A DNA stretch of 64,000 nucleotides from Actinomycetota bacterium (lineage in GTDB: Bacteria; Actinomycetota; Geothermincolia; Geothermincolales; RBG-13-55-18). The stretch is from NCBI GenBank assembly GCA_014360645.1, contig JACIXD010000004.1, positions 1 to 64,000 of the forward strand, written 5' to 3'. The translations under genes and the position numbers were made by a program. Under the pieces are notes generated by a model, which was not told the origin of the DNA, did not search any database, and saw only the letters and a list, made by a program, of their open reading frames with translations. Position 1 is the stretch's first letter; each line of letters begins with the position of its first letter. Positions 1 through 64,000 of this stretch are shown piece by piece.

Positions 1-200
1 AGCTCCTCGAAGGAGGCGCAGAGGGCGAGGTCGGGGTAGGCCTCCCTGGTGGAGACCAGGACCTCGGGGTCGGGGTCGCAGGCGGCCTTGAGCACGCCCA
101 TCTCGCACAGGTTGCGCAGGATGTTCTTGCCCCAGTAGCCGAGGCCGGCGAGGCCTAAGCGTTTCGGCTCGGTTGACACTGCCCTCTGTTCGCTCGACAT
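1..200 (-). CDS. Gfo/Idh/MocA-family oxidoreductase, N-terminus (cut by window edge)
   Basis: The reverse strand reads from an ATG at 200 and is open to the window edge, so only about 66 N-terminal residues are visible. They contain the dinucleotide-binding start G-L-A-G-L-G-Y-W-G-K-N followed by I-L-R-N-L and, after a short strand, A-A-C-D-P-D-P. This matches the Rossmann fold of Gfo/Idh/MocA NAD(P)-dependent sugar or sugar-nucleotide oxidoreductases. A good ribosome site (AGGAGG, 212-217) lies 11 bases before the ATG. The substrate cannot be told from this part. In such genomes these enzymes often sit in nucleotide-sugar or polysaccharide loci, which would fit the surface genes further right, but that link is inference. 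Confidence 0.8.
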   Translation of the reverse strand, partial: MSSEQRAVSTEPKRLGLAGLGYWGKNILRNLCEMGVLKAACDPDPEVLVSTREAYPDLALCASFEE

Positions 201-247
201 CGCCTGGTTATCCTCCTGGATTATCTTGGCTACCCATCTGCTCATTT

Positions 248-275
248 ATTGTCAATTATCGTTATTTATCGTCAA
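248..275 (-). promoter_or_regulatory. Possible promoter for the leftward oxidoreductase gene
   Basis: On the minus strand TTGACG (270-275) and GACAAT (248-253) are 16 bases apart in a locally AT-rich stretch, about 50 bases before the oxidoreductase ATG. It resembles a sigma-70-type -35/-10 pair but is only a match by eye. Confidence 0.35.
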
Positions 276-340
276 GGTGGTCACGCGTAACATTATCGCT
301 GTGTCCATATTGAGGTGTAAATAGAAGAAGGCGCAACGAT

Positions 341-407
341 GGGGTCACTTCTTCGATCTTCTACGCGGGCGCAACTATGGGGTCAGATCTTCGATCTTCG
401 ATGCGGG
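341..407 (+). repeat. Two family-A repeat units (GGGGTC...TCTTCGATCTTCGAT type)
   Basis: Units start at 341 (degenerate) and 379. Each begins GGGGTC and carries the CTTCGATCTTC core. The same sequence occurs at least 18 times between 341 and 16585, almost always outside genes. The rest of 201-479 holds the candidate promoter and no gene. Confidence 0.8.
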
Positions 408-479
408 TTTGCTTGCGGGGGTCCAGAGGCGACGGTGGGAACGAAAGGGGGCTTCCCTGCCCGCTCGCACAGGCATAAG

Positions 480-3400
480 TTACCGGGATCGAAGATCGAA
501 GCTACGACCCCGGGGTGCTTCGCGGAGCGAGAAGATGTCGCGCAACTCGCGGTCGGAGAGCTCGGTGATCCAGCGCTCGCCGGCCGACACGGTGAGCTCT
601 GCCAGCTCGCGCTTGTTGCGCATCATCTCGTCGATCCTCTCCTCGAAGGTGTTCAGGGTGAGGAGGCGGTGCACGTAGACGTTGCGCTCCTGACCGATGC
701 GGTAGGTGCGGTCGGTGGCCTGCTCCTCCACCGCGGGGTTCCACCACAGGTCGTAGTGCACGACGTTGCTGGCGGCGGTGAGGTTGAGGCCGGTTCCCCC
801 GGCCCGCAGGGAGACCACCATGAGGGAGTGTCCGTCCCCCTCCTGGAACTCCCGCACCATCTCGTCCCTCTTCTTGCGGGGGATTCCGCCGTGGAAGAAG
901 AGCGGCCGCTCGCCCAACTCCCCCTCGATCATCTGAAGCAGCAGCTCCCCCATCTCCACGTACTGGGTGAAGACCAGGGCCCGCTCACCCGCCGCGAGGA
1001 CGTTCTCCAGCAGGGAGAGGCAGCGCGCCGCCTTGCCCGAGAGGCGGGCCTCCACCTTGCCCCGCTTGGCGAAGAGGGCGGGGTGGTCGCAGATCTGCTT
1101 GAGGGAGGTTATGAGCTTGAGGATGTTCCCCCGGCGCCGCATACCCTCGCTGGACTCTATCAGCTCCATGACCTCGTCCACCACCCTCTGGTATAGGGCG
1201 GCCTGCTCGGGGGTGAGGTAGCAGTATTCCTCGGCGACCATCTTTTCCGGGAGGTCGGGGATGATGCTCTTGTCCGACTTCAGGCGGCGCATGACGAAGG
1301 GGGAGGTGACGCGACGCAGCCGCTCGATGCGCTCGCCGTCGCGGTACTTCTCGATGGGGACAGCGTAGGTCTTGCGAAAGGAATCCAGCGACCCCAGGTA
1401 TCCGGGGTTGAGGAAATCGAAGATGCTCCACAGCTCGCCCAGGTGGTTCTCCACCGGGGTGCCGCTCAAGGCCACGCGGCATGCGGCCTTGAGCGCCTTC
1501 ACCGCCCGCGCCTGCCCGGTGGAGGGGTTCTTGATGTTCTGGGCCTCGTCTATGATCAGCGCCCCCCAGCGCCTCGTCTTGAACTTCTCCAGGTCGCGGC
1601 GGAGGGTGCCGTAGGTGGTGATCACCAGGTCCACGCCCTTGGTGAGCAACCTGCGCTCCGACCCGTGATAGACTGAGGCGCGCAGCGAGGGGGCGAACCT
1701 CTCCACCTCCTTGTGCCAGTTTCCCACCACCGAGGTGGGGCAGACCACCAGGTGCGGCCTTCCGCCCTCGCCTCCGTTCCCCCCTCGCTCCTTCAAGGAA
1801 AGGATAAGGGCGATGGCCTGGATGGTCTTGCCAAGCCCCATATCGTCGGCCAGGCAGGAGCCGAGCCCCCTTACCGCGTTGGTGTAGAGCCAGGCGTATC
1901 CCCTCTCCTGATAGGGGCGCAGCTCGCCCGCCAGGGCGGAGGGGACCCCCACCTTCTCGGAGCGGGTCAGTCTCCTCAACCACCTCTCGAGGGCTTTGTC
2001 GGCGCGCAGCTCCACACCTTCCCTCTCCCCCGCCAGGAGCCAGTGCAGGAACTCCGCCGGCGCGGGCTGCGGGGGAGGTTTGGACATCTTTTCCAGCAGG
2101 CGCTTCGCCTCCGCGGGGTCGAGCAGCACGTATCCCTCCCGGAACCTCACCACCCCATCGGCGGAGCGCGCCAGTTCCAGGAATTCCTCGCGCGAAAGCG
2201 CGGTGTCCCCGATGCATATCTCCCAGTCGAAGTCGAGCATCTGGGCCAGGGAAAGATGTTTCACCGCCTTGCCCGACCCGGGGAAGGAGGCGCGCAGGGC
2301 GAGGCGGGGCGAGAGGAGCCTCGCCAGCTCGCGGGGGAGCACCAGCCTGATGCCCAGGACGCCCAGGACGGCGGCGTGACGGGTGAGCAGCTCGGCCATC
2401 TCCGCGGGGCCGATGAGCGCGGACATGACCCCGCGCGAGTTGAGGATGTCGGAGAGCTGCGGCAGATACTCTCCGGCCACGGCGATCTGCCGTGCCAGGT
2501 CGCGCTTGAGGGGCGCAGCGGGACGGGAGAAGACCTCGTCCTCGGCTGCGAAGACCTCCGCCAGCGAGAGCATGGGGGCCATGGGGTTCTCCCGGTCCTC
2601 CACGTCAAGGTGCAGGACGAAGAGATCCCCGGCTGCCGGCGCGGCATGCAGCGCTTCCCCGCTGGACGGCCCGGCATCGGGGACGGGTTCTCCCTCCCGC
2701 GGGGAAAGCGGCTCGGCCGCGCCGGTCGGGTGGGCCATGCCGGTTGGGCCGGTCGGGTGGGCCGCGCCGGTCGGGTGGGTTGGGCCGGTCGGGTGGGCCA
2801 TGCCGGTCGGGTGGGTTGGGCCGGTCGGGTGGGTTGGGCCGGCCGCATGTGGCGGCATTCCCCCTTCCCGAAAGCCTCTAGCTTGGCCCTCTATTATCTC
2901 CACCCTGATCACCGGGGATACCGCTTTTCCCCGGATGTAAAACCTCTCCAGCCAGTTGGCGACGCTCGCCGCCGTGCGCATCTCCTCGAACTTCGCGGGG
3001 AGGTAGGTCTCGCCCAGAAAGAAGGCGCGCACCAGCTTGTCGCAGGCAAGCTCGCGCCGCGCCGTGGCTTGCCTGTCCCGCCTGGCGCGGCTGGGCGGCC
3101 TGCCGCGCGTTCGCCTGCCGCTTGCCTGGTCACCGTGGACGGGCTCGCCGTATGCCGGACCACCCGCGCCCGGTGGCCGGCCGGATTCCGGAACGTGGGC
3201 ATCGGGCCTCATGAAGCCCGGGTCAGCGATCAACCCCGCGGACCTCCGCACCACGCGATCAAGGAAAATACCCACGAGGTAGCGGGAGAACCCCGCCGCG
3301 GGCACCGCTTGCCCCTTCCTGCTGTATCCCATCTCCGTTGGGAGCAACGCCTCCAGGGAATCCAGCGCCTGTTTCACCGCCTCCCCCATCACCAGGAGTT

Positions 3401-4811
3401 CATAACGGACGCGGAAGGCCCCGCTCCCCATCTCCCTCGCCTGCGCCCTCCCCGCGCCCTCCGGCCCCCTTCCAGAGCGGCCGGAAGCGGGCGAGGCGGT
3501 CAGGCCATGAGCGCCCGGTCCGCCTCCGCCGGTCCTTCCGGTCCGCGTCCCCGCCGCCCCGGCGGAACCCGTCCTTCTGCTCACGCCTCCGGCCCCTGTT
3601 TCCGGCCCCGTTCCCGGCCCGGGGCTCCGGATCACCCGCGGGACGAAAGAGCAGGCGCGCGCCAGGGCCAGGGCGATCGCCCCCGCCAGGCACAAGGCAC
3701 GGGAGGAAGGGGAATAATGGGAAAGGTCCGTCTCCAGGGGGAGGGCGAGGAAGAAATCGAGCACCGGCCCGGCGTCCACCTTGATCCCGACGCGGGAGGC
3801 GAGGCTCAGCCCCGCTTCCCCGTAAACGGGCAACCTCCTACGTGCCGCACGGTATTCCACCTCCTCCCGGGCGGCGGTGGAAAGCATGCGCGCCATCTCC
3901 GCAGGAGTGGGGGCGCCCTCGCGGTCCAGGGCGAGGAAGAACGAGGGGTCCGCCTCCTCGAGGAGGAGGTATAGATCGATCCCGCGCAGGGAGGGGAACT
4001 CCTCCGTCAACCAAGGGTCCTCGGCCGCCGCGGCCACGGTGCGGTATGCCTCGCGCAGGACCTGCTTGAAGTCGCCCTCCACCCAGAAGAACGGGGCGTC
4101 CTGCAGGAGGGAGAAGACGCCGTCGAGGTCCAGGCGGGGGAAGGAGAGGTCGAGGTCCACCCATTCCTGCGGAGCTGGGGCCGCCTCGGCCTCGCGGTAG
4201 TGGATGAAGGACAGGGCTTCCTCCAGCTCCTCCTCCCCTTCGTTCGGGGTCAACCCCGCCGCCTCGCGCAGGGCCGCGGCGGAGACGCCCCTCAGCTCAA
4301 AGACCAGGAAGGGGTCCTTGTCGATCTCGTTGGCCACCAGGTAATAGACCGCCGCGAGGTGCTTGCAGGGGTTGGCCCAGTCGGGGCACGAGCATTTCGC
4401 TTCCATCTCCTTCCAGGAGCGCGGGAAGATGTGCACTCCAGCCTCCGCGAGCATGTCCAGCATGCGCTCGGGGAGCCTGCCCAAGCCGAGTTCGGAGGCA
4501 AGGGCGGGATTGGACTCAAGCAGCAGTTTCACCTTAGAGGCCGCGGCGTCGCTGAAGGGCTTGAGGCGCAGGGTCACACGGTAGGGGCTCGCCCTGGTAC
4601 CTTGGACCAACGCGTGCACGGCGCCGCCGGCCACCCCGATCTCGCGCACGTTGCCAGCCGTCGCGTAGCGCCTGCCGCGGGGGAGGCGGTTGGTGTCGCG
4701 GTCGATCCTCTCCATCGCCTCCACCCAGGCGTTGCCCCACCAGGTGCGCCCGAAGCCTTTTCGCGCAGCCGTCGGCGTCCTCCTTGCCTCGCGCCGGAAT
4801 CCTAGCACCAT
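480..4811 (-). CDS. SWIM zinc finger-SNF2 family helicase fusion
   Basis: A 1443-residue protein predicted to be an ATP-driven DNA translocase. From the N-terminus it has a SWIM zinc finger near residues 138-156 (C-S-C-P-D-W...C-K-H), a long bacterial SNF2-associated region, and a SNF2 ATPase. Visible ATPase motifs are L-A-D-D-M-G-L-G-K-T-I-Q (about 985), I-I-D-E-A-Q (about 1087), and the C-lobe R-A-G-G-T-G-L-N-L-T and D-R-T-Y-R-I-G-Q (about 1340-1375). In many actinobacteria the SWIM protein and the helicase are separate adjacent genes; here they are fused. Residues about 655-700 are a P-T-H-P-T-G low-complexity insert. The frame stays open upstream to 5165, but that part only translates repeat DNA, so the ATG at 4811 is preferred. 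No strong ribosome site is visible. The last eight residues (R-S-F-D-L-R-S-R) are encoded by a family-A repeat. Confidence 0.9.
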   Translation of the reverse strand: MVLGFRREARRTPTAARKGFGRTWWGNAWVEAMERIDRDTNRLPRGRRYATAGNVREIGVAGGAVHALVQGTRASPYRVTLRLKPFSDAAASKVKLLLESNPALASELGLGRLPERMLDMLAEAGVHIFPRSWKEMEAKCSCPDWANPCKHLAAVYYLVANEIDKDPFLVFELRGVSAAALREAAGLTPNEGEEELEEALSFIHYREAEAAPAPQEWVDLDLSFPRLDLDGVFSLLQDAPFFWVEGDFKQVLREAYRTVAAAAEDPWLTEEFPSLRGIDLYLLLEEADPSFFLALDREGAPTPAEMARMLSTAAREEVEYRAARRRLPVYGEAGLSLASRVGIKVDAGPVLDFFLALPLETDLSHYSPSSRALCLAGAIALALARACSFVPRVIRSPGPGTGPETGAGGVSRRTGSAGAAGTRTGRTGGGGPGAHGLTASPASGRSGRGPEGAGRAQAREMGSGAFRVRYELLVMGEAVKQALDSLEALLPTEMGYSRKGQAVPAAGFSRYLVGIFLDRVVRRSAGLIADPGFMRPDAHVPESGRPPGAGGPAYGEPVHGDQASGRRTRGRPPSRARRDRQATARRELACDKLVRAFFLGETYLPAKFEEMRTAASVANWLERFYIRGKAVSPVIRVEIIEGQARGFREGGMPPHAAGPTHPTGPTHPTGMAHPTGPTHPTGAAHPTGPTGMAHPTGAAEPLSPREGEPVPDAGPSSGEALHAAPAAGDLFVLHLDVEDRENPMAPMLSLAEVFAAEDEVFSRPAAPLKRDLARQIAVAGEYLPQLSDILNSRGVMSALIGPAEMAELLTRHAAVLGVLGIRLVLPRELARLLSPRLALRASFPGSGKAVKHLSLAQMLDFDWEICIGDTALSREEFLELARSADGVVRFREGYVLLDPAEAKRLLEKMSKPPPQPAPAEFLHWLLAGEREGVELRADKALERWLRRLTRSEKVGVPSALAGELRPYQERGYAWLYTNAVRGLGSCLADDMGLGKTIQAIALILSLKERGGNGGEGGRPHLVVCPTSVVGNWHKEVERFAPSLRASVYHGSERRLLTKGVDLVITTYGTLRRDLEKFKTRRWGALIIDEAQNIKNPSTGQARAVKALKAACRVALSGTPVENHLGELWSIFDFLNPGYLGSLDSFRKTYAVPIEKYRDGERIERLRRVTSPFVMRRLKSDKSIIPDLPEKMVAEEYCYLTPEQAALYQRVVDEVMELIESSEGMRRRGNILKLITSLKQICDHPALFAKRGKVEARLSGKAARCLSLLENVLAAGERALVFTQYVEMGELLLQMIEGELGERPLFFHGGIPRKKRDEMVREFQEGDGHSLMVVSLRAGGTGLNLTAASNVVHYDLWWNPAVEEQATDRTYRIGQERNVYVHRLLTLNTFEERIDEMMRNKRELAELTVSAGERWITELSDRELRDIFSLREAPRGRSFDLRSR
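487..511 (-). repeat. Family-A repeat forming the 3' end of the helicase gene
   Basis: GATCGAAGATCGAAG followed by CTACGACCCC. It lies inside the helicase reading frame and supplies its last residues; the TAA stop is at 480-482. Confidence 0.75.
2721..2842 (-). repeat. VNTR-like GC-rich repeat inside the helicase gene
   Basis: About eight tandem copies of a 12-15 base unit (GCCGGTCGGGTGGG and variants on the plus strand). They encode P-T-H-P-T-G/M-A-H-P-T-G repeats between the SWIM-side region and the ATPase. Units keep the reading frame, so length variation would be tolerated as a flexible linker. Confidence 0.8.
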
Positions 4812-5239
4812 TCTACAGCGGATGGGGTCGCCGACGGGGTCGTATCTTCGATCTTCGATGCTTCGACTGCTAGCTAATGCGGAAGGGGTCACATCTTCGA
4901 TCTTCGATGCATTGTCTGCCAATCGAGTTATCTCCGAACATCGACACGGCTCGCGCCAACGCCAAGTGGGGTCTAGCATCACCGACGGGGTCGTATCTTC
5001 GATCTTCGATGCATTGTCTGCCAATCGAGTTATCTCCGAACATCGACACGGCTCGCGCCAACGCCAAGTGGGGTCTAGCATCAATGCGGTTTTACAGACG
5101 TGCTTCGTGCGCGAAGCTCGAGTCCAGGGGATAAGATAGGGCACCCCAGCTCGGTTGCGGTTCATAAGTTGCCGGGGCCGAAGAAGTGACCCCGTTTAGA
5201 CCCCGTTTATGGTGGATCGAAGATCGAAGATCTGACCCC
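4812..5239. repeat. Intergenic repeat block with four family-A units and a ~100-bp duplication
   Basis: Family-A units start at 4836, 4885, 4987 and, inverted, 5215. A stretch of about 95 bases after the unit at 4885 (ATTGTCTGCCAATCGAG...) is repeated almost exactly after the unit at 4987, giving a tandem duplication. Apart from a candidate promoter at the right edge, no gene is seen between 4812 and 5303. Confidence 0.8.
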
Positions 5240-5259
5240 AGAGGAGAGTGTGATAGAAT
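5231..5259 (+). promoter_or_regulatory. Possible promoter partly built from a repeat end
   Basis: TCTGAC (5231-5236), the end of a family-A unit, lies 17 bases before TAGAAT (5254-5259), upstream of the beta-lactamase-like gene at 5304. The spacing fits a housekeeping promoter. This is by eye only. Confidence 0.35.
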
Positions 5260-5303
5260 TATGAAAATTGCGTCACTGGGACCAGCGATGAGGGGAGGCA
5301 GGC

Positions 5304-6473
5304 ATGCTCTCGAACGGAAGGAAACGATTCGCCAGGATGGCAGCGGTATTATTGCTCATCGCAGCGCTGGCCACAGCCTCTCTCTCCTGCGGTGACAAGC
5401 AGGCCGCCGAGCCCTCCTTCGATGAGGCGACGCAGCAGCAGATAGAAAAGATCATCACCGACGCAATGGCTGCCGAGAACATCCCCGGGGTCATCGCGGG
5501 GGTCTGGGTGGACGGCCGGGGCACCTGGACGGGCGCGCTCGGTACAGCCGACACCGCTACCGGGGAAGCCATGCAGGTGGATAAGACCGTCCGCATCGCC
5601 TCCAACACCAAGACCTATACCGCCACGCTCATCCTGCAGCTTGCCGGGGAGGGGAAGCTTTCCCTCGACGACCCCCTGAGCAAGTACGTCACCGGCATCC
5701 CCAACGGCGACCGTATCACCGTCCGCCAGCTACTCGACATGACCTCGGGCATCTACAGCTACTCGGAGGACGAGGAGTTCGGCCGGGTCTTCGATAGCGA
5801 GCCCCTGAAGGTCTGGACCGCGCAGGAGATCATGGACATCGTCCTGCGCCACGAGCCCGACTTCGAGCCCGGCGCCGGCTGGCACTACTCCGACACCAAC
5901 TACTACCTGCTGGGGATGATCGCCGAGCAGATCACCGGCACCCCGGTGGAGGAGGAGATAAAGCGCGGGATCCTGGACCGCCTGGGCTTGAAGCAGACCT
6001 GGTTCCCCACAGGCCCCGACATGCCCGGCGACTACGCACACGGCTACATGCCCGCCGCCGACTACGAGACCAGCAAGGCCCTGGTGGAAATGACCCGCAT
6101 CGACCCCTCCGCCCCCTGGACCGGCGGGGCCATGATCTCCAGCCTGGAGGACCTCAAGACCTACGTGCGGGCCCTGGCGGACGGCTCCCTGCTCACCCCG
6201 GAGATGCAGGAGGAACGGCTGCGGATGGTCCAGGTGCCCGACAACGTCCTCCAGTACGGGCTGGGCATCGCCTCGGTCTTCGGCTTTCTGGGACACACCG
6301 GAGCCATCAACGGCTTCAACTCGGTCATCTTCCACAATCCGGACCTCAAGGCCACCATCGTGGTCATCACCAACAAGTCCACCAACGCATCGGGGGAGGC
6401 GGTGGGCATCTTCGACGCCCTTTGCCGGCTGCTCTTCCCGGATCTCTTCACGCCGGCGCCCAAGGAGCAGTAG
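5304..6473 (+). CDS. Beta-lactamase-fold serine hydrolase, lipoprotein
   Basis: A 389-residue serine hydrolase of the class C beta-lactamase/D-Ala-D-Ala carboxypeptidase fold. The N-terminus is a lipoprotein signal with lipobox L-S-C at Cys29, so the enzyme should be membrane-anchored outside the cell. Catalytic motifs are S-N-T-K (Ser100/Lys103), Y-S-D at 195-197 (the usual third residue is Asn), and H-T-G at 331-333 in place of K-T-G. Family members act on peptidoglycan stems, esters or D-amino-acid peptides; the substrate cannot be told here. The start is supported by GGGGAGG a few bases upstream. The gene stands alone, with repeats on both sides; a family-A unit begins 9-10 bases after its stop. 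Confidence 0.88.
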   Translation: MLSNGRKRFARMAAVLLLIAALATASLSCGDKQAAEPSFDEATQQQIEKIITDAMAAENIPGVIAGVWVDGRGTWTGALGTADTATGEAMQVDKTVRIASNTKTYTATLILQLAGEGKLSLDDPLSKYVTGIPNGDRITVRQLLDMTSGIYSYSEDEEFGRVFDSEPLKVWTAQEIMDIVLRHEPDFEPGAGWHYSDTNYYLLGMIAEQITGTPVEEEIKRGILDRLGLKQTWFPTGPDMPGDYAHGYMPAADYETSKALVEMTRIDPSAPWTGGAMISSLEDLKTYVRALADGSLLTPEMQEERLRMVQVPDNVLQYGLGIASVFGFLGHTGAINGFNSVIFHNPDLKATIVVITNKSTNASGEAVGIFDALCRLLFPDLFTPAPKEQ

Positions 6474-6483
6474 GCCCACTCTT

Positions 6484-6512
6484 GGGGTCAGATCTTCGAT
6501 CTTCGATGCGGG
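6484..6512 (+). repeat. Family-A repeat just after a stop codon
   Basis: GGGGTCAGATCTTCGATC and the rest of the unit begin about 10 bases after the TAG of the serine hydrolase gene. Confidence 0.75.
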
Positions 6513-6662
6513 TAACATAGGGAATCCTTGTCCGGCTGTCGGCATAGAGCGCAGCAATAAAGGTGGGGGTGGGGATATCCACCGGCCCACGTTCCACCTT
6601 GAGGCCTTTGTGCCTGGCGGGACCCTTCCGCGTCCTATCCGGCTTGCGGGGGTTGGATTGGG

Positions 6663-6735
6663 TGTCCCCGGCGGGATTCGAACCCGCGACCTCCCCTTCG
6701 CCAAGGGGTTGCTCTGATCACTGAGCTATGGGGGC
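6663..6735 (-). tRNA. tRNA-like gene, apparent anticodon GGC (Ala), imperfect stems
   Basis: The minus strand folds as a cloverleaf: T8-A9, a D arm GCTC...GAGC, a seven-base loop TTGGCGA giving anticodon GGC, and a T arm GCGGG-TTCGAAT-CCCGC. CCA is not encoded. The acceptor stem has two mismatches in seven pairs, the anticodon stem two in five, and position 3:70 is C-G, not the G-U identity pair of tRNA-Ala. It is either an unusual tRNA or a decaying copy. Repeats lie on both sides and no other tRNA gene is near. Confidence 0.55.
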
Positions 6736-6745
6736 TATCACCAAC

Positions 6746-6989
6746 GGGGTCGTATCTTCGATCTTCAATGCGGGTTTGCTTGCGGGTTCTTCAGATGCGA
6801 GGGCGATAGAGAGCCAGTGCTCTCCCTCTCGCTTGCACATATATAAGTTACCGGGGCCGGAGATCTAAGATCAGACCAGAGGCCCCCACAAATAATACCG
6901 AAGACCTGACCCTATGTTTGCACGTTTACGAAGATGTCCCATGTCCGGGGCTGACCCCACCTCTGATCGAAGATTGAAGATCTGACCCC
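6746..6989. repeat. Cluster of family-A and family-B repeats beside the tRNA-like gene
   Basis: A family-A unit starts at 6746, a family-B unit (TGTCCCATGTCCGGGGCTG...) spans 6935-6958, and an inverted family-A unit spans 6965-6989. The B unit ends only six bases before the A unit. Confidence 0.75.
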
Positions 6990-7474
6990 ACGAATGTTAT
7001 AATCTGGGTGATTTTCGGGCCTAATTCAACTCCCACTTACCAGCGTTAGGTATTTATATAACTAATCTAACTCTACTATGTTGACATAATCGGATTTATT
7101 AAGTAACATGATTTCGCTTGCACTTTTTGAGGGAAAGTCCCGGGGTCCCCTATCGGTGTACCCAGAAGGACAACTCGGGCATTATATCCTGCGGGAACAT
7201 CCCGAGGGCGAGGTATCGGGAGGCGGGTGGAAGTATGGTTCCGTCTTCCTGCTTGAGGTGATAAGGAACATCTCAAGGGCGAGGTATCGGGAGGCGGATA
7301 GCCCATCGGGATATTCAAGCACAGGTTACGGGTCTGCTGGAGATACAAAGATGGTGTTCGGGCATACGACTCGGATGGACGGTGGAGGCAAGGTAAAGGA
7401 GTGAAGATACGAGGGTCTCTGCCTCTGCGAGGAGGGTACCTCGTAGATCCAACGGGACGCAAGGAGAACGGAGA
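6990..7474. other. Non-coding stretch with a short direct duplication
   Basis: No convincing gene. The sequence GGGCGAGGTATCGGGAGGCGG occurs twice, near 7206 and 7276, each preceded by a GGAACATC-type block. Left of about 7100 the DNA is AT-rich compared with the rest of the window. Confidence 0.5.
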
Positions 7475-7783
7475 GGAGATGCGGGTGGTTTTCCTCCCGA
7501 GCGACTTGAGAAGGATACTCCAGAGGGATTTTCCGGCATGTATACCAGATTGATGGTGGAGACAAGGGGAAAGGGGTGGAGATGCGGGTGGTTTTCCTCT
7601 CGAGCGCCTTGAGAAGGATACTCCAGAGGGATTTTCCGGCATGTATACCAGATTGATGGTGGAGATAAGGGGAAAGGGGTGGAGATGAGGGTGGTTTTCC
7701 TCCCGAGCGACTTGAGAAGGATACTCCAGAGGGATTTTCCGGCATGTACACAGGATGGACGGTGGATGCAAGGAGAAAGGAGA
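7475..7783 (+). repeat. Three tandem copies of a 103-bp unit
   Basis: Units begin at 7475, 7578 and 7681, each with GGAGATG-GGGTGGTTTTCCTC and containing GAGGGATTTTCCGGCATGTA. The third diverges at its right end. The array ends about ten bases before the ATG of the next gene, so it forms that gene's upstream region. Confidence 0.88.
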
Positions 7784-7792
7784 AGAGCGGAG

Positions 7793-8302
7793 ATGAAGGT
7801 GGTCATACTTAGCCCCGGGAAGGTGCTTGCGGCGGGACTGCTCTCCGTCCTGCTCATGGTGGCAGGTGTGCTGGGGACGCTGGCCCTGGCGGGGGTTTTC
7901 CGTCCCCAGAGGGCGGAGGCCTACGGCGAGGAGGGAGTGGGCGCCAAGCGCTGGTTCTTCGCCGAGGGATACACGGGCCCGGGCTTCGAGGAATGGATAT
8001 TGATATATAATCCCGAAGAAAGTCAAGGTGGAAGCGGTGGTTCTGTTAGGGCTTCTGTCCACATGTTTGGCAATGCAGGCTATATAGGCGTTTACGATGC
8101 ACCCACCCTCCAGCCCGGCCAGCGCGCCTCCATCAACATCAACGAGGTGGCCAAGGGGCTCTACGGCTACGAGGGGGATATATCAATTGTGGTGGAAGAG
8201 ATCCAACCCTTCATCTGCGAGCGCGCCCTCTACTTCAACTACAAGGGACAGATAACGGGCGGCTCCCATTCCCTGGGCTATCAGGAAGCCGCTATCAGAT
8301 GA
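7793..8302 (+). CDS. Small secreted protein with one 'FAEGYTG' surface repeat
   Basis: A 169-residue protein with a hydrophobic signal segment (about residues 9-32) and one copy of the window's shared surface domain: R-W-F-F-A-E-G-Y-T-G...E-E-W-I-L-I-Y-N-P at its start and I-C-E-R-A-L-Y-F-N-Y near its end. Function is unknown; this single-domain form may be an assembly partner or minimal form of the larger proteins. The ATG at 7793 follows AAGGAGAAG. An upstream in-frame start at 7679 would add only residues encoded by the 103-bp tandem repeat. The next gene starts ten bases downstream and carries four copies of the same domain, so the two are probably cotranscribed. Confidence 0.78.
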   Translation: MKVVILSPGKVLAAGLLSVLLMVAGVLGTLALAGVFRPQRAEAYGEEGVGAKRWFFAEGYTGPGFEEWILIYNPEESQGGSGGSVRASVHMFGNAGYIGVYDAPTLQPGQRASININEVAKGLYGYEGDISIVVEEIQPFICERALYFNYKGQITGGSHSLGYQEAAIR

Positions 8303-8312
8303 GGAGGGCGCC

Positions 8313-11300
8313 GTGGCAGAGAAAAAAGGCGCCCTCCCGGCTTGCGTAACACTTGTGGGTGGCAGGTTCCGGGGATCCCGACCGGGACAGGGCGGAAAAT
8401 CACCCCTTGCGGCGGCCCGCGGGGCGGCAGGGACGGCGGCGCGCGGGATTGGCCGCGCCCTCGCAGCAGGGGCGGTCGTGGCCATTCTGCTCGTGCTCGC
8501 TTTAAGCACGCCAGCCATGACTCCCGACAGGGCCGCCTCCTTCCCGGGGCCGGATTCAGGCCACGGCACCTGGACGGGCGAGGTGGCGGTGGGGCTCGCG
8601 GGGGCCAGCCAGGCCCAGGCGGTGCACTCCAACGGGTACCTGGTGATGGCGGCGGACAACGGCCAGGACGTCTATCTCTACCGCGCCTCCGACGAGCTCA
8701 CCCTGAACTGGGGCAGCGGCACTTGCATGGACGTGGACAAATCGCGCCAGGCCTGCGACCCCTACCTCGCGGCCTCGGGCAAGTACGTGGCGCTGTCCTT
8801 CAAAGAGAAGATAAACGGGCGCTGGGCCCTGGTCATCCGCTGCTCCTGGGATGGCGGGGCCACCTGGCCCAAGACCTACATCGACGCGGGGAGCAGCTGG
8901 AACAACTACGAGGCCCACCTGGCCATGGCAGGGAACATGGTGCACGCCGCCTATGTCTCCGACTACCCGGGGCGCAACGAGGTCTATTACCTGCGGCTGG
9001 ACCTCTCCCTCAACCGCCAGGCACAGAGCTGCGCCAGCGACGCGGGAGACGGCAGGACGGCCACCACCCCCTGCATCGAGGCCTCGGGGGAGAAGAGCGC
9101 CGCCGTGTATTACTCCGACGGCAGCGGCGACCTGCGCTCCATCTCCCAGGCCTGGACCTCCGACGGGAGCTCCTGGGGGCGCAACCTGGACCTCATACCC
9201 ACCGGCGGGGGCACGGACATGACCTGGCCGGAGTGCTGCGCCTTCACCGTCAACGGAGAGCGTCGGGTGGCCCTGGTGTGCGACGGCAAAGATGGGGCGG
9301 GAGCACATCATGTCTATTACAAGAGGTACAGGCCTTCTGCGGGGTGGGAAGCACGAGCTGTCCTTCACAACAACAACACCGACTGGTGCTACCCCCAGAT
9401 CGCGGCCCAGGGCTCGGACCTCATGCTCACCTTGAGGGGAAGCGCCGCCTCCGACCCCGCGGGGGGACTGGGCTACTACAACGCCTCCTGCGGGGAGAAC
9501 GACGGCTGGAACAAGATCAGTGGGCTCTTCTACAAGATGATGCCCTGCGACCACCCCGCCTCCACCGACTGCCTCTCCGACGGCACGCGCTTCTTCGCCC
9601 TGGCGGTGGGCACGGGAACCCACGCGGGCCGCGTGCTCACCAAGCGCGAGGACACCAAAGACCCCACGGTATCCATCAACGACCCCGGCAAGTACCAGCG
9701 GGGCAGCTTCCACGTGTCCGCCACCGCCGCCGACGACTTCAAGGTGTCTGGCGACTGGCTCCTCTCCCCAACTTCCGAAAAATACCAGGACGGCATCGTG
9801 TGGGCGGACTTCTCCTACCGTACTACGAACGGGAGCTGGAAAACCCTCTACCATGACCCCGACGCGCCATGGGATGCCTACTTCAACGTCTCCTCCCTCT
9901 CCGACGGCACCTACGACTTCCGGGTGCAGGTCCAGGACACCGCGGGCAGGGGCGCCGAAAACATTCTCGAGGGCATCGTCCTCGACCGCAAGCCCCCATC
10001 CGTGGAGCTCCAGGTCTCAGCCCCCGACGGGGAGAACGGATGGTACGTGACCCAGCCCTCCTTCGGCCCCGCCATCTCGGCAACGGACTCGGGTTCCGGG
10101 GTCAAGGCCTCCTACTACCGCATGGACGGCGCCTCCTCGTGGACCGTCTATTCAAAGCCCTTCGCCCTGGAGGAGGGGGAACACACCGTCTCCTACTACG
10201 CCGAGGACAAGGCGGGCAACGTCTCGGCCACCAGGACCTTCTCCTACCGGGCGGACTTCACCGACCCCGAGGGCGAGATCGCCTTGCCCTCATCTGGCAA
10301 TTACTTCCAGAAGGCACTCGCCGCCAAGGTGGCCTGCTCCGACGCGGTCTCGGGAGTGGCCGCGGTGACCTGGCTGGTGGACGGCGCTCCCCTGTGCTCG
10401 GGGCCCGAACTCGAGGCGACCCTGGACCTCTCGCGCCTTGCCGACGGGGAGCATACCCTCATCGCGGAGATAAAGGACAGGGCAGGGAGGAAGCGCCTCA
10501 CCACCCCTGTGCACTTCTACAAAGACACCACCCCTCCCACAGTGGACATCGTGGAGCCCACGGGAAAGGAATGGCTGAGGGGCATGGTGGCGGTGAAGGC
10601 AGACGTGCGGGACAACCTAAAGGTGGCGGGCGTCGCCTTCTTCGTGGACGGCAAGCAGATAGACGAGCGCACCTCGCCCCCCTGGACGGCGGCCTGGGAC
10701 ACCTCCACGGTGGTGAACGGGTACCATGCCGTCTCAGTGCAGGCATGGGACGCCGCCGGCAACCGGGCGGAGGTACAGGCCTCGGGTGAGGTCACGGTGT
10801 ACGTGGGCAACAACATCTCCGAGACCAACCACTTCGCGGAGGGCTGCACGCGGGAGGGCTTCGACACCTGGCTGTGCCTGCAGAACCCCGGGGATTCCTC
10901 GGCCGAGGTCACGGTGAACTACTACCTGGGTGAAGGACAGGGACAGGCCTCCATGCGCACCTACTCCCTCCCCGCTCACTCCCGCAGCACCGTTTACGTC
11001 AACGGGGATGTGGGGTCGGGCAAGGACGTCTCCATCCAGGTGACCTCGAACCGGCCCATCGTCTCCGAGCGCCCAATGTACTTCTCTTACGCGGGCGAGG
11101 GAGGCCAGGCCATCCTAGGAGGCCACACCGCCCAGGGGGCGCAGTTCCCCAGGCGGGAGTGGTACTTCGCCGAGGGCTGCACGCGGGAGGGCTTCGACAC
11201 CTGGCTGTGCCTGCAGAATCCCCAGGGCCGAGAGGCACAGGTGCGTGTGGAATACCTCATGGAGGGAGGCGCCTCGCTCGTGCGCACCTACCGCCTCGCC

Positions 11301-12101
11301 CCCTGGAGTCGGGGCACCATCCCCGTGGACGCGGAGGCGGGAGCGGGGCACGACGTGTCCATGCGCGTGACCTCGGACCTCCCCATCGTGGCGGAGCGCC
11401 CGGTGTATTTCCTCTACCAGGGGATGTGGGACGGGGGCCACAACGTCATGGGAGCCGCACGGCCGGAACAGGAGTGGTACTTCGCCGAGGGCTGTACGCG
11501 CACCGGGTTCAACCAGTGGATCTGCCTCATGAACCCCTCCGAGAAGGAGGCGCGGGCGAGGATCACCTACGTCATGGAGGACGGGGGACGCATCGAGCGT
11601 GAATACTCCCTGGCGCCCCGCTCCCGCTTCACGGTGAACGTGAACAACGACGTGGCGCGCCAGCACGACGTCTCCGCCACCGTCACCTCCGAGGTGCCCA
11701 TCGTGGTCGAGCGCCCCATGTACTTCCTCTACAACTCGGTGATCAGCGAAGGGTCCAACGCCATGGGGGTGGCCAAGCCCGGCTCATCCTGGTACCTGGC
11801 GGAGGGTTGCACCCGGGCCGGCTTCGAGGAGTGGATATGCCTGCTCAACCCCGGGGACGAGGAGGCGCGGGTGGCCTTGCGCTTCATGCTCGAGGACACC
11901 TCCCAGCGCGAGCACGCGGTCTCGGTGCCGCCCCGCACCCGGGTGACGGTGAAGGTGAACGACGTGGTGGGGCCGGAGCACGACGTGGCCTGCGAGGTGA
12001 TGAGCGACCGCCCGGTGGTTGTGGAGCGTCCCATGTACTCCATGTACCGCGGCAGCTGCCCCGCCGCCGACACCCTATCAGGGTACACCTTCAACCCGTA
12101 G
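8313..12101 (+). CDS. Large secreted protein: BNR-like propeller, Ig-like modules, four C-terminal surface repeats
   Basis: A 1262-residue exported protein. The GTG start follows AGGAGGG. A hydrophobic segment near residues 48-65 is the likely signal or anchor. Residues about 75-430 look like a sialidase-type (BNR) propeller, with C-S-W-D-G-G-A-T-W as one BNR-like box and several aromatic, Asp-rich strands. Residues about 450-830 are Ig-like modules, one with the pattern A-T-D-S-G-S-G-V...Y-A-E-D-K-A-G-N found in OmpL47/Big-type repeats. From about 835 there are four copies of the shared domain (starts near 837, 948, 1053, 1159), here F-A-E-G-C-T-R-x-G-F-x-x-W, each with a Cys the other proteins lack. 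No catalytic residues are clear, so binding or structure is more likely than hydrolysis. Confidence 0.8.
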   Translation: MAEKKGALPACVTLVGGRFRGSRPGQGGKSPLAAARGAAGTAARGIGRALAAGAVVAILLVLALSTPAMTPDRAASFPGPDSGHGTWTGEVAVGLAGASQAQAVHSNGYLVMAADNGQDVYLYRASDELTLNWGSGTCMDVDKSRQACDPYLAASGKYVALSFKEKINGRWALVIRCSWDGGATWPKTYIDAGSSWNNYEAHLAMAGNMVHAAYVSDYPGRNEVYYLRLDLSLNRQAQSCASDAGDGRTATTPCIEASGEKSAAVYYSDGSGDLRSISQAWTSDGSSWGRNLDLIPTGGGTDMTWPECCAFTVNGERRVALVCDGKDGAGAHHVYYKRYRPSAGWEARAVLHNNNTDWCYPQIAAQGSDLMLTLRGSAASDPAGGLGYYNASCGENDGWNKISGLFYKMMPCDHPASTDCLSDGTRFFALAVGTGTHAGRVLTKREDTKDPTVSINDPGKYQRGSFHVSATAADDFKVSGDWLLSPTSEKYQDGIVWADFSYRTTNGSWKTLYHDPDAPWDAYFNVSSLSDGTYDFRVQVQDTAGRGAENILEGIVLDRKPPSVELQVSAPDGENGWYVTQPSFGPAISATDSGSGVKASYYRMDGASSWTVYSKPFALEEGEHTVSYYAEDKAGNVSATRTFSYRADFTDPEGEIALPSSGNYFQKALAAKVACSDAVSGVAAVTWLVDGAPLCSGPELEATLDLSRLADGEHTLIAEIKDRAGRKRLTTPVHFYKDTTPPTVDIVEPTGKEWLRGMVAVKADVRDNLKVAGVAFFVDGKQIDERTSPPWTAAWDTSTVVNGYHAVSVQAWDAAGNRAEVQASGEVTVYVGNNISETNHFAEGCTREGFDTWLCLQNPGDSSAEVTVNYYLGEGQGQASMRTYSLPAHSRSTVYVNGDVGSGKDVSIQVTSNRPIVSERPMYFSYAGEGGQAILGGHTAQGAQFPRREWYFAEGCTREGFDTWLCLQNPQGREAQVRVEYLMEGGASLVRTYRLAPWSRGTIPVDAEAGAGHDVSMRVTSDLPIVAERPVYFLYQGMWDGGHNVMGAARPEQEWYFAEGCTRTGFNQWICLMNPSEKEARARITYVMEDGGRIEREYSLAPRSRFTVNVNNDVARQHDVSATVTSEVPIVVERPMYFLYNSVISEGSNAMGVAKPGSSWYLAEGCTRAGFEEWICLLNPGDEEARVALRFMLEDTSQREHAVSVPPRTRVTVKVNDVVGPEHDVACEVMSDRPVVVERPMYSMYRGSCPAADTLSGYTFNP

Positions 12102-12224
12102 GGGGAAAACATGGGCGTTCAAGGGCCCGGTCATATTGTTCTATTGTTCAAATCCAGCGATCGGGTAGCTAATATCTGGTAGTTAAACTTCCGGACAGGC
12201 GATCAGCTAGACAGCTAGACAGGT

Positions 12225-12253
12225 GGAATCCAGAGGCGAGGCCTCTGGATTCC
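12225..12253. terminator. Strong hairpin, likely terminator
   Basis: A perfect 13-bp stem (GGAATCCAGAGGC / GCCTCTGGATTCC) with loop GAG, 124 bases after the stop of the secreted-protein gene. There is no long U tract. Confidence 0.6.
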
Positions 12254-12257
12254 TTAT

Positions 12258-12646
12258 GGGGTCACATCTTCGATCTTCGATGGGCCGCACGGATGGGGCT
12301 GGTGAAGCTGCCGGAAAACGAGGGGCGGACTCACCCTCGCCGCACGGATAAGGACAGTATCGGACCGTGCAGTGCCTGACTATCATCACGGCTCCGTGCT
12401 GCAACCCCTCAGGCGTACAGTATGGGGTCACATCTTCGATCTTCGATGGGCCGCACGGATGGGGCTGGTAAAGCTGCAGGAAAACGAGGGGCGGACTCAC
12501 CCTCGCCGCACGGATAAGGACAGTATCGGGCCGTGCAGTGCCTGACTATCATCACGGCTCCGTGCCGCAACCCCTTCAACCGGAGGAAACCTTTGGCAGA
12601 AGAGCGACTGTGCCTGACTATCATCACGGCTCCGTGCCGCAACCCC
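12258..12646. repeat. Tandem 166-bp duplication headed by family-A repeats
   Basis: Copies begin at 12258 and 12424, each starting with a family-A unit and running through GGGCCGCACGGATGGGGCTG to TGACTATCATCACGGCTCCG. The last segment recurs a third time near 12611, just before the end of the acyl-CoA dehydrogenase gene. No gene is seen in 12102-12646. Confidence 0.8.
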
Positions 12647-13885
12647 TCAGGCGTAGGCGGAGAAACCCTTCCCCAGCAGCTCTCGTCCCACTACCAGTTT
12701 CTGAATCTCCGTGGTCCCGTCGGGGATGGTGAGCATGCGCGCGTCCCTGAAATACCTCTCCAGCGGGTATTCGTCGGAGAGCCCGATCCCCCCGTGCACC
12801 TGGATGGCCTCCGAGGCCACCTGCACCGCCGCCTCGCAGGCGAATCCCTTGGCCAGCGAGGAAGCCATGCGCGCCTGCGGGTCGGCGTTCACGGCGAGCT
12901 GGAATGCCCAGTAACCCATGAGGCGCGAGGCCACGGTCAAGGCCTGCATGTTGTACAGCTTCTCCTGGATGAGCTGCATCCTGCCGATGGGCTTGCCGAA
13001 CTGCTTTCTCTCCCGGGCGTAGGAGATGGCCGCGTCCAGGGCCGCCTGAGCGATGCCCGCGGCCGCGAGGGCCATGCCGCTGCGCAGGAAGGCGAAGATG
13101 ACGTTCTCCGGCGCCAGGCTGCCCATCATCTTCGCGAACCTCGAGTTAGCCAGGCGGGAGGGGTCGAAGTCGTCGCCCAGGAGCTCCTTTAGCCGCGGGC
13201 CGGTAATGGCCGCTGCCACCATGGCCATGACGTTGTTCTCCCGGGGCACCATGCAGTCCTGGAAGAATATCTCTCCCGTGGGAGCGGCCTTCCATCCCAG
13301 CTTGTGCAGGGAGCTCACCTCGTAGGGCGACTTCTCTCTTTCCACGAGGAGAAAGATGCGCTCTCCCTTTTCGTCGTTGGCGACCAGCATGCACAGGTCG
13401 GCTACGGGCGCGTTGGTGATCCAGGTCTTGGTGCCGTTCACCCGGTAGTAGTCGCCGTCCAGCACCGCGGTGGTGCGCATGGCGCGGTTGTCGGATCCCG
13501 CCTCGGGCTCGGTGATGGCGTAGCAGCCGATGACCTCGTTTCTCATCAGTCGGGGGAGCAGCCTCTCGCGCATGTCGTCGGAAGCCACGTTGATGAGGGC
13601 GGCGGGAAAACTGAGGCCCACCAGGCCCGCCGCGGCCGGCCACACGCGGAACATCTCCTCGGCCAGGATGGCTATGCAGATGGGGTCGCTGCCCATGTCA
13701 GACATGCTCTCCACTTCGAACCCCACCCCGATCTTGCGGAAGCGGCGCATGACCTCCAGCGCCTGCTCCCTGCCCATGGGGCCTTTTTTCTCCTGCTCAT
13801 CCACCAGGGGCGCGATCTCTTTTTCCAGGAATTCCTTCAGGCTCTCGCGAAACATCCTCTGGCTCTCGGTGAAGGTGAAATCCAT
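12647..13885 (-). CDS. Acyl-CoA dehydrogenase family protein
   Basis: A 412-residue FAD-dependent acyl-CoA dehydrogenase; the length is normal for the family. Visible signatures are C-Y-A-I-T-E-P-E-A-G-S-D (FAD/substrate region, about 135), the helix A-R-E-R-K-Q-F-G-K-P-I-G (about 275-285) and the C-terminal V-H-G-G-I-G-L...T-E-I-Q. Most members have Glu in Y-E-G-T as catalytic base; here the aligned motif is I-P-D-G-T, so the base would be Asp389. A change from Glu to Asp in this family can go with different reaction outcomes, but that is speculation here. The start at 13885 has AGGAGG six bases upstream; a longer reading from a TTG at 13999 would only add repeat-encoded residues. No electron-transfer flavoprotein or other beta-oxidation genes are nearby. 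Confidence 0.9.
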   Translation of the reverse strand: MDFTFTESQRMFRESLKEFLEKEIAPLVDEQEKKGPMGREQALEVMRRFRKIGVGFEVESMSDMGSDPICIAILAEEMFRVWPAAAGLVGLSFPAALINVASDDMRERLLPRLMRNEVIGCYAITEPEAGSDNRAMRTTAVLDGDYYRVNGTKTWITNAPVADLCMLVANDEKGERIFLLVEREKSPYEVSSLHKLGWKAAPTGEIFFQDCMVPRENNVMAMVAAAITGPRLKELLGDDFDPSRLANSRFAKMMGSLAPENVIFAFLRSGMALAAAGIAQAALDAAISYARERKQFGKPIGRMQLIQEKLYNMQALTVASRLMGYWAFQLAVNADPQARMASSLAKGFACEAAVQVASEAIQVHGGIGLSDEYPLERYFRDARMLTIPDGTTEIQKLVVGRELLGKGFSAYA

Positions 13886-13962
13886 CGCCGCCTCCTTTCC
13901 TCGCTTATCTCCGCACCGTTTCCCCTCCGTTACGCCTCCTCTCCTGCCGCAAGGAGGCGTGT

Positions 13963-14057
13963 GGGGTCGTAGCTTCGATCTTCGATCACGATGGTTCAAG
14001 ACGAATCACCTCTACGCGTCGAAAACGACGCCGGTCGAAGATTGAAGATGTGACCCC
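13963..14057. mobile_element. MITE-like 95-bp element, copy 1
   Basis: Starts GGGGTCGTAGCTTCGATC and ends GAAGATTGAAGATGTGACCCC. The two ends are inverted family-A repeats around a ~45-base centre with TCTACGCGTCGAAAACGACG. It is nearly identical to the copy at 14137. Confidence 0.8.
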
Positions 14058-14136
14058 ATCGGATATCTTTTATCCGTCAGGGCCAGGGCTGTCTCTGCCG
14101 TTCCCGTATCCCCCTTATTCTAACCAAATGGCGTGT

Positions 14137-14231
14137 GGGGTCGTTGCTTCGATCTTCGATCACGATGGTTCAAGACGATTCACCTCTACGCGTCGAAAAC
14201 GACGCCGGTCGAAGATTGAAGATGTGACCCC
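14137..14231. mobile_element. MITE-like 95-bp element, copy 2, breaking a lipoprotein gene
   Basis: Same length, ends and centre as copy 1, with only a couple of base differences. Its right end lies inside the reading frame of the lipoprotein gene at 14170-14721 and supplies that gene's last ~20 codons. Confidence 0.82.
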
Positions 14232-14721
14232 ACTTCACCGTTCCCGATCCCCGGCGAGGGTAGGAGGCGTTCTCCGCCGTAATGATGATGTATTCCCCGC
14301 CGGGATGCCAGAATGGCTGTCCTTTCCAGCGTGTGCCCTCCAGTCCTGGCCGGTCGCGGGTGAAGCACCGGAGATCGCTGTCGTCGGGCTTTATGGTGTA
14401 TATCTCATAGGATACGCCGTTGGGGTCTTTCGGGTCGTCCTCGCAAAGAGTGAACGCGATGAGGCTCCCTTCCGGCGAGTGCTTGGGGAAGGCTCCCTCG
14501 CATATGCGCACCGGGGCCGCATGCTCCTCAGGAAGCGTTTCCTCTCCCGAAGACCTCCCTCCGCCGCCGCATCCGCAGACGAGCGTCGCCGCCAGGAGAA
14601 CAAGGTTGAGGGCAAGGAGGGCGTGGACCAGCCGGGATGGGGAGAGGGAAGCAGGCGATCCCGATGCCCCATGCCCACGCACGGTTTTCAGCATCTCCCC
14701 TTTCGTCTCTCTCGCCATCAT
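14170..14721 (-). pseudogene. TolB/WD40-like lipoprotein, truncated by a MITE-like insertion
   Basis: The reading frame gives 183 residues. It has a lipoprotein signal (hydrophobic stretch ending V-C-G-C near residue 51) followed by a start of beta-propeller type: P-K-H-S-P-E-G-S-L-I-A-F-T, Y-E-I-Y-T-I-K-P-D and P-F-W-H-P-G-G-E-Y-I-I-I-T-A-E, which resemble PD40/TolB-like strands. After about residue 163 the protein becomes G-H-I-F-N-L-R-P..., exactly what the 95-bp element encodes, and then stops. An intact propeller of this kind would be several hundred residues, so the gene is most likely a remnant. The start is supported by AAGGGAGGG directly before ATG-ATG. Confidence 0.7.
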
Positions 14722-14774
14722 CCCTCCCTTGATCCTCTCAACGCGCTCCTCTATTCTCCCATAGATCGGGCTGT

Positions 14775-14850
14775 GGGGTCAGATCTTCGATCTTCGACGG
14801 GTGGCGATGGATGGGTGGGATGGGTGGGGTCACATCTTCGATCTTCGATG
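14775..14850 (+). repeat. Two family-A repeat units
   Basis: Units start at 14775 and 14826, separated by a GGATGGGTGG-rich spacer, between the broken lipoprotein gene and the DUF763 gene. Confidence 0.75.
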
Positions 14851-14963
14851 TCGGGAAGATGGGTGGGGAACAGTGGGGTCTACCATTGGATTTTCTGTCA
14901 CCGTGGGCTGATAGCATGATTATGAGCGCATGATTATGAGCGAACGGTGGAGAGTGAGGCGGG

Positions 14964-16049
14964 GTGAGCGCGGTGCAGAGGACGGGTACGGCCACCCTTC
15001 CCCTCCATGGGGGTAGGGCGCCGAGGTGGCTTTTCGAGAGGATGACGCGCCTCGCCGGAGCCGTCATGGCCTACATGGCGGATGAGCTGGGTCAGTCCGA
15101 GACCATCTATCGCTTCGCTGACCCTTACTGGTTCCAATCGTTTGGCTGCGTTCTCGGCTTCGACTGGCACAGCTCGGGGGTGACCACCACCACCTGCGGG
15201 GCGGTCAAGGAAGCGCTCAAGGTACTCCCGGGACTAGGCATCTTCGCCGCCGGCGGCAAGGGAGCGGTTTCCAGGCGCACCCCGCAGGAGATCGAGGAAC
15301 AGGCCCACCGGATCGGGCTGGGCGGAGCGGAGGAGCTGGTGCGCGCAAGCCGCATGTCCGCCAAAGTGGACAACAACGCCCTCCAGGACGGCTACCAGAT
15401 CTACCACCACTTCTTCCTCTTCACGGACAAGGGAGAGTGGGTGGTGCAGCAGGGGATGAACGAGGGCGAGGGTTACGCGCGCCGCTATCACTGGGCCTCG
15501 CGCGGACTGCGAGATTTCGTGGAGGAGCCCCACACCGCCATCTGCGCTCAAAGCCGCGGCCCGACCATGGACCTGACCTCCTCCGTCTCGCGGGAGACCA
15601 GGGAGGCCATGGCAGGCCTTTCCAGGGACCGCCCAGAGAAGACTGCCGCGCAATTGGACCGGCTCAGGGACCTGAGGCTGCCCAGGCGCCACCAGCTCTT
15701 CCTCGAACACTTACACACCTCCTCCGTGGGCAAGGTGCTCCTCAAGACCTACGAGAGGCAGCCCGAGGACTTCGCAACGCTACTGGGGATGCAGGGGGTA
15801 GGAGCAAAGACCCTGCGAGCCCTGGCTCTGATCTCCGAACTGGTGCACGGAACCGCTCTTAGCTGGGAGGATCCGGCACGCTACAGCTTCGCCCACGGCG
15901 GCAAGGACGGATACCCCTATCCCGTGGACAGGGAGACCTACGACCGCTCCATCGAGATCATGGAGAAGGCTATAAGGCGCTCGCGGTGCGGGATTGGGGA
16001 ACGAGAGGAAGCCTTGAGGAGGCTGTCCCGCCTATTATCCACGCCGTGA
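14964..16049 (+). CDS. DUF763 family protein
   Basis: A 361-residue protein matching DUF763 from memory: the N-terminus R-T-G-T-A-T-L-P-L-H-G-G-R-A-P-R-W-L-F-E-R-M is the family hallmark, followed by F-G-C-V-L-G-F-D-W-H-S-S-G and, later, G-V-G-A-K-T-L-R-A-L-A-L-I-S-E-L, a helix-hairpin-helix-like stretch near residue 278. The family is common in archaea and thermophilic bacteria; its role is not established. The hairpin-helix suggests nucleic-acid contact, which is inference. Start choice is open: GTG at 14964 or another GTG at 14973. No partner gene is adjacent. Confidence 0.85.
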   Translation: MSAVQRTGTATLPLHGGRAPRWLFERMTRLAGAVMAYMADELGQSETIYRFADPYWFQSFGCVLGFDWHSSGVTTTTCGAVKEALKVLPGLGIFAAGGKGAVSRRTPQEIEEQAHRIGLGGAEELVRASRMSAKVDNNALQDGYQIYHHFFLFTDKGEWVVQQGMNEGEGYARRYHWASRGLRDFVEEPHTAICAQSRGPTMDLTSSVSRETREAMAGLSRDRPEKTAAQLDRLRDLRLPRRHQLFLEHLHTSSVGKVLLKTYERQPEDFATLLGMQGVGAKTLRALALISELVHGTALSWEDPARYSFAHGGKDGYPYPVDRETYDRSIEIMEKAIRRSRCGIGEREEALRRLSRLLSTP

Positions 16050-16597
16050 TCCCGAGCCAGTTGCCGCGGGGACTGTATTCCGAAACAGAGCGGGAGCAGG
16101 TCCGCGCCCTATACGTCGGCGACCGCCGAGGTGGTCGCCCAAGCTGCGTTCCGGCACATGGCGGAAGCCGAGTAGCGCCCGCGGTGGAAGATGGTCTCCG
16201 GACCTACATACGGGAAGAGCAATGCGGTAGAGTTCGGCAAATAGCTTCTTTGTACTCCACATTACGCGCACAAGAGCCCGGCGTAAGAAGATCGATGCCT
16301 TTACGACTTGGCTGAATATGATTCGATTTCACGCATAAAGGCCGCGCGTAAGTTGGGATGTGCAGGAAAGCGGGGTCGAAAAGTGAGGTCAGGTCCTCAA
16401 TCTTCGTTTGGGATGAAACGAGTCGATTTCCCCTTGCTTAACGGAACTGACGCCGTCGTAGAGGACCAGTTGTGGACCCTGTTGTATCGCGGAGTGTGTT
16501 GATCAGCCTGTTCCGGGATCGAAGATCGAAGATGTGACCCCATTATCTGATCCGTTCCGGGATTGAAGATCGAAGATACGACCCCATGATCCCATGA
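16050..16597. other. Gene-free stretch between convergent genes
   Basis: No open frame with protein-like composition is seen. The right end has two inverted family-A units (16517-16541 and 16561-16585) 19 bases apart, and a degenerate unit near 16390 (GAGGTCAGGTCCTCAATC). Confidence 0.6.
16517..16585 (-). repeat. Two inverted family-A repeats near a stop codon
   Basis: GATCGAAGATCGAAGATG-TGACCCC (16517-16541) and a close variant (16561-16585). The second ends 12 bases from the stop codon of the leftward gene at 16598. Confidence 0.75.
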
Positions 16598-19500
16598 TTA
16601 GAGGTGGGTGGGGCCGTTGCGCCCGACGGCCAAGGCCGAAGCCCCGAGCGGTGTCAGTCCGTAGAGATCTGCGGAAGGGCTGCCGAGGCGCGTCCAGGTG
16701 CGCCCGCCGTCGGACGTCTTGAGGATCACGCCGCCCTCTCCCACCGCCCAGGCGGTCATGGCACTGACGGCACACACCGCGCGCAGGGCGGAGGAGACCA
16801 TGAAGCGCCCCGGGAACGCCGTCGTCCTGAAATCCTCTTCCGGAGCACCGGCGCTTCCCGTCCCGGCCTCGGCGTCCTCGCGTCCGCCGCCCGCCGCTCC
16901 TGCGGCGTCCACTCCATCGGCCAGGGCCTGGAATACCCAGGTAATCCCGGCGTTCTCCGTCTTGAGAACCGTGCCGCCCTCGCCCACCGCCCAGGCGGTG
17001 GAGGCGTCCACGGCCCAGACCGCATACAGGCAAGCCGCCGTGCGGCTGTTCTGGAGAGTCCACGAAGCACCTCCATCAGAGGTCCTCAGAATGACACCGC
17101 CCTCGCCCACCGCCCAAGCGGTGGAGGTGTCCACGGCGGAGACCCCGTGGAGGCGGGCAGACGTTCCCGCCGCCTGCCGGGTCCAGTTCTCGCCGCCGTC
17201 GCTTGTGCGCAGAACAGTCCCCCCGTCCCCCACCGCCCAGGCGACGGAAGCGCCGGCGCACGACACCGCGCGCAGGGTGGCAGTGGCCCCCGCGGGATGT
17301 TGTTTCCATTTATTGCCACCATCCACGGTGCTCAAGACGACGCCGCCCTCGCCCACCGCCCAGGCGCGGGCCGCATCCGCGGCCGCCACCCCGTACAGCC
17401 ACAGCGAGGTCCCCGAATCCTGGCGCGTCCAGCTCCTGCCGCCGTCGGAGGAACGCAGCACCGTACCCCCCTCCCCCACCGCCCAGACGGCTCCTCCCGC
17501 CGCCGCCACCGCGCTCAGGGCGTAGTCGCGCACCACGAAGGGGAGGGAGGGTGAGGTCCCCACCGGCGTATGCACGGTGAGCGGCACCGTACCCGAGAGA
17601 CCGGGGGGCACCCTGACCACGATGCGCGTATTCGACCAGTAATCGTAAACGGCGGGCTTCGTCTCTCCGAAGCACACGTAGTTTTCCGGCCCCTCCCGCG
17701 CCCCGAAGCCCGAACCCGCTATCTCTATCTGGGTTCCCGGAGGTCCGTTGGGCGGGCTCACGGAACTCACCGACGGCGGGACCAGGGCGGTGAAATATAC
17801 CGCGTTGGAGGCGGCCACGGGGGTGACCACCGAGACCTTCACCCTACCCGCCACTCCCCGCGGCACCCGCGCCACGATGAGCTCGTTGCTCCAGCTCACA
17901 TAGTCCTGGGCCTTCACCGACCCGAAGGACACCCAAGAGGAGCCGCGCTGCGAACCAAAACCCGACCCGTGCAAGGAGACCTCCCCACCCGCCACCGCTT
18001 CTCCGGGCCTGACGAAGTCGATATGGGGCTTTACCGCCACCGGCAGGGGAGGCGGGCTCTTGCTCACGCTCACGGTGAGCGGGTTGGAGGTGCCGGAGGC
18101 GGTCACCACCTTTACCTCCGCCCTCTCCGGAGCGTTTCCCGGGACCGTCAGCAGGATGAGGTTGTTGGTCCAGTAATCGAAGGAGGTGACCTTCACCCCG
18201 CCGACCATCACGTAGGATTCGCCCCGACTGGGACCGAAGGAAGCGCCGGATATGGTGAGGGGCTTTCCCGCCCTGCAGTAGCGGGGACTGGCGCCGTCGA
18301 GCCTGGGGATGATCACCAGCTTGAGCGCCCTCGTGGTCCCGGCGGGCGTGGACACCACCACCTCCTCCAGGGGGGTGGCCTCCGAGGGGACCTCCACCTT
18401 GATGCTCCTGTCCCCCCATGAAAGATAGCGCACCGCCCTGGCCTTCCCGAAGAGGACGCCGCTGTCCGCGCCCTCCCCGAAGGCCAGCCCGCTGAGGGTG
18501 ACCGTGCCCCCGGAGACCACCGTGGTGGGGCTGATGGCGTCCAGGCGCGGAAGGTCGCGGAAGTGGAGCAGGGTACCCAGGGTGCCCACCGCCCAGGCGG
18601 TCCCCGGACGCGGCGCCGCCACCGCGCGCAGGGCGTTGGCGGTGCCGGTGTGCATGGCCTTCCAGGTCCTTCCACCATCGTCGGTGCGCGCGAGGTAACC
18701 CCCTTTGCCCGAGACCCAGGCCTCATCCTCCCCCGTCGCAGCGACCCCTGTGAGGTCGGCGGCGGTGCCTGAATCCACCGCGAACCAGGTGCGACCGCCA
18801 TCGGTGGTGCGCAGCACCGTCCCTTCCGCTCCCACCGCCCACGCGGTGTCCGGGCCCTCGCCGGAGACGGCGAAGAGGTCCCCGGTGGTCCCGGACTCCT
18901 GGACGCTCCATGACTCTCCCGCGTCCAGGGTCTTCACGATGACGCCTCCCCGCCCCACCGCCCAGGCGATGTCGGCGCTCGAGGCGTATACGCCGAGCAG
19001 GTCGCCGGCCTCGGCGCAGTCCCTGCGTAGCCAGACCTGCCCCCCGTCGTCGCTGCGGATGACCGTTCCTCTTCGCCCCACCGCCCATACCGCCGCGGTT
19101 CCGACGCAGGAGACGTCGTGCAGGTCGTAGGAGGCGCGCGAGGTCTGTTCCTCCCAGCTCTTGCCACCGTTCCCGGTGTGCAGCACCAGGCCGTCCTTCC
19201 CCACCACCCAGGCGTTGTCCGCATCAGCCGCCTCTATCCCGAAGAGGTCCCTGGCGGTCCCCGCGTAAACGGGATCCCAGGTATAACCGCCGTTGTCCGT
19301 GCGCAGCACCGCGCCCGCCTCACCCGCCGCCCAGGCGATGTCGGTGGAGACCGCGCACACGTCGTAGAGCCCCCGCCCGTCTCCGACGTACTGGGGAACC
19401 CAGGTAGTCCCCCCGTCGCAGGTGCGGAGCACGGCGGCACTCTCCCCCACCGCCCAGGCGTTCTCGGTATCGGCGGCATAGATGGCGAGGAGGTTGTTGC

Positions 19501-20581
19501 GGGTGCCCGATTCCTGCGGCGTCCAGGTCACACCGCCGTCGGCAGTGCGGCGTATGAAACCGCCGGAACCCGTGACCCACGCATTGAGCGTATCCACGGC
19601 GTAGATGCTCGCCAGCGGGGCTTTCACGCCCGCCTCCTGGGTGGTCCAGGACGCGCCCCCGTCCTGCGTCTTCACGATGACGCCGGTCTCCCCCGCCGCC
19701 CAGACGGTATCCGGGGCTGGTAGGTAGATGGCCCTCAAATGGTCCCCAGTACCGGTGGCCAGGAGACGCCAGGATGATCCTCCATCCTCGCCCACGAGCA
19801 CGCTCCCGTTCTCTCCCGCCGCCCATACAGTATCCGCATCCGAGGCCACCACGGCATAGAGGGCGCTTTTCACCCCGGGATCAAACCGCTCCCACGACGA
19901 CCCGCCGTCCCTGGTGCGCAGCACAGCCGGCCCCTCCGCCATCGCCCATGCGGTGTCCGCATCCAGGGCGAAGACGTCGAAGACGTCCCGGCCGGTGCCT
20001 ACATCCATCTTTTCCCAGGATGCGCCGCCGTCCACGCTCCTCATCATCGTTCCCCTGCGGCCGGCCACCCAGGCCACTTCCGGGAAACCGGAGGGAGAAG
20101 ATACCGCGAGCAGGTCCTCGGTGACCCCGGTGGCCAAGGGAAGCCAGGTGACGCCTCCGTCAACGGTGCGGAAGACGAAGCCGCCGTCGCAGGCGATCCA
20201 GGCATGGTCCGGGTCCGTGCCCGTGACGTCACGGCAGGTGGTGGGGGTATATTCCCGCGCCTCGCCCTGCAGTTGAGAGCGCAGCACCTGCCGGGTGTGT
20301 GCCCGGGCGAGAGCGGTGCCCGAGGGAGGAAAGACCGAAAGCGCCGCGAGGAGGCAGGCGGCCGCTAGGCAGGCAAGCACCGTGGCGCGGCGTCTTCCAG
20401 TCGCAGGCCGGGGAGCGAGGATATGCCGCACAGCGCGCCGCATCCCCTTTTCCGCTCCCATTTTCCCGCGGGCGAGCGGGGCACGCGCGGTTCGGCCTCC
20501 GCTCATCCTCGCGGTCGCCGCGGCGGCCCGCTCTCCTGACTCACCCCTATATACCTTCATCCCTGGAGGCCGTATACGCAT
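16598..20581 (-). CDS. Giant secreted Ycf48-like propeller protein with central TIG domains
   Basis: A 1327-residue exported protein. After a signal segment (about residues 60-85, A-C-L-L-A-A-L-S-V-F) it has some 13 short repeats of the form D-x-A-W-A-V-G-x-x-G-x-V-L-R-T-x-D-G-G-x-x-W, the pattern of Ycf48/PSII-BNR propellers. About four IPT/TIG Ig-like domains follow (roughly 680-1020, each I-S-P-x-x-x-x-x-G-x-x-V-x-L-x-G-x-x-F-G). A second set of Ycf48-like repeats fills 1020-1327. The outline is propeller-stalk-propeller. Ycf48-like repeats in non-photosynthetic bacteria are usually extracellular and of unknown ligand. The ATG at 20581 has GAGAAGGGG upstream; the frame stays open to 20746, so a longer N-terminus is possible. 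Confidence 0.82.
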   Translation of the reverse strand: MRIRPPGMKVYRGESGERAAAATARMSGGRTARAPLARGKMGAEKGMRRAVRHILAPRPATGRRRATVLACLAAACLLAALSVFPPSGTALARAHTRQVLRSQLQGEAREYTPTTCRDVTGTDPDHAWIACDGGFVFRTVDGGVTWLPLATGVTEDLLAVSSPSGFPEVAWVAGRRGTMMRSVDGGASWEKMDVGTGRDVFDVFALDADTAWAMAEGPAVLRTRDGGSSWERFDPGVKSALYAVVASDADTVWAAGENGSVLVGEDGGSSWRLLATGTGDHLRAIYLPAPDTVWAAGETGVIVKTQDGGASWTTQEAGVKAPLASIYAVDTLNAWVTGSGGFIRRTADGGVTWTPQESGTRNNLLAIYAADTENAWAVGESAAVLRTCDGGTTWVPQYVGDGRGLYDVCAVSTDIAWAAGEAGAVLRTDNGGYTWDPVYAGTARDLFGIEAADADNAWVVGKDGLVLHTGNGGKSWEEQTSRASYDLHDVSCVGTAAVWAVGRRGTVIRSDDGGQVWLRRDCAEAGDLLGVYASSADIAWAVGRGGVIVKTLDAGESWSVQESGTTGDLFAVSGEGPDTAWAVGAEGTVLRTTDGGRTWFAVDSGTAADLTGVAATGEDEAWVSGKGGYLARTDDGGRTWKAMHTGTANALRAVAAPRPGTAWAVGTLGTLLHFRDLPRLDAISPTTVVSGGTVTLSGLAFGEGADSGVLFGKARAVRYLSWGDRSIKVEVPSEATPLEEVVVSTPAGTTRALKLVIIPRLDGASPRYCRAGKPLTISGASFGPSRGESYVMVGGVKVTSFDYWTNNLILLTVPGNAPERAEVKVVTASGTSNPLTVSVSKSPPPLPVAVKPHIDFVRPGEAVAGGEVSLHGSGFGSQRGSSWVSFGSVKAQDYVSWSNELIVARVPRGVAGRVKVSVVTPVAASNAVYFTALVPPSVSSVSPPNGPPGTQIEIAGSGFGAREGPENYVCFGETKPAVYDYWSNTRIVVRVPPGLSGTVPLTVHTPVGTSPSLPFVVRDYALSAVAAAGGAVWAVGEGGTVLRSSDGGRSWTRQDSGTSLWLYGVAAADAARAWAVGEGGVVLSTVDGGNKWKQHPAGATATLRAVSCAGASVAWAVGDGGTVLRTSDGGENWTRQAAGTSARLHGVSAVDTSTAWAVGEGGVILRTSDGGASWTLQNSRTAACLYAVWAVDASTAWAVGEGGTVLKTENAGITWVFQALADGVDAAGAAGGGREDAEAGTGSAGAPEEDFRTTAFPGRFMVSSALRAVCAVSAMTAWAVGEGGVILKTSDGGRTWTRLGSPSADLYGLTPLGASALAVGRNGPTHL

Positions 20582-21012
20582 TGCCGTCCCCTTCTCCACC
20601 GCGTCCCCGGCGGCCGATCTTTCTTTCCTCCTCCCGCTTTTCTCCTCCCGCTTTTCTCCTCCCGCAGGCTCTTGGAGCACACGCGGCACCTCTGCCTCCC
20701 GACCACGCCGGTGGCAAGCGATATTTTCTTCCGTTCTACATCTCACATCCGTATATTTTAAAACTCAATCTTTAAAACTTGACTCTGGAGGCCGCACCCT
20801 TGACCACCGGAGGCCACAAACGCATCGACTCCCCGTTGGCCGCCGCGCCCCCAGCGACCGCCCCGACTGCATCCTCAAGATCTACCTCGCCCTCGCCCGG
20901 AAACCCGCCCGTTCCCGCGACGCCATGACTCAAAGAAAGTCCTGTCCCGGCAGCCACCGAAAGGCCGGGCACCGAAGTCAATTGTACATCAGCACGACCG
21001 TATAGGGCTCGC
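20582..21012. other. Upstream region of the propeller gene, no gene seen
   Basis: Holds C/T-rich tracts (TTTTCTCCTCCCGC twice near 20640) and a ~30-base AT-rich island near 20745-20780 that could hold the leftward promoter. No protein-like frame is seen. Confidence 0.45.
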
Positions 21013-21434
21013 GATGCAGGCGATGGGGGCTCAAGATAACGGATCCGAAAGCGATCGCAAGAAGAACGGTGATGGTCGGCATTCGTGATGAGGGTGGGGC
21101 GGGCGGGGGCAGGCGATGGGGGCTCAAGATAACGGATCCGAAAGCGATCGCAAGAAGAACGGTGATGGTCGGCATTCGTGATGCGGGTGGGGCGGGCGGG
21201 GGCAGGCGATGTGGGCTCAAGATAACGGATCCGAAAGCGATCGCAATAAGAACGGTGATGGTCGGCATTCGTGATGAGGGTGGGGCGGGCGGAGGCAGGC
21301 GATGGGGGCTCAAGATAACGGATCCGAAAGCGATCGCAATAAGAACGGTGATGGTCGGCATTCGTGATGAGGGTGGGGCGGGCGGAGGCAGGCGATGGGG
21401 GCTCAAGATAACGGATCCGAAAGCGATCGAAAAA
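21013..21434. repeat. 93-bp tandem array, about 4.5 units
   Basis: The anchor CGATGGGGGCTCAAG (one variant has GTG) occurs at 21021, 21114, 21207, 21300 and 21393, exactly 93 bases apart. Each unit contains the palindrome GCGATCGC (the last has GCGATCGA) and the block AACGGTGATGGTCGGCATTC. The period is a multiple of three, so both strands stay open, but the translations look like repeat read-through, not proteins. It lies just beyond the 3' end of the mgtE-like gene. Confidence 0.92.
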
Positions 21435-21539
21435 GATGATCCGGTGGCCTCCCTCCCCTCCCCGGCCTTCAGGCGATCCGCGCCGGCGGTGAGGGGCGGA
21501 GAATCCTCCACTCCCGGGTGTCTCCCCAAAACCGGCACT

Positions 21540-22610
21540 TCACAGGAACAGCATGGCGATGACGAAATAGATGACCACGCTGAGCACGTCCTGCAGCGCG
21601 GTGGCCAGGGGCCCGCTCCCCAGAGCGGGATCCTTGCCCAGAGCCCTGAAGGTGATAGGGATGAGGGACGCCAGCACCGAGGCCAGGGCGCTGGCGATGA
21701 GCAGCGAGGAGGCCACCACCGCGGCGATGCCGAGAGAGCCGCTGATTGCCAGCGCGCCGGCGCCTCCCAGCAGGCCGAGGATCGCTCCCAGGCAAATCCC
21801 CACGATCAGCTCCCGCAGGAGGTACGGCCCCGACCTGATGTTGAAGGTCGCCAGGGCCCTGACGGTGATGGCCTCCGCCTGGGTGCCCACCGAATCGGCG
21901 ATGTAGGTTATCACGGGGATGAAGTAGGCCAGGGCCACCGTCTCCCGCAGTGTATGCTCGAAGCGGCTGGCGATGAAACCGAGGGCGAGCCCCACAACCG
22001 CCCCGAAGACCAGCCACGGCGCCCGCGAGGCGATGACCTCCCGGTACCTGGACCTCGCCAGCTTGAGGATGTGCGATCCACGGCCCGTGAGCCCGGAGGC
22101 CAGCAGGGCGTCCTCCAGGTGCTCCTGGTGCATGACGTCGATGATGGTACCCGCGGTCACCGCGCCGTGGAAGACGCCTTGCCCGTCCACCACCGGCACC
22201 ACGGTGACGTCGTGCTTGATGGCCAGGAGCACAACCCGTTCCTGGTCGGCGAGGGGATCAACCGTGACCCCGGGCCGGGCCATCACCTCCACGACGGGGG
22301 TCCTCAGCTCGGCCTTGGAGAACCGCGAGAGATCCACCACTCCCAGGAGCCTGCCGCCCTCGTCCAGCACGAAGGCGCACTGTATGTCATCCCAGCTCCT
22401 GGTATAGATGGCCCTGAATACGTCCCGCAGTCGGTCCTCGGGGCTCGCGGTGAGCACGTCGGTGGAAAGGATCCTCCCCACGCTCTCCTCGGGAAAGCTG
22501 TGGTATCTGCTTTCCCCGCCCGCCTCATCCGGCACAAGACCTCCTGGTCCCATGACAATCCCCTTCATCTCCACGTATCCATGCGTTCCGCCGTCTCTCC
22601 CCCGCCTCAT
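21540..22610 (-). CDS. mgtE: MgtE-type magnesium transporter lacking the N domain
   Basis: A 356-residue membrane protein. It has a CBS pair (about residues 42-165; V-D-P-L-A-D-Q-E-R-V-V and V-V-P-V-V-D-G-Q-G marks the second CBS) and an MgtE membrane domain of about five helices (190-356). Family marks are P-V-I-T-Y-I-A-D-S-V-G-T-Q-A-E-A-I-T-V-R-A-L and the C-terminal G-K-D-P-A-L-G-S-G-P-L-A-T-A-L-Q-D. Typical MgtE is about 450 residues with an N-terminal superhelical sensor domain; that domain is absent here, so gating may rest on the CBS pair alone. Likely role: Mg2+ or other divalent ion transport at the inner membrane. The start is uncertain: ATGs lie at 22610, 22565 and 22550 without a clear ribosome site. 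Confidence 0.85.
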   Translation of the reverse strand: MRRGRDGGTHGYVEMKGIVMGPGGLVPDEAGGESRYHSFPEESVGRILSTDVLTASPEDRLRDVFRAIYTRSWDDIQCAFVLDEGGRLLGVVDLSRFSKAELRTPVVEVMARPGVTVDPLADQERVVLLAIKHDVTVVPVVDGQGVFHGAVTAGTIIDVMHQEHLEDALLASGLTGRGSHILKLARSRYREVIASRAPWLVFGAVVGLALGFIASRFEHTLRETVALAYFIPVITYIADSVGTQAEAITVRALATFNIRSGPYLLRELIVGICLGAILGLLGGAGALAISGSLGIAAVVASSLLIASALASVLASLIPITFRALGKDPALGSGPLATALQDVLSVVIYFVIAMLFL

Positions 22611-22825
22611 TGCATAGCTGCATATATATCACACCACAACCGTCAGTTGACACGACTGGAAAAGATTTGCTAATGTTTTTTGGGGTTGTTGGACGAGGGC
22701 ACAAATCAATCGGCGGGTGAAGTCCGCATGCGCGGGAAGATGTTGCTTTTCGTGATGCGGAGCCTGTCGTGGCGTTTCGGGAAAGCCTTAAAAGGTAAAG
22801 GACCGGTATCGCGCAAGGAGGCGAG

Positions 22826-23326
22826 ATGGCGGCAGGGGGAGCTGGAAGGGCAAGAGGACACAGCGCCTACTACGTTCACTACACGGCCGTTTTCTTCTTG
22901 GCCCTCATACTCATTGTCTCGGCGGCGGCAGCCTCATGCAGCTCGGGCAGCGAGAAGGCAGCCGAGAAAGAGGAGCCGGTCAGCCAGGTGGAGAACGCGC
23001 AGGTCCTGGGACGCATCATGGCTCACCGCAACCAGCTGGAGGGCGAGATCGGCGAGCCGGTAGAGGCGGTGATCTCCGGAGACATAACCGCCCTGGCGGA
23101 GGCGGGCGAGGAGACCTGGGCTCTGGTCAGGGTGGCCGATTTCCGCACTACCAGCGTACCCCAGGGCACGCTGAAGGCGACGCCCGGGAGCGAGCTCTCC
23201 GTCCGCCTGAGGGTCACGGAAGGCGCGCCGCCCCTGGCCACCGGGGCCAGGGCGGAGATAAACGCCCTGGTCTCCAAGAGCAAGGAGGGGCCGGTGATCA
23301 TCGGCAGGGCCTACAGGATTTTGTGA
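22826..23326 (+). CDS. Small lipoprotein of unknown function
   Basis: A 166-residue protein with a strong ribosome site (AAGGAGGCGAG before the ATG). An N-terminal hydrophobic segment ends S-C-S-S-G at about Cys38, a probable lipobox. The mature part is charged at first, then forms a likely beta domain from about residue 70 (E-A-V-I-S-G-D-I-T-A-L...A-L-V-R-V-A-D-F...L-S-V-R-L-R-V), suggesting a small barrel or OB-like fold. No family is recognised. It stands alone between mgtE and the adhesin-like gene. Confidence 0.75.
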   Translation: MAAGGAGRARGHSAYYVHYTAVFFLALILIVSAAAASCSSGSEKAAEKEEPVSQVENAQVLGRIMAHRNQLEGEIGEPVEAVISGDITALAEAGEETWALVRVADFRTTSVPQGTLKATPGSELSVRLRVTEGAPPLATGARAEINALVSKSKEGPVIIGRAYRIL

Positions 23327-23808
23327 TACCGCGACAGGGGCACAGGCACACGGAAGCAAGCAGGGACCGCGACTTCCCCGGCGGCACAAGGGGCACAAAG
23401 AAACGGGCTCCTTGAAAACGTGAAACACGGCAGTACAAGCATAGGGCAGTAAGGGCATAACCGGTTTCGATCCTCGCGCGCGTAACCTTGCGCGGGATCA
23501 CGGGTGGAGAAGGGCAGGTGGAGAAGAGCGGAAATCACGGGGTCTGCCATGTTTCTCATCCTGCACGCGCATTTCCAGCGGGAGAAGGATATGAAGGCGT
23601 GAAGCAGAGACGGATCTCGGGGTGGCGATGGCGTTCCGCCGCACGAAGAAGGGAATTCATGGTAAATGCTCCTGTTCTCTTTTTATAAGCTTTTAAAGGA
23701 ATACCCGGCCAGGGCAGTGAAGCCCGGGCCGAGAGATCATCCATCAAGAGACAGGCACGACAGGGTATAGGTACGGCAGGCGAACAATATTTTCGGGGGT
23801 GTGAAGCG
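23327..23808. other. Long leader region of the giant adhesin-like gene
   Basis: No gene seen. An AT-rich segment at 23670-23700 (TTCTCTTTTTATAAGC) is the most promoter-like part. CCCGGCC...CCCGGGCC-type inverted stretches follow at 23704-23730. No known riboswitch fold was recognised. Confidence 0.4.
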
Positions 23809-26800
23809 ATGAAGCGTGATAACAGGGCATTGGGTTGGAAGGCCAGGACGGTGGCCATCGGGGTGCTGCTGATGCTTATAAGCGGTTTCTTCCCCGCTTT
23901 CCCAACGCTCCTGAAGACGAGGCTTGCACATGCTCAGGGGGGTTCCATCTCCGGCACCGTCACCGGGGGTGGAGGCCCCCTTGAGAACGTGGAGGTCGTC
24001 GCCTATGTCTGGAGCGGCGATTGGGGCTGGTGGGACTACGCCGGGAACGCCCGCACCGGCACCGACGGCACCTACGAGATAAGCGGCCTCGAGCCCGGGT
24101 ACTACATCGTGGAGTTCATGCCCCCCTCGGACAGCTACTACATAGGGCGCTTCTACGACGACCAGTTCATGGGGAATCGTGGCGAGGAGGACACCCACGA
24201 CTTCTGGGTGGACGGCGAAAACCCCGCCACGGGCATAGACACCGTACTGGAGATGGGCGGAAAGATCTCCGGGCAGGTGACCTCGGCCTCGGAGCCCGAC
24301 GGTGTGGATGACGTCTGGGTGGGCGTCTACGACCTGGATCAGAACTACATCACCGGCGCGAGCACGGGATGGGACAACGAGGGGCGTTACGAGACCCGGG
24401 CCCTACCTGCGGGGACCTACAAGCTGCGCATCTCTCCCTCGTGGGGAAGCGAATACCTACCCCAGTGGTACGACAGGAAGGGGGACTTCGGCTCCGCGGA
24501 CGAGGTCACGGTGACCCTGGGCGAGACCGCGGAAGCAAACGTAACCCTCCAGGAGGGCGGCAGGATAAGCGGAAGGGTGACCAACGCCGCAGATGAGTTC
24601 TTAGAGAACGTGGAGGTATATGCAATCCCCTACGATTACTGGGACGATTATTCTGACTATCGCGCCTACACCCAGGCGGACGGCACCTACGAGATACGTG
24701 GGCTCCCCACCGACCAGTACCGCATCAGGTTCAATCCACCGAGCGGATGCCTCTACCTGTGGGAATACTATGAAAACACCCGAGAGAGATCCTCGGCTAC
24801 GCCCGTGGATGCCGTGGTAGGCGGACTCACCGAGGACATCGACGCCGTACTGGAGATGGGCGGAAATATCTCCGGGCGGGTGACCTCGGCCTCGGAGCCC
24901 GACGGCGTGGATGGCGTCTGGGTGGACGTCTACGACCTGGGTCAGAACTACATCACCGGCGCGAGCACGGGATGGGACAACGAGGGGCGTTACGAGACCC
25001 GGGCCCTACCTGCGGGGACCTACAAGCTGCGCATCTCTCCCTCGTGGGGAAGCGAATACCTACCCCAGTGGTACGACAGGAAGGGGGACTTCGGCTCCGC
25101 GGACGAGGTCACGGTGACCCTGGGCGAGACCGCGGAAGCAAACGTAACTCTCCAGAAGGGCGGCAGGATAAGCGGGCAGGTGACCTCGGCCTCGGAGCCC
25201 GACGGCGTGGATGGCGTCTGGGTGGACGTCTACGACCTGGGTCAGAACTACATCACCGGCGCGAGCACGGGATGGGACAACGAGGGGCGTTACGAGACCC
25301 GGGCCCTACCTGCGGGGACCTACAAGCTGCGCATCTCTCCCTCGTGGGGAAGCGAATACCTACCCCAGTGGTACGACAGGAAGGGGGACTTCGGCTCCGC
25401 GGACGAGGTCACGGTGACCCTGGGCGAGACCGCGGAAGCAAACGTAACCCTCCAGAAGGGCGGCAGGATAAGCGGGCAGGTGACCTCGGCCTCGGAGCCC
25501 GACGGCGTGCCATATGTCGAGGTGCGCCTCTACTCCGCGAACGACCCCGACAACTACATCTACTCCACCTGGACGGACTGGAACAACGGCACCTACAGCC
25601 TCCAGGGCATCCTCCCGGGGGAATACAAGGTGCTCTTCGTGCCGCAATGGTGGTACCCCGACTATGCCCGGGAGTGGTACGAAGACAAGCGCTCCTTCGA
25701 AACGGCGGACGTCATCGCCGTGGGCGAGGGGGAGAACCTGACCGGCATCAGCGTGGTGCTGGAGAGGAACGGCTGCATCTCCGGAAGGGTCACCGGCGAG
25801 CTGGACCCCGACGGCCTGTACGGGGTGGAGGTCCTGGCCTACGACCTGGACGAGAACTACACGGGCAGAGGCGGTTGGACGGACTCCAGAGGCCGCTACA
25901 CCATAACCGGCCTCGAGGAAGGCTCCTACAAGCTCTATTTCGTTCCCTATTACAAGCCCGCCTACGGCTCCCGATGGTACGACGACAAACCCGATTTCGA
26001 GTCCGCCGACCCCGTGGAGGTGCGCATCGAGAGCGAGACCCCAGACATCGACGCTCACCTCGTCACGGGCTCCCTCTCGGGCACCGTGACCAGTCCCGAC
26101 GAGCCCGAGGGCGTCTCCAGGGTTGACGTCTTCGTCTACGACGCCAATGGCGATTACCGGGGCAGCGCCGTCACCGACGAGAGCGGGACCTACACCATCA
26201 ACAACCTGCCGAGCGGCGAGTACTTCGTCTATGTCTATCCCTGGTGGCCCAACGCCAACGAGGGGCGCACCTACGCCTTCGAGTGGTTCGAGGACAAGGG
26301 GGCCATCGAGGAGGCCGACCCGGTCGAGGTCGAGGCGGGCAAGGACACCCCGCATATAGACTTCTCCCTGGAAAGCGGCTCCATCTCCGGAACGGTCACG
26401 GGACATGAACGCCTCGCCCTTGAGGGCGTGGACGTCTATGTCCACGACGGTTACTTCCACCTCGTGGGCACCGCGGCCACGGGCGCCGGCGGATCCTACA
26501 CCGTCAAGGGGATCCGTCCCGGCGATTACGCCGTCTATTTCGACCCCACCTGGATAAGGGAGAGCCAGGGCAAGGACTACACGGGGGAGTATTACGACGA
26601 CCGCCTGAGCTTCTATGAGGCCGACCGCGTGACCGTGGCCGGCGACGTGACCGGGATAGACGCCTCCCTGGAAGCGGGGTCGTTCATAGCCGGGACTGTG
26701 ACCTCGGGCGGGCAGCCCGCCGCGGGCGTGTTCGTGCACGCCTACCGGGCAGGCGACCCCACCTACTGGGTCGCATATACCGAGACCGGTGCCGACGGCT

Positions 26801-29800
26801 CCTACCGCATCGGCGGACTGCCCCCGGGTGATTACCGGGTCTCATTCAACCACGCCTCGGGGCAGAACTACCTCGACGAATGGTACGACGACGCCGCGGA
26901 CTTCTACGCCGCCACGCGGATCAGCTTGCCCAAGGGCGGCGGGGCGAACGGCATCGACGCCAACCTCGCCACCGGCGGATCGGTGTCCGGCAGGGTCACG
27001 GGAAGCGACGCACCCGACGGGCTCGAGGGCGTGCAGGTGCGCGTGCTGGACACCGACTACGGGTTCGTCGGCGGCACCCTCACGAAAGCGGACGGCTCCT
27101 ATTCCGTGGGAGGCCTGCTCACGGGAACCTACTACGTGGAGTTCTACACAGGCGACCCCTGGTCCGACGACGCCCTCAACTACCGCGGCGAGTTCTACAA
27201 CGACCGTCAGGAGTGGAAGGACGCCGATCCGGTCTCCGTGACCGCGGGCTCCGACACCCGTCTGGACGAGGCCGTGCTGCAGCGCTACGCCACCATCTCC
27301 GGGCGCGTCACCGGGACCGGCCACGCGGACGGCTTGGAAGGCGTGGAGGTGTACCTCTACAGCGAGAGCTTCTGGTACAAGAACGACTGGACGCGGACCG
27401 ACGCCTCTGGCTTCTATTCCTTCGACCGCGTGGAGGGCGGCAGCTACAGCGTCTATTTCAGAGCCGACGGCTTCAACAACGAAAACGGCACCGATTATGC
27501 CTCCGAGTGGTACGACGACAGGGCCGGCCGCAAACAGGCGGATATCCTTGACGTCGCCATGGGCGAGGATCTCGCGAACGTCAACGCCGTTCTCGAGCGC
27601 GCGGGCCGCATCACGGGACGGGTAACCAGCGCCTCCAGACCCCGGGGCGTGAGCGGCCATATGGCTAAGGTCTATGACCCCGAGGGCAACTTCATCACCC
27701 AGGCAAATACCGAGAGCGACGGTTACTACGAGGCGCGCGTGAAACCTGGCACCTACAAGGTCGCTTCCCTCTCAGATTACTGCTACTACCGTTATATATG
27801 GTACGACGGCAAGTCCACCCTCGAGGAGGCCGACCCAGTTACCGTCACCGAGGGCCGGACGATGTCGGGCATCGACTTCTACCTGCCCGGAACCGGCTCC
27901 ATCTCAGGCAAGGTGACCAGCAACGAGCACCCCGATGGCGTTTCCGGGCTGAATGTGTTTCTCTACTGGGCGGACAATCCCTATGACTATTTCGACACGT
28001 TTACGAACGATAATGGCGAGTATTCGTTCCAGGACGTGCCGGTGGGTGAATATAAGGTGAGGTTTATGCACTACTACCATGCCTCCCACACCTCAAAATG
28101 GTACGACGGCAAGGGCGATTTTGATTCCGCCACCACCATAACCGTCACGGAGGGCGCCGAGACGCGGGATATAGACGCCCACTTCACTGACGAGGCCTCC
28201 ATCACCGGTCGCGTCACCGACTCATCAATCCACCCCAGGGGGCTCCAGGACGTGAGGGTCGAGTTGTATGACACCAGTCATATCTTAATGGCGAGCACAC
28301 TGACGAATGAGGAAGGCACCTACACCCTCAGGGGCCTCGCGCCGGGCGACTACAAGGTGTTCTTTGCAACTGATTCGTATGCGAGTGAATACCTCGACGA
28401 GTGGTATAAAGACAAGCCGGGCTTCGAGGCCGCGGACCTCGTGACCGTGAGCGTGGGCACTCCAACCGAGCTCGATGACGCCGTACTCGAGCTCGGGGGC
28501 TCCATCTCCGGCCACGTCAGCGGGGACGATGCTCCGGGCGGCCTGGAGGGCGTTCTGGTCACAATATACGGAGAAGGTTATTTCTACCATGGGGATGCCA
28601 CCACCGACGAGAACGGAGACTTCAGGGTGGGAGGCCTGCCTACGGGTGAATACCGCGTATGGTTCTATCATCATGGGTACATCACAGAGTTCTACGACGA
28701 CCAACCCGACTTCCAGCAGGCCGACCCCGTATCCGTGACCGCAGGCGAGGACACCCCCCTAGGGGAGGTCGTCCTCCAGCGCTACGCCTCCATATCCGGG
28801 CGCGTCACCAGCGCCTCCCAGCCGGACGGCGTCGAGGGCCTGCACGTCTATCTCTACCGCGCGGATGACCCCGGCGGTTGGGTGGATTGCCGCGTCACCG
28901 ACGAGCAAGGTTACTACAGCTTCGAACGGCTGTATCCCGGCGCCTACAAGGTGGCCTTCTCCCCCATCTCGGGCATGGACTACGCCGAGGAATGGTTCGA
29001 CGGGCAGCCCGATTTCGAGCGCGCGGAGGTCATAGATCTGGCCTCGGGCGAGAACCGCGAGGACATCAACGCCTTCATGGACCCGGGCGGCTCCATCAGC
29101 GGGCGCGTCACCTCCGGCTCCAGGCCTGACGGCATAGAGGGGGTGGGGGTCACCGCCTACACCCCGGACGGGAGGTACGCCCGCGCCTGCCACACCGAGG
29201 CCGACGGCACCTATTACCTCGGCGGCCTCGCCACGGGAGAGTACCTGGTGAGGTTCGACCCCGGCCGCATGCCATATAAGGGCGAGTGGTACGAGGATAA
29301 GTACGAGCAACGGTTCGCGGACGCGGTGAGCGTGACCGCCGGCTCCGCGACCACGGGCATCGACGCCGTGCTCGCCGACAGCGGTTCCATCTCTGGTCGC
29401 GTCACCAGCGACGCCCAGCCCGACGGAGTCGGCGACGTCTACGTGCACGCCTACCCGGCCAGCGACGAGTGGAACTGGTCCGGTTACGCCGTTACCCGCG
29501 GCGACGGCACCTACGTCATCGAGAACCTGGTGCCGGGAGAGTACAGGGTCATCTTCAATTCCTCCTCGGGTCAGAACTACAAGTCGTTGTGGTACGACGG
29601 CGCCGACTCCTTCCTGGATGCCAGGCCGGTGATGGTCAACGAGCGCGTGAACACAGGGCACATCGACGGACACTTGAGCGAATACGCCTCCGTCTCCGGC
29701 CGGGTCACGGATGGAGAGGGCAACGGCGTGCCGGACGTACTGGTGCGCTTCTTCAAGGACGGCACGGTCGAGGTGGACAGCGTGCTCACCGACTCCGAGG

Positions 29801-32322
29801 GCAGGTACGAGCGCTACAACCTCGCCGAGGGCACCTACCTCGTGAAGTTCGAGCCGCCCTTCACCTCACCGTGCAAGGCGGAGTGGTTCGACGACAGGCC
29901 CGACCAGGCCTCGGCCACGCAGGTGAACCTCTCTCCGGGAGAGAAGAAGGTCGGTGTGGACGCGGTCCTGAGCGTGGAGGGGGCGCCCCGGGTACTGTGG
30001 GTCAACCCGGACACCGGCATGGACACCCAGTCCCTGGACGACGTGTTCATCTTCGGGTCGGGCTTCGCCTCGGAGGGATACACCCTCCCCCGGGTGTTGC
30101 TCATGCGCGAGGGGCAGGCGGCAAACGAGGCGCGGGACGTAAAGCTCATTGACGCCAACTGTCTCACCTGCGACCTCAACCTCATCGAGCAGGCGTCCGG
30201 GCCCTGGGACGTGGTGGTGGTCAACCCCAACGGCCAGGGAGGGCGTCTGGAGAGCGGCTTCACCGTCGTGCACAAGCCCCAGCCCCCCACCCTGCTGGGA
30301 CCGGTCACCGCCCTGGTGGGCCAGGTGGGCTTGCACGGCACCGCGGAGGCCGGCTCCACGGTGAGGATATACCGCCGCCCGCAGGGTGAGGCGGAATGGA
30401 ATCAGGTAGAACAAACGGAGGTGAACCAGCACGGCAACTGGAACGCCGCCGGTGACTGCCCCTCCGAGGGCACCTACGAGTTCATGGCCAAGGCCACCAA
30501 TGGCGGGGTCGTCAGCGACCCCTCGGAGATCCTTACGGTGGTGGTAGGCGGCGCCGACCTCGCGGTGCTCACCGACTACTTCGCGAACCTGCACGGCGCG
30601 CGGTACGACCCGGACCCCGAAACCGGCGTCATCTATCTCTCCACCTTCTCGGGGGCGGAGTTCCAGGTAAGGATGAGGTTCTCCTCCGCGCCGGATACCG
30701 TCTCCTTCCAGTTCAAGGGGACCTCCTACCCGGTCACGGGTCCGGACGCCTCCGGCTGGTACACCGCCACCGTCTCCGGCTGGACCTGGTCTCCAGGCGT
30801 ACAGCAGGGCAAGATCCTCTACAACGATAACGGCATGGACTTCCAGCAGGCGGTGCTCGAGGTGGTGCTCATCGATCCCTCCGGCTACGTATACGACCTG
30901 GGCACCGGCCAGAAGGTGCAGGGGGCCAGAGCCACCCTGCAGTACTGGTTCGGCGGCACCTGGCGGGACTGGCCGGCCGACGAGTACGGACAGGCCAACC
31001 CCCAGTACACCGACGACGAGGGCAGGTACGGCTGGGATGTGCATCCGGGCAAGTACCGGGTGCTGGTGGCTAAAGACACCTACCAGGGAGCCACCAGCGA
31101 AGAGGTGACGGTGCCTCCGGAGGTGACGGACCTCAACATCGGGCTGCGCAGGAACGCTCCGTCCATCACCTCCATCACCCCTACAACCGGCAAGGCGGGC
31201 GAGCGGGTGACGATCAGGGGCACGTGCTTCGGCGCCGTGCAGGCGGGGAGCAAGGTCACCTTCGCGGGAGACAAGAACGCCACCGTGGTCTCCTGGAACG
31301 ACACCGATATCGTTTGCACCGTGCCCGTGGGAGCGGTGAGCGGCGACGTGGTGGTGGTGACCGCGGGAGGGACCAGCAACGGCGTCAGCTTCACCGTCCA
31401 GACACCACCGCCGTCCATCCCCAGGCCGACCATCACCTCCATCAACCCGGCGAAGGGCAAGGTTGGCGACACGGTGATCATCGGCGGAGAGCATTTCGGC
31501 GCCTCCCGGAGCGCAAGCTCGGTCATCTTCGCCGGGAACAAGACCGCGGCCGTGGTCTCCTGGAGCGACACCGTTATCGTTTGCACCGTGCCCGTGGGAG
31601 CGGTGAGCGGCGACGTGGTGGTGGTGACCGCGGGAGGGACCAGCAACGGCGTGTGGTTCGAGGTCGAGGGAGAGTACAAGCCTGCCCAGGGGACTACCTG
31701 GTACCTGGCCGAGGGCTACACCGGGGGCGATTTCGACACCTGGGTGCTGGTGCAGAACCCGGGCCCGGAGAAGGCCACCGTCACCCTCTCCTTCCAGCTG
31801 GTGGAGGGCATGGCTTCCGATTACACCTTCGAGCTGCCCGCGGGCATGCGCAAGTCGGTGCACCTGGACGAGCTCCCCGACCTGGCGGACGCCCAGGTGT
31901 CCACCAAGGTGAGCTCGAACGTGCCGGTGGTGGCGGAGCGCGCCGTCTACTTCAGGTATGACGGCAAGGAAGGAGGGCACTGCTCCATAGGGGTCACCGA
32001 GCCCGCCAGCGCCTGGTACCTGGCCGAGGGCTACACCGGGGGCGATTTCGACACCTGGGTGCTGGTGCAGAACCCGGGCCCGGAGAAGGCCACCGTCACC
32101 CTCTCCTTCCAGCTGGTGGAGGGCATGGCTTCCGATTACACCTTCGAGCTGCCCGCGGGCATGCGCAAGTCGGTGCACCTGGACGAGCTCCCCGACCTGG
32201 CGGACGCCCAGGTGTCCACCAAGGTGAGCTCGAACGTGCCGGTGGTGGCGGAGCGCGCCGTCTACTTCAGGTATGACGGCAAGGAAGGAGGGCACTGCTC
32301 CGTCGGCTATACGGAACGGTAG
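23809..32322 (+). CDS. Giant (2837-residue) exported adhesin-like protein with 20 CnaB-like repeats
   Basis: After a signal peptide (residues 1-43, ending L-A-H-A-Q) come 20 repeats of about 95-105 residues (45-2060). Each starts I-S-G-x-V-T, has a central T-D-x-x-G-x-Y-x-I-x-G-L-x-x-G-x-Y, then a W-Y-D-D/K motif and A-D-x-V-x-V-T. This resembles carboxypeptidase-regulatory/CnaB-like beta modules of stalk-forming surface proteins. Next are a TIG-like domain (about 2065), mixed Ig-like modules, two further IPT/TIG domains (about 2445-2620) and two copies of the shared W-Y-L-A-E-G-Y-T-G domain (2630-2837). No LPXTG motif or C-terminal membrane anchor is seen, so attachment may depend on the terminal domains. 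The ATG follows GGGGGTGTGAAGCG. A terminator follows. Role in surface adhesion or matrix is inference. Confidence 0.85.
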   Translation: MKRDNRALGWKARTVAIGVLLMLISGFFPAFPTLLKTRLAHAQGGSISGTVTGGGGPLENVEVVAYVWSGDWGWWDYAGNARTGTDGTYEISGLEPGYYIVEFMPPSDSYYIGRFYDDQFMGNRGEEDTHDFWVDGENPATGIDTVLEMGGKISGQVTSASEPDGVDDVWVGVYDLDQNYITGASTGWDNEGRYETRALPAGTYKLRISPSWGSEYLPQWYDRKGDFGSADEVTVTLGETAEANVTLQEGGRISGRVTNAADEFLENVEVYAIPYDYWDDYSDYRAYTQADGTYEIRGLPTDQYRIRFNPPSGCLYLWEYYENTRERSSATPVDAVVGGLTEDIDAVLEMGGNISGRVTSASEPDGVDGVWVDVYDLGQNYITGASTGWDNEGRYETRALPAGTYKLRISPSWGSEYLPQWYDRKGDFGSADEVTVTLGETAEANVTLQKGGRISGQVTSASEPDGVDGVWVDVYDLGQNYITGASTGWDNEGRYETRALPAGTYKLRISPSWGSEYLPQWYDRKGDFGSADEVTVTLGETAEANVTLQKGGRISGQVTSASEPDGVPYVEVRLYSANDPDNYIYSTWTDWNNGTYSLQGILPGEYKVLFVPQWWYPDYAREWYEDKRSFETADVIAVGEGENLTGISVVLERNGCISGRVTGELDPDGLYGVEVLAYDLDENYTGRGGWTDSRGRYTITGLEEGSYKLYFVPYYKPAYGSRWYDDKPDFESADPVEVRIESETPDIDAHLVTGSLSGTVTSPDEPEGVSRVDVFVYDANGDYRGSAVTDESGTYTINNLPSGEYFVYVYPWWPNANEGRTYAFEWFEDKGAIEEADPVEVEAGKDTPHIDFSLESGSISGTVTGHERLALEGVDVYVHDGYFHLVGTAATGAGGSYTVKGIRPGDYAVYFDPTWIRESQGKDYTGEYYDDRLSFYEADRVTVAGDVTGIDASLEAGSFIAGTVTSGGQPAAGVFVHAYRAGDPTYWVAYTETGADGSYRIGGLPPGDYRVSFNHASGQNYLDEWYDDAADFYAATRISLPKGGGANGIDANLATGGSVSGRVTGSDAPDGLEGVQVRVLDTDYGFVGGTLTKADGSYSVGGLLTGTYYVEFYTGDPWSDDALNYRGEFYNDRQEWKDADPVSVTAGSDTRLDEAVLQRYATISGRVTGTGHADGLEGVEVYLYSESFWYKNDWTRTDASGFYSFDRVEGGSYSVYFRADGFNNENGTDYASEWYDDRAGRKQADILDVAMGEDLANVNAVLERAGRITGRVTSASRPRGVSGHMAKVYDPEGNFITQANTESDGYYEARVKPGTYKVASLSDYCYYRYIWYDGKSTLEEADPVTVTEGRTMSGIDFYLPGTGSISGKVTSNEHPDGVSGLNVFLYWADNPYDYFDTFTNDNGEYSFQDVPVGEYKVRFMHYYHASHTSKWYDGKGDFDSATTITVTEGAETRDIDAHFTDEASITGRVTDSSIHPRGLQDVRVELYDTSHILMASTLTNEEGTYTLRGLAPGDYKVFFATDSYASEYLDEWYKDKPGFEAADLVTVSVGTPTELDDAVLELGGSISGHVSGDDAPGGLEGVLVTIYGEGYFYHGDATTDENGDFRVGGLPTGEYRVWFYHHGYITEFYDDQPDFQQADPVSVTAGEDTPLGEVVLQRYASISGRVTSASQPDGVEGLHVYLYRADDPGGWVDCRVTDEQGYYSFERLYPGAYKVAFSPISGMDYAEEWFDGQPDFERAEVIDLASGENREDINAFMDPGGSISGRVTSGSRPDGIEGVGVTAYTPDGRYARACHTEADGTYYLGGLATGEYLVRFDPGRMPYKGEWYEDKYEQRFADAVSVTAGSATTGIDAVLADSGSISGRVTSDAQPDGVGDVYVHAYPASDEWNWSGYAVTRGDGTYVIENLVPGEYRVIFNSSSGQNYKSLWYDGADSFLDARPVMVNERVNTGHIDGHLSEYASVSGRVTDGEGNGVPDVLVRFFKDGTVEVDSVLTDSEGRYERYNLAEGTYLVKFEPPFTSPCKAEWFDDRPDQASATQVNLSPGEKKVGVDAVLSVEGAPRVLWVNPDTGMDTQSLDDVFIFGSGFASEGYTLPRVLLMREGQAANEARDVKLIDANCLTCDLNLIEQASGPWDVVVVNPNGQGGRLESGFTVVHKPQPPTLLGPVTALVGQVGLHGTAEAGSTVRIYRRPQGEAEWNQVEQTEVNQHGNWNAAGDCPSEGTYEFMAKATNGGVVSDPSEILTVVVGGADLAVLTDYFANLHGARYDPDPETGVIYLSTFSGAEFQVRMRFSSAPDTVSFQFKGTSYPVTGPDASGWYTATVSGWTWSPGVQQGKILYNDNGMDFQQAVLEVVLIDPSGYVYDLGTGQKVQGARATLQYWFGGTWRDWPADEYGQANPQYTDDEGRYGWDVHPGKYRVLVAKDTYQGATSEEVTVPPEVTDLNIGLRRNAPSITSITPTTGKAGERVTIRGTCFGAVQAGSKVTFAGDKNATVVSWNDTDIVCTVPVGAVSGDVVVVTAGGTSNGVSFTVQTPPPSIPRPTITSINPAKGKVGDTVIIGGEHFGASRSASSVIFAGNKTAAVVSWSDTVIVCTVPVGAVSGDVVVVTAGGTSNGVWFEVEGEYKPAQGTTWYLAEGYTGGDFDTWVLVQNPGPEKATVTLSFQLVEGMASDYTFELPAGMRKSVHLDELPDLADAQVSTKVSSNVPVVAERAVYFRYDGKEGGHCSIGVTEPASAWYLAEGYTGGDFDTWVLVQNPGPEKATVTLSFQLVEGMASDYTFELPAGMRKSVHLDELPDLADAQVSTKVSSNVPVVAERAVYFRYDGKEGGHCSVGYTER
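24855..25454 (+). repeat. Two almost identical 300-bp repeat units inside the giant gene
   Basis: Units four and five of the CnaB-like series are identical over long stretches at an exact 300-base spacing. Unit two (from about 24252) is a close match, and unit six begins the same way and then diverges. This indicates recent duplication or gene conversion. Confidence 0.88.
31699..32314 (+). repeat. Duplicated 315-bp terminal domain of the giant gene
   Basis: The two C-terminal shared domains begin at 31699 and 32014 and are identical at base level for about 290 bases. Confidence 0.88.
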
Positions 32323-32331
32323 AAGGCAGAA

Positions 32332-32365
32332 CGCCCCGGGCGGATATGCTTTTCCGCCCGGGGCG
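32332..32365 (+). terminator. Terminator hairpin after the giant gene
   Basis: A 13-bp perfect stem (CGCCCCGGGCGGA / TCCGCCCGGGGCG) with an eight-base loop, 10 bases after the stop. No U tract follows. Confidence 0.65.
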
Positions 32366-32673
32366 GCACCCCTCGATAAACGATGAGGCTGGGTGATCAG
32401 ATCGTTATGGCAGGTGTTGGCAACGGAAGGCGGCGGAGAAACACGGGCGGCCGATTCGAGGAGCTATTTCAACCGGTATTTCTCCTGTCATGGTTTGCAT
32501 TTCCGGGATCTGGGTATATAATGATGAGCGTTAGTGCATGCGGGAGAAGACAAGCGACAAGTCTATACTCTGCATGCACGTGTAGTTGGTAGGGCTTGAT
32601 GTTTTCCGAGAAACCCGGAAATAAGATCAGTGTCGGTCTCCGGGTAGAGAGACAAGAGGGAGAGGTGAGGAAT
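32366..32673. other. Region ahead of the two-gene cassette
   Basis: No gene seen. GGTATATAATGATG (about 32512-32525) contains TATAAT and could be the -10 of a promoter for the cassette. Confidence 0.4.
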
Positions 32674-33447
32674 GTGCGAAGAGTCCTTGTCATCGCGCTG
32701 ATCGCGGTATTCGCCTCCACCGCCCTCGCCCTTGCCGCGTGGAAGGTCGCGGACATGGTGCGTGGCGAGGAACGGGGGTCGCCCCCGGGGGGCGAGTCCT
32801 CTGCGGTGGGAGCGGAAGCCCCAGAAAGCGGCCCCCAGGATGGTGCTGCCGTATCGGTGGAGGGCTCCAAAGAGGCCGGCGCAGAAGCGGCTGGGCTTCC
32901 GGGGGGAGAGGATTCATCCTACGATGATCCCGACCAGCGCTACGTCACCGAGACCCAGCGCCACCAGAACTTCTTCATCGCCCTGGCCGAGGGGCGTATA
33001 AAGCGCCTGGACGCGGTGGCCACCGACGTGGCTCCCGGCGGGGACGCCAACACGTCCTACCTCTATTTCACCGTCACCACCACCGACGGCTCCAAGCACG
33101 ACGGCACCATGGTGCTCAAGAAGTCAGGCGGGATATGGCGGATCGCCGCTATCCGCCAGCTCGGAGGCAGCCTTGGCGGGGGAACCAATTACGTGGTGCC
33201 CGCGGCGTTCGAGGACGACCTGGCCCGGGAGATCAACGAGCTCCAGGAGTTCCTCTCCAAGGTGGCCGAGGGGCGCCTCGACTACATGATCGTGGACACC
33301 GTGGACAGGGTGTCCGACACCGAGACGGTGCTCAACGGCAAGGTGGTGGGCGTGGGCGGACGCATCGAGAGCACGCGCATGACCCTGCACAAGGACTTTG
33401 AGCTCTGGCACCTGACGAGCATCGTCAGCCTGGGACGCCTGCAGTAG
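32674..33447 (+). CDS. Cassette protein A (copy 1): membrane-anchored 'RYVTETQRHQNFF' protein
   Basis: About 257 residues: a membrane or signal segment (V-L-V-I-A-L-I-A-V-F...), a low-complexity Gly/Glu/Ala linker, then a conserved domain starting D-P-D-Q-R-Y-V-T-E-T-Q-R-H-Q-N-F-F. Further marks are G-x-x-N-T-S-Y, W-R-I-A-A-I-x-Q-L and T-N-Y-x-V, ending W-H-L-T. No known family is recognised; the order of strands hints at an NTF2-like or similar small alpha/beta fold, which is a guess. The gene at 57921 is a clear paralog, and comparing the two sets the start at the GTG at 32674 (GGTGAGGAAT upstream); the frame is open from a TTG at 32596. The next gene begins nine bases after the stop, so the pair is an operon. 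Confidence 0.78.
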   Translation: MRRVLVIALIAVFASTALALAAWKVADMVRGEERGSPPGGESSAVGAEAPESGPQDGAAVSVEGSKEAGAEAAGLPGGEDSSYDDPDQRYVTETQRHQNFFIALAEGRIKRLDAVATDVAPGGDANTSYLYFTVTTTDGSKHDGTMVLKKSGGIWRIAAIRQLGGSLGGGTNYVVPAAFEDDLAREINELQEFLSKVAEGRLDYMIVDTVDRVSDTETVLNGKVVGVGGRIESTRMTLHKDFELWHLTSIVSLGRLQ

Positions 33448-33455
33448 CGGAGGAG

Positions 33456-35969
33456 GTGAGCGAAATGACAAACCTGAGAAGAAGCTTCGGGATTCACGTC
33501 CTCTGCGCCGTGCTGGTGATCGCCTTCCTGGTGGCCGTGCCCATCATCACCTCGGCCTTCGGCAGCGACATCGGGTCCGCGAAGGCAACCCCAGCGGGAG
33601 CCGTAAGCGATCCCCTGGACCGGCTCCCCTCCTCCCCGGCGGAGGCCCACGAAAGGCTGGCCGAGCGAGATATCGCCTGGCCCGAGGTGGGCGACGACTT
33701 CGACGCCGCGGCGGTCATCGAGGGCGTGCAGTCGGGGGTGCGGGTGGCCATCCCCTTCGATACCGTGAGCGGCTTCGTGACCAATGGCCCCGAGGTCAAG
33801 GTGGAGCTGTGGCGGGGAGCAGAAATGAAGGGCGAGAAGGTCGTGGCCACGGAGGCCGACAAGTGGTTCAAGGCGGACCTGTCAGGCATCGGTGAAGGCA
33901 TAAAATCCGGCGACGAGGTGAAGGTGACGGACCTAGGCGGTGGCAGCACGGTCACCATCAACTGCACCCTCACCGCGAACATCGATTTCGCCAACAACCG
34001 CGTGACGGGGACCACAACTGCGAACAGCGCCGTGGACGCCTACATCGTCGCGCCATCCACTTATTACAACGACGTGCCCCCCGGCGCGCTGCATGTACGC
34101 ACCACCTCCGCGGCTGGCGGCGGCTACACGGCGAACTTCGCGGGTCTCCTCGATCTGCGGAGGGGAGACGCCGCCTACGTCTTCTCCGTCAACCCCAACG
34201 GCCACGTGGTGATGAACGCGGCCGCCGGCTCGGGAGCAGGCCTGGTGGTCTATCCCCAGTACGACGATGTCATGGGGTATTACATCCCCGGCTCCGCCCT
34301 CGCGGTGAAGGCGGGGTCGGCGACCCAGAACACCACCGCCGGAGGTGACGGCTTCTTCGAGGCCTGGTTCCAGAACTCCGATATCAAGGACGGCACCAAG
34401 GTGACCTGCAACATGGGCGGGGCGCGCGAGGTCATCGTGCGCGACGTCACCGCCACCTGCGACCCCGGAACCAACCGGGTGGAGGGCACTTGCCCCCCCA
34501 ATGCGGCGGTGCGCGTGACCATGGACATCCACGGCACCCCGGTGGTCTACGAGACCACCAGCAACTCCTCGGGGGTCTTCTCCGTGGACCTGGGAGACGA
34601 CTATACGGCCACCGGCACGGACGTCTACAACGTCACCTGGTACGACGCCGACGGTGACGCCGTGGTCTACGAATTCCAGACCTTCTCCTGGTACCTGGCC
34701 GAGGGCTACACCGGCGGCGACTTCGACACCTGGGTGCTGGTGCAGAACCCGGGCCCGGCGGACGCCAAGATAACCATGACCTTCCAGCTGGTCGCCGGCA
34801 CCGCTCCCCCCTATTCCTTCGGCCTGCCGGCAGGCACCCGCAAGTCGGTGCACCTGGACGAGCTGCCCGGCCTGGCGGACGCCGAGGTGAGCACCAAGGT
34901 GACCTCCACCGCCGGCAACTGGGTGGTGGCGGAGCGTGCCGTCTATTTCACCTATGATGGCAAACAAGGCGGGCACGACTCCATCGGCGCCCTCACCCCC
35001 TCAAGAGACTGGTTCCTCGCCGAGGGCTACACCGGGGGCGAGTTCGACACTTGGGTGCTGGTGCAGAACCCGGGCACGGAGAAGGCCACCGTCACCCTCT
35101 CCTTCCAGCTGGTCAAGGGAACGGCGCCCGATCACACCTTCGAGCTGCCCGCGGGCATGCGCAAGTCGGTGCACCTGGACGAGCTCCCCGGCCTGGCGGA
35201 CGCCGAGGTGAGCACCAAGGTGAGCTCGAACGTGCCGGTGGTGGCGGAGCGCGCCGTCTACTTCGACTATAACGGCAAGAAGGGCGGGCACGATTCCATC
35301 GGCGTCAGCGCCACCTCCGACACCTGGTACCTGGCGGAGGGCTACACCGGCGGCGACTTCGACACCTGGGTGCTGGTGCAGAACCCGGGCCCGGAGAAGG
35401 CCAGGGTGACCATGGAGTTCCAGCTCGTGGAGGGCTCCGCGCCCGCCTACTCCTTCGACCTCGAGGGCGGGATGCGCAAGTCGGTGCACCTTGACGAGCT
35501 CCCCGGCCTGGCGGACGCCCAGGTGTCCACCAAGGTGAGCTCCACCGTCCCCGTGGTGGCGGAGCGCGCCGTCTACTTCACCTACGAGGGCAAGCAGGGC
35601 GGGCATGACTCCATCGGCACCAATAAGCCCGGCCCCGTCTGGTACCTCGCGGAGGGCTACACCGGCGGCGACTTCGACACCTGGGTGCTGGTACAGAACC
35701 CCGGGCTGGTGACGGCCAGGGTCACCCTCTCCTTCCAGCTGGTGGAGGGCACGGCTCCCGATTACACCTTCGACCTGCCGGGAGGCAAGAGGATGTCTGT
35801 GCACCTGGACGAGCTCCCCGGCCTGCAAGATGCCCAGGTATCAACCCTGGTCAAGGCCACCGACCAGTACGGCAACGACCTCAATGTGGTGGCGGAGCGC
35901 GCCGTATACTTCACCTACGAGGGCAAGCAGGGCGGGCATGACTCCATCGGCGTGCCCAAGGTGCTGTGA
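33456..35969 (+). CDS. Cassette protein B (copy 1): exported beta-rich protein with four surface repeats
   Basis: An 837-residue exported protein with a good ribosome site (GGAGGTGAGCGAA). After the signal segment (about 10-30) is D-P-L-D-R-L-P-S-S-P-x-E-A-H-E-R-L, then about 350 residues of beta-rich modules with T-F/Y-x-D-V/I-P-P-G-A and V-Y-P-Q-Y-D-D/E-V-M-G landmarks. Four shared domains (Y-L-A-E-G-Y-T-G-G-D/E-F-D-T-W-V-L-V-Q-N-P-G) start near residues 410, 519, 619 and 729. The gene at 55265 has the same layout throughout and is a paralog. No enzyme motif is seen. It follows protein A at nine bases in both cassettes' gene order, so the two probably act together at the cell surface. Confidence 0.82.
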   Translation: MSEMTNLRRSFGIHVLCAVLVIAFLVAVPIITSAFGSDIGSAKATPAGAVSDPLDRLPSSPAEAHERLAERDIAWPEVGDDFDAAAVIEGVQSGVRVAIPFDTVSGFVTNGPEVKVELWRGAEMKGEKVVATEADKWFKADLSGIGEGIKSGDEVKVTDLGGGSTVTINCTLTANIDFANNRVTGTTTANSAVDAYIVAPSTYYNDVPPGALHVRTTSAAGGGYTANFAGLLDLRRGDAAYVFSVNPNGHVVMNAAAGSGAGLVVYPQYDDVMGYYIPGSALAVKAGSATQNTTAGGDGFFEAWFQNSDIKDGTKVTCNMGGAREVIVRDVTATCDPGTNRVEGTCPPNAAVRVTMDIHGTPVVYETTSNSSGVFSVDLGDDYTATGTDVYNVTWYDADGDAVVYEFQTFSWYLAEGYTGGDFDTWVLVQNPGPADAKITMTFQLVAGTAPPYSFGLPAGTRKSVHLDELPGLADAEVSTKVTSTAGNWVVAERAVYFTYDGKQGGHDSIGALTPSRDWFLAEGYTGGEFDTWVLVQNPGTEKATVTLSFQLVKGTAPDHTFELPAGMRKSVHLDELPGLADAEVSTKVSSNVPVVAERAVYFDYNGKKGGHDSIGVSATSDTWYLAEGYTGGDFDTWVLVQNPGPEKARVTMEFQLVEGSAPAYSFDLEGGMRKSVHLDELPGLADAQVSTKVSSTVPVVAERAVYFTYEGKQGGHDSIGTNKPGPVWYLAEGYTGGDFDTWVLVQNPGLVTARVTLSFQLVEGTAPDYTFDLPGGKRMSVHLDELPGLQDAQVSTLVKATDQYGNDLNVVAERAVYFTYEGKQGGHDSIGVPKVL

Positions 35970-36017
35970 GCTGCTCGCTCAAGGATAAAGGAAAGGGACG
36001 CGCGAACGAGAAGACAG

Positions 36018-36051
36018 AAAAGAGGTGCCCCGCTTTCGGGGCACCTCTTTT
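36018..36051 (+). terminator. Rho-independent terminator
   Basis: A 14-bp perfect stem (AAAAGAGGTGCCCC / GGGGCACCTCTTTT) with loop GCTTTC, ending in TTTT, 48 bases after the stop of cassette protein B. Confidence 0.88.
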
Positions 36052-36053
36052 GC

Positions 36054-36059
36054 TATAAT
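36054..36059 (+). promoter_or_regulatory. TATAAT box directly after the terminator
   Basis: A consensus -10 (TATAAT) three bases beyond the terminator and 21 bases before the next ATG. A matching -35 would have to lie inside the hairpin, so this may be an extended -10 promoter or chance. Confidence 0.35.
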
Positions 36060-36080
36060 GGCCAGGGGTGACAGCAGAGC

Positions 36081-37754
36081 ATGGAACTGAAGGACTATAT
36101 AAACGTCATCATCGCGCGCAAGTGGGTGATCGTAGGGGTCACCGCGCTGGTGGTGTTCGCGGCCCTCCTCTTCTCCCTCCTGCAGAAACCCGTGTACGAG
36201 TCACGGGTGATGATCCTCGCGGACATCAACCGCGCCGGGGAATCGGCCTCCGACAGCCTCATCTCCTTCGCCTTCAACGACCCCAACCTCTTCATCCAGA
36301 CCCAGGCGGAGATCATCGGCACCATGACCATGGCCAGGTCGGTGCGCGACCGCCTGGAATACGACTACGAGGAGGCGGCTTACGACCGCGAGGAGGGTAA
36401 GGAGGTCTATATCCCCGAAAGGATACCCACCGCGGAGGAGCTCAGGGACAGCGTCAAGGTGGAGCGCGCCCAGAACACCAACGTCTTCGAGATCGCGGTG
36501 AGCAACCGCGACCCCCTTCTGGCGCGGGACGCCGCCCAAGCCTACGCGGAGGAATACATCCTCAACCGCCAGCTCTCCGCCATCAAGCAGATCAGCGACG
36601 CGCGCAAGGAGGTCTGGAACCGCATCACCGAGCTGGAGACTCAGATCGCGGACATCGCCCAGGAGGCCAAGCAATACACGCGGGAGAACATCCCCCCCGA
36701 GCTGGAAGCGGAGGCGAGCCAGGCGGTGAGCCTGTGGGCCACCCTGTACGAGAAATACATGAGCCTACGTATAGCAGAGGCCCTGCAGCAGCGCGGCTTG
36801 GAGATCATCGAGCCGGCGGAGGCGGGCAGGAAGGTTAGCCCCCGCACCACGCGCAACGGCATCCTCGCCCTCTTCCTGGGACTCATCCTGGGGGTGGGGC
36901 TGGCTTTCCTGGTGGACTACCTCGACGACACCCTTAAGACGCGCGAGGATTTCGAGCGCGGCTACGGGGCTTCCATCATCGGGGAGATCGCCAGTGCCAC
37001 CTTCGTGGGCGAGGAGGAGCGGGAAGTAGTCTATTTCACCCAGCCCGAGAGCACGGCGGCGGAGGGCTACCGCAACCTGCGCACCAACCTGCAGTTCCTC
37101 AACCTGGACGGGAGCACCCGCCTCATCATGGTCACCTCCGCCAGTCCCGAGGAGGGCAAGACCTCGGTATCCGCGAACCTGGGCGCGGCGCTCTCGGAGA
37201 TGGGGCGCAGGGTGCTGGTGGTGGAGGCCGACCTGCGCCGCCCGGTGCTGGACAGGTTCCTGGTGGAGAAGGAAGATAAGGGGCTCACCAGCGTGATCAT
37301 GGGGGCCGCAAGCCTTGACGAGACCGTGGTGACCACCGGCAACGAGAACTTCCACGTGCTCATGTCCGGACCCAAACCCCCCAACCCGGCGGAGCTGGTC
37401 TCCTCCCAGGCCATGCAGGAGCTGCTGCTCCGCTTGCGTGAGGAGTACGACTACGTCATCGTGGACGCACCCCCCGTGCTGGCGGTCAGCGACGCCATCG
37501 CCATGGCCCCCATGATGGACGGCGTGCTGGTGGTGGCCAGCCACGGCATCGCCAACCGCGACGGCGCCCGCCACACCATGGAGCTGCTGTCAAAGGTGGA
37601 GACCCGCGTGCTGGGGGTGGTGATCAACAACGTGGAGATGACCGGCCGCTACGGCTACGGGTACTACGCGCCCTATTACTACTACTCCTACGGCGGCGAG
37701 GGCGGGGAGAGAGCCAGGCGCTCGGCCTTCCGACGAAAGGCCTCCCGGCGCTGA
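36081..37754 (+). CDS. Wzz/BY-kinase fusion (polysaccharide co-polymerase plus tyrosine autokinase), copy 1
   Basis: A 557-residue membrane protein. A Wzz-type N-terminus has TM1 at about 15-35, a coiled extracytoplasmic region and TM2 near 265-285 (L-A-L-F-L-G-L-I-L-G-V-G-L-A-F-L). A CpsD/CapB-type cytoplasmic kinase follows: Walker A S-P-E-E-G-K-T-S (about 355), A' V-V-E-A-D-L-R-R-P (about 376) and Walker B V-I-V-D-A-P-P (about 462), plus P-N-P-A-E-L. The tail holds a Tyr cluster (Y-G-Y-G-Y-Y-A-P-Y-Y-Y-Y-S-Y), the usual autophosphorylation site. Such proteins set chain length and control export of capsule or exopolysaccharide. No phosphatase, flippase or polymerase is nearby. A second copy is at 43188. 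Confidence 0.93.
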   Translation: MELKDYINVIIARKWVIVGVTALVVFAALLFSLLQKPVYESRVMILADINRAGESASDSLISFAFNDPNLFIQTQAEIIGTMTMARSVRDRLEYDYEEAAYDREEGKEVYIPERIPTAEELRDSVKVERAQNTNVFEIAVSNRDPLLARDAAQAYAEEYILNRQLSAIKQISDARKEVWNRITELETQIADIAQEAKQYTRENIPPELEAEASQAVSLWATLYEKYMSLRIAEALQQRGLEIIEPAEAGRKVSPRTTRNGILALFLGLILGVGLAFLVDYLDDTLKTREDFERGYGASIIGEIASATFVGEEEREVVYFTQPESTAAEGYRNLRTNLQFLNLDGSTRLIMVTSASPEEGKTSVSANLGAALSEMGRRVLVVEADLRRPVLDRFLVEKEDKGLTSVIMGAASLDETVVTTGNENFHVLMSGPKPPNPAELVSSQAMQELLLRLREEYDYVIVDAPPVLAVSDAIAMAPMMDGVLVVASHGIANRDGARHTMELLSKVETRVLGVVINNVEMTGRYGYGYYAPYYYYSYGGEGGERARRSAFRRKASRR

Positions 37755-37970
37755 GGTCCGCCGCTCGCTCCCGTCAACCTGCCCGTTCTCGACAATCGGC
37801 GAACAGGCCTCGCGGATAGGTTGGCAGGCCTCGCGGAGCGGTTGAGGTGGATGTCGTCTTTCAACGGTGTTAAGATGTTCCTGCAGACAAGAAGGCCGGT
37901 ACAGGTGGTGGGCAAGGACCGCCTCTCGCCCACGACAGCGCGTGAGGAAACGGACGCAAAGGAGAGGGGG

Positions 37971-39620
37971 ATGGCGAAGAGGCTCCGGCGAGTTTTTGCA
38001 ATCCTCTTGCTGACCATATCGATACTGCTGTTTCCCGCTGCGACCGGCGTCCTGGGAGCCTCTGCCTACAAGGCGCCCACCGCCAACCCCACCTTCTCCT
38101 GGGGTGCCATAGTCTCGGGCAACTACACGAACGTCCAGACCTCGAACAACTCCTACATGCGGGTGCGGGAGGGGGCTTTCTTTTTCTTCTTCTGGAGCCT
38201 GGACTCGACCTGGGGAGGGTGGCAGGCCTTCAGCGAGGCGCCGCGCGAGCGGCTGCTGGACATCCGGGTGGAGCTGGAGGGCTACCAGTCCGAATCCTCC
38301 GACACCTGGGCGGTGCAGTTCTACGACTATGAGGCCTCGTCATGGGACTCCACATCCTATTCCCTGGAAAGCTTTCCCACCACGCCCAAGGCCACCCGGC
38401 AGATCGCAGTGGGCGATGCCGCGCGGGCGCGCCGGTTCGTGAGTACCGCAGGCGCCTTCCAACTAAGGCTCACCAGCGGCTGGGACTTCTCCAGGACCGA
38501 CCTCTATATCGACCTCTTTAGGGTGAGGTTCGTCTACGACGACGTGCCGCCGGTCTCCGCCGTCGTAAGCCCCACGTCCGGAGAGCTGACGTGTGAGAGT
38601 GCGTACCGTGTATCCGGCACGGCGTACGATCCCGCGCCCGACGCCAGCGGGGTAGCCGGGGTGGAGGTATCCGTGAACGGAGGGGCCTGGAGCCCCGCCG
38701 CGCCCGTCTCCCCCGGCGACTACTCAGGCTGGTATTACGACTGGAGCGTCCCCTCCGAGGGGACCTACGTCATCCGCAGCCGTGCCCGCGACGGGGCGGG
38801 CAACGTGGAGGCCCCAGGGCCGGAGGTCACCCTCACCGCCGACTGGACGCCTCCCGCGGTGAGCGGCACATCTCCCGCGGACGGAGCCTCGCCCGTGGCC
38901 GTCACCACGGCGGTGAAAGCTGAGCTCTACGACGCCAACGGCATCGACGCGTCCACCGTCAACGGGGACACCTTCCTCCTCTTCGGCGAAGGCGGGGGTG
39001 CGGTGGAGGGGAACGTGTCCTATGACCCTGAAAACATGACCGCGACCTTCACGCCGCAGGAAGAACTTTTCTACGGCGTCACCTACACCGCCGTGCTCAC
39101 CACCGGCATCACCGACCGGGCGGGCAATCCCATGGCCTCCGAGCACACCTGGGATTTCACCACCGCGCCGCAGCCGCCGGAGTATGTCTATGCGGACGAC
39201 TCCGGGTGGGAAGCGGAGCCGGCTGTAGCGTGGCATCTCGAGCCCTACAGCCAGCTCGATCCCCCCCTCACGGGCCAGGATCTCCTGGTCGCCAACGACG
39301 CGGGAGCCACCGCCTCCTACGCCATCCCCGCCGGCTACACCAGGGTGACGCTGGCCTCCGCCAAGCACTGGCAGTGCGGGATGGCCGAGGTCCTGCTGGA
39401 CGGCGTGAAGGTGGCGGAGGTGGACCTCTTTTATGACAGCGACGACATCGATTGGGGCGTGGTGATCTACGAGAACCACGCCCTGGACCCCTCCACCCCG
39501 CATACCGTCACCCTGCGGGCGAAAGGAGAGGGAGGCCCGGGCGTGGTCTGGTTCGGCGGTGTGCAATACGATCTCTCCTGGATGCACTTCGTGAACGTGC
39601 AGTGGCTCAAGTTCTGGTAG
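37971..39620 (+). CDS. Exported protein with Ig-like domains and a C-terminal 'HWxCG' beta domain
   Basis: 549 residues from the ATG at 37971 (GGAGAGGGGG upstream); the frame is open from 37821 but the signal peptide (K-R-L-R-R-V-F-A-I-L-L-L) fits the later start. A beta-rich N-terminal region is followed by an Ig-like domain near residues 190-290 and a Big_5/SbsA-like domain (about 290-400; S-P-A-D-G-A-S-P-V...F-T-P-Q-E-E-L-F-Y-G-V-T-Y-T-A). The last ~130 residues have A-K-H-W-Q-C-G-M-A-E-V-L-L-D-G-V-K-V-A-E-V-D-L-F-Y. The same kind of domain ends the proteins at 45105 and 48539, which suggests a shared carbohydrate-binding-like jelly roll; that is inference. No enzyme motif is seen. Confidence 0.75.
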   Translation: MAKRLRRVFAILLLTISILLFPAATGVLGASAYKAPTANPTFSWGAIVSGNYTNVQTSNNSYMRVREGAFFFFFWSLDSTWGGWQAFSEAPRERLLDIRVELEGYQSESSDTWAVQFYDYEASSWDSTSYSLESFPTTPKATRQIAVGDAARARRFVSTAGAFQLRLTSGWDFSRTDLYIDLFRVRFVYDDVPPVSAVVSPTSGELTCESAYRVSGTAYDPAPDASGVAGVEVSVNGGAWSPAAPVSPGDYSGWYYDWSVPSEGTYVIRSRARDGAGNVEAPGPEVTLTADWTPPAVSGTSPADGASPVAVTTAVKAELYDANGIDASTVNGDTFLLFGEGGGAVEGNVSYDPENMTATFTPQEELFYGVTYTAVLTTGITDRAGNPMASEHTWDFTTAPQPPEYVYADDSGWEAEPAVAWHLEPYSQLDPPLTGQDLLVANDAGATASYAIPAGYTRVTLASAKHWQCGMAEVLLDGVKVAEVDLFYDSDDIDWGVVIYENHALDPSTPHTVTLRAKGEGGPGVVWFGGVQYDLSWMHFVNVQWLKFW

Positions 39621-39699
39621 CGCCGTCAGCCCCGCGCCCGGAGGCGCGCGGCGGGAACGGGGACACATCCCCGGCCGGCGGCACGCGAAACGCGACCCT

Positions 39700-39809
39700 C
39701 CTTCCGGGGACGACCGTCCTTCCGGGGCATCCTTCCGGTATAAACATTGTCCCTTTTCCGCTCGCCGAGTACCTTCCGGGGACGACCGTCCTTCCAGGGC
39801 ATCCTTCGG
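39700..39809 (+). repeat. 39-base direct repeat, two copies
   Basis: Copies at 39700-39738 and 39772-39809 share CCTTCCGGGGACGACCGTCC and a following TTCC-GGGCATCCTTC, with small differences. They lie just before the start of the FG-GAP gene. Confidence 0.78.
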
Positions 39810-39823
39810 ATGACGGGAACACC

Positions 39824-42800
39824 GTGAAGGTCGGGTTGTGGGTGTTTCCTCGAGCGGGAAGGGGCGGAAGGCGGTCCGGCGGCCGCGGATCTTCCGCGCC
39901 GCGGCGAACGGCAGCTCTGGCCACGCTGGCTGCTTTACTGGCTTTCCTCCTCATCCCGCCTGAGGCCTCCTCGGCGCCCGCCGCGGGGGTGTCTGGTCGC
40001 CCGCCCTCCCGTGCCCCCCACGCGGCGTCCCCATCGATGCCTGCGCCAGCTTCTTCCCCCACCTTTGAGAAGGATACGGACGCGGGGGACGCGGACTCCT
40101 ACCTCTATGGAGGCAACTCCGAGGAGATCCTGGTCTTCGCGGACACCGCCACCGGGGACGTCAACGGCGACGGCATCGACGACCTGGTAATGGGCCATGA
40201 CCAGGGGGGCACCTCTCCGCCCTACTTCTATACCGGCAAGGTCTACGTCTACTACGGGCGCCGCGCACCCGCATCGTATGTCGACCTCGGGGCGGCGGCG
40301 GACGTCACCATCAGCGGCTACACTTTTTCCTTCAGCACTGGATGCAGCGTAGCTTGCGGCGACATCAACGGCGACGGCATCGACGACATCGTCATCGGGG
40401 CGTACCTGGATACCCCGGGGGGCCTGGGAACGGGGCCCTCCTACGCGGGCTCGGTCTCGGTGGTCTTCGGTAGCAGGTCGCTGCCGGCGAGCTGGGACTT
40501 CGATTCCAGGCCCCCCGACCTCTACATCTCCGGTGCCAAAGGAGGCGAGATGTGCGGCATGTCCGTGGCTGCCGGGGACATCGACGGCGACGGTTACGAC
40601 GACATCCTCTTCGGCGCTCACCTGGGAAACGGTGGGGTGCATGCCCGGAAAGACTCCGACTGGGAAGCACAGGCAAACGCCAATGCGGACACCCTCTACG
40701 ACGTCTCCATGATCGACGGGGAGCGCGGATGGGCGGTGGGTCGTTACATCAGCGCCTATGACACCATCTACCGCTACGGCGGCGGAACATGGAGCGCGGA
40801 TACCACCCTTCACCGCTTCAGGAGCAGTTTCTACGGCGTGGCGGCCCTGGACTCCGCCCACACCTGGGCGGTGGGCGCGGGAGGGCTCATCATCTTCAAC
40901 GGCGATTACAACGATCCCGGGTCGTGGGATGTGCAGGGTAGCGGCGTGACCTCATCAACCCTGCGTGACGTGGCGGCGGCAGACGCCTCCAGCGTGTGGG
41001 CGGTGGGAGACGGCGGGACCATCCTGCACTATGACGGCTCGGTTTGGTCGGCCCAGGAGAGCGGCACCACCGTGACGCTGCGGGGGGTGGCGGCGGCAGA
41101 CGCCTCCAGCGTGTGGGCGGTGGGAGACGGCGGGACCATCCTGCACTATGACGGCTCGGTTTGGTCGGCCCAGGAGAGCGGCACCACCGTGACGCTGCGG
41201 GGGGTGGCGGCGGCAGACGCCTCCAGCGTGTGGGCGGTGGGAGACGGCGGGACCATCCTGGAGACCGGCGACGGCGGGGCTGGGGGCTGGATCCGGCAGG
41301 CGGTGCTCTTCAGCCAGCGCAAGAACGCCGTGGACGCCGCGGGTCCCACCCGTGCCTGGGCGGTGGGGGATGCCGGCACCGGGCGCGCCTATATCGTCTG
41401 GGGACGTTCCGGCGGGTGGCCGGCCTGGAGCCACGCGAACCCTATCCTCCCCAACAAGGTGATCAACGGCGTGGACAGCCTGGACGCATGCGGGTTCCCG
41501 GTCAGCCTGGGGGATCTCAACGGCGACCCCAGGGCGGACATGCTCATCGGGGCCGCCGAGGCCAACGGCCCGGGAAACGCTCGCAGCGGCGCCGGCGAGG
41601 CCTACGTGGTTTACGGGAGGAACAAGGGGTCCTTCCCCTATTTCATCGACCTGGCCGCCCAGGCCGACTGCACCATCTACGGCGCCTCGGTCATGGACCG
41701 TATGCCCACGTCCATGGGCAAGCCCCTGGCGCGGGTCAACGCGGATCGCTTTGACGACATCGTCCTCTCCTCCATCTGGGCCGACGGCCCCGGGGACGCG
41801 CGCCCGGGATGCGGCGAGGTGACGGTCATCTACGGGGGCGCTCTGCCCGGGATCATCGACCTCGCGTCCCGTCCCCCCGATGTGTTGCTCTACGGTCCTT
41901 ACGCGGGGGCATCAGCGGGGCTGTCCATGGCGGTGCTGGACTTCGACGCCGATGGCCGCCCCGATATTGCAACGGGGAGCACCGGCGCGGGAAAGGGCAC
42001 GGAGAGGCCCAACTGCGGCGCGGTGTGGCTGGCGCGCGGGCCCTCCCCTTCCTGGCCGACCGTGGTGGACCTCGCCTCGCAGGCCGCCGTGACCTTTTAT
42101 GGGGCCGGGAGCGGCGACGCCTTCGGATTCTGCCTCTCCGCGGCCGACCTCGACGGGGACCCGAACGGTTTCGACGACCTGGTGATAAGCGCCGTCAACG
42201 GCGACGGCCCGGGGGATGCGCGCACCGACTGCGGCGAACACTACCTGTTCCGGGGTCACGACCTCTCCCCGCCCACCTGCTCCATCGCCAACGTGGCGGA
42301 AGGGTCCGTGGTTGCGGGCACGGTGGGCGTGGAGGTGGCGGCGGCGGACGAGCACGGCATCGACCGCGTGGAGTTCAGGGTGGACGGGACGCTGAAACAC
42401 ACCGACCGCTCCGCCCCCTACCGCTGGGATTGGGACACACGTCCTTACGCAGACGGCGCTCGCTTCACCCTGGAGGCGCGCGCGTACGACTCCCACGGGC
42501 TGAGCGCCTCCGACTCGCGCGCGGTGAGCACCAACAACACCGTCCCGTCTCTTTCCAGGGAATGGTACCTGGCGGAGGGCACCACCGCCTGGGGCTTCGA
42601 GACCTACGTGCTGGTGCAGAACCCCAACCCCGAGGCGGCGGCGGTCTCCTTCACCTTCATGAGGCCGGACGCCACCACGGAATTCATCTCCTTTCCCGTG
42701 CCCGCGTACGCGCGTTTCTCCCTGCGCGTAAACGACATGGTCCCGGAGAGCGACGTCTCGGTCTCCCTGCTCGCGGACCGGCCGGTGATCTGCGAGCGCG

Positions 42801-42859
42801 CCATGTACTGGGGGGAGCGCAACGGCGGTTACGCCACCATCGGCGTGCGCGGCCGGTGA
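39824..42859 (+). CDS. Exported FG-GAP/Ycf48 propeller protein with Ig-like and one surface repeat
   Basis: About 1011 residues. The GTG at 39824 is chosen because a signal peptide follows (A-A-L-A-T-L-A-A-L-L-A-F-L-L-I-P); another GTG lies at 39842, and the longer open frame to 39452 would translate the direct repeats. There are six FG-GAP calcium-binding loops of type D-x-N-G-D-G-x-D-D, which normally form an integrin-like propeller. A Ycf48-like block (about 285-520; W-A-V-G-D-G-G-T-I-L) is inserted between the third and fourth loops, with two near-identical 39-residue repeats. An Ig-like domain (about 825-905) and one shared W-Y-L-A-E-G domain (909-1011) end it. A propeller interrupted by another propeller is unusual. 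Confidence 0.8.
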   Translation: MKVGLWVFPRAGRGGRRSGGRGSSAPRRTAALATLAALLAFLLIPPEASSAPAAGVSGRPPSRAPHAASPSMPAPASSPTFEKDTDAGDADSYLYGGNSEEILVFADTATGDVNGDGIDDLVMGHDQGGTSPPYFYTGKVYVYYGRRAPASYVDLGAAADVTISGYTFSFSTGCSVACGDINGDGIDDIVIGAYLDTPGGLGTGPSYAGSVSVVFGSRSLPASWDFDSRPPDLYISGAKGGEMCGMSVAAGDIDGDGYDDILFGAHLGNGGVHARKDSDWEAQANANADTLYDVSMIDGERGWAVGRYISAYDTIYRYGGGTWSADTTLHRFRSSFYGVAALDSAHTWAVGAGGLIIFNGDYNDPGSWDVQGSGVTSSTLRDVAAADASSVWAVGDGGTILHYDGSVWSAQESGTTVTLRGVAAADASSVWAVGDGGTILHYDGSVWSAQESGTTVTLRGVAAADASSVWAVGDGGTILETGDGGAGGWIRQAVLFSQRKNAVDAAGPTRAWAVGDAGTGRAYIVWGRSGGWPAWSHANPILPNKVINGVDSLDACGFPVSLGDLNGDPRADMLIGAAEANGPGNARSGAGEAYVVYGRNKGSFPYFIDLAAQADCTIYGASVMDRMPTSMGKPLARVNADRFDDIVLSSIWADGPGDARPGCGEVTVIYGGALPGIIDLASRPPDVLLYGPYAGASAGLSMAVLDFDADGRPDIATGSTGAGKGTERPNCGAVWLARGPSPSWPTVVDLASQAAVTFYGAGSGDAFGFCLSAADLDGDPNGFDDLVISAVNGDGPGDARTDCGEHYLFRGHDLSPPTCSIANVAEGSVVAGTVGVEVAAADEHGIDRVEFRVDGTLKHTDRSAPYRWDWDTRPYADGARFTLEARAYDSHGLSASDSRAVSTNNTVPSLSREWYLAEGTTAWGFETYVLVQNPNPEAAAVSFTFMRPDATTEFISFPVPAYARFSLRVNDMVPESDVSVSLLADRPVICERAMYWGERNGGYATIGVRGR
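40981..41240 (+). repeat. 117-bp tandem repeat inside the FG-GAP gene
   Basis: AGACGCCTCCAGCGTGTGGG recurs at 40981, 41098 and 41215, exactly 117 bases (39 codons) apart. The first two units are nearly identical across their length. Confidence 0.9.
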
Positions 42860-43187
42860 GGCTCTTCTCCATCCGGAAGGCACCCTTGCCCCCGGGCGAG
42901 GGCCCGGCTCCAGGTTCGCTCGGGCTACCGCCCACAGCACCGCTCCCAGGGGTTTGTGTAAAAACCCCGCGGCGATTACCATTAAACAGGAAGAGGCGCA
43001 GGCCGACGACCTTCGCCGCGCCCCCGCGCCAGAGTGGAGGATGTGAGATTGTCGTTAAATGTGCATGTTGTACACCATCCGGCCCGTAGCTTCTCGGCTC
43101 AATGAAGAGATGATCGCGCGAGATTGTCATTAAAATGAAGGAAGCGAAGACCGATAACCTGAAAGTGGTAGAGGGAAAGGCGGCGGC
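42860..43187. other. Gene-free region before the second BY-kinase
   Basis: No gene seen. GAGATTGTCGTTAAA and GAGATTGTCATTAAA recur about 75 bases apart (near 43046 and 43120), a short direct repeat that could be a regulatory site. Confidence 0.45.
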
Positions 43188-44837
43188 TTGGAGCTGAGGG
43201 ACTACCTGAACGTTCTTCTCCACCGCAGGTGGATAATAGCCGGCACGGTGGCGGCGATCATCGCCCTCGCCCTTATCTTCACCTTCATCCAGCCCCCGGT
43301 GTACCAGTCAAAGGTGGAGATCCTGAGCGAGGTGAGTTCGGCCAGCGAGTCGGTGCTGGGCAGCTTCTTCACCTCGGCGCTGTTCGACCCCGACCGCTAC
43401 ATCCAGACCCAGACGGAGATAATCAAGACCGACAACATGGCCCAGGCGGTGGAATCCGCCCTGAAGGTAAAGTACGAGGAGAACCTCAAGCTGCGCGAGG
43501 CCGGGGAGGACGTGTACATTCCCGAGAACATCCCCACCGCCCGGGAGCTGGCGGCCATGGTGGGGGTGGAACAGGTGCAGCGCACCAATATCTTCGACAT
43601 CGTGATCACCTGCGGCGACCCCCTGCTCTCGCGCGACGTAGCCCAGGCCTATGCTGAGGAATATATCGCCAGCCGCCAACTGGCCGCCATCCGCCAGATC
43701 AGCGAGGCCAGGCGCGAGGTCTGGAACCGCATCCAGGAGGTGGAGGAGGAGATCCGCCAGGCCGCCGAGGAGGCCAAAAAGTACTCGGGCAACGTGCCGG
43801 CCGAGCTGCAGAACGAGGCGGCACGGGCGGTCAACCTCTGGGTGTCCCTGTACGAGAAATACATCACCCTGCGCATTGCGGAGTCCCTTGAGCAGCGGGG
43901 TCTGGAGATAGTGCAGCGAGCCAAGCCCGGCGTGAAGACCGGCCCCCGCCCCACACGCAACGGCATCCTGGCTCTCTTCCTAGGGCTCATCCTGGGCGTG
44001 GGCCTGGCCTTCCTGGTCGATTACCTGGACGACACCCTGCGCACCCGCGAGGACTTCGAGAGGTACTACGACACCTCCATCATCGGCGAGATCCCGCATC
44101 TTCCCCTGGAGGAGCTGCCGCGCAACGCCATCCCCTATTTCGAGAGCCCTCAGCACCCCGCCATGGAGGGCTACCGCACCCTGCGCACCAACCTGCAGTT
44201 CCTGGATCTGGAGGGGGATAGGAAGACCCTGCTCTTCACCTCCTCGGGGCCGGAGGAGGGCAAGTCAACGGTGTTGATCAACCTGGGGGCCGCCATCTCG
44301 GAGATGGGGAAAAGGGTGCTGCTGGTGGAGGCCGACCTGCGCAAGCCGGTGCTCGACAGGTATTTCAAGGTCCCGCCGGGCAGGGGCATCAGCGGCGTGC
44401 TCGCCGGCATGGCGACCCTGGAGGAAGCGGTGCAGCCCTCGGGTTACCCCAACCTCTACGTCCTCCTGGCGGGCGTTAAACCTCCCAACCCCGCCGAGCT
44501 GGTGGCCTCGGAGGCCATGCGGGAGATAATCGAACGGGTCAGCGGCTTCGCCGATTTCGTCCTCTTGGACGCCCCCCCGGTGCTGGCCGCCTCCGACGCC
44601 ATGGCCCTGGCCACCAGGGTAGGCGGGGTGGTGGTGGTGGCCGGGTACGGCAGGGCGGACCGCCAAGGAGCAAAGCGCGCCGTGGAGCTGCTGCGCAAGG
44701 TCAACGCGCGGGTGGTCGGGCTGGTTATCAACGACATCGCCCCCTCCACCCGCTACGGCTATTACCACTACTATTACTACACCCCGCCGCCGGAGGAAGA
44801 GCCGCGGCGGAGGTCCTTCCTCCCCTGGAAGCGCTGA
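43188..44837 (+). CDS. Wzz/BY-kinase fusion, copy 2
   Basis: A 549-residue paralog of the protein at 36081 with the same plan. TM1 is at about 15-38 and TM2 near 262-285. Walker A is S-G-P-E-E-G-K-S-T (about 353), A' L-V-E-A-D-L-R-K-P-V-L-D-R-Y, B F-V-L-L-D-A-P-P, plus P-N-P-A-E-L. The Tyr tail is different in spacing (Y-G-Y-Y-H-Y-Y-Y-Y-T-P-P-P-E-E-E). The start appears to be TTG at 43188 (M-E-L-R-D-Y-L), aligned with M-E-L-K-D-Y-I of copy 1; GAGGGAAAGG lies upstream. Two such kinases 7 kb apart, with secreted proteins between them, suggest control of more than one polymer or an internal duplication. Confidence 0.92.
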   Translation: MELRDYLNVLLHRRWIIAGTVAAIIALALIFTFIQPPVYQSKVEILSEVSSASESVLGSFFTSALFDPDRYIQTQTEIIKTDNMAQAVESALKVKYEENLKLREAGEDVYIPENIPTARELAAMVGVEQVQRTNIFDIVITCGDPLLSRDVAQAYAEEYIASRQLAAIRQISEARREVWNRIQEVEEEIRQAAEEAKKYSGNVPAELQNEAARAVNLWVSLYEKYITLRIAESLEQRGLEIVQRAKPGVKTGPRPTRNGILALFLGLILGVGLAFLVDYLDDTLRTREDFERYYDTSIIGEIPHLPLEELPRNAIPYFESPQHPAMEGYRTLRTNLQFLDLEGDRKTLLFTSSGPEEGKSTVLINLGAAISEMGKRVLLVEADLRKPVLDRYFKVPPGRGISGVLAGMATLEEAVQPSGYPNLYVLLAGVKPPNPAELVASEAMREIIERVSGFADFVLLDAPPVLAASDAMALATRVGGVVVVAGYGRADRQGAKRAVELLRKVNARVVGLVINDIAPSTRYGYYHYYYYTPPPEEEPRRRSFLPWKR

Positions 44838-44945
44838 CGGTCTTTCCCGTCCGGTAGCATACTCAATGCGATCGTGGGGATGCCGTAGCCCGTGCGACCG
44901 GCAAAGGCGTCGAGGTCCACGCGGGGGCCGGAGGATGTTGCCCGA

Positions 44946-44966
44946 AAGGAGCGCTTTCCGCTCCTT
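44946..44966. terminator. Possible bidirectional terminator
   Basis: Stem AAGGAGCG / CGCTCCTT with loop CTTTC, between the convergent genes ending at 44837 (+) and 45105 (-). The stem is short. Confidence 0.45.
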
Positions 44967-45104
44967 GGTGGCGCCGGGAAAACATGGGGGCTTTCGCGCT
45001 GGATGACCATGCCCGATGCATGCGGGGCTATTGCCCTAAGGGCGGAGCTGCCGCTTTAATTGCGGGAACCTCCGCAGACGGCTTTTCTCCGCGGGATGGG
45101 ATGG

Positions 45105-46073
45105 TCAACGGACCTGGAGCGCCTCCAGATTGATGAAGGTGAAGTTGGCGTCGGCGTTCTTGCGTCCGGAGCAGACCAACTTTATGGTGTGGGCTCCCGG
45201 TCCCAGATTGGAGGCGGAGAAGACGGTGTCGCTGACCTTCACCTGGGGAGAATAGAGGTCCACCTCCGCCCTCAATTCGCCGTCGATATATACCTGCATG
45301 ATGCCGTAGTTCCAGTGGCGGGTGCTGATCACCGCCACCTGCTCTCCCGTGAAGGTGTAGGTGCAGGAATCACCGCCGTAGGGGGTGGTCATGATCACGC
45401 TGCCGGTGACCTCCGCGTAGTGCTCCCGGTACCAGACCCCCTGATAGGTCATCCCCTCGGCCACGCAGCTCACCAGGGTGGGGGGAAGGCTCTTCTCGGG
45501 GGGCGTCTTGATGGTGGTGTCCTCCACCACCTCCGGCTCCCGGGTGGGAGTAAGCCCGGTCAGGGATACCGGCTCCACCTCTCCCGTCACGGGGACGCTG
45601 ATCTTCCCCTCCCGGCCGCTGGTGTCCACCGCTGCCACGGCGTAGGTGTTGAACATGGTCCCCTCATCGTCGTAATAGACGTTGTCGGAGATGATGGCGG
45701 GGTTGACCCTGTCGCCCCGGTCGTCGCCCGCCTTGTAGCGATAGACGTTGTACCCCAGAATGCGGATGTCGTCCTTGGCGTCCCAGCTGATGGTCGCGCC
45801 CTTCTTGATGGTCACCCTGACGTTCTCGGGAGCGGCCAGCACCTCCTTCTCGCGTGAGAAGGCGTCCTCGCGCGACGTTCCGCCCTGGTCCGCGCCGGGC
45901 ACGCCGGAAAGGCGCGAGATGTAGAGGATGAAGCTGGCCGCCACCAGCAGGCTGAGCAGGGCATAGACGAGAAAGACCGCGGTGCGGAAACCGGGACGGC
46001 CCGTGCCTTCGCGCTCCCTTTTCGGATATTTTCCGAGAACCTTCACGACGCTGGCTCCCCTGTCTTGTCTCAC
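45105..46073 (-). CDS. Membrane-anchored Fn3-like protein with 'HWxYG' C-terminal domain
   Basis: 322 residues from a GTG at 46073 with GGAAGG seven bases upstream; the frame is open to 46166. A basic N-terminus precedes one TM helix (about 30-52, A-V-F-L-V-Y-A-L-L-S-L-L-V-A-A-S-F-I-L-Y). A fibronectin-III-like domain follows (P-E-N-V-R-V-T-I-K...I-S-W-D-A-K-D-D-I-R-I-L-G-Y-N-V-Y-R), then the C-terminal domain with T-R-H-W-N-Y-G-I-M-Q-V-Y-I-D-G-E-L-R-A-E-V-D-L-Y, also seen at 37971 and 48539. Probably a surface polysaccharide-binding or scaffold protein; no enzyme motif. It faces its relative at 48539 across the IS element. Confidence 0.78.
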   Translation of the reverse strand: MRQDRGASVVKVLGKYPKREREGTGRPGFRTAVFLVYALLSLLVAASFILYISRLSGVPGADQGGTSREDAFSREKEVLAAPENVRVTIKKGATISWDAKDDIRILGYNVYRYKAGDDRGDRVNPAIISDNVYYDDEGTMFNTYAVAAVDTSGREGKISVPVTGEVEPVSLTGLTPTREPEVVEDTTIKTPPEKSLPPTLVSCVAEGMTYQGVWYREHYAEVTGSVIMTTPYGGDSCTYTFTGEQVAVISTRHWNYGIMQVYIDGELRAEVDLYSPQVKVSDTVFSASNLGPGAHTIKLVCSGRKNADANFTFINLEALQVR

Positions 46074-46382
46074 GCTTTTTCCTTCCGTACGTATTATAGA
46101 CGTTGCCCTCTGTCGGAACACATGTTCCATTTCACGCTTGAGCGCGCCTCTCAGGCCGACTCGCATCCCATCGGCGGCATCCGCGCATCGTCGCGGGGCT
46201 CACTTCTCTCGCATGTCCGCACCTGTTATCTCCCAGCTCGAAAAAACCGCGTCCTCGCGGTGACCCTTCACGCGAGAGCGTACTTCCTGGCATTACAAAT
46301 ATTCTTATCGGCGGTATCTGGTTTTACCGCATATTCGTTTGATATCTGTTTGATGCTTGACCGCAAAGGCCAGGTACGAGGC

Positions 46383-46406
46383 GAGGCCGCCCTCGCGGGC
46401 GGCCTC
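46383..46406 (+). terminator. GC-rich hairpin
   Basis: Stem GAGGCCGCCC / GGGCGGCCTC, loop TCGC, followed by TCTTTCG. No clear upstream gene on either strand uses it. Confidence 0.4.
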
Positions 46407-46632
46407 TCTTTCGTCGGCCACGCTTTTGCAGGCTCTTCGTAGGCTACGTTTTTGCCGGCCTTTTCTCGCCTCCTACGTTATCGCGAGAAACCTTATCCGC
46501 TCTTGCCTCCACCATTTGCATCCATCCCTTACACTCGTTATAACGGCATCCCGCGACTCCCTTTCCACATTCCTCCGGAATTCGGGACATATGGGGCCTC
46601 TGCGGTACCATTTCGGGGATGAACGGTCCAAT

Positions 46633-46656
46633 GGGGTCAGCCCCGGACATGGGACA
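46633..46656 (+). repeat. Family-B repeat
   Basis: GGGGTCAGCCCCGGACATGG plus GACA, same as units at 6935, 53724, 58852, 59940 and 63788. Confidence 0.78.
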
Positions 46657-47070
46657 AAACCTGCCCGGAGCGATCGCCTGGCCCCGACTTGCGACCTCCA
46701 TCCGCGTCGTAGGGAAACCCCGAAAGCGGCTACACACCGTCAGCCGCGCTTCGTCTTCGTCCACCCGCAGTGGGTTTCGCTGTGTTTCGCGGATATCACC
46801 ACACCGGGTTATTGCGACTCTCTGACAGGGACGGCCCTGTCGCCACCTTCCCATTTCGTCTTTCGGGATCTTTCCCGCGCACGGTGGTTGCGCGGGCGCT
46901 AGCTATCCGGTCATCGGATCAGGGAGCGGTGGACGGCGGTGAGGCGGGGCGGGGTTCGCCTTTTGTCCCATGTCCGGGGCTGGAATGATAAAGAACGGAC
47001 GCCCCCGAACAATTGGGTAACAGGCCGATGTGCCGGCAAGGAAGCCGGCCCAACTGAAAGGAGGCGTCCC

Positions 47071-48126
47071 ATGAGTAAAGTGTACATCGGGATCGACCTG
47101 GCGGCCAGGTGCTGCTGGGGGGTTACGCTGGACCAAGGGGGCCAGCTGATCAGCATGGAGAGGTTTTTAACCAGCGGAGAGAACCTTGTCGCCTACGTGA
47201 AGGGCCAGCCGGGCGAGGCCACAGTGCTTATGGAGGAGTGCGATCTGGCGGGCTGGGCGTTGCGGGTGCTCCTCCCCCATGCGGAGAAGGTGGCGGTGTG
47301 CGAGCCCCGAACCAACCTCTGGATCCACCGCGACGCCGTGAAGACCGACAAGATCGACGCCAGGAAACTGGCCCAGATCGCCATGAGCGGCAACTACAAG
47401 GAGGTGTGGCACACCCGGGACCAGGAGATCTACAAACTGCAGATGGCGGTGAGGGCCTACGAGAGGCTCTCCCGCAGGACCACGGCCCTCAAGAACCAGA
47501 TCAAGTCCGAGCTCAGAGGGGTGGGCTTGATCACCGAGGGAGCCTGGGTCTTCGGGAAGCGGGGACGGCGGGATATCCTGGCCCTGGTGGTAGACCCGGT
47601 CGTGCGGGCGATAATCGCATCCGACTACGAGCTGCTGGACTTTACGCTCAAGAGACAGGCCGAGGCCAAGGGGCGCTTCGTGCGTCTGGGCAGGCAGATC
47701 GGCATCTGCCGGGCTTTCGAGGAGATCCCCGGGGTGGGTCCGGTGGTGGCGGCCAAGTTCTGCGCCTACGTGAAATGCCCGCAGCGTTTCGCGAAAAAGG
47801 GGGAGCTCTTCCGTTACTCCCGCCTGGGGGTGAGCAGGCGCGAGACGGGGGGGAAGAGAGTGCGCGGAGAGCACCTGGACCCTTCCGGGTGCGGGGCGCT
47901 CAAGGATATCTCACACAAGGCCTTCCGGGCTGCCTTGAGGACCCGGGGGGACAACCTCATCAAGCGCTCCTATGCGCGAACGCTCGCGAGCACCGGATGC
48001 GAGGCGCACGCCCGCCTGACCACCCAGAGGAAGATACTGGCCATCATGTGGGCCATGTGGAAGCACGGGGAGCTCTATGACGACAACCGTGACCTGAAAG
48101 AGAGGGCTTGCGAGGCCCGCTTGTAG
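47071..48126 (+). CDS. IS110/IS1111-family transposase (DEDD)
   Basis: 351 residues with AAAGGAGG ten bases before the ATG. The N-terminal RuvC-like DEDD domain has I-G-I-D (Asp9), an E in M-E-E-C-D-L-A and T-D-K-I-D-A-R-K-L-A. The C-terminal Transposase_20 domain begins E-I-P-G-V-G-P-V-V-A-A-K-F and contains Y-S-R-L-G-V-S-R-R-E-T-G-G-K, where the family's catalytic Ser lies. The gene appears full length. IS110-family recombinases cut and join DNA under guidance of a bridge RNA made from the element's non-coding end (established for IS621 and relatives). The element seems intact and possibly active. Confidence 0.9.
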   Translation: MSKVYIGIDLAARCCWGVTLDQGGQLISMERFLTSGENLVAYVKGQPGEATVLMEECDLAGWALRVLLPHAEKVAVCEPRTNLWIHRDAVKTDKIDARKLAQIAMSGNYKEVWHTRDQEIYKLQMAVRAYERLSRRTTALKNQIKSELRGVGLITEGAWVFGKRGRRDILALVVDPVVRAIIASDYELLDFTLKRQAEAKGRFVRLGRQIGICRAFEEIPGVGPVVAAKFCAYVKCPQRFAKKGELFRYSRLGVSRRETGGKRVRGEHLDPSGCGALKDISHKAFRAALRTRGDNLIKRSYARTLASTGCEAHARLTTQRKILAIMWAMWKHGELYDDNRDLKERACEARL

Positions 48127-48435
48127 GGGAGCCGCGCATGGGCATGCCTCTTTCGCGGCGGTTCGCCTCCATACCCGCAAGCGGGCCGGGCTGCCGGGAA
48201 GTCTCGTCTGGGGTCATATCCCGGCCTTGCGCGAAAGGTCGAGGATCGAGGGGCTGGATAGACCCCGGCGCGCAAGCCCCATCATTCCATAGCACTCCCG
48301 CTATGCGGGAGATGCTCAAAAAGGTGACTGGCTGAGTCAGGCCTCTATCCGGCGAACCGGAGGTTTGGACGGGTCCGCAGGCGTACGCGAAAGAGCGAGG
48401 CGATATACGCCCTAGAGAAAGAGGCGTAGGTGCTC
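48127..48435 (+). ncRNA. Candidate bridge-RNA region of the IS element
   Basis: The stretch between the transposase stop and the right inverted repeat has no protein-like frame but several hairpins. Examples are CTCCCGC-TAT-GCGGGAG (about 48293-48309), CTGGCTGAGTCAGG and CCGGCGAACCGG (about 48346-48365). In the IS1111 group the bridge RNA is expected at this end. The RNA limits, and its target and donor loops, were not worked out. Confidence 0.4.
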
Positions 48436-48486
48436 GTTCGGGGGCGTCCTCCCAAGCCAATAGGATTTCGCTAACCCCTTGGGAAA

Positions 48487-48534
48487 GGGGTCAGGGGAGA
48501 TTTATCCTTGACTTGGGTCTTTAAAGGTGACCCC
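48487..48534. repeat. 48-bp element with GGGGTC...GACCCC ends
   Basis: Begins GGGGTCAGGGGAGATTTATC and ends AAAGGTGACCCC. It shares the GGGGTCA/TGACCCC ends of families A and B with a different centre, and lies four bases from the stop of the gene at 48539. Similar sequences are seen with REP-associated transposases in other bacteria (from general knowledge). Confidence 0.6.
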
Positions 48535-48538
48535 ATTG

Positions 48539-50134
48539 TCAGCGGATCTCTACGTAGTCGAAGTTCACGAAGTCGAGGCCTTCTGCTCCGGGAATGCCAG
48601 TGGCCTCCACCACCAGGGTATGCGTGCCCTTGGAGAGTCCGGTCACCTGGAAAACCCCCTGCTGCCACAGGGCGGGCTTGTAGGGACTCTGCTCATCGGG
48701 TAGATAGCCGCCGTCGTAATAGAGATCGAAACTCCCGGCCAATCTGCCGTCAATGTAGAAGTTCACGGTGCCGCAGCTCCAGTAACGGGCGGAGTACACG
48801 CGCACCCTGCGCCCGGTGAAGGTGAGGCTGGCGCGCGAGCCCCTTCCGCTGCTCACCCGCAGCACCCTGCCTCCCGGCTCGAGCCTGGAATAATCCTCCC
48901 TGGCCCAGGTCCCAGCGGGGTATCTCCAGGCCGGGCTGTCGGCGTCGTATATCACGGCGGGGGCCAGTACCGCGCTGGCGGAGGCGGGGCTGCTTCGCTG
49001 CCCGGTGATGTTCACCGCCACCACCTGATAACTCTCACCCTCCACGCCGTCCAGGTAGAAGAACTCCGTGCCCCTGGTGATGAGCTCCGCGTTCAGCCTC
49101 ACCGGCGTGGAGCCGTTGAGGAGGTAGACGTCATAGCCGGCCAGGTCGCTCTCGGTGTTGCGTCCCCACTCCAGAGCCACGCCGGGGTCGTAGGCGGTGG
49201 CAATGAATCCCGTGGGGACGGCCGGGGGCTGGTAAGAATACACGTAGGTAAACATGGCCACGCTGTTGGAGGGAGGGCTGGTCTCTCCGGCGTTGTATAA
49301 CGCCACCACCACGTAGAGATAATATGCGTCGGTACCCAGTTTTCTGTCGGTGTAGCTGGTCCTGCGCGTCTGGAATCCATCTGCCAGCGAAAGCAGTTTC
49401 TCCCAGAGGTCGGTGGCCTCGCGGTTCAGGGCGATGATGCCGTTGAGGACATCCACGTCCTTGCGCATGGCGGCCAGGGCGTCCTCCCTCTCCGTCTGCG
49501 TAAGTCCCTGCAAGCTCAGCAGATCGACTTGGGAGGAGAAATCCTTCGCGTAGGGCGCTGCTTCCGGGTCCATCTCGGAGAGATGGGCATATATCTCCGC
49601 CATGGCGGAGAAATCGCCTCCATTCCACCTCTCGACCTCGTAAGTCGAAAAGCCCGGAGCGCTGGCGCCGGTCCAGGAGAGCAGTATCCGGGGGTTGCCG
49701 GGACTGGCGATATATGTTCCCTCCAGCCCTGAGGGACCGGGGAGGTCGGGGTTGATGGCGCTCACCACCGGCACATCGGGAAGGACGTCGGGTAGTGACG
49801 GTTCAGCGGGTGCCGCCGGCGCCGGCTCCACCGGCAGCGCGGTCGGCGTGGCCGCGTCCCGACCTCCCCCCGGCGCGGCCTTTGCGGGGTCAGGCCGCGC
49901 CGCCGCCGCGGCACGAGGTGCGGTAGCGCCTTCTTCCTGGACCGGCTGCGGCTGCGCGTTGCCCACGGCCCGCGCCATGGCGGCGAAGGAACGCGCGAAG
50001 GACGCCGCCCCCGGCTCTTTCGCCGCCACCACCGCAGGCGTGGCGGCGGGCATGAGGGACACGGCGAGCGCGCAGGCGAGAAAGACGGCGGTGATGGAGG
50101 CGCTGGCCGCCAGGTGCTTCCAGAATCCTCTCAT
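48539..50134 (-). CDS. Exported Fn3-like protein with 'YWSCG' C-terminal domain
   Basis: A 531-residue exported protein: signal peptide (about 8-32, A-S-I-T-A-V-F-L-A-C-A-L-A-V-S-L), an Ala/Pro-rich linker (to about 120), then two Fn3-like domains (I-L-L-S-W-T-G-A...Y-E-V-E-R-W; V-A-L-E-W-G-R-N-T-E-S-D-L-A-G-Y-D-V-Y-L-L). A helical stretch is inserted in the first. The last ~125 residues are the jelly-roll-like domain with S-A-R-Y-W-S-C-G-T-V-N-F-Y-I-D-G-R-L-A-G-S-F-D-L-Y-Y and a C-terminal D-F-V-N-F-D-Y-V-E-I-R. It is related to the gene at 45105 in domain order. Likely an extracellular sugar- or matrix-binding protein. Confidence 0.78.
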   Translation of the reverse strand: MRGFWKHLAASASITAVFLACALAVSLMPAATPAVVAAKEPGAASFARSFAAMARAVGNAQPQPVQEEGATAPRAAAAARPDPAKAAPGGGRDAATPTALPVEPAPAAPAEPSLPDVLPDVPVVSAINPDLPGPSGLEGTYIASPGNPRILLSWTGASAPGFSTYEVERWNGGDFSAMAEIYAHLSEMDPEAAPYAKDFSSQVDLLSLQGLTQTEREDALAAMRKDVDVLNGIIALNREATDLWEKLLSLADGFQTRRTSYTDRKLGTDAYYLYVVVALYNAGETSPPSNSVAMFTYVYSYQPPAVPTGFIATAYDPGVALEWGRNTESDLAGYDVYLLNGSTPVRLNAELITRGTEFFYLDGVEGESYQVVAVNITGQRSSPASASAVLAPAVIYDADSPAWRYPAGTWAREDYSRLEPGGRVLRVSSGRGSRASLTFTGRRVRVYSARYWSCGTVNFYIDGRLAGSFDLYYDGGYLPDEQSPYKPALWQQGVFQVTGLSKGTHTLVVEATGIPGAEGLDFVNFDYVEIR

Positions 50135-50415
50135 CGCTTTTTCCGCTCCCTTCGCACCGCCCCCGTCACGAGGACATCACACGCTCCGGTAATCCTCTAT
50201 ATATAACGGCGAAAAAGAGGCGGGCGAAATGCATGAGTCGGCATACGGCGTATTATTAAGGGGGAACGGCACGGATGCGGAGTTGAACGGCTAGCGCTGC
50301 TCGTGGAGCAACGGTCTACCCTTCGGCCGCTTATCATACGTCAACACCTATGGATGTTCGCTCATTCCGAGGGGCCGGAGACCGGTCTCACGCAGTAAAA
50401 CCTCGGGGCTTCCCT

Positions 50416-51684
50416 TCAAAAGCAACCGGGAAGCGGGTCACTTCCAGGTTTCAGCGGCAGCGCGCCGCGCCGGGGGTGAAGAGGTACATGGAATAGCAGT
50501 TGGGCCAGACGACCTGGCACCCGCCGAAGAAAAAGCGGTTGATGCGCATGACCTTCATGCGAGGCTTTTCGTAGGTCCTTTTGTCTTCTTCTTGCCTCTT
50601 CATGCTCTAAAACCTTTACCAGGGCGCGCGTCTGCCTGCATCTCTCGCGGCTCAGACCCGAGGTGTCACCCTCCTCCAGGAAGGAGAGCGCCCGGCAGAT
50701 GGCGCACTTTTCCAGCAGATCACACTTTTCGCATTCCGCCGCCAATTCTTCCTCTCTCTCCCTTAACCTTAATATCGGCGGCGAATCTTTCCATATCCGG
50801 GCGAAATTATCCTTCTTCAAGCTTCCTAACACAAGGGGCAGGGCCACGCAAGGATATACGTCACCGTAGGGGTTGACGGCGAAGACGGTGCGCCCCGCCC
50901 CGCAGTAGCGGCGGTTCTCGCTCTCCAGGCGCACGGGATCGACGGCACATTTGCGCAGGTAACGCGAGAGGTCCTCGTAGGTGAGGGACTCCCCTTCCGC
51001 CCCCAGGATCTCGGCGAGGTTCCCCAGCATGTACTCCGTCTCGAAGCGGATGAAGCGCTCCAAACCCGCATCGTCGAGCCGCAGCGAGGTGGGGGCGGGG
51101 TCGAGGTCGTTGCGCGGGAAGATGAGGGAGGAGAAGATGGCCTTGACCCCCAGATCGTCCGCGAGGGAGGCTATATCCTCCACCTCGACGAGATTGAAGG
51201 CTCCCACCGTGACCTTGAGCAGCAGGGGCACCTCCCGCTCCAGCAGCAGCTCCATGCCGCGCCTTACGGCCGCGAAGGAGCCCTCCACCCCCGTCAGGGC
51301 ATCGTGGGTGGCCGCCCCGGCGCCGTACAGGCTGACGTCCACCCGCAGGGTGGGAAAAGCTCCCAGCATGCGCGCCGTCTGTGCATCGATAAGGGTGCCG
51401 TTGGTCTGAAGGGTTATGACGTAGTCCATGCCCGCCGCCGCCTCCAGCAGCCGCTGCAGGTCCGGGCGAAGGAGCGGCTCGCCGCCGGTGAAAGATATAA
51501 ACAGACACCCCAGGGATGCCAGCTCCTCGAGCAGGGATATCCACCTCTCCGTTCCCATCTCCCCTTCCCGCGCCCTGAACTGGTAGCAATGGCGGCAGGA
51601 GAGGTTGCAGCGGTGGGTGAGTTCAAGGCTGCCGGAATAGGGGACGTTGCCCCCGAATATCCTGTCGACGAACTCGCGCTCCAT
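50416..51684 (-). CDS. Radical SAM/SPASM protein of a RiPP operon
   Basis: 422 residues as read to the first stop. The ATG at 51684 is preferred (GGTGGGAG upstream); the frame is open to 51759. Cys26-x3-Cys30-x2-Cys33 in C-N-L-S-C-R-H-C binds the SAM cluster; F-T-G-G-E-P-L-L-R follows. A SPASM domain starts near residue 260 with Y-C-G-A-G, N-P-Y-G-D-V-Y-P-C and then C-E-K-C-D-L-L-E-K-C-A-I-C. Such enzymes make thioether or C-C links in ribosomal peptides. It is the fifth gene of a leftward operon. The last ~60 residues look non-native: their codons lose GC at third positions and overlap, in another frame, a precursor-like peptide (50451-50603), so the natural C-terminus may be near residue 361. 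Confidence 0.88.
   Translation of the reverse strand: MEREFVDRIFGGNVPYSGSLELTHRCNLSCRHCYQFRAREGEMGTERWISLLEELASLGCLFISFTGGEPLLRPDLQRLLEAAAGMDYVITLQTNGTLIDAQTARMLGAFPTLRVDVSLYGAGAATHDALTGVEGSFAAVRRGMELLLEREVPLLLKVTVGAFNLVEVEDIASLADDLGVKAIFSSLIFPRNDLDPAPTSLRLDDAGLERFIRFETEYMLGNLAEILGAEGESLTYEDLSRYLRKCAVDPVRLESENRRYCGAGRTVFAVNPYGDVYPCVALPLVLGSLKKDNFARIWKDSPPILRLREREEELAAECEKCDLLEKCAICRALSFLEEGDTSGLSRERCRQTRALVKVLEHEEARRRQKDLRKASHEGHAHQPLFLRRVPGRLAQLLFHVPLHPRRGALPLKPGSDPLPGCF
50451..50603 (-). CDS. Candidate RiPP precursor peptide, nested in the radical SAM gene's 3' end
   Basis: An ATG-to-TGA frame of 50 residues, in a different frame from the enclosing radical SAM gene. The leader (1-28) is charged and carries Y-E-K-P (11-14) then M16, like the YxxPxL leader motif that binds PqqD-type recognition domains in lasso-type RiPPs. 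Gly27-Gly28 is a plausible cut site. The core would be C-Q-V-V-W-P-N-C-Y-S-M-Y-L-F-T-P-G-A-A plus R-C-R, with Cys29, Cys36 and Cys49 as modification sites. In residues 15-50, 34 of 36 codons end in G or C, as in real genes here, which argues that this frame is the coding one. AAAGG lies nine bases upstream. No known precursor family was recognised. Confidence 0.72.
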   Translation of the reverse strand: MKRQEEDKRTYEKPRMKVMRINRFFFGGCQVVWPNCYSMYLFTPGAARCR

Positions 51685-51706
51685 GGAGACCGACGCTCCC
51701 ACCTTC

Positions 51707-52735
51707 CTATACCTCTCCGAACTCCGACAACGCCCGCTCGAAAAAGGGCACGGCGTCATCGCCGAGCTCCAGGCTAAACTCGTATATCGGTACCTTCTCC
51801 ATTATGCTTGAAAATATCTCCAGGAGCTTGCTCTCCTCCGCGGGGTGGCCCAAGCGCGGCGCGTTGGCGGACAGTTCGGCCAGAGCATCCCCGGGACCGC
51901 GGCGCCGCAGGCCGCGCGGCAGCTCCGGATGCAGCAGGAAAACGGCTCGCATGGGGATGCCCCCGTAGGCGACTGCACCCCCCTCCTTTCCCGGCCAGGG
52001 CGTGCCGTAGAGGAGGAAGCCGCCGCCATCATCCCGCACCGCCACCAGGTCATCGCCCAGCACACAGTCCCGGGGAAACTGCCTGCTCAGGGTGGTCTTT
52101 CCGGTTCGCGTGTGCCCGGTGAGCAGGAATCCAGCGTCCTCGAAGGAGATGCCCGCGCCATGTACCATGGTACCGCCGGACGCGAGCAGCTTCACCTGCA
52201 GGCAGGCCTTGACGAAACCCTGCAGCGCTTCGCGCACCGCCTCCTCCTCCTCGGGGATTCTCCAGGCGCGGTCCAGAGGCGGGAGCCCCATCCTCCCGGA
52301 GCCCCCCTCCCCTATCTCCCCCAGGGGCTTCAGGCCTTCCCGCCCCGGCGGAGCTCCCCCGCCACCTTCTCCACTCCCTACGCCCGCGACGGCACAGAAC
52401 GCGAAGGCCGTCCCGCTCCTGGCCAGGACAAAGCGCGGAGGGAAAAAGCGGCGCAGAGGGTCGGCGTGGGCCTCCTCGTCCTCATACAGGAGCACCGTTA
52501 GGTCCGGGGAAGCGCCGCGGGAGGACAGCAGGACCGGCCCGAGTGGCCCGGCGGCCGCATCTTCTTGCTCGTACTCTTCCTCCCTCGCTTTACGTAAATC
52601 CTCGACGCCCCGGGAACATGGGGAGCGCACAAAGTCCCTGAAGGTTCGGGGAAGGTGAGGAGTGGGATCGCCCACGTCCGACTCTATGCTCAGGGAGAGG
52701 CCTGCGACGGTAAAATCCTTTCGCCAAGAAGACAA
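51707..52735 (-). CDS. HprK-like P-loop kinase of the RiPP operon
   Basis: A 342-residue protein whose C-terminal half resembles the HPr kinase/PEPCK-like ATP-binding fold: Walker A G-H-T-R-T-G-K-T-T-L-S (about 205-215), then V-L-G-D-D-L-V-A-V. The N-terminal half is variable with an Asp/Glu-rich stretch. In lasso-type and SynChlorMet-type cassettes, HprK-like proteins accompany PqqD and radical SAM genes, and some phosphorylate the peptide C-terminus. Here Ser38 or Thr43 of the precursor could be a target, but that is speculation. The start is probably TTG at 52735. The stop is 22 bases before the radical SAM ATG, consistent with an operon. Confidence 0.78.
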   Translation of the reverse strand: MSSWRKDFTVAGLSLSIESDVGDPTPHLPRTFRDFVRSPCSRGVEDLRKAREEEYEQEDAAAGPLGPVLLSSRGASPDLTVLLYEDEEAHADPLRRFFPPRFVLARSGTAFAFCAVAGVGSGEGGGGAPPGREGLKPLGEIGEGGSGRMGLPPLDRAWRIPEEEEAVREALQGFVKACLQVKLLASGGTMVHGAGISFEDAGFLLTGHTRTGKTTLSRQFPRDCVLGDDLVAVRDDGGGFLLYGTPWPGKEGGAVAYGGIPMRAVFLLHPELPRGLRRRGPGDALAELSANAPRLGHPAEESKLLEIFSSIMEKVPIYEFSLELGDDAVPFFERALSEFGEV

Positions 52736-52788
52736 ACTCGACCTCTCCTCCTAAACGCGTCCTGGAACACACTTCCAGTCAACGGGCC

Positions 52789-53100
52789 TCATTCCGGGAT
52801 CACCACCTCGACCGCTCCCCGTTCCAGGAGCTCGCCGGCGAAGGAAACCGCGTCGGCCTCCGCGGTCTCCGCGTCCACCTCGAACTCCTCGGCGATCGCC
52901 CGGGCCACCTCGCGGAGCGACCTCTTCCCATCCAGTCGGGACCAGAGAAAAGCGGCCACGGGGTTCAGATGCATGACCTCATCGCGCCGCACGTTCACCA
53001 GCACCGCTTCCCCGTCTATCTCCCGCCAGGCGATGCCTTCCAGGCGCCTGAGCCTGGTAGCGGGACCCAGCGGGGGGTTCTTCCGGCCTTCAAGACTCAT
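52789..53100 (-). CDS. PqqD-family peptide-recognition protein (B1-like)
   Basis: A 103-residue protein of the PqqD/RRE family: R-L-E-G-I-A-W-R-E-I-D-G-E-A-V-L-V-N, then H-L-N-P-V-A-A-F-L-W-S-R-L-D-G and the helix-turn-helix-like V-A-R-A-I-A-E-E-F-E-V-D-A-E-T-A. These small winged-helix proteins bind the precursor's leader and bring it to the modifying enzymes. Its ATG overlaps the end of the B2 gene by 11 bases, a sign of translational coupling. Length and motifs are normal. Confidence 0.9.
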   Translation of the reverse strand: MSLEGRKNPPLGPATRLRRLEGIAWREIDGEAVLVNVRRDEVMHLNPVAAFLWSRLDGKRSLREVARAIAEEFEVDAETAEADAVSFAGELLERGAVEVVIPE

Positions 53101-53515
53101 CCTTCAGCTCCCGGTAGCTTGTGGGCACCTCCATCACCGGCCTGCCGTCCACCGCCACCCAGCAGTGCCCCTCCATCCTGCCGTCGTCGGAGCGCACCCC
53201 GAACACCAGGCACGCGTCATATCCCTCCTCGCGCAGCACGCGTGCGAGGGCGAGGGAACGCACCAGACAGCCGGGGCGCAGGCCGATCCTGTCCAGGAGG
53301 GCGAACCATCGTCCCACCAGGCGTACCACCGCCATCTCGTCAGCCCCTCGCGCCAGCGCGAGCCGCCGCTGCAGGGCGCGCATCTCCACGGCGGGAAAAA
53401 CGCCGGCGCGCAGCAGGGCTTTAGCCGTGCGGGCGTGGATGCGCATCGCGTCGCGGAGGCTCCTCGCTTTGAGCTTCCACATCTCCAGCAACCAGGACTG
53501 CCGCTTTCCATTCAT
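53090..53515 (-). CDS. Lasso-type B2 leader protease (transglutaminase-like)
   Basis: 141 residues from the ATG at 53515; the frame is open to 53749 but that part is repeat DNA (an alternative ATG is at 53533). It matches the Transglut_core3/lasso B2 cysteine protease family: a Cys in R-P-G-C-L-V-R-S-L-A-L-A-R-V-L-R-E-E-G, His in G-H-C-W-V-A-V-D-G and Asp in V-D-G-R-P-V form the expected triad. B2 enzymes remove the leader after B1 (PqqD-like) binds it. It lies between the nucleotidyltransferase and PqqD genes. A repeat cluster (53516-53752) separates it from the gene upstream. Confidence 0.9.
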   Translation of the reverse strand: MNGKRQSWLLEMWKLKARSLRDAMRIHARTAKALLRAGVFPAVEMRALQRRLALARGADEMAVVRLVGRWFALLDRIGLRPGCLVRSLALARVLREEGYDACLVFGVRSDDGRMEGHCWVAVDGRPVMEVPTSYRELKDES

Positions 53516-53559
53516 GCCAACAGTATAAGACATCGCCAGCGGAGCCGGGGCGATGTCAC

Positions 53560-53747
53560 GGGAAGCGACGGCGGAAACAGAGGCGTGTATGGAAAAAGGA
53601 AGAATCGCGGGCAAGGGAGGGGGAGAGTTGGTCGCGGGAGGGGGAGCTGTGGTCTCGGGAGGGGGAATGTCCCATGTCCGGGGCTGGTCGCGGGAGGGGG
53701 AGACTTGGATGCGGGAGGGGGAATGTCCCATGTCCGGGGCTGACCCC
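53560..53747 (-). repeat. Family-B repeats inside the RiPP operon
   Basis: Family-B units at 53668-53686 (truncated) and 53724-53747, with several GCGGGAGGGGGAG blocks (near 53615-53730). The right unit ends five bases from the stop of the nucleotidyltransferase gene, so the repeats fill the gap to the B2 gene. Confidence 0.75.
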
Positions 53748-53752
53748 ATTGA

Positions 53753-54868
53753 TTAGAAGCGGTGGCGGCCCCTGGCGAGGTGCCCGGGGATATGCGCGGC
53801 GCCGCAGCACCGCTCGGGCCATTCGTCGGCGAGGAGAAAGAAGAGGAGGTTGGCGGGCGAGAAGGAGCGCGAGCGGTGGGCGGGGATGGCCTCCGGAGGG
53901 AGGGCGCGGAGGAAGCAGCGCATACTTGCATAATCCGGCAGGAGGGAATCGATAAGGCCGTCCGGGATGCCGCAGGCGAGATCGATGCTTCGCAGGTAGA
54001 GAAGCCCGGGAGCCACGAAGCTCCTCACCCGCCAGCTCCGCGCTTGATCTGCCAGCATATCCCAGTCCAGTTCCCGCGAGCGCAGGATCTCCAGGAGGTC
54101 GCGGAACTTCACCAGACGCGCGTAACGGTGGTTCACGGCCAGGTCCAGCAAGGTGGTGATCGCGAGGTGCTCCGGGCACATGGCGGAAAAAGAAAGGGCC
54201 CCCGACTCCTCCTCCAGGGCTCGATCCCAGATATCGGAAACCCGCAGTGAGGTGCGGCGCTCGTACTCCGCCGGCCAGTGCATCCCGATGTGCACGTCTA
54301 TCTCCATGGCCATCCCGCTCTCCGCCAGGGGGAGGGCATACACGGTATAGGCGGGAGCGGGCACGAAAGAGGGGCGCTCGGGAGCGGGCACGAAGCCGGC
54401 GTCCAGCAGGGAGCGGTGCAGCCCCGGCAGGTCCCCCTCCCTCACCAGAAGGTCCAGGTCCCTGAAGCCGCGCGCGCCCTTCCTCTCGTAGCACCGCGCC
54501 GCGAGATAGAAGCCCTTGAGGGCAATGACCTCTATCCCCCCGCGCGCGAGGGCCGAGAGCGCTCTCTCCGCGCCCAGTTGGATCAGGGCAGCACGTGCGC
54601 CCTCGCGCGTAAAGGCCGCGGCCCACTCCTCCCGCACCTCCCCCGGCAGGACCAGGGGATGGCGCAGACGCGCGCAGTCCTCTTCCACCGCGTGCAGCAG
54701 CGGCTCCAGCTCATGGTAGGAGGCGTGGCGCAAAAGGGCGCGCCGCTGCTCCGGTTCCTCCAGGCATACGGAGGACCTCGCCAACTCAGCGGCGGCCTTC
54801 TCGTCCCCGAACCGATATCCCGTCGCCCGCAGCAAGAACGCGGCCGCGGAACCGCATCTCGCGCCCAT
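53753..54868 (-). CDS. Nucleotidyltransferase-family protein of the RiPP operon
   Basis: A 371-residue protein of the uncharacterised nucleotidyltransferase family (PF14907-like, from memory): L-K-G-F-Y-L-A followed by G-F-R-D-L-D-L-L-V (metal-binding D-x-D), I-D-V-H-I-G-M-H-W, and a helical C-terminal half with H-L-A-I-T-T-L-L-D-L-A. Such proteins are frequent in lasso-type clusters of Gram-positives; their role is unproven. The ATG has GGAGGAGAGG upstream, and this is the first gene of the leftward operon NTase-B2-PqqD-HprK-rSAM-precursor. No transporter or macrolactam synthetase is present within the window. Confidence 0.85.
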   Translation of the reverse strand: MGARCGSAAAFLLRATGYRFGDEKAAAELARSSVCLEEPEQRRALLRHASYHELEPLLHAVEEDCARLRHPLVLPGEVREEWAAAFTREGARAALIQLGAERALSALARGGIEVIALKGFYLAARCYERKGARGFRDLDLLVREGDLPGLHRSLLDAGFVPAPERPSFVPAPAYTVYALPLAESGMAMEIDVHIGMHWPAEYERRTSLRVSDIWDRALEEESGALSFSAMCPEHLAITTLLDLAVNHRYARLVKFRDLLEILRSRELDWDMLADQARSWRVRSFVAPGLLYLRSIDLACGIPDGLIDSLLPDYASMRCFLRALPPEAIPAHRSRSFSPANLLFFLLADEWPERCCGAAHIPGHLARGRHRF

Positions 54869-55264
54869 CTACCCTCTCCTCCCCCCTTCCCGGCGGCAGT
54901 TAAATTGTAGCGCAGTCCCCCGCCGCCCCGTACATGCCGCTGGAGCCAAAGGGACGGGAAAAACCGTGTGGGGCGGACGACGGGCCCTTGAGAACTGTTG
55001 GCGACAGCTCCTACCCAAGAACGCGGTCGTTATTGCCGGAGGTTCTCTTTCTACCTCCTTCCCTCCCTATCCGTTGGTCGTTCTCGTCAGGCCCATCGCA
55101 ACCGCCCCTGTGCCCGAAGGAGCCCGGACGCCGGAGGCCAACTCGCTCCCGGAATCCCCTTGTCCTGAAGACCGTGCTCGGCAACCAAGATCCGGGTTCC
55201 CCGCGATGGCGTTCGACACACGAAATCCCCCGCTCACGGGAATCCCGCGCCCGGCCCCTAGCCC
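54869..55264. other. Gene-free stretch between the RiPP operon and the second cassette
   Basis: No repeats or protein-like frames are visible. The leftward promoter of the RiPP operon is probably within about 200 bases of 54868, but no clear consensus stands out. Confidence 0.4.
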
Positions 55265-57874
55265 CTAGAAAGTGGGGATGCCGATGGAGCAGTGGGCGCC
55301 CTGTTTGTAGTCCGCCGTCCACATGTACATGGCGCGCTCGGCGAGGACGCCCACGGGGTTGACGCCGACGGACTCCACCACCGTGGAGACGTCGAGGTCG
55401 TGCACGAACTCGTTGACGTGCACCGAGAATCGGCTGTTGGGCTGCATGGTGAAGATGATGCGGTTGGCCTCCCCCTGGGGGCCGAGGAAGACCACCCTGA
55501 CCTCGGCCGCTTCGTCATTGGGGTTCTGCACCAGCACCCACTCGTCGAACCCCGGCCGCGTCGTCCCCTCGGGGAGGTACCAGGAGATGTCCGTCCTTGA
55601 TGACCCTATGGAGTCGTGGGCGCCGCGCTTGCCATCGGGGGTGTTCATGTACATGGCGCGCTCGGCGAGGATCTCCGTGCCGTCCAGCGAGGCCACCACC
55701 GTGGACACGTCCCTGTCGGGGACGAAGTCGTTGACGTGGATGGAGAAACGGGAGTTCGCCTCCATGCGGAAGTCGTAGGTCCCTCCCACCCCCTCCGGGG
55801 TGAGGAAGGTGGCGCGCACGTCGGTACCGGCATCGTTGGGGTTCATCACCAGCACCCACTCGTCGAACCCCGGCCGCGTCGTCCCCTCGGGGAGGTACCA
55901 CTCCGGCGCCGGCGTGGAGAGCCCGATGGAGTCGTGGGCGCCGCGCTTGCCGTCCAGGGTGGCCATATACATGGCGCGCTCGGCGAAGACCGGCAAGGCC
56001 TCGCCTCCCACCACGGTGAGCGATTCCACCCGCGTGGCGATCTCGGTGTCCGGAACGTGCTCGTTCACGTGCACGGTATAACGCCTTCCGGCTCCGATCT
56101 CGGTGACGAACTCCCTCACCACCCCGCCGCGGCCCAGGAACTGCACCCGGGTCTTCACGGGCGTGTTGTTGGGGTTCTGGATGAGCACCCACTCGTCGAA
56201 TCCGTAGTAGGTGGCCCCTTCCGGCAGGTACCACACCGGGTTGGGGACCATGATCCCGATGGAGTCGTGCGCTCCCCACTTGCCGTCGACGGTGCCGAAC
56301 ATGTACATGGCGCGCTCGGACATGATCCTGCCCCCGTCGATGGCGGTGACCATGGTGGAGACGTGCCGTTCGGGGACCCACTCGTTGACGTGCACGGTGA
56401 CCCGCGAGCCCGGCATCGCCTCCAGCAGGGGCCCTTCCACCTCCTCTTCCAGTGTCTGGAAGATCATGCGCACCCGCACCATCTTGGCGCTGGGATTCAT
56501 TACCAGAACCCATTCGTCGAACCCGGTGCCCGTGTAACCCTCGGGCAGGAACCAGCTGTAGGTGAAGAACTCGTAGACCACGCAGTCTCCCGCATCACCG
56601 TACCAGGCCACGTTATAGACCTCCATGCCCGTGATGTCGTAAAGACCGCTCAAGTCCACGCTGAAGGCGCCCGCGGCGTCGCTGTATGTCTCCACCACCA
56701 CGGGGTCTCGGTAGACGTTCATGGTCACGCGCACCGGCCGTCCGGGCGCCGTGTACCCGCTCACTATGTCGGTCACGGGGTCGGCGCTGGAGGCGACGTC
56801 GGCCACGATGATGGAATGGTCGGAGCCCAGGTTGCAGAGCACTTTTTCCCCGGGCGCGATGTCGTGGTGGGAGAACCAGGCATCGAAGAAGCCGTCCACT
56901 CCCGTTCCCACGCTCTTGGTGGCGGTGCCCGCCTTGACGGTCAGGTTGACTCCAGGATTGTAGAACCCCATGACCTCGTCGTACTGGGGATAGACGGCCA
57001 TGGCCGCTCCCGTCCTGGCGATGTTCATGACCACGTGGCCCGCGGCGTTGGTGGAGAATATATATGCCACGTCGCCGTTGCGGATGTTGAACCCGGCGAA
57101 GGATGCGTTGTAACTGCCGCCGGAGGCGGTGGTCTTGCGACGGACCGCACCCGGGGGGATGTCCCCGTAATACGTGGAGGGGATCTTGAGGTATACGTCT
57201 ATGATGTTCCCCGAAGGCGCGCTGCCGGAGACCTTCTCGCTGGAGACGTTCACCGCCCCGGTCAGGGTGCAGTCCACGGACACCGGGGTGCCGCCCGCGA
57301 GGTCGGTCACCCTGACGATGTCGCCGGAGAGGATGTCCTTGCCTCTATCGTCGAAATCCACGAAGAACCAGGCGGCGCCGTTGGTGGTGGCGTCGATGGT
57401 GGAGACCGCCGCTCCTCCCCGCCGCAGCTCTACCCTTACGCCCGCATTGGCATGCGTGGTGTATCCCTCCACGGTGTTGAAGGGGATGGATATGCTGACG
57501 CCCGCTTTAACCGCGGCGCTTTCTACGCTTTCGGCGCTTTCTCCCCCCATGCTCCCCTGCCCGGAGGAAGGCCATCTCACCTCGCTGCGCTCCAGCCTCT
57601 CATGGGCCTCTCCGGGGGTGGACGGCAGGCGCCCCAGGGGGTCGGCGTAAATATGGCCATCCGCACCATCCGGTGTGAAGGTATCCCCCCGCACAGGGCC
57701 TTGGGCGGAAGACGGGAAGTCCTTGTCCGCCGTGGCCCTCTCCCCCCGGGGAGAGGATGTATTTCCCAGGGCAAAAGCCGCGGTGGGCATAAGCAGAAAG
57801 GCCAGGAGTGCCGCTGCGACCGCCAAGCGCATCCCGGCCTTCGCCTTATACGCGCATCCCGCGCTTTCCTTCAT
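55265..57874 (-). CDS. Cassette protein B (copy 2): exported beta-rich protein with four surface repeats
   Basis: An 869-residue exported paralog of the protein at 33456. GGAGGGGGA precedes the ATG. After the signal peptide (about 15-37) it has D-P-L-G-R-L-P-S-T-P-G-E-A-H-E-R-L, the same beta-rich modules (S-T-Y-Y-G-D-I-P-P-G-A; V-Y-P-Q-Y-D-E-V-M-G) and four shared repeats. These read F/Y-L-P-E-G-x-T-x-x-G-F-D-E-W-V-L-V: here 'L-P-E-G' where copy 1 has 'L-A-E-G'. The order and length match copy 1 throughout, so the pair diverged after duplication of the whole gene. It follows its partner A (57921) with 46 bases between. Confidence 0.82.
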   Translation of the reverse strand: MKESAGCAYKAKAGMRLAVAAALLAFLLMPTAAFALGNTSSPRGERATADKDFPSSAQGPVRGDTFTPDGADGHIYADPLGRLPSTPGEAHERLERSEVRWPSSGQGSMGGESAESVESAAVKAGVSISIPFNTVEGYTTHANAGVRVELRRGGAAVSTIDATTNGAAWFFVDFDDRGKDILSGDIVRVTDLAGGTPVSVDCTLTGAVNVSSEKVSGSAPSGNIIDVYLKIPSTYYGDIPPGAVRRKTTASGGSYNASFAGFNIRNGDVAYIFSTNAAGHVVMNIARTGAAMAVYPQYDEVMGFYNPGVNLTVKAGTATKSVGTGVDGFFDAWFSHHDIAPGEKVLCNLGSDHSIIVADVASSADPVTDIVSGYTAPGRPVRVTMNVYRDPVVVETYSDAAGAFSVDLSGLYDITGMEVYNVAWYGDAGDCVVYEFFTYSWFLPEGYTGTGFDEWVLVMNPSAKMVRVRMIFQTLEEEVEGPLLEAMPGSRVTVHVNEWVPERHVSTMVTAIDGGRIMSERAMYMFGTVDGKWGAHDSIGIMVPNPVWYLPEGATYYGFDEWVLIQNPNNTPVKTRVQFLGRGGVVREFVTEIGAGRRYTVHVNEHVPDTEIATRVESLTVVGGEALPVFAERAMYMATLDGKRGAHDSIGLSTPAPEWYLPEGTTRPGFDEWVLVMNPNDAGTDVRATFLTPEGVGGTYDFRMEANSRFSIHVNDFVPDRDVSTVVASLDGTEILAERAMYMNTPDGKRGAHDSIGSSRTDISWYLPEGTTRPGFDEWVLVQNPNDEAAEVRVVFLGPQGEANRIIFTMQPNSRFSVHVNEFVHDLDVSTVVESVGVNPVGVLAERAMYMWTADYKQGAHCSIGIPTF

Positions 57875-57920
57875 TCCCCCTCCACAGGCGCTGGCTTGAA
57901 AGCTGGCTTGAAAGAGAAGT

Positions 57921-58712
57921 TCACGGCGGGTTGGTGATGTAGGTCAGGTGCCATATGCCGTAGTCCCTGCGCAGGCGCATCTCCGCCGGCACTGTCTTGC
58001 CGCTCTTGCCCGCCACCACCCCCGTGAGCACGGTCTCGTTTTCGCTGGGCCGGCTGACGCCGTGCACCTCCATGTAGGCGAACCTCCCCTCCGCTATGCG
58101 GGCGAGGAAAGGCTGGAGCTCCGCTATCTCGCGCGCCAGCACATCCTCGAAGCTCCTGGAGACCTGGTAGTTCGTACCTCCCTGTAGATCCCCGGTGAGC
58201 TGGCTGATGGCAGCGATCCTCCACATGCCGGCGTCGTACTTCATGACCATGGTCCCGCTCGCCGAACCCCCGTCGGAGATGGTGCATACGAACTTGATAT
58301 AGGAGGTGTTGGGATCGCCCACAGGACGCACGTCGGCGCTGACCACCTCCAGGCGCAACACCCTCCCCTCCGCCACTGCCCGGAAGAAGTTCTGGTGGCG
58401 CTGGGTCTCGGTGACGTAGCGCTGGTCAGGGGTGGTATAGGCGAAGTCCTCTCCGGTCATGCCCTCGCTCGCCGCGCCACCGAGATCGGAAGCGGACGCC
58501 TCGCCCGCCTCACCCGGCTCCTCCGCGCCCTGCGCCTCGCCTTCGGTTGATACCACTTCGGCCAGCCGGTGCTGGAAAGAGTCCCCGGTGGGCTCGTCGG
58601 CGGACGCGGCCGCTCCCTCTCCGGCCCCGTCGCCGGTCATCCTCCAGGCGGCGACCACCACTCCGCCGGCGCATAGAACCGCCACCAGGACGACTATGAT
58701 TACCTTCTTCAA
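57921..58712 (-). CDS. Cassette protein A (copy 2)
   Basis: About 263 residues from a TTG at 58712 (AAGGAAGGG upstream), set by alignment with the N-terminus of copy 1; the frame is open to 58832. A membrane segment (V-I-I-V-V-L-V-A-V-L-C-A-G-G-V-V-V-A-A) precedes an acidic linker and the conserved domain: T-P-D-Q-R-Y-V-T-E-T-Q-R-H-Q-N-F-F, D-P-N-T-S-Y-I, W-R-I-A-A-I-S-Q-L, T-N-Y-Q-V and I-W-H-L-T. Identity with the copy at 32674 is high in these blocks and low in the linker. Function unknown. Confidence 0.78.
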   Translation of the reverse strand: MKKVIIVVLVAVLCAGGVVVAAWRMTGDGAGEGAAASADEPTGDSFQHRLAEVVSTEGEAQGAEEPGEAGEASASDLGGAASEGMTGEDFAYTTPDQRYVTETQRHQNFFRAVAEGRVLRLEVVSADVRPVGDPNTSYIKFVCTISDGGSASGTMVMKYDAGMWRIAAISQLTGDLQGGTNYQVSRSFEDVLAREIAELQPFLARIAEGRFAYMEVHGVSRPSENETVLTGVVAGKSGKTVPAEMRLRRDYGIWHLTYITNPP

Positions 58713-58851
58713 CCTCTCCGCATCCCTTCCTTTTGCCTCTTCCGGACCTATGGCCTCAGGGTTTAACAGAAATATATCACAGCGGTCCCGCGTGTAGGCT
58801 GACGCACTTCGACACGTCTTATATCGGCACAAACCCCCGTCTAGATTACCG

Positions 58852-59155
58852 TGGGGTCAGCCCCGGACATGGGACATTGCCAATGACTCCCATGGGGCGT
58901 CCGTTCTTTATCGTCCCAACCCCGGAAACGGGACAGTGACGATGACTCCCATACCGTGGGGTCAGCCCCGGACATGGGACATTGCCAATGACTCCCATGG
59001 GGCGTCCGTTCTCTATCGTCCCAACCCCGGAAACGGGACAGTGACGATGACTCCCATGGAGCGTCCGTTCTCTATCATTCCAGCTCCGGATATGGGACAT
59101 TGCCAATGACTCCCATGGGGCGTCCGTTCTCTATCATTCCAGCTCCGGATATGGG
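58852..59155. repeat. Tandem array of family-B-derived units
   Basis: GCGTCCGTTCT recurs at about 58898, 59003, 59062 and 59121 (spacings 105, 59, 59). It is set in units reading GGGACATTGCCAATGACTCC, CATGGGGCGTCCGTTCTCTA and a TCATTCCAGCTCCGG or TCGTCCCAACCCCGG end. Family-B starts (GGGGTCAGCCCCGGACAT) lie at 58852 and 58957. The piece ending GGACGCCCC on the minus strand matches the left flank of the IS element at 46969-47005. Confidence 0.88.
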
Positions 59156-59489
59156 ATGGTGCCGATGAGGTCTGCCAGAGAGGTAGCCTTAGCCCCGGTT
59201 TTCGAAACGTGGGGTTGCATCAACGGGTGGCACCGTATCCCGGACACGCGATCCTCGATCCAGCGGTCGGGTTCGATCTTGCGGCTTTTACCCGGGATCC
59301 GACAATGTCCTGGAAGCTCGTATTCCACCCTTCATCCTGGCGACAGTCCCGAGACGTCCCATCGGCGTCAGACGCTTACTTGGGGATATTCTTCTTATCG
59401 AAACCGATGGTCGCAGGCCTCTTCATTCACCGGACTAAAAACCGAGGATCATATGATACGGCTTCATGCAAGGAGGTATCATTCCGGTT
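59156..59489. other. Gene-free stretch
   Basis: No gene or repeat is recognised. Confidence 0.4.
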
Positions 59490-59750
59490 TCATCCCTCGA
59501 CCTCCCTCACCCCCCTCTCCTCGAGGGAGGCTATGAGCGCCTTCGCGGCGTCCGCCTCCTGCGGCGGGACTACGATACGCGCCGTGCCGATGGGGCCGGT
59601 ATAGGCAGGAGCGGGGGTGTCCGCCCATTCCAGGGGATGGAAACCCTCCTCCCTGAGGATGCGCATGACGAGTTCGGCTTCCGTCCTGCTTCCCGCGAAG
59701 ACCACGGAAGCGCGACATCTGCGCCGCCGGAAGAGTTCAAGCCAGCCCAT
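59490..59750 (-). CDS. DUF2007-like small protein
   Basis: An 86-residue protein resembling DUF2007 (putative signal-transducing, GlnB-like-fold) proteins: A-S-V-V-F-A-G-S-R-T-E-A-E-L-V-M-R-I-L-R-E-E-G at the N-terminal half and a terminal A-R-I-V-V-P-P-Q-E-A-D-A-A-K-A-L-I. The family is short and often found near unrelated genes; its role is unknown. The ATG is open; the gene stands alone, with the suf genes downstream on the same strand's upstream side. Confidence 0.7.
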   Translation of the reverse strand: MGWLELFRRRRCRASVVFAGSRTEAELVMRILREEGFHPLEWADTPAPAYTGPIGTARIVVPPQEADAAKALIASLEERGVREVEG

Positions 59751-59939
59751 TTCCGCCCCTTGTCAACTTATGTGCCGCCAAAGCCGCCCTACCTCGCTCT
59801 GAGAAGAGCCCGGAACGCGTAATCGCCACATATCCTCGTGTATGAGGCCTGATCGCCACCCACCGGTCATCTTTTGCCGGGAGAGAGCAAATACTCATCT
59901 ATGCGGCCCTACTCCATAGCAGGCGGGGCGGAGAGATTT

Positions 59940-59963
59940 TGTCCCATGTCCGGGGCTGACCCC
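59940..59963 (-). repeat. Family-B repeat touching the sufB stop codon
   Basis: On the minus strand the sufB TGA is followed at once by TGGGGTCAGCCCCGGACATG. Confidence 0.8.
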
Positions 59964-59964
59964 A

Positions 59965-61188
59965 TCAAAGGGCTTTGCTCTCGGAGAGCTCCATCATCTT
60001 GCGCAGCTCGCGTTCCAGCAGCGGCGGGAGGCCTTCTATCCTCACGTTGAGGAAACCCCGCACGATCACCGCCGTAGCCTCCTCCTCGCTCAGGCCTCTG
60101 GCCATGAGGTATTCCACCTCTTCCTGGGCGATCTTGCCCACCGCAGCCTCGTGGGACATGTCCACGTCGGGGTGGTTGCCCTCGAGCTCCGGCACTGCGT
60201 AGATGAGGCCTCCCTCCTCCAGGATGAGGCCGTGGCATTCCAGGTGGGCCTTTATCCCCGCCGTCTCTCCCTTGAGATGCCCCCGGGCCACGATCCTGCC
60301 GCCTTTGGTCACGGCACGGGAGACGATCTCCGCGCTGCATCCGCGGGCCCCCAGGACCACGCGCGATCCGAGGTCTATCTCGCTTCCCGGCTGCCCCACC
60401 ACGATGGAATTGAAGCGCGAGGTGGCTCCGGGCCCGGTGAGGAGCGCGGTGGGATAGGCCTGCAGGCTGCGCACCGCCTCCATGCATATGTAGTTGGACA
60501 TGAAGAGCCCGCCTTCCTCCACCAACACGCCGGTGCGGGGCCTCACGTCCATGCCCTCCGCCCAGTTGTGCACCATGGTGAAGGTGACGCGGGCGTTCTT
60601 CCTCACATAGAACTCGGAAACGCCCACGTGCAGACCCATCTCTATGTCGTGGCGACTGGCACAGCCGGTGATGATGTGCAGCTCCGAGCCCTCCTCGGCG
60701 ATGATGATGTTATGCACCCGCTGTACGAAGCGGGGCTCGCGGATATAGAGGCAAGCCTGGAGGGGATAGATGGTGCGCGATCCCGGCATGGCGCGCATAA
60801 AATAACCCTCGAAGGGGTTGAGTTCCACCGTGGCGGTGTACTTGTCGGCGTCTACGGCCACCGCCTTCCAGTAGTAGTCGTGCAGCCAGTCATATCTTTC
60901 CAGGGCCTCGCGGGTACCCAGGATCTCCAGGCCTTTTTCCAGGGCTTTCCTGTGCACCACCGTGCCGTCGATCTGCACGAAGGACCCCGACCTCTCCCGA
61001 CCGCTCTTCTCCACCCCGACGCGCGCCAGCTCCTCTTCACCCAGGTCCTCCAGCTCTTCCAGGGATTCCACGTATGCGCACTCTCCCGGCTCGGCGCCGT
61101 ACGCGCACATGTCCAGGTCGCTGCCGAAAGCCGCCGGCTTCTCCGCCGCCGCCCTCGCACGTTCTTTCAGTTCTTCTAGCGCGTGCAT
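59965..61188 (-). CDS. sufB: SufB/SufD-family Fe-S scaffold protein
   Basis: A 407-residue SufB/D-family protein, the scaffold that holds a nascent Fe-S cluster with SufC. Marks include the C-terminal S-H-E-A-A-V-G-K-I-A-Q-E-E-V-E-Y-L-M-A-R-G and the beta-helix core H-I-I-T-G-C-A-S with R-I-V-A-R-G-H. The ATG at 61188 overlaps the end of sufC by 13 bases; a longer frame to 61272 would run through that gene. There is no SufD, SufS, SufU or SufE here, so with sufC it forms a two-gene minimal set like the SmsCB-type systems described in archaea and deep-branching bacteria. A family-B repeat follows its stop. Confidence 0.9.
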   Translation of the reverse strand: MHALEELKERARAAAEKPAAFGSDLDMCAYGAEPGECAYVESLEELEDLGEEELARVGVEKSGRERSGSFVQIDGTVVHRKALEKGLEILGTREALERYDWLHDYYWKAVAVDADKYTATVELNPFEGYFMRAMPGSRTIYPLQACLYIREPRFVQRVHNIIIAEEGSELHIITGCASRHDIEMGLHVGVSEFYVRKNARVTFTMVHNWAEGMDVRPRTGVLVEEGGLFMSNYICMEAVRSLQAYPTALLTGPGATSRFNSIVVGQPGSEIDLGSRVVLGARGCSAEIVSRAVTKGGRIVARGHLKGETAGIKAHLECHGLILEEGGLIYAVPELEGNHPDVDMSHEAAVGKIAQEEVEYLMARGLSEEEATAVIVRGFLNVRIEGLPPLLERELRKMMELSESKAL

Positions 61189-61943
61189 CTCGCACACTCC
61201 TCGAATCCGTACCTCCGGATGCCCTCGAGCTGCTCCCTCGGGTTGCCGGAGCACACTATAGACCCCTCGCACAGCACATGTCCCTGATCCGCCTCCACGT
61301 AGTCAAGGATATAGCCGGTGTGGGTGATGATGAGGCCGCTCTTTCTGCGCTTACGGCGCAGGTCCTTCTGCAGGAGTATGCGGATGGCCTTTCCCACCAG
61401 CTGCAGGTTCTCCATGTCCACGCCCGATTCGGGCTCGTCCAGAAGCACCAAGTCGGGGTTCTGCGCCATGAGCTGCAGCAGCTCGGACCGCTTGATCTCC
61501 CCTCCCGAAAAACCGTGGTTGACGTCACGCGCAAGAAAGTCCTCGAGGTTCAGCTCGGTGGCGAGTGCGCGCACGTCGAGATCGTCGCGGGAGCAGATGG
61601 AGGTCATCTGCTGCAGGGAGACCCCGCGCACCGTGGGCGGCCGCTGGAACATCATACCTATGCCGCGCCGCGCTCTCTCATGCGGGGGCAGGGCGGTGAT
61701 GTCCTCGCCGCCCAGGAGGATGCTGCCCGCGGTGACGCGGTAGCGGGGAAACCCCATGATCGCCATGAGCAGGGTGGTCTTTCCCGAACCGTTGGGCCCG
61801 AAGAGCACGTGCGTCTCGCCGCTCCTGATCACCAGGTTCACCCCGCGCAGGATCTCCCTACCCTCCACTTCCACGTGGAGATCGCGCAGCTCCAGGAACC
61901 ATCCGTTGCCGATGAACCCGCCGTCTGTAGAAGGGCCGTTCAA
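61176..61943 (-). CDS. sufC: SufC ATPase
   Basis: A 255-residue ABC-type ATPase: Walker A G-P-N-G-S-G-K-T-T-L (about 49-58), Q-loop M-F-Q-R-P-P, signature F-S-G-G-E-I-K-R, Walker B L-V-L-L-D-E-P-E-S-G-V-D and I-I-T-H-T-G-Y. The E-S-G-x-D after Walker B and the F-S-G-G-E-x-K-R signature are typical of SufC, not of transporters. It energises Fe-S assembly on SufB. The gene lies directly upstream of sufB and overlaps it, so both are one operon. Upstream is the CRISPR-like array. Confidence 0.92.
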   Translation of the reverse strand: MNGPSTDGGFIGNGWFLELRDLHVEVEGREILRGVNLVIRSGETHVLFGPNGSGKTTLLMAIMGFPRYRVTAGSILLGGEDITALPPHERARRGIGMMFQRPPTVRGVSLQQMTSICSRDDLDVRALATELNLEDFLARDVNHGFSGGEIKRSELLQLMAQNPDLVLLDEPESGVDMENLQLVGKAIRILLQKDLRRKRRKSGLIITHTGYILDYVEADQGHVLCEGSIVCSGNPREQLEGIRRYGFEECARCTR

Positions 61944-62011
61944 ATCACCACCTCCAAACGGTTGACCAAGGGTCCTGCCGCAGCCCGAGATCGCCTCGAG
62001 CCATAATTGAT

Positions 62012-62462
62012 TCTACCCCCACGCGAAGGGGATAAACGATGAGGTAATGCACGGTCCGAGGGCATCTCGCGTACTCTCCCCGCGCGAAGGGGATCGACAG
62101 CCTCGGTGATCTCGCGCGCCACGGCCACTGCCGTACTCTCCCCGCGCGAAGGGGATCGACGAAGTCGTTGATGGACCGTTCCGAACTCCGACAATACTAT
62201 CCACGCGTGAAGGGGTTGGAGGGTCCGCCATCCAGGCATGCAGGCTCACCGTTACTCCTGTCCACGCGTGCAGAGATGGGGGGTTTTTCTGTGCATCTTC
62301 CCGCTTCCTGATTAATTGTGCCCACGCGTGAAGGGGTAGGGAGTCTGCCATCCAGGCATGCAGGCTCACCGTGACTCCTGCCCATACGTGAAGGGGTGGG
62401 GGATATCGACTGACGAGCGGCTCGGGAATCGGACCCCCCACCCCAGCTCGAAGGGGTGGGGC
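62012..62462 (+). CRISPR. Decaying CRISPR array, type I-E-like repeats
   Basis: Eight repeat-like cores ending GAAGGGG lie at 60-62 base spacing (the G of GAA at 62025, 62086, 62148, 62209, 62270, 62330, 62390, 62450). The second and third are identical: GTACTCTCCCCGCGCGAAGG plus GGATCGAC (62071-62098, 62133-62160). The first reads CCCCCACGCGAAGGGGATAA plus AC, like a type I-E repeat. From the fourth on, repeats drift (CCACGCGTGAAGGGG). Spacers are about 32-34 bases. Spacers four and six are almost the same (GCCATCCAGGCATGCAGGCT plus CACCG). No cas gene is in the window. Confidence 0.72.
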
Positions 62463-62563
62463 GTCACATGAGGGGTGCCCGGGGACAGCGGGGGAATCAC
62501 CATGGAGTTCATGCCCTGGATATCTCACCACGCGGCCAACGCGGGCGCGGAGGCGGTCTTTAC

Positions 62564-62698
62564 TCAACCCCTTTTCTCGTTCTTGAGTTCTTGTTGCCTT
62601 TGCCGGGCGCATTCCCTGGCCAGGTAGAAATACGGATGGTTGTTGCAGGAAATGTACGGGCAATCAGCGCACCGGAGGCCGTCCCCCATCAAGCACAC
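62564..62698 (-). CDS. Possible small Cys-rich protein
   Basis: A 44-residue frame from a GTG at 62698 (GGGGGGGAT upstream; ATG also at 62689). The protein has C-A-D-C-P-Y-I-S-C-N-N-H-P-Y-F-Y-L-A-R-E-C and a basic K-N-E-K-R-G end, a composition that looks selected, with four Cys that could bind zinc or a cluster. No family is recognised. It sits 100 bases from the CRISPR array, which may be chance. Confidence 0.4.
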   Translation of the reverse strand: MCLMGDGLRCADCPYISCNNHPYFYLARECARQRQQELKNEKRG

Positions 62699-62719
62699 GG
62701 CGATCCCCCCCTGACGTCG

Positions 62720-63007
62720 GCCATGTCACATACCAGTCTTCCACCTCACCCCCTCTCTTCCCTTCCGGGAAAAACCGAGGCGCTCGAAGCCCGCCACCCC
62801 TATCCGGGCACCGGCGCTTGTACTCATGATCCGGTTCAGGACACATGATCGGGCTCAGGAGACCCCGGGGTTAATGAGCTGGGATGGGGGGGCAGAATAG
62901 GCTACAGGATGCGGTTCACCCGCCTCGAGACAAGCCGGTGCCGCCGGCGGCGCGGATCGTTCCAGACGGATCACGGCGGGGAATGCGGGAGAGAAGGAGG
63001 TCGGGGG
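62720..63007. other. Gene-free stretch before the cytochrome-b5-like gene
   Basis: No gene seen. The ribosome site AAGGAGG for the next gene is near 62995. Confidence 0.4.
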
Positions 63008-63401
63008 TTGAAAAAGGCGGTATTGGTCTTGCTGCTCTCTGTGACGCTCACGGCGATGCCGACGCTGTTCCTGTGGGGATGCGGGGGGGTCGTCCGGGAC
63101 GGAAGGGGACGGCGCCGCGGTGACAGAAAAACCCGAGAGCGTCGGGGAAGGCGGGGGCAGGGTCTTCACCCTCACGGAGCTCGCGGAGTTCGACGGCAGA
63201 GGTGGAAAGCCCGCCTACATCGCCGTCGACGGCGTCGTCTACAATCTCTCGGGAAGCGCGATCTGGCCGGAGGGGGAGCATACACCCTGCAACCTGGGAG
63301 CCATGGCGGGCCGCGATCTCTCCCAGGAACTGAAGCAGGCGCCGACAAGCATGCGTGAGAATCTCAAGCGCTTCCCGGCAGTGGGGACGCTGGGAGAATA
63401 A
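63008..63401 (+). pseudogene. Cytochrome-b5-like lipoprotein, frameshifted in a G tract
   Basis: From a TTG at 63008 (AAGGAGG upstream) the frame gives a lipoprotein signal: L-K-K-A-V-L-V-L-L-L-S-V-T-L-T, then L-W-G-C-G-G. The following seven-G run (63083-63089) shifts the frame. With one G fewer it continues C-G-G-S-S-G-T-E-G-D-G-A-A-V-T-E-K-P and joins a 93-residue domain (63120-63401) with V-F-T-L-T-E-L-A-E-F...Y-I-A-V-D-G-V-V-Y-N-L-S-G-S, G-E-H-T-P-C-N-L-G and a C-terminal V-G-T-L-G-E. This matches the cytochrome b5-like heme/steroid-binding family. The shift may be real, a phase-variable site, or a base-calling error. Confidence 0.72.
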
Positions 63402-63681
63402 GCGGTTTTCGGGTTCCAATAAAAACGACACCTGCATAAAGATACCGTTCTCGGAAAAAGACCGCCACTGGTATTCGGGTTGCGATGACAGGCACGCCGG
63501 AGATGAGCGTGACGGCGCGGCGCCGAGATCCCTTGATAGCCACGAAATGGTCTTTTACACGCTCCGTATTTTTAAGTGTCGGGTCGTCTCATGGGGATAG
63601 CGCGGCGCCGAATCCTGCGTAACGGCTTTCTTTTCAGGCGAGTCCTGGAAACACGTTGACCCGCAATGTGATGCCGTGGCT

Positions 63682-63772
63682 GACCCATTAGGCGGGGATG
63701 GTGAAGCGGAAAAGGCGGAGCCGCCGCCCTCCCACGGCTCGTGCCAGATGCGGCCCCCGCGCGCGGCCACGA
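63682..63772 (-). repeat. Partial duplicate of the histidine-kinase 3' end
   Basis: TGACCC-ATTAGG, GGGGATGGTGAAGCGGAA and GCTCGTGCCAGATGCGGCCC occur in the same order as at 63806-63895, with a small insertion and a few changes. It includes the repeat edge, the stop codon and about 28 codons of the kinase gene. Confidence 0.85.
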
Positions 63773-63787
63773 ACAAGCGCCGGGAAA

Positions 63788-63811
63788 TGTCCCATGTCCG
63801 GGGCTGACCCC
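63788..63811 (-). repeat. Family-B repeat at the histidine-kinase stop codon
   Basis: On the minus strand TAA (63813-63815) is followed directly by TGGGGTCAGCCCCGGACATG. Confidence 0.8.
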
Positions 63812-63812
63812 A

Positions 63813-64000
63813 TTAGGTGGGGATGGTGAAGCGGAAGGTGGAGCCGCCGCCCTCCCGCGGCTCGTGCCAGATGCGGCCCCCGTGCGCGGCCACGATGCGC
63901 CTCCCGATATAAAGCCCCAGCCCCAGCCCGGGGCCGCTGTGGTGCAGGGCGTCGCTCCCCTGTACGAAGCGCTCGAAGATGTTCTCGCGCTTCTCCTCCG
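63813..64000 (-). CDS. Histidine kinase, C-terminal end (cut by window edge)
   Basis: The last 62 residues of a kinase ATPase domain: E-K-R-E-N-I-F-E-R-F-V-Q-G-S-D, then the G2 box G-P-G-L-G-L-G-L-Y-I-G-R-R-I-V-A-A-H-G-G-R-I-W and G-G-G-S-T-F-R-F-T-I-P-T. This is the HATPase_c end of a two-component sensor. The partner regulator is outside the window. Downstream is a short duplicate of its own 3' end. Confidence 0.9.
   Translation of the reverse strand, partial: EEKRENIFERFVQGSDALHHSGPGLGLGLYIGRRIVAAHGGRIWHEPREGGGSTFRFTIPT

Follow-up and report, generated by a model that had tools for sequence, protein, structure and literature searches.

A 50-residue candidate RiPP precursor inside a radical SAM/SPASM gene, next to lasso-type PqqD, B2, and HprK-like genes, in a Geothermincolales bacterium

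The DNA studied covers positions 1 to 64,000 (forward strand) of contig JACIXD010000004.1 from an Actinomycetota bacterium (GCA_014360645.1; GTDB lineage Actinomycetota; Geothermincolia; Geothermincolales; RBG-13-55-18), and we call this whole 64,000-nucleotide stretch the window. The comparison set comprised 18 genomes of the order (Candidatus Solincola/Geothermincola and kin), 31 of the class, and 397 of the phylum. On the (-) strand, genes for a B2 peptidase, a PqqD protein, an HprK-fold protein, and a radical SAM/SPASM enzyme lie directly upstream of a gene for a 50-aa peptide, and they are closely spaced or overlap. Wherever a single contig spans the cluster, the order B2-PqqD-HprK-radical SAM-peptide is kept; in one genome (G009) the locus is split across two contigs. 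The initial annotation had described an operon of these genes together with a nucleotidyltransferase. We confirmed the B2, PqqD, HprK-like, and radical SAM/SPASM genes. However, the NTP_transf_5 nucleotidyltransferase (53753 to 54868, -; PF14907, 116.8 bits) is a conserved neighbour that most relatives encode on the other strand. It is co-oriented only within this genus and is not generally in the operon. A secreted protein with PEGxTxxGFDEWVLVxNP repeats (55265 to 57874; weak DUF5719) is conserved beside the nucleotidyltransferase in many loci.

The B2 gene (53090 to 53749, -) encodes a lasso-type leader peptidase that matches NF033537 (54.7 bits against a cut-off of 33) and PF13471, and for which no solved relative was found by sequence. 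The first 72 residues of this frame are not conserved in tblastn coverage, and they are encoded in or near a repeat, partly within a 56-nt direct repeat. Because homology begins near residue 67-72, Met73 (about 53533) is probably the true start. The next gene (52789 to 53100, -) encodes a discrete PqqD/B1-type RiPP recognition element, with PF05402 at 70.7 bits against a cut-off of 23.4. Its PDB matches include TbiB1, PqqD, and TfuB1. The HprK/PEPCK-fold kinase-like protein (51707 to 52735, -) has a P-loop, GHTRTGKTT, whose residues are invariant in the alignment, and its TTG start is retained in most relatives. It matches HprK_rel_B and ScmC weakly and no family above cut-off. An AlphaFold2 model (pLDDT 85.8, pTM 0.84) matches PEP carboxykinases and HprK/P with a Foldseek probability of 1.00; by this predicted fold, the protein matches the PEPCK/HprK kinase superfamily. 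In one relative (G017), the HprK-like gene (L042, about 8545-9689, -) is seemingly frameshifted, with two tblastn pieces that have overlapping query ranges and a C terminus in a different frame.

The conserved part of the radical SAM/SPASM maturase (50605 to 51684, -) starts MEREFVDRIF and was recognised by PF04055, PF13186, the alignment, and PDB relatives. Its CxxxCxxC motif and eight further Cys residues are invariant, and all of the expected cluster-binding Cys are kept. Downstream of the peptide gene, a secreted protein of FN3/beta-sandwich type (48539 to 50134, -; weak Pfam/NCBIfam matches) is a recurring neighbour. Most loci have such proteins on the downstream side of the peptide, sometimes several of them; the window has a second one at 45105-46166. 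These proteins are possible partners or targets of the peptide. No exporter was recognised among the scanned window proteins.

The peptide gene starts with ATG and occupies 50451 to 50603 (-), exactly where the initial annotation had placed it, wholly within a 447-aa frame (50416 to 51759, -). Its product is MKRQEEDKRTYEKPRMKVMRINRFFFGGCQVVWPNCYSMYLFTPGAARCR, in which the reported YEKP, Gly-Gly, and three Cys are all found. A count made by eye, that 34 of 36 codons in the second part of the peptide carry G or C at the third position, also proved exact; the strand's two other frames give 16/35 and 17/35. The peptide matched no family in Pfam or NCBIfam. Using tblastn, we found orthologues in 13 of the 18 genomes of the order, spread over 7 genera and 46-92% identical, with E values of 3e-31 to 9e-8 in the 12 genomes besides the window's own; weaker tblastn matches in G014 are chance. 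In all 13, the peptide is the next gene behind the same radical SAM/SPASM gene, and the remaining 5 genomes lack both peptide and enzyme. When the window gene was compared with seven orthologues of matching length, dN/dS in the peptide frame was about 0.1-0.3 and the substitutions fell mostly at third positions of that frame. Read in either of the other two frames, the same bases gave a dN equal to or greater than dS. Judged by these comparisons, purifying selection is acting on the peptide frame and not on the enclosing one.

The claim that the precursor is hidden in another frame of the radical SAM gene holds for this genome but not for the family. Full nesting was found only here; in the 12 relatives the two genes overlap by no more than 38 nt or are separate, the enzyme stop lying at -38 to +173 nt with respect to the peptide start. 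The overlap is mostly 20 nt and otherwise 11 to 38 nt, and two loci have gaps of 1 and 173 nt, the latter in G011 (the start codon assigned to locus L046 is uncertain, and so is its value). At the stop site, the congeners read AGC TGA and the window reads AGA AGA. These two substitutions alter only Ala6 to Glu6 in the peptide frame. The congeners' enzymes end in LEHEEARS followed by a stop, whereas the window enzyme reads LEHEEARRRQKDLRK and then runs on for about 60 more codons. This read-through extension (50416 to 50603, -; EEARRRQKD where relatives have EEARS and a stop) is not conserved, as judged from the orthologue stops and from a dN/dS that is not below 1 in its frame. Complete nesting exists in this genome because the radical SAM gene lost its stop codon. 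By comparison with the relatives, the stop loss, which is seen in one draft assembly, appears to be recent and private to this genome, and it may be either a fixed change or an error of that assembly.

The overlap of about 20 nt in the relatives suggests, by standard reasoning from gene layout, that the enzyme and peptide genes are translationally coupled. This usual arrangement is lost in the window, since the new enzyme stop (50416) falls past the stop of the peptide. With the old stop removed, the enzyme here would read on in another frame across the entire peptide gene, and translation of the peptide would have to begin at an internal start. A single stop loss can in this way conceal a RiPP precursor entirely within the gene of its maturase, and gene callers that do not allow overlaps would miss it.

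Spurious frames are common in GC-rich genes, and only in this window does the radical SAM frame stay open across the peptide, as would be expected of a chance frame in an enzyme gene with a genuine long C-terminal tail. However, homologous loci do not lack the short frame, which is found in 13 genomes. The last 60 residues of the enclosing frame, by contrast, are absent from the orthologous enzymes, which end at the peptide start or close to it. The peptide is also conserved with dN/dS below 1, and in G011 the two genes lie 173 nt apart. A chance origin is refuted by the orthologues, and we give it next to no credence. Because tblastn found orthologues in 12 further genomes and only its own frame has a dN/dS well below 1, the 50-aa frame is, on this comparative evidence, a true and strongly conserved protein gene.

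We then looked at how widely the peptide is distributed. A profile search of the rest of the class (13 further genomes) gave no additional members, and the same search among the 397 phylum genomes gave chance-like matches only. These weak matches (L060-L066) were set aside as chance; apart from L060, they are mostly interrupted by stops. L060, from the peptide-less genome G014, has YKSPEMRVIKINR and was rejected, having no in-frame start and lying antisense to another open frame. In about 85,000 species genomes, a further scan gave 11 peptide loci, all of them Actinomycetota according to their record titles, several of which name Candidatus Solincola or Geothermincola. Because these searches yield so few loci, the peptide family is, by their measure, narrow in distribution.

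In the alignment of 13 sequences, M1, Y11, P14, M16, V18, I21, R23, F24, F25, C29, C36, Y37, and C49 are invariant. W33-P34 is kept in 12 of the 13, and residue 38 is Ser in 12 and Thr in one. The peptide can be divided into a leader with Y11-x-x-P14-x-M16-x-V18 followed by INRFFF, and a core of about residues 28-50 that holds Cys29, Cys36, and Cys49. The Gly-Gly noted initially is present in the window peptide but is no family feature, as GS, LH, GL, and SM replace it in four orthologues. Because GG is not invariant, we rejected a double-glycine export/cleavage motif.

The leader motif Y11xxP14xM16 is invariant at Y, P, and M, and the PqqD protein resembles lasso B1 proteins. Lasso elements have been assigned YxxP as the motif that they recognise (PMC12710340). 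The leader of the bsf lasso system has Tyr, Pro, and Leu at -17, -14, and -12; the kinase phosphorylates the precursor with the help of B1, and B2 removes the leader (PMC10368454). Ala changes at the Y and L of BsfA barely affected phosphorylation or cleavage (PMC10368454). Lasso clusters with a kinase (paeninodin type; bsf of Bradymonas sediminis, PMC10368454) share with the present cluster a YxxPx(L/M) leader, a discrete B1/PqqD, a B2 cysteine protease, and an HprK-type kinase, and a nucleotidyltransferase neighbour is also common to both. The peptide might for these reasons be a lasso precursor, and its leader motif and spacing, with a B1-like PqqD and a B2 protein nearby, would fit. However, the cluster has a radical SAM/SPASM enzyme and no lasso cyclase. 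No Asn-synthetase-like cyclase (PF00733) occurs on any cluster contig of the 13 genomes; all PF00733 matches are on other contigs, 4 of the 13 genomes have none, and none was seen among the scanned window proteins. The Cys-containing core, GCQVVWPNCYSMYLFTPGAARCR, has no Asp or Glu to close a macrolactam ring. The penultimate leader position, numbered from Tyr(-17), is Phe26 in 12 of 13 sequences and Leu in one, and not the Thr (rarely Ile/Val) of lasso leaders. Lasso membership was rejected because the cyclase is lacking, and we regard a lasso product as highly improbable.

The most likely reading is instead a RiPP precursor that is handled in lasso style (YxxP leader, PqqD/B1, B2, and HprK-type kinase), with the radical SAM enzyme replacing the lasso cyclase and its chemistry inferred. 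The short gene lies beside modification enzymes and is conserved in leader and core. The PqqD would bind the leader at Y11xxP14xM16 and present the core to the radical SAM enzyme. That enzyme would join Cys 29, 36, and 49 to other residues of the core, and the bonds would most likely be thioethers. The kinase would phosphorylate the core, and Ser38 (Thr in one genome) is the best candidate because it is the only conserved core hydroxyl besides Y37. Finally, B2 would cut between Gly27 and Gly28, a site obtained by applying the Tyr-based numbering of lasso precursors. The leader would then end in RFFFG with F26 at -2, and the core would start at G28-C29. Both the Ser38 target and the cut site are extrapolations.

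The nearest solved structures to the radical SAM enzyme are SkfB and PqqE, and 5v1q (SuiB) and 5wgg (CteB) rank lower. The nearest curated families in NCBIfam include heme b and d1 enzymes, but all matches to curated radical SAM families are far below cut-off, and therefore the chemistry is not readable from family membership. Sactipeptide and ranthipeptide systems (SkfB, CteB) likewise have a radical SAM/SPASM or twitch maturase and a Cys-containing core. In the present cluster, CxxxCxxC and the SPASM ligands are invariant, as are the three core Cys in all 13 sequences, and thioethers formed from these Cys are the most likely, inferred chemistry. Unlike the SkfB/CteB systems, however, this cluster has a separate PqqD-type recognition element, a lasso-type leader motif, a B2 protease, and a kinase, and its thioethers are predicted.

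A live rival is that the enzyme cross-links aromatic residues (W33, Y37) through carbon-carbon or other bonds, or turns the peptide into a redox cofactor in the manner of PqqE and MftC. The closest solved relatives include PqqE, the mycofactocin maturase model ranks with the best NCBIfam matches although below cut-off, Y37 is invariant, and W33-P34 is almost always kept. A single copy per genome and a conserved core also suit a cofactor better than an antimicrobial. The PqqA/PqqD/PqqE system shares a separate PqqD and a SPASM radical SAM enzyme that acts on a short peptide, an activity that is here predicted. However, both PqqD and enzyme score below the PQQ family cut-offs (for the enzyme, PqqE at 104.4 against 381.35 bits and mycofactocin at 135.4 against 265), a B2 protease and a kinase are present, and, unlike PqqA, the core has three Cys. 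These Cys are invariant, and sister systems have YxxP peptides that are otherwise unrelated but carry Cys at a similar spacing. We therefore hold aromatic or cofactor chemistry to be rather unlikely. The SynChlorMet cassette (TIGR04248-04251) also resembles the cluster, with its PqqD relative, kinase-like ScmC, and SPASM enzymes appearing as best or weak matches. It differs in gene set, with only one radical SAM enzyme here, and its families scored far below cut-off (ScmD 43.6 against 100, ScmE 123.9 against 400). A literature search on SynChlorMet gave no match.

Distant relatives of the radical SAM enzyme have a similar layout. Matches in G312 (two copies), G203, and G317 adjoin PqqD genes; in G312 and G203, HprK-like genes are adjacent as well. 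Each of these enzymes is followed directly by a short Cys-containing peptide that has YEKP, YEPP, YETP, or YRAP, and a further one, with YEKPVL, follows the enzyme of G138. The first Cys is at Tyr+18 or Tyr+20 in these peptides (18 in the window), and their cores are otherwise unrelated. The other distant matches inspected had no such peptide, and some of them may resemble heme-synthesis enzymes, given a ferrochelatase-like neighbour. The G312 locus (L095, 2000-7600) holds two tandem HprK-PqqD-radical SAM-peptide cassettes whose peptide cores are unrelated, with an S24/S26-type peptidase (named from its sequence) between them and an ABC transporter alongside.

Modification of the peptide is a prediction, and the product could be a small regulatory or structural protein that is co-expressed with the operon enzymes and left unmodified. 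However, the gene adjoins a discrete recognition element, a protease, and a maturase, its motif matches that class of element, and the same layout recurs in distant systems with different cores; we consider an unmodified protein improbable. The initial proposal that the peptide is the substrate gains support from its joint presence and absence with the enzyme, the gene order, the invariant YxxPxM leader, which is of a type bound by lasso B1/PqqD proteins, and the layout in distant relatives. Taken as a whole, a 50-aa RiPP precursor with the proposed handling by PqqD, radical SAM enzyme, kinase, and B2 is in our judgment quite probable.

Surveys have noted about 300 lasso-like recognition elements that are discrete proteins and adjoin radical SAM enzymes (RRE-Finder, PMC7470986), and therefore this kind of cluster is already known in outline. 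The present cluster fits that kind, and the passages of RRE-Finder considered here describe neither a precursor family nor an association with B2 or a kinase. Our literature search on clusters of similar composition turned up RRE surveys and lasso clusters with kinases, and no described match, and the combination of this precursor family with B2 and an HprK-type kinase but no lasso cyclase was not found described in the literature searched. The peptide is a candidate for the missing substrate of discrete PqqD/B2/HprK/radical SAM clusters, a kind so far surveyed by recognition element. It offers a concrete, testable core and leader, and it would link lasso-type leader handling with radical SAM chemistry. 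More speculatively, these clusters could form a separate RiPP class, in which a lasso-type recognition, cleavage, and kinase module serves a radical SAM cross-linker instead of a lasso cyclase and each genome makes one strongly conserved, phosphorylated, Cys-cross-linked 23-mer that acts as a cofactor or cell-surface factor and not as an antimicrobial. We regard this as a tentative idea that is doubtful at present.

The window also carries a dispersed repeat with the core CCCCGGACATGGGAC, at 46638-46982, 53629-53740, 6936, 58861-58980, 59941, and 63789. Its 14-base core occurs 9 times in the window, against 0.12 expected, and 89 times in the genome. G008 has 32 copies, which often form inverted pairs with about 50-60 bases between them, and the two congeners have none. 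The element is REP/MITE-like. One perfect 22-nt inverted pair of it precedes an IS110-type transposase at 46939-48126.
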